From: a virus
Length of the DNA stretch: 29,620 nucleotides
Virus record (IMG/VR): IMGVR_UViG_3300039412_000321
Location: 1 to 29,620 of that record
Strand: one strand, 5' to 3'
In this document: in pieces, positions 1 through 29,620 of the stretch
Layout: the number at the start of each line of letters is the position of its first letter
Numbering within the stretch: the stretch's first letter is position 1
Translations under genes and position numbers: made by a program
The notes under the pieces: model-generated
Told to the model about the DNA's origin: nothing
Database searches by the model: none
Seen by the model: the letters and a program-made list of their open reading frames with translations, nothing else

Positions 1-344
1 TCTTCCTCGATATGTTGTGGAAGCACCAAAAACGCATCGGGGTCAATATATATTCTTGATGCTGCCCAAGGAAACATATTATCAGTTTCTTGTATCTCTT
101 TTAGCAGAGATTGCATATCCAAAACCATTCCTGCCCCAAGAAAAGCTTTATTGGTAGGTAAAGAAAAATCAGCAGCCGGAACCATATGACGAACTATTTT
201 AGTGCCGTTATGATATATTGTATGACCAGCGTTGCCACTTCCAGAAAATCTCACAATGAAATCATAGTCTTTGGCAAAAACATTTACTGCTCTCGATTTT
301 GCCTCATCACCCATAAAAGTTCCAAGAACTGCGATATTATTCAT
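1..344 (-). CDS. purA: adenylosuccinate synthetase-like protein (PurA/PurZ family), N-terminal part
   Basis: The gene runs off the left edge; only the first 114 or so residues are visible. The start has a clear SD (AGGAGA, 5 nt before ATG). The family couples GTP hydrolysis to joining IMP (PurA) or dGMP (PurZ) with aspartate. Visible landmarks are GTFMGDEAKS near residues 8-17, matching the PurA WGDEGKG loop, then VRFSGSGNAGHT with the catalytic His, and a G-x-G-M-V-L segment. The loop Asp that PurA uses as catalytic base is kept; published PurZ enzymes of 2-aminoadenine phages replace it. That favours ordinary AMP synthesis, but the loop is atypical (A and S where PurA has glycines) and the decisive C-terminal residues are outside the window. 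Confidence 0.85.
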   Translation of the reverse strand, partial: MNNIAVLGTFMGDEAKSRAVNVFAKDYDFIVRFSGSGNAGHTIYHNGTKIVRHMVPAADFSLPTNKAFLGAGMVLDMQSLLKEIQETDNMFPWAASRIYIDPDAFLVLPQHIEE

Positions 345-354
345 CTTTCTCTCC

Positions 355-382
355 TATAAATATTGGTGGCCGAATATAAATA
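355..382 (+). promoter_or_regulatory. two T4-late-like TATAAATA boxes upstream of GIY-YIG gene
   Basis: Two exact TATAAATA octamers lie at 355-362 and 375-382 on the plus strand, 48-75 nt before the endonuclease start at 430. T4 late promoters consist of this octamer as the -10 element, and several T4 homing endonuclease genes are transcribed late. The sequence match is direct; its use as a promoter is inference, and AT-rich DNA will produce such boxes by chance. Confidence 0.35.
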
Positions 383-429
383 ATTTAGTCCGAGGTAAAA
401 ATATCAGGCCCTATGATATAGATCTAAGT

Positions 430-1275
430 ATGCTAAACATATACTTTATCACTAATAAAATCAATGGAAAAATCTATGTCGGCCTTACATCAGAAGGCGT
501 AAAAAGATGGAATAAACATCTTAAAACGGCCGCTGGTGGGCCTATAAAATGTGCGCCATCATATTCATACATCCATAAAGCTATCAATAAGTATGGGGCC
601 GACAATTTTTCTTTCGACATAATCGAAGAACACCAAACTATTGATGAGCTAAAAGAAGCAGAAATATTTTGGATATCCTATCTAAAACAAATTGGTGTTC
701 AACTATATAATCTTACAGATGGCGGTGACGGTATTTTAGGTTACAAATATACCGATGCGCAAAAACAAGCACTATCAGATAGAATGAAAGGAATATTTGC
801 TGGTGATAAAAATCCGTTTTTTGGACAAAAACACACCGATGAAACCAAACAAATATTGTCCGCAAGTATGACAAAAAGACAAGCAAACAAAGAGTTCGTT
901 GGATCAAAACATGCCCACCCAAAACTAAATGAAGAACTCGTCGCTCAAATTAGAAAACAATACTATGAGACTAACATATCACAAAACGATCTTGCGAAAG
1001 AATATGATGTTGATAGGGTATGTATTCAATCTATTGTGCGCAATAAACAATGGACACATATAGATTTAGTTCCAGATTTGGGAGAAAATCTTCGACAAGA
1101 TAAGCTTCTCTCATACTGGGATGAAAAATGCGGCTTAATGATTACGCACCACATTGAATGTGAGTTTTGCCACAAAATCTTCGATATCGAACAACGAGAA
1201 AAAAATACTCGCAAATTACCGAGATTTTGTGGCAAAACTTGCAAAAATGCCGCACTATCTAAACATAGTATTTAG
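430..1275 (+). CDS. GIY-YIG homing endonuclease (SegA-like)
   Basis: Encodes 281 residues from the ATG at 430; an in-frame start at 271 would overlap the divergent purA-like gene, so it is rejected. The N-terminus has the two GIY-YIG strands (IYFITN near 4-9 and KIYVG near 14-18), followed by RW and a later E in FDIIEE. A NUMOD3-type DNA-binding segment follows (NPFFGQKHTDETK), then an IENR1-like helix-turn-helix (NDLAKEYDVDRVCIQSIV) and a C-terminal zinc-finger-like CEFC...CGKTC. This is the usual plan of phage free-standing homing nucleases. It lies opposite to its neighbours, between the purA-like gene and rIIB, and its stop is 4 nt from the convergent rIIB stop. The SD is weak. Confidence 0.9.
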   Translation: MLNIYFITNKINGKIYVGLTSEGVKRWNKHLKTAAGGPIKCAPSYSYIHKAINKYGADNFSFDIIEEHQTIDELKEAEIFWISYLKQIGVQLYNLTDGGDGILGYKYTDAQKQALSDRMKGIFAGDKNPFFGQKHTDETKQILSASMTKRQANKEFVGSKHAHPKLNEELVAQIRKQYYETNISQNDLAKEYDVDRVCIQSIVRNKQWTHIDLVPDLGENLRQDKLLSYWDEKCGLMITHHIECEFCHKIFDIEQREKNTRKLPRFCGKTCKNAALSKHSI

Positions 1276-1279
1276 ATAC

Positions 1280-2305
1280 TCATATATCTTCTAACTCATC
1301 TTCATAAGGATATGGCTCATCGCCACATTGTTTTGGACAATTTTCGCAAGCGCAGCATTCGCAAGTGCAATGCTCAATGTTTTCATCACAGGCGTCATAA
1401 TTGAATTCATTGGCCTCGCATTCATCACAATATGATGAACTGCAACAGCCTTCATCTATACAGCTACATCCCAAAGGACAGCCACATAATTCTTCTTCAC
1501 AACAAGAAATAAAACGCTCACCTTCCTGTTCAAGATTATCTTGATTAGAAGAATTGGTATTTGTAATTCTTAAACACTCACTAGGATCAAAAGGCGTGGT
1601 CACAACTCCAAGAACCTCATATTTGCAGATGCGCATTTTGGCATTGTTGTAGTCCGTTGGTATGGCTACGACATCTGCTGGATCAATTTTTACTTCCAAC
1701 ATTATGTCTGTTTCTGGATTAGAGGAGGCATACTGCGTATGGGCATATTGCCACGAACTTGCGTGATACCCGCGGCTACAAGTGCGATTACAGTCTTCAT
1801 CTACTTGATTGCGCGGCATTGATGGTATTTTACCCGGATGATTATCTACTGTTCCGGTATAAATATCCATATAGTCGCCTCTTACTCGACGAAACGCAAG
1901 AAAACAGCCATCTTCTGTAATAGGGTGATCATTCTTCTCCAAAAATCCGAACAATTCATTTACTGAACGATAAGAAGGATTTTGTTGCAATCGTTCTGCA
2001 AACTTAATCAATGGTTGATATGGAAGCCCCTCATTTGAGAAGCGAACAATCTTATCACTCAAGACCTGTGGAGCCTCCACCCCATTGACAAAAACTTTAC
2101 CATCCTTGACGGTAAAATTGCCATTAGAGAACATTTCCACTCTCTTGGCGGCCGAAACTAGATTTGGAATCTCTTCTGACTTATTATCTTTTAGGGCCTT
2201 GATTAGCTTATCCGCCAATGCATCGCTCCGCTTGACAATATGAGTTTCGCCATCATAATTGACGGTAATAGCCTGATCTGTCACTATCCAACTTACCTTA
2301 TTCAT
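1280..2305 (-). CDS. rIIB: RIIB-like protein with cysteine-rich C-terminal tail
   Basis: 341 residues against about 312 in T4 RIIB. The central segment FLEKNDHPITEDGCFLAFRR (121-140), the following YMDIYTGTVDNHPG and the RGYHASSW motif near 178-185 are typical of the RIIB family. RIIB and RIIA act together at the membrane in T4 and are needed for growth on lambda lysogens; the biochemical role is still unclear. It begins 11 nt after rIIA with a strong SD (AAGGAG), as expected for the coupled pair. Odd feature: residues 268-327 hold 18 cysteines in 60 residues, mixed with Glu and Asp, followed by an acidic end. This tail is not part of the T4 protein as I know it and may bind metal. Confidence 0.9.
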   Translation of the reverse strand: MNKVSWIVTDQAITVNYDGETHIVKRSDALADKLIKALKDNKSEEIPNLVSAAKRVEMFSNGNFTVKDGKVFVNGVEAPQVLSDKIVRFSNEGLPYQPLIKFAERLQQNPSYRSVNELFGFLEKNDHPITEDGCFLAFRRVRGDYMDIYTGTVDNHPGKIPSMPRNQVDEDCNRTCSRGYHASSWQYAHTQYASSNPETDIMLEVKIDPADVVAIPTDYNNAKMRICKYEVLGVVTTPFDPSECLRITNTNSSNQDNLEQEGERFISCCEEELCGCPLGCSCIDEGCCSSSYCDECEANEFNYDACDENIEHCTCECCACENCPKQCGDEPYPYEDELEDI

Positions 2306-2316
2306 TTTCTTTCTCC

Positions 2317-4407
2317 TTAAATCTTGTCCATCATGTTAATATATTGAGCCACCGGCTTTGAGAAATCACCATATCCATAGGTATTTATATGTTGCAATAA
2401 CGGATATTTGTTAGTGTAATCTGTATTTACCTTCTTGATATCATATTCTGGATTATCTTTTACGAAATCATCTATTATCTTATTTGTGATATCTCCATTA
2501 ATCCCTTCGTAAAGAGAAAGTAGAGATTGATCGTCATGTCTTAACTGATCGAGCTTTTTGCTCAGATTAACTTTCTTTAAGAAAAGGCTTGATTTATCAT
2601 CAATCAATTTCTCAACTTCACCTGCCGAGCAAAGCAATCCATGATCTATATCATATGCTCGCTGACTTGCGTATTTTACAAGAATAAAATCTTTGTTATC
2701 ATCAAGAACTTTTTCCTTTATAAAATCTTCAAGGGTTGTCATATCTGAAAACTCTTTTTTAACTCTATCTGCGTCTGTTTCTTTATCTACCGCATAAAGG
2801 GAAACATTGGTATGCTTTTTAAGAATTGCTGTAAGCGTATCAGCAGATACGATCTCTTTATCATCCTTAATTAAAGCAGTTCGCGTATTACCATATGTAT
2901 CTTTTCTAAAGAAACAAAAAATCTTATCGTTTGTATCTTCGTCCATATTATCATAGCTTACTTGATTAAAACAGTTATAATCAGTATTAAACTTGAAAAC
3001 AATAAGCCTTGAAGATGGTGCAGTATAAGAACGAGCAGACGCTTTTGTAATAGAAGAAAGCATCTTTGCATCCATCTGATCAACGTGCCACGTTTTATTT
3101 AGCTCATCGAGGGTTACTTTATCAGTTGGACAAATAAGATATACATGCTTTAATGTCGCATCATCATCGAACGCTTTTTTAACATGCTTGGGGCCGGGCT
3201 CTTTGATAGGTAGATCGTTAATATAAAGAGCACAATGTTCCTTAAACTCAATCGTGTTAATTCGTTGGCGGCTGATTTTATCAGGCTGATCGCCCAGTTT
3301 TCTTGAATATCTGCCTTTTCCATAGTAATATGCCGGACATCCTGGATTAAAGTAATTCATTGTAGATAAATCTACGCCATTCCATTTCAATGTTCCCAGG
3401 AATCTCAAATCATAGAATGCTTGTGACAACTCTTTACGATAGAAAGCGTTTGCTTCCCATAAGTTCTTAAATGCGGCAATTTTTGCTTCAAGATTTATTT
3501 TGAGTTCTTTTTGGACTTCAACAAATCTCTGTCTAATCTTTTCTTGTGTCTGTTTATCCAAATAGATTTGTTCTCTATTGGCTGAAAGAGAAAGCTCTCC
3601 AACTCCCCAATATAGAATGAAACTACCTTGGCACGAGTCCATCATCTTGACATCTGCATATTTTCTTAACGCATCAAGCTCCAAAGGATACTCAATACCG
3701 TCAATGATTAGCTTTGCACCACGATTATAGTAATCGGCGCTAGTAATCGCCCACTTATTTCCTTCAAGGATTTTATTCTGCGACTTCCATTCAATGTCTC
3801 TTCCACCAGTAATCGTTGGCTTTACATCCCAATGACGACAGGCTTGCTCTGTCCATTGACAGAATAGATTGAAATCTGTTGGCTTAACCGGAATAGAAAT
3901 GGTTGTTCCATTACGTTCATCGGTTGGGATTTTTGACAATAATGCCATCTTACCAACCTTTGTTGGATCGATATAACAAGAATAAAAGTATTTAATGCCA
4001 TTATAAATGGTTGTTACTGAAAAACTATCTGTAACGCTGAAAGGAGTTTTGCTGCCAATTCCCCATCCACCGGTCTGAATATTGTCATCACGTTTTGTGC
4101 TTGCTGTATAATTGACAAAGATATTCTCAACTCTATCTGGAGATATACCAGTGCCAAAATCCTGGACAACAAAATCGGGCTCAAGACCAGATGGCAAATG
4201 AACTACAATCGGAACTTCTGTTCTTCCGGCTTCACGATGGGCATCTCTTGCATTACAAGTAATCTCTCTGCAAACTGCTAAGATAGGATTAGAGTAAAGC
4301 TTTGATCTTAGAATCTCAAAAATCATTCCAAGGTCTTTAACGCCAAATGGTAATTCGGTCATAACCCCGCTTGACTCTACATTAAACGTATCCTGAGATA
4401 ATTTCAT
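2317..4407 (-). CDS. rIIA: RIIA-like GHKL-ATPase-fold protein
   Basis: 696 residues, close to T4 RIIA (725). The N-terminal 130 residues show the GHKL (gyrase/Hsp90/histidine kinase/MutL) ATP-binding motifs: N-box EITCNARDAHRE (E48, N52, D55), G1 DFGTGIS (83-89), and G2 GGWGIGSKTPFS (113-124). The rest is less conserved. In T4, RIIA partners RIIB in protection against the lambda Rex exclusion system and affects membrane physiology and lysis timing. Here the order rIIA-rIIB matches T4. The start overlaps the preceding small gene by 26 nt; GGCGG precedes the ATG as a modest SD. The function is inferred from family resemblance. Confidence 0.92.
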   Translation of the reverse strand: MKLSQDTFNVESSGVMTELPFGVKDLGMIFEILRSKLYSNPILAVCREITCNARDAHREAGRTEVPIVVHLPSGLEPDFVVQDFGTGISPDRVENIFVNYTASTKRDDNIQTGGWGIGSKTPFSVTDSFSVTTIYNGIKYFYSCYIDPTKVGKMALLSKIPTDERNGTTISIPVKPTDFNLFCQWTEQACRHWDVKPTITGGRDIEWKSQNKILEGNKWAITSADYYNRGAKLIIDGIEYPLELDALRKYADVKMMDSCQGSFILYWGVGELSLSANREQIYLDKQTQEKIRQRFVEVQKELKINLEAKIAAFKNLWEANAFYRKELSQAFYDLRFLGTLKWNGVDLSTMNYFNPGCPAYYYGKGRYSRKLGDQPDKISRQRINTIEFKEHCALYINDLPIKEPGPKHVKKAFDDDATLKHVYLICPTDKVTLDELNKTWHVDQMDAKMLSSITKASARSYTAPSSRLIVFKFNTDYNCFNQVSYDNMDEDTNDKIFCFFRKDTYGNTRTALIKDDKEIVSADTLTAILKKHTNVSLYAVDKETDADRVKKEFSDMTTLEDFIKEKVLDDNKDFILVKYASQRAYDIDHGLLCSAGEVEKLIDDKSSLFLKKVNLSKKLDQLRHDDQSLLSLYEGINGDITNKIIDDFVKDNPEYDIKKVNTDYTNKYPLLQHINTYGYGDFSKPVAQYINMMDKI

Positions 4408-4573
4408 TATAGCCGCCGAGTTTTGAGTTTAAGAATAATACATCATTATCGTTTTGAGGTGACATATTTGGATCTAACAAAAACTGCGTCAATACTTCAT
4501 ATAATTTTGAGCGTCGATTTCGTCCTTGTAATTGATCCAAATATGTCTTATATTTCTCTTCTATTTCATCCAT
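4382..4573 (-). CDS. small hypothetical protein between VWA gene and rIIA
   Basis: 63 residues, no family recognised. The N-terminal half is highly charged and helical-looking (MDEIEEKYKTYLDQLQGRNR), without cysteines or a membrane segment. The ATG is 3 nt after the stop of the VWA gene and no SD is seen, suggesting translational coupling; its end overlaps rIIA by 26 nt. Its placement in a tight operon and its open frame support it being real. Confidence 0.6.
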   Translation of the reverse strand: MDEIEEKYKTYLDQLQGRNRRSKLYEVLTQFLLDPNMSPQNDNDVLFLNSKLGGYNEIISGYV

Positions 4574-4576
4574 GGC

Positions 4577-6280
4577 TTATTCACGAAGACTAAATACTCT
4601 TCCAAAAGGAGCGACGAATGTTGAGCCAGAAACAATAATCCAATACACCGGAATGCCTGGGTCTTTCATTTCTGCAATATCGGTATCCATTAGATATCCA
4701 TCTGTCATTAGGATTAGGAAGTCGGCTTTACCAAGATTCTTTTCATAATCAGTAAAGAACGGAGCAAACATAGTTCCGCCTCTGCCCACAACCTTAACTT
4801 TTGTTAGTTCCGCTTCTTTGCATGTCTTAATCTTTGTCGCCTGATCCCAGTAGATTTGACAGTCACATGGAACAATAATTCCCTCTGACCTATCATCCAA
4901 ACCAATAAGCTGGCTAACGCCGAATGACATATCTTCTCTGCTCATAGAGCATGAAGTATCAAGCAATGCAATAAATGTTGCATGATAGCTCCTTCTCTTT
5001 GGAACCAAAAGGCCGGAGAACATTGGACGAGTTCTAAATCTTGTCCAGTCATTCTTATTATTGCCTGCTCTCGATTTGATCAATCTGCATCTAATAACAT
5101 CCTGCCATTTGATTTTTGGAGCTGTTAATTTGCCAAGCTCATCTTCCAATGCTGCCGGAATATGTCCTGCCAATTTCCTTGCCGCTTCCATAGCTTCTGA
5201 AATACGCTTCGCCATCTTCTCTTCGGACTCTTCCGAATCCATATGATCATCAACAGTTCCGCCTAATCCGAAAATATCAACACCGCCCCCACATTCAGAG
5301 CATGGACCACCAGGATTACAACAACCTTGGTCATCACCATCACCATCGCCATCATCCGGTTGATCTCCTTGCTGTCCATCACCTTGGTCTGGACAATCAC
5401 ATTGTTCTCCATCGCCATGTTGATGACCACATTTGCCCTTCTTGGGCTTGCCATTCTTGTCTTCCTCTCCATCACTTCCATCGCCCTTATCTTTCTTCTT
5501 TGAGCCTGGACTTGGATTCGGATTTGGTTTCTTATAAATGCCAATGCGGCCACACTTTGGACACTTGGGTAGAAGAGCATAAAGAGTCTCATAAATCTTT
5601 TCTGGTCTCTTCATTTCGTCTTCAAGATCGGGATCGCCATAATAGAAACGAACGCCCTTCTCTCGCTTCTCTAATTCTCTCTGTTCCTCTGGTGTTAATT
5701 CCCGATCTTCATTTGGCCCCGGCATTCCTGGTGCTGGTTTATTAGGATCTGGAACAAGGGGATTAATATCCTCAAATCCGGGGATCTTCTTGAATGGATC
5801 TTTCACCAATTGACAGAAAGTTTTCAGCGGCATATATCGACCAAGATTCTTGGTAAATTCATTTGCCGCATCCTTTTTACGTGCTTTGAGGTCATCCATA
5901 ACAGTTCCATTGACAATATAATCTACTGCTATGTTCCATAGTTTAGGATTTCTTGCACCTCTTCGAGACGGATGCATATACATGGCGTGCCATGCTTCAT
6001 GACCACAAATCATACGCAAACCTTTAAGAGAGGTTTTGAGAACATATTTTGGGTTCCAGTAATATCTCTTACCGTCTGTTGCGGCAGTTGGTAAGTTCAT
6101 GGTGCAAACATGCTCTACCGGATACATTAGGGAGAAGATTAAAGGATCTCCCCCATATCCAACACCAACGTGCTCATTATCATACCTGACACCAAGCTCT
6201 ATAAAAACCTTGGATAGCTTTTCTTCTGCTTGTGCAACCAGAGAGGGATTAATTTTCCCTATTACGCGAGTAAATCTCAT
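4577..6280 (-). CDS. putative metallopeptidase with VWA-like domain (DUF2201 type)
   Basis: 567 residues from the ATG at 6280, chosen because AAAGGA precedes it; a longer frame would overlap the upstream ATPase gene. The N-terminal domain has a zinc-protease motif HEAWH (about 94-98) after a conserved CG. The middle (about 250-345) is low complexity: a CPKC zinc-ribbon pair, a Lys/Gly stretch, then Gly/Asp/Gln-rich sequence with more CxC pairs. The C-terminal VWA-like domain has MIDAS-type residues: DTSCS (about 441-445), Thr in GRGGT, and Asp in MTDG. Proteins of this type occur next to MoxR AAA+ ATPases in bacteria (as ViaA does with RavA). The upstream gene is such an ATPase, so a chaperone-like ATPase/VWA pair is the likely unit. 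The target is unknown. Confidence 0.88.
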   Translation of the reverse strand: MRFTRVIGKINPSLVAQAEEKLSKVFIELGVRYDNEHVGVGYGGDPLIFSLMYPVEHVCTMNLPTAATDGKRYYWNPKYVLKTSLKGLRMICGHEAWHAMYMHPSRRGARNPKLWNIAVDYIVNGTVMDDLKARKKDAANEFTKNLGRYMPLKTFCQLVKDPFKKIPGFEDINPLVPDPNKPAPGMPGPNEDRELTPEEQRELEKREKGVRFYYGDPDLEDEMKRPEKIYETLYALLPKCPKCGRIGIYKKPNPNPSPGSKKKDKGDGSDGEEDKNGKPKKGKCGHQHGDGEQCDCPDQGDGQQGDQPDDGDGDGDDQGCCNPGGPCSECGGGVDIFGLGGTVDDHMDSEESEEKMAKRISEAMEAARKLAGHIPAALEDELGKLTAPKIKWQDVIRCRLIKSRAGNNKNDWTRFRTRPMFSGLLVPKRRSYHATFIALLDTSCSMSREDMSFGVSQLIGLDDRSEGIIVPCDCQIYWDQATKIKTCKEAELTKVKVVGRGGTMFAPFFTDYEKNLGKADFLILMTDGYLMDTDIAEMKDPGIPVYWIIVSGSTFVAPFGRVFSLRE

Positions 6281-6299
6281 TTGATTCCTTTCGGATAGA

Positions 6300-7430
6300 T
6301 TAGTCGATATTCTTGTTAATATCGTTGAGAACCGGCTTCCAGTTCTTCTCTTCGTCAAGATTGAACTTGACCAAGCGGTCGATTGTAATTTGACTTCTAA
6401 CCGAAATCAAAACATTCTCCGGCTCAACACAGTTAAAGAACTTGCCAACATACTTAACAGATGGCGGCAATTCCTTGCTTCCTGGCTTTGCTTCGTCCAA
6501 TTGAGTTGCAAGTCTTGCACAAACGATCATACAAGTGATAATCTTCTTGGAAGGAGGCAAAGGAGCAAACTTTTCAGAAACATTCTTCCCGGCAAAGATT
6601 TGCTCGACCATTGGAAGTAATTCCATATAATGCTCATAGTAGTTAGAATACTTAATACCTGCATCTTTGCCAACGCAACCAGAAACCTTCTTATTAAGAA
6701 TGATTGAGTTCCAACCAAGCTCTTCGCCCTTAAATAGGATTTGAGAAGCCCTGTCCCAACCACGAGGAGAAGGATCTGCATATCTATCTTCTGGATCGAC
6801 AGCTCCAAACAAATCTCTTGGATGGTCATTGATATAAGCAGAGACTGACGGATGGATCTTACCAGAACGACCTGCCCAATCCATCCAAGACCTAACGTCT
6901 GCTTCGACCAGATACTTTTCTGACCTATCAAGCAATGGAAGGCTTGGCCTACATCCACCTTCTGAAATAAGGTTGCCCGTCATAATGATTGACTGCAACA
7001 TTGGAAGTGCAGTATGGTTGATTGATCTGAATTGAGTAAATTCAAGTAAAGGCGCCCATAGGCTCGGGTCTGCCTTATCAACCTCATCGAGAAGTGCCAC
7101 AACCTTTTTGTTGCTCTCAAACATTGGGGCATAGAATTGTGGAAGAATGAAATCTACGAATTTCTTTTGCTGAGCAGCTGCCATAATATTTGGATATCCA
7201 CCCATATCAACTCTCTCTAAAACAGAAAGGTTAATATAGACTTCATGCAAATCGGCCTTTTCGATTTCTTGTTTCGAGATTTCGGTTTTACCAGTGCCAC
7301 GTCTGCCCATAACCATGATGTTGCCACCAAGTCTAATTGTGCCGGCAATGTGCTCGGATAACTCTTTGGTCGTTAGCCTTTCAAGGTTAAAGTCAGAAGA
7401 AGTCATCTGCGGTGCGTCTTTATTGGCCAT
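6300..7430 (-). CDS. MoxR-family AAA+ ATPase
   Basis: 376 residues from ATG 7430, preceded by GGAG about 11 nt upstream; a GTG at 7481 in the same frame has a badly placed SD. Walker A is GRRGTGKT (about 42-49) and Walker B VVALLDEVDKA (about 110-120). The sensor-1-like strand IIMTGN and the following arginine-containing stretch fit the AAA+ fold, and the pattern is closest to MoxR/RavA-type ATPases. Such ATPases remodel or load metal into partners, usually with a VWA protein, here encoded 19 nt downstream. Transcription probably starts at P1. A 13-codon reading frame with a better SD lies in the leader and ends 2 nt before this ATG, so translation may be coupled. Confidence 0.9.
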   Translation of the reverse strand: MANKDAPQMTSSDFNLERLTTKELSEHIAGTIRLGGNIMVMGRRGTGKTEISKQEIEKADLHEVYINLSVLERVDMGGYPNIMAAAQQKKFVDFILPQFYAPMFESNKKVVALLDEVDKADPSLWAPLLEFTQFRSINHTALPMLQSIIMTGNLISEGGCRPSLPLLDRSEKYLVEADVRSWMDWAGRSGKIHPSVSAYINDHPRDLFGAVDPEDRYADPSPRGWDRASQILFKGEELGWNSIILNKKVSGCVGKDAGIKYSNYYEHYMELLPMVEQIFAGKNVSEKFAPLPPSKKIITCMIVCARLATQLDEAKPGSKELPPSVKYVGKFFNCVEPENVLISVRSQITIDRLVKFNLDEEKNWKPVLNDINKNID

Positions 7431-7432
7431 AA

Positions 7433-7474
7433 TTATAAATCTCCATTTATTGTTAATTTTGAGGTTTCGCGCAT
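7433..7474 (-). CDS. possible 13-residue leader peptide before the MoxR-like gene
   Basis: ATG at 7474 is preceded by a strong SD (AAGGGGTGAG, 2-12 nt upstream). It would give MRETSKLTINGDL and stop at TAA 7433-7435, 2 nt before the ATPase ATG. The SD is better than that of the ATPase itself, which suggests coupled translation. No tandem regulatory codons such as attenuator repeats are present. This is a sequence observation; expression is unproven. Confidence 0.4.
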   Translation of the reverse strand: MRETSKLTINGDL

Positions 7475-7494
7475 AACTCACCCCTTACATTCTT

Positions 7495-7522
7495 AATGTA
7501 ATTATGAATTAATGCGTGTCAA
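7495..7522 (-). promoter_or_regulatory. promoter P1 (TTGACA-16-TACATT), drives MoxR/VWA/rII operon
   Basis: On the minus strand, TTGACA (7517-7522) and TACATT (7495-7500) are 16 bp apart. The same pair recurs at 15168-15195, 19379-19407 and 25365-25392, each time in an intergenic gap directly upstream of a minus-strand gene. The -10 element is inside a perfect dyad TTACATT-AAG-AATGTAA, which could be an operator or chance. A sigma-70-type promoter used by host polymerase is the natural reading. Confidence 0.75.
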
Positions 7523-7527
7523 GATGA

Positions 7528-7548
7528 TCGCAATTTTATAAAATGCGA
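7528..7548 (-). terminator. possible hairpin between 103-aa gene and promoter P1
   Basis: TCGCA and TGCGA flank an AT-rich palindromic centre (TTTTATAAAA) with one bulged base, just after the stop of the gene at 7555 and just before the -35 box of P1. It is placed as a terminator would be, but no U-run follows the stem, so efficiency is doubtful. Confidence 0.3.
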
Positions 7549-7554
7549 CAAATT

Positions 7555-7866
7555 TTAATTTATTTCATCATTGGGGGTTTCATCAAACTCCAATGTGCCA
7601 TCTATGAATTGATCGAGGAAGAGTTGATGAACTTCCCACGGATCAGGTCTTCCAAAAGATGCTGCGCCGGCACAATACATAATTGCACCGATTTTATCTT
7701 CTGGACATTTAAGTTCCATTAGTTTATCACAAAGATATCTACCAGCATAGCAAACTTCCCTAATTACCGGATTATTTGCAAATTTGGCATCAAGATAAGG
7801 ATCATTATCGATCATTTCTGACCATCGTGAAATATCTTCATTTGTTACAGAATCTGGTCTTGGCAT
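7555..7866 (-). CDS. hypothetical protein, 103 aa
   Basis: 103 residues, family not recognised. The start has a good SD (AAAGGA). Soluble, acidic C-terminus (FDETPNDEIN); a Cys/Ala/Gly stretch around IMYCAGAASFGRPDP may pack as a helix. It lies immediately downstream of the tRNA gene (27 nt) and is probably co-transcribed with it. No catalytic motif is visible. Confidence 0.7.
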   Translation of the reverse strand: MPRPDSVTNEDISRWSEMIDNDPYLDAKFANNPVIREVCYAGRYLCDKLMELKCPEDKIGAIMYCAGAASFGRPDPWEVHQLFLDQFIDGTLEFDETPNDEIN

Positions 7867-7893
7867 ATCGTTCCTTTGGAATAAGATATTAAG

Positions 7894-7971
7894 TGGTGCC
7901 CCTAGAAGGATTCAAACCTTCGACAAACCGGGTAGAGGCCGGCTGCTCTGTTCGGGCTGAGCTATAGGGGC
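7894..7971 (-). tRNA. tRNA-Arg (anticodon UCU), CCA encoded
   Basis: A cloverleaf folds: acceptor GCCCCTA/TAGGGGC, discriminator A and encoded CCA (7894-7896), D stem GCTC/GAGC, anticodon stem GCCGG/CCGGT (one G-U), loop CCTCTAC with anticodon TCT, T stem GAAGG/CCTTC. It reads AGA, a codon used often by this AT-rich genome. Oddities: the T loop reads TTTGAAT where nearly all tRNAs have TTC at 54-56, and the D loop (AGCCCGAACA) lacks a GG pair, so the usual G19-C56 contact is at best G-U. The tRNA may be diverged or partly degraded in function. Confidence 0.9.
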
Positions 7972-8060
7972 AAGTAGTATTTATAGTTATATATACCCTC
8001 GAAAACGCTAGGCATATCAACACATAATTATAGTTTTATAAAAAGGTGTGAGGACTTAAA

Positions 8061-9461
8061 ATGCCATATACAGCAGAAGAACTTTTAATCATTGCTTCTA
8101 ATTTCGATGATCTAGCTACCGATTCTCTATTAAAAGAAGCCAAAGGTAAGTTTCCATTCTGGCTCAAAAAGAAAGACAAGAATGAAGATGATGGCAAAAA
8201 GTCAGACTCCAATAAGGTTGATGACAACGATGCAAAGAAAAAGAAGCTTGATCCAAAGGCAAAGGTAAGAAATCGCGGAACCGCCTGCGTTCCTGCTGAA
8301 CGAGCAAAAGATAAGAAAGATCACTTTCCAATCAATGATATTGGCCAAGCACGTAATGCATTAGCCCGAGTTCATCAATATAGTTCTGTTCCATCTTGGT
8401 ATAATGGGAGTCTTAAAGGACTTCAATCATTGGTTAGCGGCAAGGTTCATGCCAAATATCCAAGCATTGGCAAAGCCGATAGCGGAAAGAAAAAGAAGAG
8501 TTGCGACATTTATGTTAATGAAAGCCTTCTTAATAAGTATGCAGAAGATCTATATAAACAAGAATTAAACGCACAGTCTCCGTCAGAAATTGAGGAATGG
8601 CATAATACTCCAGAAGGACGAGCATGGCATAAGACACCAGAAGGACAAGCGTGGCTTAAAACACCAGATGGGCAAGCATGGCAAAAAACGCAAACATATA
8701 TTTCACCACCGGATTTTGATGCTGCATGTCCTGGTAGATATCAAGAAACATCGGATGGTGGATATTGTGCTCCACCATCATCGGCATTAGATAATGCTTT
8801 TGATAAGATGATTAAGAAATATGCATTAGTAGCTGGTGTTCCAGACCAAACTTCTTCGCCAGAAGATATTCTTAAATATCTGCAAAACGAAAGTCCAAGC
8901 TCTAAAACTGGCCAAATGGAAGCTTTAAGAAGAATGCTAGATGTTACTAAAAAAATAACTGACGAACAATATAAACAAGTATTTGAGATGATTTGGTCGC
9001 CAGATCAAAAAACATCACCAACGCACATTCTTCAATATATACAAAATATGAGTCCAAAATCTAAGACCGAGCAAATAGAAGTTTTAAGAAAATTACTTGA
9101 TACTAAACGAATAATTGACGAGCAATACAAACAGGTATTTAATATGTTGTGGCCAGGATCAAAACAACCTCTTCCTGCTACAACACACGCTCATCAACCT
9201 GTAACAACAATGTATGGATATCCATCAATAGAACTACAAAAAGCACTTGCGTTTATAGGAGATCCAGATATTAGTGATCAACTTATGGTAGGCGCACGCG
9301 ATCCATCAAAAAGAGGAATGGATGGCGATTGGGGTAAAAGCTCAGAGGCCGCTCTAAAACTTTATGCAACAAAATATAGATTACAAGATCAAGCCAGCGC
9401 AGCAAAACACCTTATGTCTTGGTATAAGACAACCGCCACCCCACCTTCACCAGCCAAATAA
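8061..9461 (+). CDS. modular protein with HFPI/ARNAL region, repeats and PG-binding-like C-terminus
   Basis: 466 residues; SD GAGGAC 8 nt before ATG. Order of parts: N-terminal motif YTAEELLIIASNF (3-15) shared with the next gene; Lys/Asp-rich linker (35-70); a module with DHFPI...QARNALARVHQY...WY.GSL...KYPSI (87-136) of a kind seen in phage- and prophage-encoded proteins; four 9-residue W-x-x-TP-E/D-G-Q/R-A repeats (180-207); two approximately 53-residue repeats (264-369); and a peptidoglycan-binding-like module (about 389-455) with the D-x-x-WG-x-x-S-x-x-A pattern. Together with the next gene it forms the only plus-strand operon here. A virion or head-internal protein is plausible; that is inference. 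No signal peptide. Confidence 0.75.
   Translation: MPYTAEELLIIASNFDDLATDSLLKEAKGKFPFWLKKKDKNEDDGKKSDSNKVDDNDAKKKKLDPKAKVRNRGTACVPAERAKDKKDHFPINDIGQARNALARVHQYSSVPSWYNGSLKGLQSLVSGKVHAKYPSIGKADSGKKKKSCDIYVNESLLNKYAEDLYKQELNAQSPSEIEEWHNTPEGRAWHKTPEGQAWLKTPDGQAWQKTQTYISPPDFDAACPGRYQETSDGGYCAPPSSALDNAFDKMIKKYALVAGVPDQTSSPEDILKYLQNESPSSKTGQMEALRRMLDVTKKITDEQYKQVFEMIWSPDQKTSPTHILQYIQNMSPKSKTEQIEVLRKLLDTKRIIDEQYKQVFNMLWPGSKQPLPATTHAHQPVTTMYGYPSIELQKALAFIGDPDISDQLMVGARDPSKRGMDGDWGKSSEAALKLYATKYRLQDQASAAKHLMSWYKTTATPPSPAK
8598..8681 (+). repeat. 27-bp tandem coding repeats (W-x-x-TP-EG-x-A)
   Basis: Three full 27-bp units plus a partial fourth encode W-[HL]-[NK]-TP-[ED]-G-[RQ]-A. The units are in frame and nearly identical at protein level, which points to recent slippage expansion. 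The tryptophan spacing of nine suggests a repeated short structural or binding element. Confidence 0.8.
8850..9167 (+). repeat. two approximately 53-residue internal protein repeats
   Basis: Residues 264-317 and 318-369 align along their length: TSSPEDILKYLQN / TSPTHILQYIQN, SPSSKTGQMEALRRMLD / SPKSKTEQIEVLRKLLD, and ITDEQYKQVFEMIW / IIDEQYKQVFNMLW. Each looks like a small helical unit. No matching domain family is recognised. Confidence 0.85.
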
Positions 9462-9473
9462 AGGCAATTAATT

Positions 9474-10628
9474 ATGATATATTCAGCTGATGAACTCATT
9501 ATCATTGCAAGCAATTATGAAATAATTGCCTGTGGCAATATGAAAAAAACAGGCATAGTTGTGTCTGATGATTTGCTTATGAAATATGGTGCGCCACCAA
9601 CTGATATATATAATAGAATATATTCTAAATTTATTTATTGCATATATAAACATCCTCACAAACCAGCTGATGTACAAAAAGCATTGCATGATCTTGGACC
9701 AGAATATATTAAAAAATTAATGCTTAGGGCTAATAATCCATCAAAAGAGGGAATAGATAATTCTTGGGGCGAAGGATCTGAAAATGCACTAAAATTATAT
9801 ATGACAAATAATGGTTTTAATCCAGATAATGGTGAAGACCAATTAAAAGCAGTAGCAAAACTAATGCATTGCACGGGGAAAATCGAAGAGAAAAAAGATT
9901 CGCCACAAGATAGATTTAATCCTTGGGAAGTTAGCGCCATGATTCAGCGAGCAAGCCAAACATTATTAATGTGTGCTGAAGATCAAAAAGCCGGGAAAAT
10001 AACGCCAGAAACTGCCGATTCATATATAAATAGATTACAAGATATCAATGATTATATTTTGCCATATAGTAATCAAATTAATCAAATAATAAAGAATAAT
10101 TATGTTGGGCAAAATAAAGGATCAATTGATCAATATAGGGCCGCAATAGATGAATTAATGAGAAACGCAACAGATTGGTTTAAGTCCTTAAACGATCTTA
10201 AAAAACAACCAAAACAGGCACCTCAACAGCTTGGCCAACAAACTTCTCCACAACAACAAGAACAATCATTACCTCCACCACAATTTGATCCCAATGAACA
10301 GCCTCCAATTGGCCCACCAGAAGATGATTGGTATGAAGTCGGCGGCCTTTTCTATTCACCAGCTGGAGCATGGGTTTGGTTCAGAAATCAATGGAGACGC
10401 AACCCATATAGAATGGTTCCATCGGGCGGAAGAAGGGGCGGAAAAACAAGCCAACCAGTTGCAGCAAAACAATATGCTCCTACCGGAACAAGATATTTGG
10501 CTAATCCAACCGTGCAGCCCACTACACAACAAAGAACCTCTTATATCCCGGCAAGACCATCAGTCGGCCCAAGATCAGTAGGTAGAGGCGGATTTGGTGG
10601 AGGACGTGGCGGTGGCGGACATCGCTAA
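9474..10628 (+). CDS. protein with shared N-terminal motif, PG-binding-like module and RGG-rich tail
   Basis: 384 residues; SD AAAGG before the ATG, 12 nt after the previous gene. The N-terminus YSADELIIIASNY repeats the motif that opens the upstream protein. Residues about 64-131 match the upstream PG-binding-like module (ANNPSKEGIDNSWGEGSEN... against ARDPSKRGMDGDWGKSSEA...). Then come a helical region (150-245), a Gln/Pro-rich linker (245-283), a compact aromatic segment DDWYEVGGLFYSPAGAWVWF (284-303) and a basic Gly/Arg-rich tail ending GGFGGGRGGGGHR. The two genes look like diverged relatives sharing ends of the same architecture. A structural or packaged protein is possible, not shown. 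Confidence 0.75.
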   Translation: MIYSADELIIIASNYEIIACGNMKKTGIVVSDDLLMKYGAPPTDIYNRIYSKFIYCIYKHPHKPADVQKALHDLGPEYIKKLMLRANNPSKEGIDNSWGEGSENALKLYMTNNGFNPDNGEDQLKAVAKLMHCTGKIEEKKDSPQDRFNPWEVSAMIQRASQTLLMCAEDQKAGKITPETADSYINRLQDINDYILPYSNQINQIIKNNYVGQNKGSIDQYRAAIDELMRNATDWFKSLNDLKKQPKQAPQQLGQQTSPQQQEQSLPPPQFDPNEQPPIGPPEDDWYEVGGLFYSPAGAWVWFRNQWRRNPYRMVPSGGRRGGKTSQPVAAKQYAPTGTRYLANPTVQPTTQQRTSYIPARPSVGPRSVGRGGFGGGRGGGGHR

Positions 10629-10632
10629 TTAA

Positions 10633-11084
10633 TTACCAGTCACAATCAAGCTCTAATAGATATTCTAATCTTTGCTGCTTAATATCATAAATTACAAATT
10701 CGTGATCGTCAAATTCCGATCCAGACTTGGACGGATTACCATGGCAACTATCAAATCCTTTCGGGGGCTATTTAATCCATAGGTAATTTCCGTATATTCT
10801 TTAATCTTACCAAGCGCGACATTTGCTACTCCAATAAATGTTGAGCCTGATCTGCCGCTTGAAGCATAGTTCAATGCGGTTGAAATAGAATCGCCAAAGT
10901 AAATACCGTGTCCTAGCCATCCTTGATCTGTTCTATGAACGCCAAGCTTGACAACCTGTTTTGGCAAAAGTAATCCACGAGATAGAATACCAACCCAATT
11001 GTGAGCCCCTGAGCCATGGAATAGTAACTTGTCATTGCCAATCTTCGTATTATACTCTGTATATTCCGGTTCTCGTTCACTCAT
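10633..11084 (-). CDS. PARP-like ADP-ribosyltransferase, frameshifted at a C5 run
   Basis: The start is ATG 11084 (SD GAGGA), overlapping the upstream gene by 8 nt. It matches PARP catalytic domains: LLFHGSGAHNWVGILSRGLL with the NAD-binding His23, then GWLGHGIYFGDSISTALNYAS with Tyr62. The frame as read ends at 10692 with an unrelated tail. One base off, after the C5 run at 10763-10767, the frame continues as PPKGFDSCHG...DDHEFVIYDIKQQRLEYL and stops at 10633; this is the normal PARP C-terminus, including the catalytic Glu129 in HEFVIYD. Restoring one C gives 150 residues with a full H-Y-E triad. Possible causes are a real mutation, an assembly error in the homopolymer, or -1 slippage of the CCC codon. 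Confidence 0.85.
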
Positions 11085-12249
11085 ATTCGTCCTCATCATC
11101 AAATGACCAACAATGGTCTTTATTCCACTCATCACCACATATACAATGGGAAACTCCCTTTATATGCAAAAGATGGCTTTCACAATTTGCGTCATAACAC
11201 TGCTTGTGTTCTATTGCGGGCTTTACGTTTTTTATATCATCTGGCTCAGGCGAACCATATCCTGCAATCTCCTGCTCCTCAATCAATCTCATAAATTGGT
11301 CGTGCAATTGTTGAGATTCAAGATTTCTTTTGAGATATACTAGTCCAACGTATTGACCGCCAAGAATACCAAGCGTCTCATATTTTACCTTAATTTTTCC
11401 GAAAATTATAGTATTAATTGCTGCCGCCAAAGCAGCAATCTCATTTTCTGAATCAAATAGTAATACTACTGGCAAATTAACTTCGATTGTTTTTGGTTTT
11501 ATTTTTAACATTTCTCTTCTATTTCCATCTAAAATGTTTTGTTTTGCAGAATAAGGCCGCAAATTACCCAAATCCCAACATATCTTAAAATTTTCATCTT
11601 TCATTGATGTATAAGGAAGCTGAGACTGCGGAATTATATGATCTATATTCCATACCCATGTTGATTGATCATTGTCATCCCATAATTCTGCTTTATAATT
11701 ACCCCAATTATTCCAATTCATCCATTCATTACCAGTCTCATTAAATTGTTCTTCAATATGAAGAACAAATTCTTCCATTGAATATGGAATATATTTTGTA
11801 ATAGACTGCCCATTTTTTGACGATAAATTACGTTTTAAAGCTAATAGAATTGCCGAAGAAAGATTTTTTCTCGCCTTTACACTTGGATTATTTTCTTTTC
11901 GTTCTTTGACTTTTTTGTTTATTTTGTTTCTATTATTTTTAGAATAATCGCCAGTTCTCGCTTTTATTTTATATGTATTATTCAAGTAATATTGTTTTCT
12001 ATATTTTTTTCGCTCATCAAAATGATCTTCATCATATTTCTTTTGTTTAAAATCTAGTTCTTCTCTATTGTTTTGATAATACTGATGGTTATATTCTTTA
12101 ATTTTTTCTTTATGAGAGTCTCTATAAGCCTTGTCTTTTGCTTGCAATTTTTCTTTATTTTTATTTCTATAATCCTTGTTATAATGTTTTATACAAAAAC
12201 CCGCCCTTTTACTTTCTGCATTACATTTAGATATTTTACACTTAATCAT
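11077..12249 (-). CDS. HNH homing endonuclease fused in frame to an unknown downstream protein
   Basis: 390 residues from ATG 12249 (SD TTGGAG). Residues 1-246 are an HNH nuclease: N-terminal CxxxxC...CIKHY finger, Lys/Tyr/Asn-rich repeats of the YRxxNKEK type, then HNH core WNIDHIIPQSQLPY...LGNLRPYSAKQNILDGN. The family normally ends there. The frame continues from a methionine at 11511, preceded by AGAAGAGAA, into a 144-residue region (hydrophobic LPVVLLFDSENEIAALAAA, then CYDANC...CICGDEW zinc-finger-like, acidic end). That part is probably a separate ancestral phage gene that the endonuclease now reads into; it may still be translated alone from 11511. It overlaps the PARP-like gene by 8 nt. 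Confidence 0.8.
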   Translation of the reverse strand: MIKCKISKCNAESKRAGFCIKHYNKDYRNKNKEKLQAKDKAYRDSHKEKIKEYNHQYYQNNREELDFKQKKYDEDHFDERKKYRKQYYLNNTYKIKARTGDYSKNNRNKINKKVKERKENNPSVKARKNLSSAILLALKRNLSSKNGQSITKYIPYSMEEFVLHIEEQFNETGNEWMNWNNWGNYKAELWDDNDQSTWVWNIDHIIPQSQLPYTSMKDENFKICWDLGNLRPYSAKQNILDGNRREMLKIKPKTIEVNLPVVLLFDSENEIAALAAAINTIIFGKIKVKYETLGILGGQYVGLVYLKRNLESQQLHDQFMRLIEEQEIAGYGSPEPDDIKNVKPAIEHKQCYDANCESHLLHIKGVSHCICGDEWNKDHCWSFDDEDEYE

Positions 12250-12277
12250 GGCGGCTCCAACATATGTAATTATATCT

Positions 12278-12925
12278 TCATATTTCAATCACCACCGGTT
12301 TATTAACCGCTTCATACTTTTCATTGCAGACACTGGCATTAATATATTTAACGCCATTTAGCTCGACTTGGCCATAATCTGCGTGGATATGTCCAAAAAC
12401 ATGAACTTTTAGTTTTTTTAACTCGCCAATTCGATTTAATAAATCAACACAGCCAACATTCTCGAACTGATCAAATCCTCTTGGAGCCTTATCTAGAATT
12501 GAATAAGGAGGCCCATGAGTAACCAATACGTTAGTATCATCTGGAATCATTTTCCAATGATACGCTATATCTTCGCCTCTTTGCCTATTATATTCCCATG
12601 CAAAGAAATATGGTGTAATGGCCGAACCCCATATTTTTATTCCTTCAATATCAATGCCACTATCCTGCAAATAAATTATACCAGCATCAGACAGCATTTT
12701 AAGCCCAAGCGCTCGTTTTGGACCATTTTCATGGCCTAATTCATGATTGCCGTGAATACATATTTTATATCGTGCTGGCAATTCTTGCATCCATATAGAA
12801 AAGTCTTCTATCATGTCTAATTCGCCACGAAAAGTTATGTCTCCTGCATGAATCAAAATATCACATTCAGGTATATCTATCATCTTATGATTTGTATGTG
12901 TATCAGATATTAATACTAGTTTCAT
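12278..12925 (-). CDS. calcineurin-like metallophosphoesterase
   Basis: 215 residues, SD AAGGA. All signature blocks are present in order: D8-T-H10 (ISDTHTNH), HAGD (GD near 28-29), GNHE, VTHGPPY, and GHIH near the C-terminus. These ligate two metal ions; the family hydrolyses phosphomono- or diesters. Similarity is to small YfcE-like/bacterial phosphoesterases rather than to Mre11/SbcD. The substrate cannot be told. The start codon lies in the last codons of the upstream HNH gene (ATGA overlap) and its SD is within that gene. Confidence 0.9.
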   Translation of the reverse strand: MKLVLISDTHTNHKMIDIPECDILIHAGDITFRGELDMIEDFSIWMQELPARYKICIHGNHELGHENGPKRALGLKMLSDAGIIYLQDSGIDIEGIKIWGSAITPYFFAWEYNRQRGEDIAYHWKMIPDDTNVLVTHGPPYSILDKAPRGFDQFENVGCVDLLNRIGELKKLKVHVFGHIHADYGQVELNGVKYINASVCNEKYEAVNKPVVIEI

Positions 12926-13635
12926 TTTAATTCCTTATTACGAAAAATAGCTACGCTATCAAGCCATTTAATAAAATCTACAAACGTAGCGTTTCCTTTG
13001 GCCCTATTACAAAACTTACAACATGCCACACAATTATCAATAGAATAACCTTTTGTATTATCTTTCCTGTCAACTCCATTAACTTTCATGGAATGACAAT
13101 TAAGTTTTACTAAACTCATTGGCCCAATATTGCAATAATAACAATTAGAAAATAATAATTCTATGAATTGTTCTTCTGTAAGATCAAATGAATATCCACG
13201 CTCATTGGCATGATATTTATATCCTACATATTTATGATGCCCAACAACTATCCTGCTTTCTCCTTTTGTAAATCTTCCACCAAGAGCCATGCAACCACAA
13301 GATTTTTGTCCTCTATGTATTTGCTTAACCGTTATATCAAATAATTTTCCGCAATCACATAAACATCTCCAAACAATAAACTTTTTACCAGTTTTTGTTA
13401 TTTTACAATTAGCCTCTTCTATAATAACGAAATTATTATATCTTTGACCAATAGCATAATTTTCTCTGGTAGATGGATAATTTTTATTTCTTGGAAATCC
13501 GGCCTCAAAACAAACATTTCTAATCGTTGTAAGATTATTAATGCCCACTTTTTCGGCAATCTTTTCATATGTCAGGCCCTCATGTCGTAAAATAATAATT
13601 TGTGTCTTTTGTTCGTCTGTATATTTTTTGTTCAT
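12922..13635 (-). CDS. HNH homing endonuclease with HTH and zinc ribbon
   Basis: 237 residues from ATG 13635, selected by the strong SD GGAAGGGAG; the longer in-frame start at 13653 has none. The N-terminal helix-turn-helix reads DEQKTQIIILRHEGLTYEKI. The middle has a CLCDCGK...SCGC zinc ribbon, typical of phage HNH/AP2-type homing nucleases, and the C-terminus a Cys4 HNH: CYYC...NGVDRKDNTKGYSIDNC...CCKFCNRAK. It sits directly upstream of the phosphoesterase and ends inside its start codon. Confidence 0.88.
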   Translation of the reverse strand: MNKKYTDEQKTQIIILRHEGLTYEKIAEKVGINNLTTIRNVCFEAGFPRNKNYPSTRENYAIGQRYNNFVIIEEANCKITKTGKKFIVWRCLCDCGKLFDITVKQIHRGQKSCGCMALGGRFTKGESRIVVGHHKYVGYKYHANERGYSFDLTEEQFIELLFSNCYYCNIGPMSLVKLNCHSMKVNGVDRKDNTKGYSIDNCVACCKFCNRAKGNATFVDFIKWLDSVAIFRNKELK

Positions 13636-13703
13636 AATTGAACTCCCTTCCACCTACTATATAACAAAAGTTTAGTAGATTGGGCGTTCAACTTTGATTT
13701 ATT

Positions 13704-13910
13704 TCATGTATCTGCCTCTGTTTTCACATAGACCCCGCCAAATACTGGTGGAATTATCTTGCGAATGTTATTATCAATATGAGTTACATTAATGATAACT
13801 CCAAAGCCATCTTCCGTTGATTCAACCGAACTTGACTTATACCAACCATATTGCGAAAGTTTCATTTTTAATGCGAGACGAGCCTGATTGGCTTCACTAA
13901 ATATACTCAT
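13704..13910 (-). CDS. small hypothetical protein, 68 aa
   Basis: 68 residues, not recognised. AAAGGA lies about 11 nt before ATG. The N-terminal half is predicted helical (ANQARLALKMKLSQYGWYKSS) and the C-terminal half beta-rich (GFGVIINVTHI...GGVYVKTE). 15 nt separate it from the upstream gene, consistent with one operon. Confidence 0.65.
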   Translation of the reverse strand: MSIFSEANQARLALKMKLSQYGWYKSSSVESTEDGFGVIINVTHIDNNIRKIIPPVFGGVYVKTEADT

Positions 13911-13925
13911 TGTAGAATGTTCCTT

Positions 13926-14585
13926 TTATGAAAGTATCAAATACAGTTTAATTTTTTCAATAAGTTGTTGATCAGAAAGTTCTTGTGTATCAAAATATGG
14001 CAATGTAGCTGCCAATGGATCATAATGAATATCCATATCAAAACAAGTTTCGTTCTGGTCAAACTTACGAACCCAAATACTTTTGTCTTGTTCTTGCGGC
14101 AGATCGTATTCTATGGTAATAGCATATTTGTTTTTACCACTTACAAGATAGCGAAGCTCTCGATCTAGAACTATATTTTCTATTTTACGATCCAAAAAAT
14201 CTAATACCAAATCGCCCGTAAATACTTTTGTATTATTACACTCTTTACATATGGCGTTAAACCACACATAAAAATAACACCTATCTACGGTTACATCTTT
14301 GCCTTCTTCGTCAAGATATTCTTTTGGCCCAAAAATAACGTCAAACGTATTTTCTATACAATCAATACGAAATTGACATTGGTTTTTTGTTTTTATAATC
14401 GGGGAGATTATACTCCTTTGATTATAAATACAATCCAGGGTAAGTTTGTTTTGTCCCCACTCAAAAGATTTCATCTTCATGACCATTTCTGGTCCAATAT
14501 CGGGCTCTACCTTTCGGCAGTATTTTTGACATGAAGGACAAAACAAACAATAACTATATAGTTCCTGGACTGTATCGAAAATCAT
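13926..14585 (-). CDS. hypothetical protein with CxxC pairs, 219 aa
   Basis: 219 residues, not recognised. Two cysteine clusters (CLFCPSCQKYC near 13-23 and CKEC near 115) suggest one zinc site closed over the chain. The rest alternates beta-strand-like and acidic segments. The start is 1 nt after the upstream stop, so it is translated from the same message as the gene at 14587. No catalytic motif is seen. Confidence 0.75.
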   Translation of the reverse strand: MIFDTVQELYSYCLFCPSCQKYCRKVEPDIGPEMVMKMKSFEWGQNKLTLDCIYNQRSIISPIIKTKNQCQFRIDCIENTFDVIFGPKEYLDEEGKDVTVDRCYFYVWFNAICKECNNTKVFTGDLVLDFLDRKIENIVLDRELRYLVSGKNKYAITIEYDLPQEQDKSIWVRKFDQNETCFDMDIHYDPLAATLPYFDTQELSDQQLIEKIKLYLILS

Positions 14586-14586
14586 A

Positions 14587-15096
14587 TTACTTTACTGGGA
14601 AAAGAGAAGGCTGCGTCTGAAACAGATTATCCCACATTGTCTTTGCAGTCGCAAATGGTGGAACGGTTGGAGCAGCCGGTGTTGGATTTGCCGCAACTGT
14701 TGGAGCAGGAGCAGGAGTTGCCGAAACAGCGGCAGGAGTTCCATTCAACATTGGCGCGCCATTAACAACAGCACTCTTCAACGAAACTTGTGCTCTCTGC
14801 TGTGCGCCATACTTATTATCAAGATCCCAAGAGTCTGAACATGGATGATAAAGCAGTGCATCTGCCTGCGTTCCATCAGCAAGCGTAACCTTAATTGGGG
14901 TTCGCATATAATTCTGCGGCTCAATCTCGCCCTGGAATATATTACGAACGCAATCCCTTACGTCCCTATGACGAGCGGTTGGCATCGTATTCTTAACTTC
15001 ATTGCTTACGTCTAATGCCGTGAAAAGCATACTCTGATCGATAAAGTGCTGGACAACTTCTGTCACGACATCTTCTAAACTTATACTATTACACAT
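14587..15096 (-). CDS. hypothetical protein with TALDVSNEVK/RHRDVRD region and Ala/Pro tail
   Basis: 169 residues; very good SD (AAGGAG). Residues 20-55 (MLFTALDVSNEVK...RHRDVRDCVRNIF) resemble a short, widespread but uncharacterised module with a winged-helix-like look. Residues about 115-148 are an Ala/Pro-rich linker. The C-terminal WDNLFQTQPSLFPVK could be a docking peptide. First gene downstream of promoter P2. Confidence 0.75.
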   Translation of the reverse strand: MCNSISLEDVVTEVVQHFIDQSMLFTALDVSNEVKNTMPTARHRDVRDCVRNIFQGEIEPQNYMRTPIKVTLADGTQADALLYHPCSDSWDLDNKYGAQQRAQVSLKSAVVNGAPMLNGTPAAVSATPAPAPTVAANPTPAAPTVPPFATAKTMWDNLFQTQPSLFPVK

Positions 15097-15140
15097 AATA
15101 TTGTCTCCTTAAATTGGTTTTTATAGTTATTTTAATGTTT

Positions 15141-15158
15141 AGGGCACACCTCGGCCCT
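15141..15158 (-). other. 5'-leader hairpin in the P2 transcript
   Basis: AGGGC and GCCCT form a 5-bp stem with an 8-nt loop, starting a few nt after the expected start site of P2. Such 5' hairpins protect some T4 messages from decay; the role here is inferred. Confidence 0.35.
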
Positions 15159-15167
15159 TCTGTTTTT

Positions 15168-15195
15168 AATGTAAATCTTAAAAATTGCCTGTCAA
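15168..15195 (-). promoter_or_regulatory. promoter P2 (TTGACA-16-TACATT)
   Basis: TTGACA at 15190-15195 and TACATT at 15168-15173 on the minus strand, 16 bp apart, in the 116-bp gap between NADAR and the 169-aa gene. Same elements as P1, P3 and P4. It would drive the genes from 15096 downwards. Confidence 0.78.
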
Positions 15196-15212
15196 GGCCG
15201 GAGCGAATTTTT

Positions 15213-15650
15213 TTATTTTGGCTCGCCTTTTAATTCGCTTCTAACTCTCATTAATATCTTACCTAATAGATTTTTTCCAGTGCCATCTTTTCCACAACCC
15301 CACGTCCAATCCACAGGTGAATCTTCGATTAGTTCTTCGTCTCCCGTTGCCAATAATTGATCTCTTAACTCTTTGTGCTGAACAAACTTGGCCAAGACAC
15401 AATCATACATAACGATGTCTTTAATCTGTTCCCAGTTCTCTCTTAACTGGCATATCTGCCCAAGATTTCTGGCTTCCATCGGTTTTGCCGCATTTTGTAT
15501 TGCTAAAACTTCTGATTCAATATTGGTCTTTTGTGCTTGGAAAGCGGCCTCGACATTTAAGAACCATCTTCCATAAACGAAAATTTTAGACAAATAAAAA
15601 TTACCCATAAACCCATAAGGGTCTTTTAATTTATAAAATTTAATGCTCAT
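15213..15650 (-). CDS. NADAR-domain protein (YbiA-like)
   Basis: 145 residues, a complete single NADAR domain. Landmarks: FMGNFYLSKIFVYGRWFLNVEAAFQAQK (14-41), the WEQIKDIVMYDCVLAKFVQ block, and the end LIEDSPVDWTWGCGKDGTGKNLLG. YbiA enzymes cleave the N-glycosidic bond of early riboflavin intermediates; other NADAR proteins are reported to remove ADP-ribose from guanine bases in DNA (DarT-NADAR systems). In a phage the second role is attractive as counter-defence, but substrate cannot be read from sequence. A LAGLIDADG gene ends 10 nt upstream and contributes the upstream region; no strong SD is seen beyond AAAGGAC. Confidence 0.9.
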   Translation of the reverse strand: MSIKFYKLKDPYGFMGNFYLSKIFVYGRWFLNVEAAFQAQKTNIESEVLAIQNAAKPMEARNLGQICQLRENWEQIKDIVMYDCVLAKFVQHKELRDQLLATGDEELIEDSPVDWTWGCGKDGTGKNLLGKILMRVRSELKGEPK

Positions 15651-15660
15651 ATAATGTCCT

Positions 15661-16506
15661 TTATAATTCTATACATTTTTGCCATAAATTATGTTTCCTT
15701 TTTAGGAAAATTTTCGCATCATTATACAAATAAGAACAAACTTTATTTACCAAGAGATTGCCGCTATAACAAAGATAATACATCTTATTTGTCTTATTAA
15801 GAATAATGCTATTATTGATAATATCTAGATTTTTACAAATAATATTGCTAAATGTAATTAGAAAATTTTTATTAGCAGCAATATTCATTCTATAATCATC
15901 TTTTCTATTTGGGGCGGAATTTTTTGATATGCAACCGTCACCATCAAAATAGCCCCTCATAAAATGATTAACTAATGAATGATCAATTAGCCATTTAGGG
16001 AAATCATATGTTTTAGTTTTTTTAGAAACTATATTAAACCTCTCTAATGAAGAGCATAATTCATAATTACATATTCTTATTCTGTAAGTTTTTCTGTCGC
16101 TCCATTTTTTATTTTTCTTCTTGTTTTTGACAATTTTTTCTTTTATTGGATGATTTGATTTAATCTGATCCTTGAATTTTAATAAGTGGTCTAAATCTTT
16201 CTCGCCCAATTCTAATTCTAAAATTTTGCTTTTATAGTCTTTTCTTGAAACTATACATCCATCGGCAGCCAAAAAACCTGCCCAATAAAAAGATTCCTCC
16301 GAGTCTTTAAGAAAGAACGAATCATCTACTCCATAATTTACTGTTTTAGTTATATAAGGTATATTTAATTTCTTGAAATAATAAATTATTGTATTTTTAG
16401 CCACTCCATATTTGTCTGCTATTTTCGTAATTGAATTTAATTCTAGCCAGTCTAATACTAACTGATCTTTTGTAATGCCTGCCATTTTCGATTTTAGAAA
16501 AACCAT
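15661..16506 (-). CDS. LAGLIDADG homing endonuclease with N-terminal HTH
   Basis: 281 residues from ATG 16506, six nt after GAGG; alternatives are GTG 16518 and ATG 16509. The N-terminal region has an HTH (ITKIADKYGVAKNTIIYYFKK). Two LAGLIDADG helices read WAGFLAADGCI and MRGYFDGDGCI, so a single chain forms both halves of the active site, each with its acidic residue. Similar in arrangement to the protein at 27492-28316. It ends 10 nt before the NADAR start. A TATATAG stretch 16 nt upstream of the start could be a -10 element. Confidence 0.9.
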   Translation of the reverse strand: MVFLKSKMAGITKDQLVLDWLELNSITKIADKYGVAKNTIIYYFKKLNIPYITKTVNYGVDDSFFLKDSEESFYWAGFLAADGCIVSRKDYKSKILELELGEKDLDHLLKFKDQIKSNHPIKEKIVKNKKKNKKWSDRKTYRIRICNYELCSSLERFNIVSKKTKTYDFPKWLIDHSLVNHFMRGYFDGDGCISKNSAPNRKDDYRMNIAANKNFLITFSNIICKNLDIINNSIILNKTNKMYYLCYSGNLLVNKVCSYLYNDAKIFLKRKHNLWQKCIEL

Positions 16507-16572
16507 CATAAACCTCACATATCTATATATAACATCATGTAAAAATATGCAAAGATTTATTCGTAAATTGGC

Positions 16573-17058
16573 CTACTCGTCTCCCTCACGCCGATAAATT
16601 ACAACTCGAACACCCTTTGTAGATAGAAATTGCTCCATATTCACTATTTTACCTAATATATGCGACCAGTCTGCGCCTGCTATGCCTGCTCCAACACGCC
16701 ACGGGAATGCTATACTTTCAAGATCGGGGATTTGAGCTACACGTAGCAGGCCATGATAAAAGTATTTCTCACGAGCCGCAAGACCGTCTAAACTTGAAAG
16801 TGGGAAACGGGCTCCACCTGGATAGAATTGTCCGTGTAGATTGATAATAAATCGTTCATCAATTCCATTTCCACGAATATCAATTGTTCCAGGTTTGCTT
16901 GTCTCTTCTCTATCAGAATAGCAATCAGCATATGGATACTTCTCAAAAATCAATTGAGCAATACCTGCCGCTCCCCCTGTTGATATACAGTTGGTCTGAT
17001 GGCAGATATACTTTTCTGTTGCGTCAAGTAAATCGCCAGTAATTATTTCAATAGCCAT
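16573..17058 (-). CDS. macro-domain protein (ADP-ribose binding/hydrolase)
   Basis: 161 residues, essentially one macro domain. It opens with IEIITGDLLDATEKYICHQTNC, followed by GGAAGIAQLIFEKYP (ligand loop 1) and ends with FPWRVGAGIAGADWSHI (loop 2). The ICHQTNC...GGAAGIA pattern resembles the TARG1/ALC1-like and DarG-type macrodomains, several of which remove ADP-ribose from DNA or acidic residues. It begins 2 nt after the previous stop. Together with NADAR, PARP and WGR it forms an ADP-ribose-related gene set. Binding of ADP-ribose or ADP-ribose-1''-phosphate processing are alternatives. Confidence 0.88.
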   Translation of the reverse strand: MAIEIITGDLLDATEKYICHQTNCISTGGAAGIAQLIFEKYPYADCYSDREETSKPGTIDIRGNGIDERFIINLHGQFYPGGARFPLSSLDGLAAREKYFYHGLLRVAQIPDLESIAFPWRVGAGIAGADWSHILGKIVNMEQFLSTKGVRVVIYRREGDE

Positions 17059-17060
17059 TA

Positions 17061-17270
17061 TTACACCAATTCCTGATTATCAAACTCCATATCTGTGTCT
17101 GCCATAAGCAATACCATTTTTTGGTATTTGCTTGCGTTATTTAAGACATTCTGTGCCCTCTCAAAACTATAAAAGAAGGAACATAACGCCGGAAAAACGT
17201 GGTCTTTTTTAGCTAAAAAATATGGTGTGTCTATTCCGACACTAAAAAATATGTTGAAATAAATACTCAT
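17061..17270 (-). CDS. small hypothetical protein, 69 aa
   Basis: 69 residues, not recognised. Aromatic-rich N-terminus (MSIYFNIFFSVGIDTPYFL), not clearly a membrane segment because charged residues follow at once. Starts by ATGA overlap with the gene above and ends 2 nt before the macro-domain gene, so it is translated in the same message. Confidence 0.6.
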   Translation of the reverse strand: MSIYFNIFFSVGIDTPYFLAKKDHVFPALCSFFYSFERAQNVLNNASKYQKMVLLMADTDMEFDNQELV

Positions 17271-17965
17271 TCTAAAACTATAATTTGTATGGTCTTTTTC
17301 TTGTTATTTTTAGCAGAAATAATCCTATGATATCCGTCGCACACACGATATTTGTCGCGGCTCTTTGTGCAAATTGCCCGTGGCAAATCATAATCTTTGT
17401 AATAGTCATTCTTATCTTCACTTAATTTGCGAGTATATTGATCATTTGCCAATTGAATATCATCAGGACTTACTTCAATAATTTTGGCAGTTTTGCACTT
17501 TTCAATCTTTGGAAGAAGAAAACCATATTCAAGAGTTAAGAGTTTCTTAACCCTATCAATGTCTTCCATATATTCCATCTCTGCAAGATTATTACAGATT
17601 TTGGTTATACTACAATCAGATGGATTATAATCTGTTACCTCTTCACCATAATAACCGCACTCAACGGTAGCGTCCCAGCTCTCTTTATCTAACATGCCAG
17701 AACCTCTTACAACCCTATCAATACAGTAATTGGTTATTATGTCTTTTTGATCTTTGATAAAATTATGAATAATCAGATCAATACAAACTTCCGTAACCTT
17801 TGGATTTTCAATTACGCCACAACGGCAATAAGGATTGCAATTATATTCATCATGATTGTATGTGCTTGGTGCATCATACTCTACCAGATAATGGTAGTTC
17901 ATATTTTTGGCCATCTTAATGGCAAATTGCCATGAAGATAATGATGCCTTTTCTTTACGTGACAT
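17267..17965 (-). CDS. protein with ParB/sulfiredoxin-like C-terminal motif
   Basis: 232 residues from ATG 17965, 1 nt after the preceding stop; longer in-frame extensions overlap that gene. The N-terminal 150 residues are Cys-rich (CNPYCRCG and others) and unrecognised. The last 60 residues, SPDDIQLANDQYTRKL...YRVCDGYHRIISAKNNKKKTIQIIVL, resemble a ParB/Srx-fold domain, whose DGYHR corresponds to the phosphate-binding GxxRxxA motif of ParB-like nucleases/CTPases. Whether it binds nucleotide is unknown. No HTH is visible, so DNA partition is unlikely. Confidence 0.6.
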   Translation of the reverse strand: MSRKEKASLSSWQFAIKMAKNMNYHYLVEYDAPSTYNHDEYNCNPYCRCGVIENPKVTEVCIDLIIHNFIKDQKDIITNYCIDRVVRGSGMLDKESWDATVECGYYGEEVTDYNPSDCSITKICNNLAEMEYMEDIDRVKKLLTLEYGFLLPKIEKCKTAKIIEVSPDDIQLANDQYTRKLSEDKNDYYKDYDLPRAICTKSRDKYRVCDGYHRIISAKNNKKKTIQIIVLE

Positions 17966-17966
17966 T

Positions 17967-18344
17967 TTATACATCATCAACCTCTTGAACAGGATCTCCA
18001 ACTTCTGGAATAAAAACAAGAACAGACGTAATATCATCGGCAGATAATTCAGGCTGCTGTTTTTTAGCAACACAGATAGCCCGATCAACAATTGCCCAAC
18101 GATGATTGGTATTTAATTCTTTGGTATCAATCGTGAATTGTATGTTACACCATTCCTCATCACCTTTACCAAAAGCAAGAATGGTCATAACAGTTTCGTC
18201 AATCTGTTTTCCGGCCGTTGCATCTGTAAATGCAACACCAAACTTATCAATAAGTTTGGAAGTTGGACCAGAACAATGGTTACAACATTGACTACATACG
18301 CTTTGTGCTTCGCCTGGTAAAACTGGAATAATTATACTAATCAT
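17967..18344 (-). CDS. hypothetical protein, 125 aa
   Basis: 125 residues from ATG 18344 (SD AAAGG). Not recognised. An N-terminal cysteine cluster SVCSQCCNHC may bind metal or form disulfides; after it, FGVAFTDATAGK...VMTILAFGKGDEEWCNIQFTID looks like a compact alpha/beta unit. The C-terminus is acidic (VGDPVQEVDDV). Confidence 0.65.
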   Translation of the reverse strand: MISIIIPVLPGEAQSVCSQCCNHCSGPTSKLIDKFGVAFTDATAGKQIDETVMTILAFGKGDEEWCNIQFTIDTKELNTNHRWAIVDRAICVAKKQQPELSADDITSVLVFIPEVGDPVQEVDDV

Positions 18345-18359
18345 TTTTTTGCCTTTCAA

Positions 18360-19075
18360 TTAGGTTCGTGAGACAGCTAGCCACCAACCAATTTGTGGTT
18401 TTGCGATATTGAGTTTTACACTTAATGTGTGAAGCTTATCATTCCATTTAGGATCTATAATTAGCTGATTTGTAGTAATCGGCCTATCATAGTCATCAAA
18501 ATCACATTTAGTTATGACACTTTTAGCAATACATAGAAATATCGGATAAGGATCTGATTCATCTAAATAATTCCAATCACCGGACCAAACAATCTTAAAG
18601 CCTTAAACTCTTGGGTAACGCCGAACCAAGTTCTAATCAAATCTTGAACATTGGTATGCAATTTGCTTACAACTGCCGGTTCCTCAACAACCTTTGCTCC
18701 CATCTTCTTCAAGGACTCAACAGAAACAGTCTGATCAATCTTGCTCTTACCAACATCTGAACCAACATCGGCTTTTGCTAACTTAACCTCAACATAGCCC
18801 TTCTTGGTCTTGGACTTAACAATCTTCTCTGCTTCGTTCTCTGCTTCTGCCTGATTATAGCAAGAACGGTATTCCTTTGCTGGATTTGGCGCCCCTACCC
18901 GTCCATAAACTGTAAAGATATAAAACGCTCCATTACTTGCCTTAACAAGCTCTAAATTGTAATACTTATTGTTATTGTTGATAATGTCTGTGAAATTAAG
19001 CGTCCATCGCTTAATAGACTCAACAACCTTAATAGAGCTAATAACAGATTGATCTTTAATTACTTGCAATGTCAT
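18360..19075 (-). CDS. WGR-domain protein, apparently frameshifted
   Basis: ATG 19075 overlaps the lipoprotein stop (ATGA). Residues about 35-100 form a WGR domain: YYNLELVKASNGAFYIFTVYGRVG...KTKKGYVEV. WGR domains in PARPs bind DNA and pass activation to the catalytic domain. Then comes SKLHTNVQDLIRTWFGV, similar to the start of the PARP helical regulatory domain. The frame read from the start stops at 18563 after LRLFGPVIGII. The -1 frame is open from 18602 to the stop at 18360 (GFKIVWSGDWNYLDESDPYP... to GWWLAVSRT, 80 residues) with no ATG, GTG or TTG. One extra A near 18604 would join them into 238 residues. An independent gene starting at ATT 18593 (AAGG 7 nt before) is an alternative. 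Confidence 0.7.
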
Positions 19076-19371
19076 TTTACAGTTCTCACAACTTTCTTCT
19101 TTTGTTTGTCCCAAATATATTTGATTATGATGCTTCCGCCCTTTTCATCTAGTTCATTTTGGGTGGAATACAAACATATCATTAAGTTTTCTTGATATGG
19201 CCAGCAACAATTAGCCGCATACGTTGCGCCTCCGGTATAACAGCTAAACTCTTTATCGGAGCTTTGTATAATCATATGATGCTCAATAGGAGTTATCTTA
19301 AAGAAAGGCCCAGAACAGCCTAATATAAGTAGTGTAGCTAATACTAGCCACATGAATAGCACTTGTCTCAT
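19072..19371 (-). CDS. small lipoprotein, 99 aa
   Basis: 99 residues from ATG 19371. N-terminus MRQVLFMWLVLATLLILGC is a short lipoprotein signal peptide with lipobox LILGC, cleavage before Cys19, so the protein should be a membrane-anchored lipoprotein. The mature part has several Cys (CYTGG...NCCW) and ends with a basic segment. The -10 element of P3 ends just 7 nt before the ATG, so the mRNA may have no leader and no SD. A start at ATG 19350 (MWLVLA) is possible but lacks the basic residue usual at the N-terminus. Confidence 0.75.
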   Translation of the reverse strand: MRQVLFMWLVLATLLILGCSGPFFKITPIEHHMIIQSSDKEFSCYTGGATYAANCCWPYQENLMICLYSTQNELDEKGGSIIIKYIWDKQKKKVVRTVK

Positions 19372-19378
19372 CTTGTCT

Positions 19379-19407
19379 AATGTAATCACTAAAAATTGTG
19401 GCGTCAA
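19379..19407 (-). promoter_or_regulatory. promoter P3 (TTGACG-17-TACATT)
   Basis: TTGACG at 19402-19407 and TACATT at 19379-19384, 17 bp apart, minus strand. It follows the terminator of the gene above and should drive the lipoprotein, WGR, ParB-like and macro-domain operon. The expected start site falls at or within 2 nt of ATG 19371. Confidence 0.75.
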
Positions 19408-19430
19408 GCCCGCGCCAATTTATAAATTAA

Positions 19431-19451
19431 AACGCGAATAGATTTCGCGTT
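19431..19451 (-). terminator. terminator after the zinc-ribbon nuclease gene
   Basis: Perfect 8-bp stem AACGCGAA/TTCGCGTT with a 5-nt loop, 13 nt beyond the stop of the gene at 19465, followed on the minus strand by TTAATTTAT. It is GC-rich against the background and lies directly before P3, so it separates two transcription units. Confidence 0.7.
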
Positions 19452-19464
19452 ATATAGTATTTGA

Positions 19465-20391
19465 TTAAATTAATATAGGAATAATTTTCTCTATAACATA
19501 TTTTTCTAATTTAGAATTAGTATATTTGCGGCCATCAATCCAAATAAGTTTGATATTATTCTCGTCACAAATGCGTTGAAGATATTTATCACGCTCTTGT
19601 TGTTTGACAAAATTATCTTGTGCTCGCACGACATCAATTCCACCAAATTGTGTTGGAGTATAATGTTGAATTCCGTTATATTCAATAATTGAATTGTTAC
19701 AATAAAAATCAATAATTAAATGCCTATTTTCACTGTATATAATATCTTTGATATTTTTATGGTATTGAACACATATTCCATTATTTATAAGAGTAGTATA
19801 TACTATATTTTCATTTTTACCAATACTGCATGCTGGACACCCAGATTGATGACTAAATATATGATTAGTTGTAGCTAACCATATATAATTGCAATTTGGT
19901 ATTAAGCATTTAAATCTTATTTTAGTTTTAGCGTTTATATAGTCATCTAATCTTTCAATATTTCTTCCAATTAGTTTTTTATCTACAATATCATTGTTTA
20001 GTGGGGCTTTTCCTGAACAAGATGGACATCCAGATAAATTAGATATTATATGTGAAGGCGCTGTTTTCCAAATATAATTACACTCAAATATTAAACATTG
20101 AAAATTAATATTTGTATGATTATTAATGTAATCATCTATTCGTTTAATATTTCTACCTACTAATTTTTGATCTATAATATCATTAGATAAATAAGATGAT
20201 TTTGCACATTTTGGACATCCTGATAACGCGCCCAATATACTATCTGGTGTTGCTGTCCAAATATATTGGCAATCTTCTTCAAGACATTGAAAATTAATTG
20301 CGGTTCCAATATTTATATATTGATCAAGTCTTTTAATATTTCTTCCAATCAACCGCTGATCTACAATTTCATTTGTTAATTTTTTACTCAC
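19465..20391 (-). CDS. homing nuclease with three zinc ribbons and Vsr/EDxHD-like domain
   Basis: 308 residues from GTG 20391, with GAGGG 8 nt upstream; ATG 20406 in frame lacks an SD. Three tandem repeats, exactly 63 residues apart, each read L-x-N-x-IVD-x-L-GRNI-x-R-D-YI-N...F-C-L...C-x-YIW...SGCP-x-C and carry one four-Cys zinc ribbon. The C-terminal 80 residues, RHLIIDFYCNNSIIEYNGIQHY...FGG...C-D-E-NNIKLIWIDG, match the Vsr-like/EDxHD nuclease fold of phage homing endonucleases such as I-Bth0305I. The ribbons probably supply DNA recognition. A terminator follows. Confidence 0.8.
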   Translation of the reverse strand: MSKKLTNEIVDQRLIGRNIKRLDQYINIGTAINFQCLEEDCQYIWTATPDSILGALSGCPKCAKSSYLSNDIIDQKLVGRNIKRIDDYINNHTNINFQCLIFECNYIWKTAPSHIISNLSGCPSCSGKAPLNNDIVDKKLIGRNIERLDDYINAKTKIRFKCLIPNCNYIWLATTNHIFSHQSGCPACSIGKNENIVYTTLINNGICVQYHKNIKDIIYSENRHLIIDFYCNNSIIEYNGIQHYTPTQFGGIDVVRAQDNFVKQQERDKYLQRICDENNIKLIWIDGRKYTNSKLEKYVIEKIIPILI

Positions 20392-20457
20392 AAAAATAAC
20401 CCTCATATCATCTATATCACTAGAAAAATACGATTTTATGTCCGTAAAACTATAAAA

Positions 20458-20766
20458 TTACTCACGATTTAATCGATTTAATATCGACTCAATTAATAAA
20501 CATACGGCGCCTCCGGCAAGCACTAAACAAATAGAATTGCCAACTAATTTACTTGTTTCTATTCGAACTAATAAGATTATTAATGCGGCCCAGCAGCCAG
20601 AACAAAATGGACACAACAATAAGTTATAAAACTGAACTCCGAACCAAGGAATACGCATCATTAAGTTGCGACATTTAGATATTATGTTAAATGGACCGTC
20701 AGCTTGCCTCATTAAAAATGTAAGCCCAAATACTGCTAGAAAAAAAACAATCAGCTCTATCATCAT
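20458..20766 (-). CDS. small membrane protein, DUF1360-like
   Basis: 102 residues with two to three membrane helices: MMIELIVFFLAVFGLTFLM at the N-terminus, a central LLLCPFCSGCWAALIILLV and SICLVLAGGAVCLLIESIL near the end. The CPFCSGCW motif at the head of the second helix is typical of phage and bacterial DUF1360-type proteins of unknown function. The SD is poor; start could be either of the first two ATGs. Confidence 0.75.
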   Translation of the reverse strand: MMIELIVFFLAVFGLTFLMRQADGPFNIISKCRNLMMRIPWFGVQFYNLLLCPFCSGCWAALIILLVRIETSKLVGNSICLVLAGGAVCLLIESILNRLNRE

Positions 20767-20813
20767 ATATAGATTGAAAGTTATGCAGATATTTGGTCGG
20801 CCATAAAATGTAT

Positions 20814-21059
20814 TTATTTTTTAATGACTAATATTTCTCGCAATAGTTTTAAGATATGCCCGGCATTTTTTTCATACCAAATTAGACAAGATGTATCAAT
20901 TGCATGAATTGGTATTTCTTTTTTCTGATTAAGAACCATCAATTCATTGCCACTAATCTCTATTCGCAATAACTTTCCTTTAATATCTGGGAAAGCTTGT
21001 CCTGTGCTATATGAATAAATGATGTCTTGTTTATTATAACTGGTAAATATCTTTAACAT
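20814..21059 (-). CDS. small hypothetical protein, 81 aa
   Basis: 81 residues, not recognised, predominantly beta-like with a C-terminal helix (AGHILKLLREILVIKK). ATG follows the stop of the gene above directly (TAAATG), so it relies on coupled translation. Basic overall. Confidence 0.6.
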   Translation of the reverse strand: MLKIFTSYNKQDIIYSYSTGQAFPDIKGKLLRIEISGNELMVLNQKKEIPIHAIDTSCLIWYEKNAGHILKLLREILVIKK

Positions 21060-21260
21060 TTAGAACCATTTATTGCCTAGTGTATAGACATCTGATGGAA
21101 CATCTTGCGCATCTTCTATTTCTGCTATACCATTAGCTTCACAAAACTCATGCCAAAGGTCTTTAATGTCATAGACGTCAAAAAACTCATGAGTATAAAC
21201 CTCATACCAATCTTTTTTCAGTTCATTTACATATTCAATAAAGGCGTTTTTGTTATCCAT
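21060..21260 (-). CDS. small acidic hypothetical protein, 66 aa
   Basis: 66 residues from ATG 21260 (AAGAG 6 nt upstream); ATG 21278 in frame, overlapping the upstream stop, would add six residues. Acidic and aromatic (KDWYEVYTHEFFDVYDIKDLWHEF), of the type often seen among phage early proteins. No family recognised. Confidence 0.6.
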   Translation of the reverse strand: MDNKNAFIEYVNELKKDWYEVYTHEFFDVYDIKDLWHEFCEANGIAEIEDAQDVPSDVYTLGNKWF

Positions 21261-21274
21261 CGCGTTCTCTTTCA

Positions 21275-21676
21275 TCATAGAAATGCTTTTAATTTAATAA
21301 GTCTATCAAAAAATGCTTCAACGGCTGTCTCGTTAGCAGAAATAATTTTTCTATTCTCAACGTCACATTCACAAAATCGCTCCAAGCTACCAGTAATGGG
21401 GGCTTTAAACACTTCTGTCCAAATGTGGTCTTTTTTTGTAAAGATAGCAAGAGTATTATCTTCCCTATATGATAACCACGCGGCATATTTTGTTGTTTCA
21501 ATGTTATAACACATCGACTTGTAATCATTGGGTAAGCTGATTACAACGCCATTTCCGTGAAAAATTACATGATCATTATACATAGAACGTTCTTCTGCAA
21601 TAAGCATTAGAGTATAATCATCCTGTTTGTCCCATTCCGTTCCATCTATGCCATTATCGAATAGTTCTTCTGTCAT
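21275..21676 (-). CDS. hypothetical protein, 133 aa
   Basis: 133 residues from ATG 21676, which overlaps the stop of the preceding gene as ATGA; GTG 21715 is in frame but has no SD and would overlap 43 nt. No family recognised. The middle alternates beta strands; the end (FFDRLIKLKAFL) resembles that of the protein at 28358 (FIRRIKRIKAFM), but the rest does not align convincingly. Confidence 0.6.
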   Translation of the reverse strand: MTEELFDNGIDGTEWDKQDDYTLMLIAEERSMYNDHVIFHGNGVVISLPNDYKSMCYNIETTKYAAWLSYREDNTLAIFTKKDHIWTEVFKAPITGSLERFCECDVENRKIISANETAVEAFFDRLIKLKAFL

Positions 21677-21981
21677 TCTATATCCATTGGCCAAAGAGAG
21701 GCGGTAGCTATCCACATGGTTTGGTGAGCCATGACATGAATAACTGATATTGCCCCCATTGTCATATGATTAGCTATCATTTGGTCACTAATGATTATTA
21801 CTTCTGTTTTGTTTTTTAACCAACGATCATGTTTTTCGACATTACCTATATTCTCTAATGTCGAAGAAAATCCAAACTTTTCGGTATCAGGATATCCCTT
21901 ATTCCAAAACATATATCGCTTACCGATTTCTGTTTTACTTGGACGTATCTCGCTGTCTATAAATAGATCTAATTGTTTCAA
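21673..21981 (-). CDS. hypothetical protein, 102 aa, TTG start
   Basis: 102 residues if TTG 21981 is used (GGAT 8 nt before); the first ATG in frame (21912) has no SD. No family recognised. N-terminal KQLDLFIDSEIRPSKTEIGKRY looks like a natural beginning, and RWLKNKTEVIIISDQMIAN follows a charged helix. Located 30 nt after the ligA stop, so it is probably in the ligA message. Confidence 0.55.
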   Translation of the reverse strand: MKQLDLFIDSEIRPSKTEIGKRYMFWNKGYPDTEKFGFSSTLENIGNVEKHDRWLKNKTEVIIISDQMIANHMTMGAISVIHVMAHQTMWIATASLWPMDIE

Positions 21982-22011
21982 TTTATGTATCCAATTCTAA
22001 AGTCTGCCATA

Positions 22012-23889
22012 TCATTTTACCAATTCCAAGAAGTCATCTTCGCTAATAAGCTTTGTTCCAAGCTTCCTTGCGGCCTGTGCTTTGCTACTTGTGCTATTAG
22101 GATCTGCAATAACAAGGTATGTAAGCCCGCGCCCGACAGAGTTTTTAACATCTGCACCGGCTTCTGCTGCCATCTTTTCAAGCACTGGACGCTTATTTAC
22201 CATTGCTCCGGTGAAACAAACCGATTTTCCGGTCATAGCGCCAACAATCTTTGCCTTAATCTTGATTCCATTATGAAGCAAATCAAGAATAAGATTCTGA
22301 TTATCTTCTAATCCCTTTGCAAGAAACTCTGCTTTGGTTGGCCCAACACCGGGAACCTGCTCAAAATGTTCTGCTTTAAGCTGTCCAAACTTCTTTAATG
22401 TGTCGCAGCCAGCATTCATAATAGCTTTAATTGTGCTTTGTCCAATCATTGGAATAGATAATGCGCCAAGAAACACTTCCAAAGAGATTTCTCTGTTTGC
22501 CCAAAGGATATCATAACACTTTTGAGCAGACTTTTCACCCATACGATCCAAGTTTGCAAGGTCATCAACGGTTAGCTTATACAAATCTACTACGTTAGCA
22601 ACCAACTTGCTATCAACAAGTTTCTCGATTAGGGTATCACCCCACTCCAAAAGGTTCAATTCTTTGACCCAATTTTTAATCCTACCGATAATCTGTGAGC
22701 GGCATCCAGTAGTATTTGGGCATTGTATATATTCGCCATTTTCAATAATATGAGTTCCGCATTCGGGGCAATTAGTTGGGGGTTGAAAAATTGTTCCAGT
22801 TGATTTTACAACTTCTTCAACAAAAGGAATAACGTCTCCACTTCTACAAACTAATACGGTAGCTCCAATATCTATACCCAATGTAGCAATATTGGAAAAA
22901 TTATGCAAACTTGCCCTTTCTACATCAGCTCCCATTAAATTAACTTTGGGACTAAATATTGCTACTGGTGTTAATCTGCCAGAATTGCCGCATTGTATCT
23001 GAATATCAGATACAAGCGCCTCTTTTGCAATACTATCAAACTTCATAGCAATTGATGCGTATGGTCGTCCATTCAACATCCCATACGATTCTTGTTTTGC
23101 AAGATCGTTTTGATGAATTACCATTCCATCTAATTCATATTCAAACTTATCTCTCAAACTCGATTGATATTTATCTTTTAATGCAATTACCTCTTTTGCA
23201 GTTTTAACAACATAAAATGTAGGAACAGTAAAACCTAAGTTTTGTAGTTCAACAAATTGCTCTTTTTGAGTTTTTATATTGACATCATCTGAAAATAATT
23301 GATAAACTAATACTGAGAGTTTGTCACATCCATCGCCATCATATCTTCGTGATATACCACTTGCAGCATTTCGTGTATTGCTATACGTAGAAAAAAACTT
23401 CTTGTGATTATCTTTTGAGAGAAGCATTTCTCCACGCACAGTAATATCTATCTTTTTATTTAGCCGAAGCGGAACTCCAATCATTTTGGCTACATTTGGA
23501 GTAATTTTTTCTCCTACCGTGCCACTTCCCCTCGTAGATGCATTTACCAAAATACCGTTCTCATAAATTAACGATACCGAAAGTCCATCTAATTTTAGAG
23601 TAACTAAAACTTCGTCTTTATTACCTATATATTTGTTATGCCATTGAATATATTCTTCATTTGTGTGAGTTTTATTTAGGCTCCCCATTGGAGTTTTATG
23701 AATAAACTTCTCCCAATTAGAAACGGGGTCTGCACCAATTCCAATAACAGCAGGATTTTTTGGATCTAAAACAAACAATTCATCAACCATTGTATCATAA
23801 GCCATATCGCTCATTGTAGATTGACCATTATAATAGTCTTTACGGGCCTGATTAATCTTTGTTTCTAACTCTTTTATACGTAGATTCAT
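22012..23889 (-). CDS. ligA: NAD-dependent DNA ligase
   Basis: 625 residues, near the usual LigA length (about 670). It seals nicks using NAD. Domain Ia has YDTMVDEL...LDPKNP (31-45); the adenylation site is K99 in TLKLDG; then RGE (152-154), ELDG and MKF. The OB fold follows, with a zinc finger (C374, C377, C390, C396), helix-hairpin-helix repeats (about 440-530, including VPGVGPTKAEFL) and a C-terminal BRCT domain (550-625, with G-K-S-V-CFTGAM). All parts are intact. T4 uses ATP-dependent ligase; NAD ligases occur in several jumbo phages. The SD AAAAGG lies in the end of the upstream LAGLIDADG gene, whose stop overlaps by 4 nt. Confidence 0.97.
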   Translation of the reverse strand: MNLRIKELETKINQARKDYYNGQSTMSDMAYDTMVDELFVLDPKNPAVIGIGADPVSNWEKFIHKTPMGSLNKTHTNEEYIQWHNKYIGNKDEVLVTLKLDGLSVSLIYENGILVNASTRGSGTVGEKITPNVAKMIGVPLRLNKKIDITVRGEMLLSKDNHKKFFSTYSNTRNAASGISRRYDGDGCDKLSVLVYQLFSDDVNIKTQKEQFVELQNLGFTVPTFYVVKTAKEVIALKDKYQSSLRDKFEYELDGMVIHQNDLAKQESYGMLNGRPYASIAMKFDSIAKEALVSDIQIQCGNSGRLTPVAIFSPKVNLMGADVERASLHNFSNIATLGIDIGATVLVCRSGDVIPFVEEVVKSTGTIFQPPTNCPECGTHIIENGEYIQCPNTTGCRSQIIGRIKNWVKELNLLEWGDTLIEKLVDSKLVANVVDLYKLTVDDLANLDRMGEKSAQKCYDILWANREISLEVFLGALSIPMIGQSTIKAIMNAGCDTLKKFGQLKAEHFEQVPGVGPTKAEFLAKGLEDNQNLILDLLHNGIKIKAKIVGAMTGKSVCFTGAMVNKRPVLEKMAAEAGADVKNSVGRGLTYLVIADPNSTSSKAQAARKLGTKLISEDDFLELVK

Positions 23890-24863
23890 ATAACTTTCCT
23901 TTTAATCTTATAATTCATACACACAATAGGCAATACATGTGGCTCTATAATATCCATAAACTTATTAACCGATTTTTGTCTAATATAAAGATTCATATTA
24001 GTGCCATTGGCGGCTTTTTGTATAGTTGTATATACGCCAAAATCCAATAACTTATTTCTCAATATATCGTGTTCTTCTTTATTGAATGATTGTGTAGCAA
24101 ACTTTATGGTAACAGTTTTCTTATTATTGGAATAAGTAGATGAACCATCGTCCATAAACCAATATGCCAATGCCAAAGAATCAATTTCTTTCATCCACGC
24201 ATTAGTAATTGATTTTCTTCCATTAATTAAAACAACCGAGGCAATTTTCAATAGCTCATATTTATTGAAATAGGATAATTTATATATCCTATTTCCGGCC
24301 CCAAAACTATCATTACCCTGAACATTTTCCGATATATTAGACCCAAGAATCTTTGCACAATGCCGAATATATTCTATTTGTGGCTCGCCGTGAGTAATGC
24401 CAAACTCTAATTGTTCTGAACATCCATTATGTTCTCTATTAGAGAGATGGGCATCGCCTAACAATGATCCCAAAATTAATTGTTTTTGATCGTGTGTCAA
24501 AGACACGGCATTCTTCTCATAATTCAGTTTTAGCTTTTGTTTGCCAGGTAAGCAATTACCATCAATTACTGACCTAACACTGTATTGAGAATATCCTAAT
24601 TTTTCCGCTATTTGTTCTCGATTAAGGCCGCTATTATAATATAGATTCCAAATCTTTTGTTCTTGTTCTGGTGTTAATCGTTTTAATTCATAAGCCTGTT
24701 CTGGCGTTCTTGTAGCAATATTATGCTTACCAAAATACCGATACATAGTAGTTTCGCCAACATCAAATATGTCAGCAATCTTTTTTATCGAAAAACCTTC
24801 AGAATATAGTCTTTGTATCTCATCAATATTTTCATGTGTATCGTTTATTTTCTTATGCGACAT
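23886..24863 (-). CDS. LAGLIDADG homing endonuclease with two HTH motifs
   Basis: 325 residues; good SD AGAGGG 7 nt before ATG. Two N-terminal HTH segments (GFSIKKIADIFDVGETTMYRYF and SGLNREQIAEKLGYSQYSVRSV, joined) precede the nuclease core with ILGSLLGDAHLS and LALAYWFMDDGS, the two LAGLIDADG helices of PF03161-type enzymes. Its last codons carry the SD of ligA, and TGA overlaps the ligA ATG as ATGA. It differs in motif from the two other LAGLIDADG proteins here and is a separate arrival. Confidence 0.92.
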   Translation of the reverse strand: MSHKKINDTHENIDEIQRLYSEGFSIKKIADIFDVGETTMYRYFGKHNIATRTPEQAYELKRLTPEQEQKIWNLYYNSGLNREQIAEKLGYSQYSVRSVIDGNCLPGKQKLKLNYEKNAVSLTHDQKQLILGSLLGDAHLSNREHNGCSEQLEFGITHGEPQIEYIRHCAKILGSNISENVQGNDSFGAGNRIYKLSYFNKYELLKIASVVLINGRKSITNAWMKEIDSLALAYWFMDDGSSTYSNNKKTVTIKFATQSFNKEEHDILRNKLLDFGVYTTIQKAANGTNMNLYIRQKSVNKFMDIIEPHVLPIVCMNYKIKRKVI

Positions 24864-24909
24864 GATTCGCCCTCTCTTCCCATCACTATCATGTCAAAAT
24901 ATTAGAAGT

Positions 24910-25086
24910 TTAGTCCGTTTCCTCTAATTTCTGCCAAAACATAAGCGTTATATATTGATCCTGATCTTTACTCCATTCAAGCGGATGAATGTTGATAATC
25001 TTATTATGAGGGATTGACATATAACCCCAAGGACTAGGACAACTATCAAAATACGATATAAAGTATCTTACCTTTTTTTCTTCCAT
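24910..25086 (-). CDS. small hypothetical protein, 58 aa
   Basis: 58 residues, not recognised. ATG overlaps the stop of the gene above by one base (TAATG). Sequence has Trp/Tyr/Phe-rich stretches (YFISYFDSCPSPWGYMSIP, then HPLEWSKDQDQY) without long hydrophobic segments. It fills a gap that would otherwise be empty, supporting it as a real gene. Confidence 0.6.
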   Translation of the reverse strand: MEEKKVRYFISYFDSCPSPWGYMSIPHNKIINIHPLEWSKDQDQYITLMFWQKLEETD

Positions 25087-25289
25087 TATTCAGCTTCTTT
25101 CATAAGTTCCATTATTATTTGCATTGCGTCAGTCCATTCATTGTGCATTTCAACGCCAGCAGCATCAGCAATACGTTTTTCTTCCGAATTAAACTTACGA
25201 GCTTTATTCAGATCCGTGCTGCAATTGAAATGCGTCCATTGCATAGACTTTAATAATTGAATTAGTGTGTTCAATGTGTCTTTTGTCAT
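25086..25289 (-). CDS. small hypothetical protein, 67 aa
   Basis: 67 residues, not recognised; SD AAGAGGA before ATG. Helical and charged throughout. First gene downstream of promoter P4, with an approximately 70-nt GC-rich leader. Confidence 0.65.
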   Translation of the reverse strand: MTKDTLNTLIQLLKSMQWTHFNCSTDLNKARKFNSEEKRIADAAGVEMHNEWTDAMQIIMELMKEAE

Positions 25290-25334
25290 TGTATCCTCTT
25301 GGGCAAGTGCAGTCGGGGTAAATCTATCGCCTCG

Positions 25335-25364
25335 TAAGACACACCGCTCGCGCCCCGTCTTACA
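25335..25364 (-). promoter_or_regulatory. dyad GTAAGAC-N16-GTCTTAC next to P4
   Basis: Perfect 7-bp inverted repeat whose first arm directly follows the -10 hexamer and overlaps the expected start site. It may be an operator or a leader hairpin. The interior is GC-rich, unlike the genome. Confidence 0.4.
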
Positions 25365-25392
25365 ATGTAAGGCGGGCCGGAGCGACAGTCAA
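25365..25392 (-). promoter_or_regulatory. promoter P4 (TTGACT-16-TACATT)
   Basis: TTGACT at 25387-25392 and TACATT at 25365-25370 on the minus strand, 16 bp apart, in the gap after the Ntn-hydrolase gene. Spacer is GC-rich. It should drive the genes from 25289 through ligA. Confidence 0.75.
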
Positions 25393-25405
25393 GGGCGTCA
25401 ATTTC

Positions 25406-25999
25406 TTACTTTGCGCGCTTTTTTGTAACTTTCTTTGCTGCTGGTTTGACAGGGGGAATGGGCTTATCAGGTTCTAATTTAAGGATATTGAATGGCTCGG
25501 CAACACCAGCACTAAAATTGGATGCGGCTGATAAAGCAAGATTAATGCGATCCTCTGGCTTCATACCATTGGTCGAAAACATAGATCCTAATAGCAAATC
25601 GGTTCCGCAACCACAAGCAGCATATGGTAGCGTTGGAATACCTACCTGATAATCCGCTTCAACCGTATATAACTTACCTTTATATCCTACCAAGAATGTT
25701 CCGCCAACAGTGGCGTCCTTATCAGAGAAGCCATTAATAGCAAAACATTGTCTTGCCGCATCAATAAAGCTCGTCACCATATACTCATAATCGTCCTGAT
25801 GAATGGTCTGAGCAGGAGGAGCAAACTTAAAACGCAATAATTGCAACATTCTAAATGAGGTAGTTCCGCCTATAATGAACGGGCCATTTCCGAAAACCTT
25901 AGAATCGCTCCTAATTGTTTTAGAAAGACCGGCAATTCCACAAGAGTCTCCACCGATATAAACATCGTCTCCATCCACTAATCCAACTATTGCTGTCAT
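25406..25999 (-). CDS. proteasome-like Ntn hydrolase (HslV-like fold)
   Basis: 197 residues from ATG 25999, chosen because the second residue is then Thr, the N-terminal nucleophile after Met removal (M-TAIVGLVDGDDVYIGGDS). The TxxVG...D-G...GGDS pattern, DSKVF, GGTTSFRMLQLL and the late LGSMFSTNG fit the proteasome beta/HslV fold. A basic Pro/Lys tail (PVKPAAKKVTKKRAK) is added. The enzyme would be a threonine peptidase, possibly processing phage or host proteins; no partner ATPase is in this window other than the MoxR-like protein. SD is modest. Confidence 0.75.
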   Translation of the reverse strand: MTAIVGLVDGDDVYIGGDSCGIAGLSKTIRSDSKVFGNGPFIIGGTTSFRMLQLLRFKFAPPAQTIHQDDYEYMVTSFIDAARQCFAINGFSDKDATVGGTFLVGYKGKLYTVEADYQVGIPTLPYAACGCGTDLLLGSMFSTNGMKPEDRINLALSAASNFSAGVAEPFNILKLEPDKPIPPVKPAAKKVTKKRAK

Positions 26000-26063
26000 A
26001 TAATCACCATCTTTCAATTTATATTACATTAATATTTTTAGTTTTACTTGTTTTTCGTTTAAT

Positions 26064-26465
26064 TTATATTGAACGATCGCCACCAAAAGCACATTCTTCT
26101 GCGTCAATGTCACATTGAATTATTGTATCGTTATTATTTGCCTCTTCTACATCTTCAATATCTGGCTCTTCTTGCCACATTTTAAGAACATCTTCTCTTG
26201 TAATCTTATAATGTCGAAGAAGCGCTTCTAATAGAATATAGTCATTGGCCACTTCTTTGCGACAAATGCAGCAATTCATTGGCTCATAACGATATTCTTC
26301 TGTTTCGCTCTCATCTTCTGGCGCCGCTTCATCTAATTCAACTGCATCTAATTCGGCACATTCATAAGAACAAAACACATTGCCGCATTCATCACAATGA
26401 CAATAGTCTCCGCAATCTGGAAAACTATCGCCGCATCTTGCGCAGCTATAAAAATCAATGCTCAT
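26064..26465 (-). CDS. double zinc-finger acidic protein, 133 aa
   Basis: 133 residues from ATG 26465; SD TAGGAG lies in the upstream HNH gene. The N-terminus has CARC...CGDYCHCDECGNVFCSYEC, a treble-clef or cross-brace zinc site; a second pair CCIC...follows near 70. Between and after are Glu/Asp-rich segments (ELDEAAPEDESETEE; EEPDIEDVEEANNND). Possibly a DNA mimic or a protein adaptor; no known family assigned. Confidence 0.75.
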   Translation of the reverse strand: MSIDFYSCARCGDSFPDCGDYCHCDECGNVFCSYECAELDAVELDEAAPEDESETEEYRYEPMNCCICRKEVANDYILLEALLRHYKITREDVLKMWQEEPDIEDVEEANNNDTIIQCDIDAEECAFGGDRSI

Positions 26466-26667
26466 ATTCTTTTCTCCTAATTTGTCTTGCTTTTTCCCAA
26501 GCCTCTTTGCCCCTTTCTTGATTACAAGTTTTACAGGCAAGAGTTATATTGTCTGGATTGCTGGTTCCGCCCAAGCATAATGGCACAATATGTTCGATTG
26601 TCAATTGTTCCATATCGAATGTATTATGACAATAGCAGCATTGGGCGGAATCTAAATGTCCAAACAT
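26455..26667 (-). CDS. small HNH endonuclease
   Basis: 70 residues from ATG 26667; longer in-frame starts would overlap the Thg1 gene. A compact HNH: CCYCHNTF, then LTIEHIVPLCLGG...DNITLACKTCNQERG, with catalytic His in IEHIVP, and basic C-terminus. Could be a minimal homing nuclease or a McrA-like nuclease. Its stop region holds the SD and ATG of the zinc-finger gene (11-nt overlap). Confidence 0.8.
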   Translation of the reverse strand: MFGHLDSAQCCYCHNTFDMEQLTIEHIVPLCLGGTSNPDNITLACKTCNQERGKEAWEKARQIRRKEYEH

Positions 26668-26674
26668 TGACTTT

Positions 26675-27499
26675 TTAAGTCGTTGGTTGGTTTGCAGTTG
26701 CTTCCGGCGTTTTTTCCTTCGTAATGAGCGGCGGTTTTTCGCCAAAGAAGAAGACGTGATCATCAATATAGTCCCTATTCTGTGAGAAAATTGGAATATT
26801 ATCATCAACAACCCACGCTGAACGCATAACCTTCGTTACTTCGCCAGTAATGGCGTTGATTGCTTCCTTTTCGGTTGTCTGCTTAACAATACAGCGGCCT
26901 CTCTTTTGTGAGGCGGGGCAATCATTCCAGTTAATTCCCTTCTTGAAAATAAGTTCTTGAAGCTCTGAGCAGCTTTTGTTATTACATTGTTTGTGAGAAT
27001 ATAATGATCGAGCAAGCATTTGGATTGAATTACGAGTAGCGTCCTGTTGGCGCCATAATAGGGCATTGCATACCTCTTCTTTTGGAAGGACAAAAGCACG
27101 AGCATCAAATGTGACAATTTTACTTACTCTAAATATCTTCCAAGAATTTGCTGTAAAATATGCACTTGCCATAGATGCTGCAACACTAACCATTTTTTGT
27201 AAATTACCATCAAACCAACTTTGTGAATTAATATCTTTGTAGTTACAAATTAACAATGATATTTCGTCTGACTGTAAATAAGCTAGCTGAACCCCCTGAA
27301 TATTTTCACAAAGATATTTTGCCGTATCATTCATAACTGATACAAGGTTTCCCTCTATTGGTTTAGTAAGTCCTTTGGTCAAACTATGCCATGCAACACC
27401 ATCTAATCTAATTAAAATAGGCATTCTTTTCGGAAGCTTTATACGATAAGCGTCCTCATAATTTGCCTTCATCCTATCTCCAAGCGAATCTTTATTCAT
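26675..27499 (-). CDS. thg1: Thg1-like 3'-5' nucleotidyltransferase (TLP)
   Basis: 274 residues from ATG 27499 (SD GAGGG, inside the preceding LAGLIDADG gene). The start matches the family: NKDSLGDRMKANYEDAYR, with RLDG (D33) and QSDE (D78, E79) as the metal-binding carboxylates shared with other polymerases. Thg1 adds G-1 to tRNA-His in eukaryotes; bacterial and viral TLPs extend or repair tRNA 5' ends in the 3'-5' direction. The C-terminus is long and Pro/Thr-rich at its end. In this phage it may repair host or phage tRNAs damaged by nucleases; substrate is inferred. Confidence 0.9.
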   Translation of the reverse strand: MNKDSLGDRMKANYEDAYRIKLPKRMPILIRLDGVAWHSLTKGLTKPIEGNLVSVMNDTAKYLCENIQGVQLAYLQSDEISLLICNYKDINSQSWFDGNLQKMVSVAASMASAYFTANSWKIFRVSKIVTFDARAFVLPKEEVCNALLWRQQDATRNSIQMLARSLYSHKQCNNKSCSELQELIFKKGINWNDCPASQKRGRCIVKQTTEKEAINAITGEVTKVMRSAWVVDDNIPIFSQNRDYIDDHVFFFGEKPPLITKEKTPEATANQPTT

Positions 27500-28316
27500 A
27501 ATATCCCTCAATAAAATTGAAAAATCTACTATATTTTCTGTCAAGCCTATTATTTGGATCAATATTATCCATCATATAATGTAATATTTTCATAGCATTT
27601 ATTCCGCTGTAAGCAATGTATCCCATTTCTTCTGTAAATTCGTGAGGTATAATCGGAGCATATTTGTTTTTTGATTTTAATCGAACTCCGATATTATAAA
27701 AAATTTCTCTCAAAAAAACAAGAAATGTAATTGTGCCAATAAAAGAAATCTGTGGAATTTCTCTCCCATTTTTTTGGTAAAGAATTTCTATACTTCCATC
27801 ACCATCAAAATAACCTCTAATTAAATGCGGCCAATATTCTTGTGGCACTTGTTCGGGAAAAGAGGCAGTTAAGGACTTCTTTGGCCCTATTGAAAAGTTA
27901 TCTTTTAACGCTAATGGATACCATTCACCAGCAACTGAAATTGAATATGCTTTGCTACATTTATCATATTGAAGATTACCGTTAAAATTAATTGCCTTAG
28001 CAAATTTCAATAAATGTTCCTTGTCGCTTTCCATCAAATGGATTTCTAATGCATCTCTGTCAGATCTAATACAGCCATCAGCTAATATAAATCCTGCCCA
28101 ATAACAATTTTCGTCAGTATATTCATTAAAATACTTTACATTGTACTTATTTTTATAAGGAGATGTTTTTCTTAAACGAATACTATTTTTGATGAGATAT
28201 TTTTGTACAGTTGTTCTGTGTATTTTTAGTATGCGAGCAATTTCATTAGTACCGGTACCATTATCGTATAATTCACAAATATATTTTTCTTTATCTACGG
28301 AAATCTTAGTTTTCAT
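27492..28316 (-). CDS. LAGLIDADG homing endonuclease
   Basis: 274 residues. The N-terminal HTH (TNEIARILKIHRTTVQKYLIK) and two helices WAGFILADGCI and IRGYFDGDGSI mark the same subfamily as the protein at 15661-16506. Last codons ATT-GAG-GGA-TAT-TAT-GAA-TAA include the Thg1 SD and start (8-nt overlap), a clear case of a nuclease gene ending at its neighbour's start. SD of its own is weak. Confidence 0.9.
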   Translation of the reverse strand: MKTKISVDKEKYICELYDNGTGTNEIARILKIHRTTVQKYLIKNSIRLRKTSPYKNKYNVKYFNEYTDENCYWAGFILADGCIRSDRDALEIHLMESDKEHLLKFAKAINFNGNLQYDKCSKAYSISVAGEWYPLALKDNFSIGPKKSLTASFPEQVPQEYWPHLIRGYFDGDGSIEILYQKNGREIPQISFIGTITFLVFLREIFYNIGVRLKSKNKYAPIIPHEFTEEMGYIAYSGINAMKILHYMMDNIDPNNRLDRKYSRFFNFIEGYYE

Positions 28317-28357
28317 AAACTTATGCTGAATTATGCCTATATGGCGACAACAAGATG

Positions 28358-28786
28358 CTACATAAACGCTTTTATTCTTTTTATACGTCTAATAAAATCT
28401 TGTGCCTCTTCTGATACAATCCAATTACAATACTCTAATATTTCTGCCCTACCATTTGGCGATAGAAAATTGTTATACCGCTCTAAACTATATGCGCTAT
28501 CAAAAATTAGCTTTCCACCATTCATAAATGTATGATCAATATGAAAGTAATCAAATACATAGTTTTTAGGTTGCTCAAACCATAGATAAATCCTACTACC
28601 ATTATTAAATGAATCACTGTCGCAATCTATAATATGTATAAATCGAGTCATGGCCTTATTTACATGTCTAACCCATATATGAGGAAAATAACCACTATCA
28701 TCTGGCGAAGTAAGATAAGCTTTTTCACCCGTAATAAGCTTCAACTTATTTTCATCGGAAATCATCTTATTTTCAGCGGAAATCAT
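28358..28786 (-). CDS. hypothetical protein, 142 aa, with duplicated start
   Basis: 142 residues, not recognised. The start region is a 21-bp tandem duplication, so two ATGs (28786 and 28765) in frame both precede nearly the same sequence. AAAGAGA lies upstream of the first. The protein is mixed alpha/beta with many aromatic residues. Its first 14 nt overlap the stop of the nucleotidyltransferase gene. Confidence 0.65.
   Translation of the reverse strand: MISAENKMISDENKLKLITGEKAYLTSPDDSGYFPHIWVRHVNKAMTRFIHIIDCDSDSFNNGSRIYLWFEQPKNYVFDYFHIDHTFMNGGKLIFDSAYSLERYNNFLSPNGRAEILEYCNWIVSEEAQDFIRRIKRIKAFM
28745..28786 (-). repeat. 21-bp tandem duplication at a start codon
   Basis: Two adjacent 21-bp copies differing by one base (GCT/GAT), each starting with ATG and reading MISAENK and MISDENK. 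The first copy overlaps the end of the upstream gene. Likely recent slippage. Confidence 0.9.
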
Positions 28787-29441
28787 CTTTTATCTCTTTC
28801 GGAGCCAGTTTCCTAAACTCCGTCATTTTTGCATTATACGTTTCTTTATATTTGGCTCGATAAACTTCCCAATCCTCGGAAGGATTATCCATTATCTCTT
28901 TCCATAATTGATTTGAGCGGCCATAATCGTATATCTTGCCATCCTTTGCAATCTGCATTCCAAAATCGATTATCCTAAAACAATGGAATAATGCTTTCTT
29001 TGCCTCATAAATCCGTCTGTCATAAACTTGTCCGGTTGCAGGATTTATGCCTTGATCATCCATAAGACGTTTTCGACACTGATTAAATGCTTTGGAAGCC
29101 TTTTCACTAACGCTTTCTCGAAGCTGGCCCCTATCCAAAACGAATGCATACTTTGTTGTCTCTTTGATAATCTTATCGGGAGGCAGAAATATACATTCAA
29201 GTGCAGATATTCTGTGCTTTGCAATTCTTTCTATAAAGACCGGCTCTGAATAAACATTAATAGTTACCGAATGATCTTCGACAAATAACTGTTCTGCCTC
29301 GGACTTCAATTCTTTGACGACAACATTGTAATCATAATCAGATGTTTTGGATGCCGTTCCATAAACTCTGCTGCCATAAGAATAAACTGCCAGGATATCG
29401 TCATCAGAATATCCGGCTTGTTCTAATAATGCGTGATACAT
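28773..29441 (-). CDS. nucleotidyltransferase (COG3541-like, DNA-pol-beta fold)
   Basis: 222 residues; SD AAAGG. The signature GSRVYGTASKTSDYDYNVVV carries the GS and DxD of the Pol-beta-type superfamily; the third carboxylate is probably in VTINVYSEP or nearby. The C-terminal half is helical (AKKALFHCFRIIDFGMQIAKDG). Predicted nucleotidyltransferases of this group are found in many large phages; target unknown. Neighbours Thg1 and the metallophosphoesterase raise RNA repair as a possibility. Confidence 0.8.
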   Translation of the reverse strand: MYHALLEQAGYSDDDILAVYSYGSRVYGTASKTSDYDYNVVVKELKSEAEQLFVEDHSVTINVYSEPVFIERIAKHRISALECIFLPPDKIIKETTKYAFVLDRGQLRESVSEKASKAFNQCRKRLMDDQGINPATGQVYDRRIYEAKKALFHCFRIIDFGMQIAKDGKIYDYGRSNQLWKEIMDNPSEDWEVYRAKYKETYNAKMTEFRKLAPKEIKDDFR

Positions 29442-29449
29442 AAATACCT

Positions 29450-29620
29450 TTAATGTTTATCGCTTCTAAAAGAGCCTCCAACATCTGGAAGCCACAGGCC
29501 CAATAACATTCCAACCAAACTAATCCATACAGCATAATCTGGATTATGCGTATGATATATCATATATAATAGGCCCAACTGAATAATGGCTAAAAATCCG
29601 CATATACAGCATGCTACAAT
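29450..29620 (-). CDS. membrane protein, C-terminal part
   Basis: The gene enters from the right edge; 56 residues are seen. Two membrane spans (IVACCICGFLAIIQLGLLYM and AVWISLVGMLLGLWLP) separated by YHTHNPDY, then a short polar tail VGGSFRSDKH. Not recognised; the stop is 8 nt before the next ATG. Confidence 0.6.
   Translation of the reverse strand: MVACCICGFLAIIQLGLLYMIYHTHNPDYAVWISLVGMLLGLWLPDVGGSFRSDKH

What the first reader, a model, noticed from the sequence alone, without database searches (positions are those of the whole stretch)
10633..11084. PARP catalytic domain broken by one base at a C5 run; catalytic Glu only in the shifted frame
Reading in the start frame gives His23 and Tyr62 but an unrelated C-terminus. 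Shifting by one base at 10763-10767 gives PPKGFDSCHG and HEFVIYD, the ordinary PARP end, with the catalytic Glu. The full 150-residue protein is restored by a single C. The alternatives (inactivating mutation, homopolymer error, programmed slippage of CCC) have different biology; slippage would couple ADP-ribosyltransferase activity to a recoding event.
Basis: partly seen in the sequence, partly recalled or inferred. Interest (0 to 1): 0.82.

Follow-up and report, generated by a model that had tools for sequence, protein, structure and literature searches.

The report
Decaying phage PARP gene, frame broken
A phage gene for an ADP-ribosylating enzyme has lost its regulatory domains and then its reading frame just before the catalytic residue; related phages and bacteria carry intact copies, so this looks like ordinary gene decay (or a one-base sequence error), not a new way of reading the code.

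Summary
On the minus strand, ORF 11084-10692 encodes a PARP catalytic domain with His23 and Tyr62. At the C5 run 10763-10767 the PARP reading continues in the -1 frame, where the catalytic Glu (10699-10701) lies. The recoding reading is not supported. The nearest relative, a 252-kb phage contig (G002) syntenic with the window, encodes the same protein (71-77% identical) in one frame with no C run at the site. All 80 PARP loci retrieved from viral contigs are unbroken, as are 21 of 22 bacterial loci. No stable structure follows the run. The one bacterial break at the same Pro-Pro motif (Tautonia sociabilis, C9) goes in the opposite direction. The wider picture is gene decay. G002 has two full WGR-PRD-CAT PARPs. 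In the window, PARP-A is cut to its WGR domain by a deletion that also removed the start of the next gene. PARP-B is cut to its catalytic domain and then frame-broken. A third phage (G009) carries a PARP-B with a large internal deletion; a fourth (G012) has an intact catalytic-domain-only copy. Every testable invariant residue is retained, so the break is very recent or a one-base assembly error. Reads are needed to decide.

The parts
10692..11084 (-). PARP-B catalytic-domain ORF as read (130 aa): His23 and Tyr62 present, unrelated C-terminus after the run
10763..10767 (-). C5 run where the PARP reading changes frame by -1 (conserved Pro-Pro motif)
10633..10767 (-). Remainder of the catalytic domain in the -1 frame (PPKGFDSCHG...HEFVIYD...), with stop
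10699..10701 (-). Codon of the catalytic Glu (aligned with Glu447 of the intact G002 protein), only in the shifted frame
11090..11094 (-). Shine-Dalgarno-like GAGGA 5 nt before the ATG of the catalytic-domain ORF
   Evidence: read
11077..11511 (-). Gene X, now abutting the PARP-B remnant; in G002 its homologue lies about 3.7 kb upstream of full-length PARP-B, with four other ORFs between
18563..19114 (-). PARP-A remnant: WGR domain only, 67% identical to residues 26-165 of the G002 PARP-A ORF; homology stops at 18590
18360..18590 (-). 3' part of the gene that follows PARP-A in related phages, joined to the WGR remnant in another frame (deletion junction)
16573..17058 (-). Macro-domain-like gene (phrog_335), syntenic in G002; possible partner of the PARPs
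   Evidence: macro-domain reading from sequence motif only, no Pfam match

Best explanation
This is a decaying phage PARP. The ancestor of this phage carried two three-domain PARPs (WGR, helical regulatory domain PRD, catalytic domain CAT), as its relative G002 still does. In the window's lineage PARP-A was cut to its WGR domain by a deletion. PARP-B lost WGR and PRD and then, very recently, its reading frame by a one-base change at the conserved Pro-Pro codons. The product keeps His and Tyr but lacks the catalytic Glu and the last part of the ART fold, so it should be inactive. Shown: the frame change, both truncations, intact relatives. Inferred: that the lesion is real and inactivating, the order of events, and loss of activity.
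For: G002 encodes PARP-B (466 aa) in one frame with no C run at the site. The window is syntenic with G002. PARP-A homology stops dead at 18590 and runs into the tail of the gene that follows PARP-A in related phages L039 and L041. PARP-B residues before about 325 and four intervening G002 ORFs are absent upstream of the CAT piece. A third phage, G009, has PARP-B with about 330 codons deleted and frame breaks. In 80 viral loci the CAT domain is in one frame (two cut by contig ends). Among 15 conserved segments (9.4 kb) aligned between window and G002, including six C5/G5 runs, only this gene changes frame, although it makes up about 5% of that sequence.
Against: The catalytic domain shows no sign of long neglect: all 51 testable invariant residues are kept, and third-position changes dominate on both sides of the break (55 of 88 before, 21 of 28 after). 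The break is therefore very recent or is a sequence error in a working gene. G012 carries an intact catalytic-domain-only copy starting at the same point, so domain loss alone need not mean decay.
Confidence: 0.65

Rival explanations
1. Sequencing or assembly error of one base at the C run; the real phage has an intact catalytic-domain-only PARP, like G012.
For: Full conservation on both sides of the break. A catalytic-domain-only PARP-B exists unbroken in another phage. The record is an uncultivated contig, and no second copy was found to confirm the base count.
Against: No other frame change in 9.4 kb of conserved coding sequence containing five more C5/G5 runs; C5 is a short run. The single lesion falls in a gene that is otherwise truncated.
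Confidence: 0.28
2. Programmed -1 slippage of peptidyl-tRNA-Pro on C_CCC makes full-length enzyme at low level.
For: CCC preceded by C allows re-pairing one base back; the -1 frame is conserved up to its own stop.
Against: The run is absent in the nearest relative and not conserved. No stable downstream structure (z +0.45). The A-site codon CGA cannot re-pair after the shift. The CCC shifts described in phages and antizymes in PMC5009743 are +1, not -1. The only other break at this motif goes the other way.
Confidence: 0.03
3. Reversible on/off switching (phase variation) of PARP activity by length change of the C tract at the Pro-Pro motif.
For: A second, independent frame break lies at exactly this motif in Tautonia sociabilis (C9); the Pro-Pro is invariant in ten full-length homologues, so C tracts can arise here.
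Against: C5 is short for slippage-driven switching; most homologues have at most C4 here; only two cases, in unrelated hosts.
Confidence: 0.04

Closest known systems
PARP-B of phage contig G002 (IMGVR_UViG_3300033402_000292) and its bacterial orthologues (Planctomycetota, Myxococcota and others)
   Same: Same catalytic domain, 71-77% identity to the phage copy; H-Y-E residues and PP.G...SCHG motif shared; same genomic neighbourhood in G002
   Different: They carry WGR and PRD domains and, apart from Tautonia, one unbroken frame
Catalytic-domain-only PARP-B of G012 (L103:3003-3407)
   Same: Starts at the same point (IGN..LFHG); lacks WGR and PRD
   Different: Unbroken through the Glu motif; TTG start; about 57% identity to the G002 protein
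Human PARP4 (vault PARP) catalytic region, PDB 8sx1
   Same: Best solved-structure match of the intact G002 protein (E 4e-43), including the Glu region
   Different: Eukaryotic multidomain vault protein; the window copy is broken before the Glu
Known phage PARPs: Xanthomonas phage XacN1 BBA65562.1, Stenotrophomonas phage RAS14, Cellulophaga phage phi4:1
   Same: Phage-encoded PARPs
   Different: The two read here (XacN1, RAS14) are unbroken full-length proteins, only 35-40% identical to the window piece

Membership tests
PARP / ARTD (PF00644) | Sequence match above the curated cut-off | tested here: met
   68.1 bits against cut-off 26.7 for the 130-aa ORF
PARP / ARTD (PF00644) | H-Y-E triad in one translated product | tested here: not met
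   H23 and Y62 in the ORF; Glu only in the -1 frame
PARP / ARTD (PF00644) | WGR and regulatory domains (PARP1/2-like architecture) | tested here: not met
   Absent from this gene; present in G002 PARP-A and PARP-B; the WGR of PARP-A survives alone at 18563-19114
PARP / ARTD (PF00644) | ADP-ribosyltransferase activity | not testable with these tools
   needs an assay
Programmed -1 ribosomal frameshifting | Slippery sequence conserved in relatives | tested here: not met
Programmed -1 ribosomal frameshifting | X_XXY_YYZ heptamer with both tRNAs able to re-pair | tested here: not met
   AGC CCC CGA: P-site CCC can re-pair, A-site CGA cannot (sequence)
Programmed -1 ribosomal frameshifting | Stimulatory downstream structure | tested here: not met
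   z +0.45, 133 of 200 shuffles fold at least as well; pseudoknots not tested
Pseudogene | Intact orthologue elsewhere plus inactivating lesion here | tested here: met
Pseudogene | Lesion confirmed by independent sequence | tested here: inconclusive
   No second copy in viral contigs; reads not available

The most novel reading that the evidence does not exclude
The invariant Pro-Pro codons just before the catalytic Glu of PARPs form a C tract that this phage, and at least one bacterium, use as a reversible or leaky switch for ADP-ribosyltransferase activity, by tract-length change or ribosome slippage.
Probability: 0.05. Interest if true: 0.7.

Novelty: new member of a known kind. Interest (0 to 1): 0.22.

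Why it matters
As found, it is a small piece of natural history: large phages acquire bacterial-type PARPs and also lose them piecemeal. It removes a candidate for recoding-controlled ADP-ribosylation. It points to a phage group with two complete PARPs, a macro-domain-like gene and an NMN-adenylyltransferase-like gene nearby, which would be the better system to study.

Tried and rejected
Search for near-identical contigs spanning the site with any base count: none. Downstream RNA structure: nothing above shuffles. AlphaFold model of the intact G002 protein: catalytic core below pLDDT 50, so not used. Search for PARP-B in 45 genomes of the Tautonia family and 392 of the phylum: only one further copy in each set, both unbroken (site read). 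Nucleotide search of 'phages' for half the window: only an HNH fragment. Idea that the separate WGR (18563-19114) and CAT pieces form a split enzyme: rejected as leading reading because the WGR comes from the other paralogue, ends at a deletion junction, and the CAT is frame-broken; not disproved.

Full report
What is there. The window is a 29,620-base IMG/VR virus record. It has rIIA and rIIB genes, an NAD-dependent DNA ligase and many homing-type endonucleases. On the minus strand an ORF starts at ATG 11084, behind a GAGGA ribosome-binding-like site, and ends at 10692 (130 aa). It matches the PARP catalytic domain PF00644 with E 9e-19. After the C5 run at 10763-10767 the PARP reading continues in the -1 frame to a stop at 10633 and includes the catalytic Glu at 10699-10701.

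Relatives at the site. The closest relative is a PARP in two IMG/VR contigs identical over 10 kb (G001, 80 kb; G002, 252 kb). It is 71% identical over residues 325-431, or 70 of 91 over the core, and is read in one frame. At the break site it has TCT CCT CCA AAG, with no C run. In 80 viral-contig loci found with a profile, the catalytic domain lies in one ORF every time; two are cut by the contig end. Of 22 bacterial loci, 21 are unbroken. The C run is not conserved: among 31 distinct phage sites one has C5, and among 23 further loci none exceeds C4. A conserved recoding signal is therefore excluded; a lineage-specific one is only unlikely.

One exception. In the bacterial isolate Tautonia sociabilis GM2012 the orthologue changes frame at exactly the same Pro-Pro motif, at a C9 run, in the opposite direction. 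Opposite directions argue against a shared recoding mechanism. Pro-Pro codons written as C tracts would be a natural indel hot spot, for mutation or for sequencing.

Selection. Against G002, changes fall mainly at third codon positions on both sides of the break (pre 20/13/55, post 5/2/21). Every testable residue that is invariant in ten full-length homologues is kept, 37 of 37 before and 14 of 14 after. The gene was under full constraint until very recently. This fits a fresh mutation or a base-calling or assembly error; it does not fit an old pseudogene.

The wider picture. The window is syntenic with about 28 kb of G002. G002 carries two PARPs with WGR, regulatory and catalytic domains: PARP-A (500 aa) and PARP-B (466 aa). 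In the window PARP-A survives only as its WGR domain (18563-19114). Its homology stops at 18590 and runs, in another frame, into the 3' part of the gene that follows PARP-A in related phages. This is a deletion junction. PARP-B survives only as its catalytic domain, now abutting gene X, which in G002 lies about 3.7 kb upstream with four other ORFs between. PARP-B is damaged elsewhere too: G009 has a WGR piece joined out of frame to the last 60 residues. G012 has an unbroken catalytic-domain-only copy, and catalytic-domain-only PARPs are known in bacteria (PMC4245714), so the truncated form may be functional in its own right.

Error or mutation. Across 9,446 bases of conserved coding sequence in the window, with six C5/G5 runs, this is the only frame change. 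The gene makes up about 5% of that sequence, so a random error would land here about one time in twenty. That favours decay but does not prove it. No second copy of the site was found in the viral collection.

Recoding. The frame needed is -1. Peptidyl-tRNA-Pro could re-pair one base back on C_CCC, but the next codon, CGA, could not. No structure follows the site. CCC shifts described in Listeria phages and antizymes are +1 (PMC5009743).

Classification. The intact orthologue is a bacterial-type PARP whose best solved-structure relative is human PARP4 (E 4e-43). Phage PARPs are already described (PMC7824862, PMC4245714, PMC9503650). The window's gene is a broken member of that known kind.

Noticed in passing
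L130:3260-3450 (Tautonia sociabilis GM2012, NZ_RYZH01000020): Bacterial PARP orthologue frame-broken at a C9 run at the same Pro-Pro motif, in the opposite direction to the window.
   Followed up: partly
L104:2330-2740 (G009, IMGVR_UViG_3300049217_000071): PARP-B pseudogene: WGR piece joined out of frame to the last 60 residues of the catalytic domain, with a further frame break near the N-terminus.
   Followed up: yes
L103:3003-3407 (G012, IMGVR_UViG_3300008255_002756): Unbroken catalytic-domain-only PARP of about 134 aa, starting at the same point as the window copy.
   Followed up: partly
window 16573-17058 -: Macro-domain-like gene (phrog_335), conserved and syntenic in G002: a possible ADP-ribose eraser beside the PARPs.
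   Followed up: no
L015:17621-18205 (G002): Adenylyltransferase gene, weakly like NMN adenylyltransferase, soon after PARP-B: possible NAD supply for the PARP.
   Followed up: no
window 11077-12288 -: HNH-like sequence runs in the same open frame as gene X (11077-11511); the HNH part recurs in several other phage loci.
   Followed up: partly
window 3-344 -: Start of an adenylosuccinate-synthetase-like gene (PurA or PurZ type), cut by the window end; a PurZ would suggest a modified-adenine genome.
   Followed up: no
window 26675-27562 -: tRNA-His guanylyltransferase (Thg1-like) gene, E 8e-91 to phrog_4717.
   Followed up: no
window 8061-9461 + and 9474-10628 +: Two adjacent genes appear to share a repeated segment (about 39-43% identity), so may be paralogues.
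   Followed up: no
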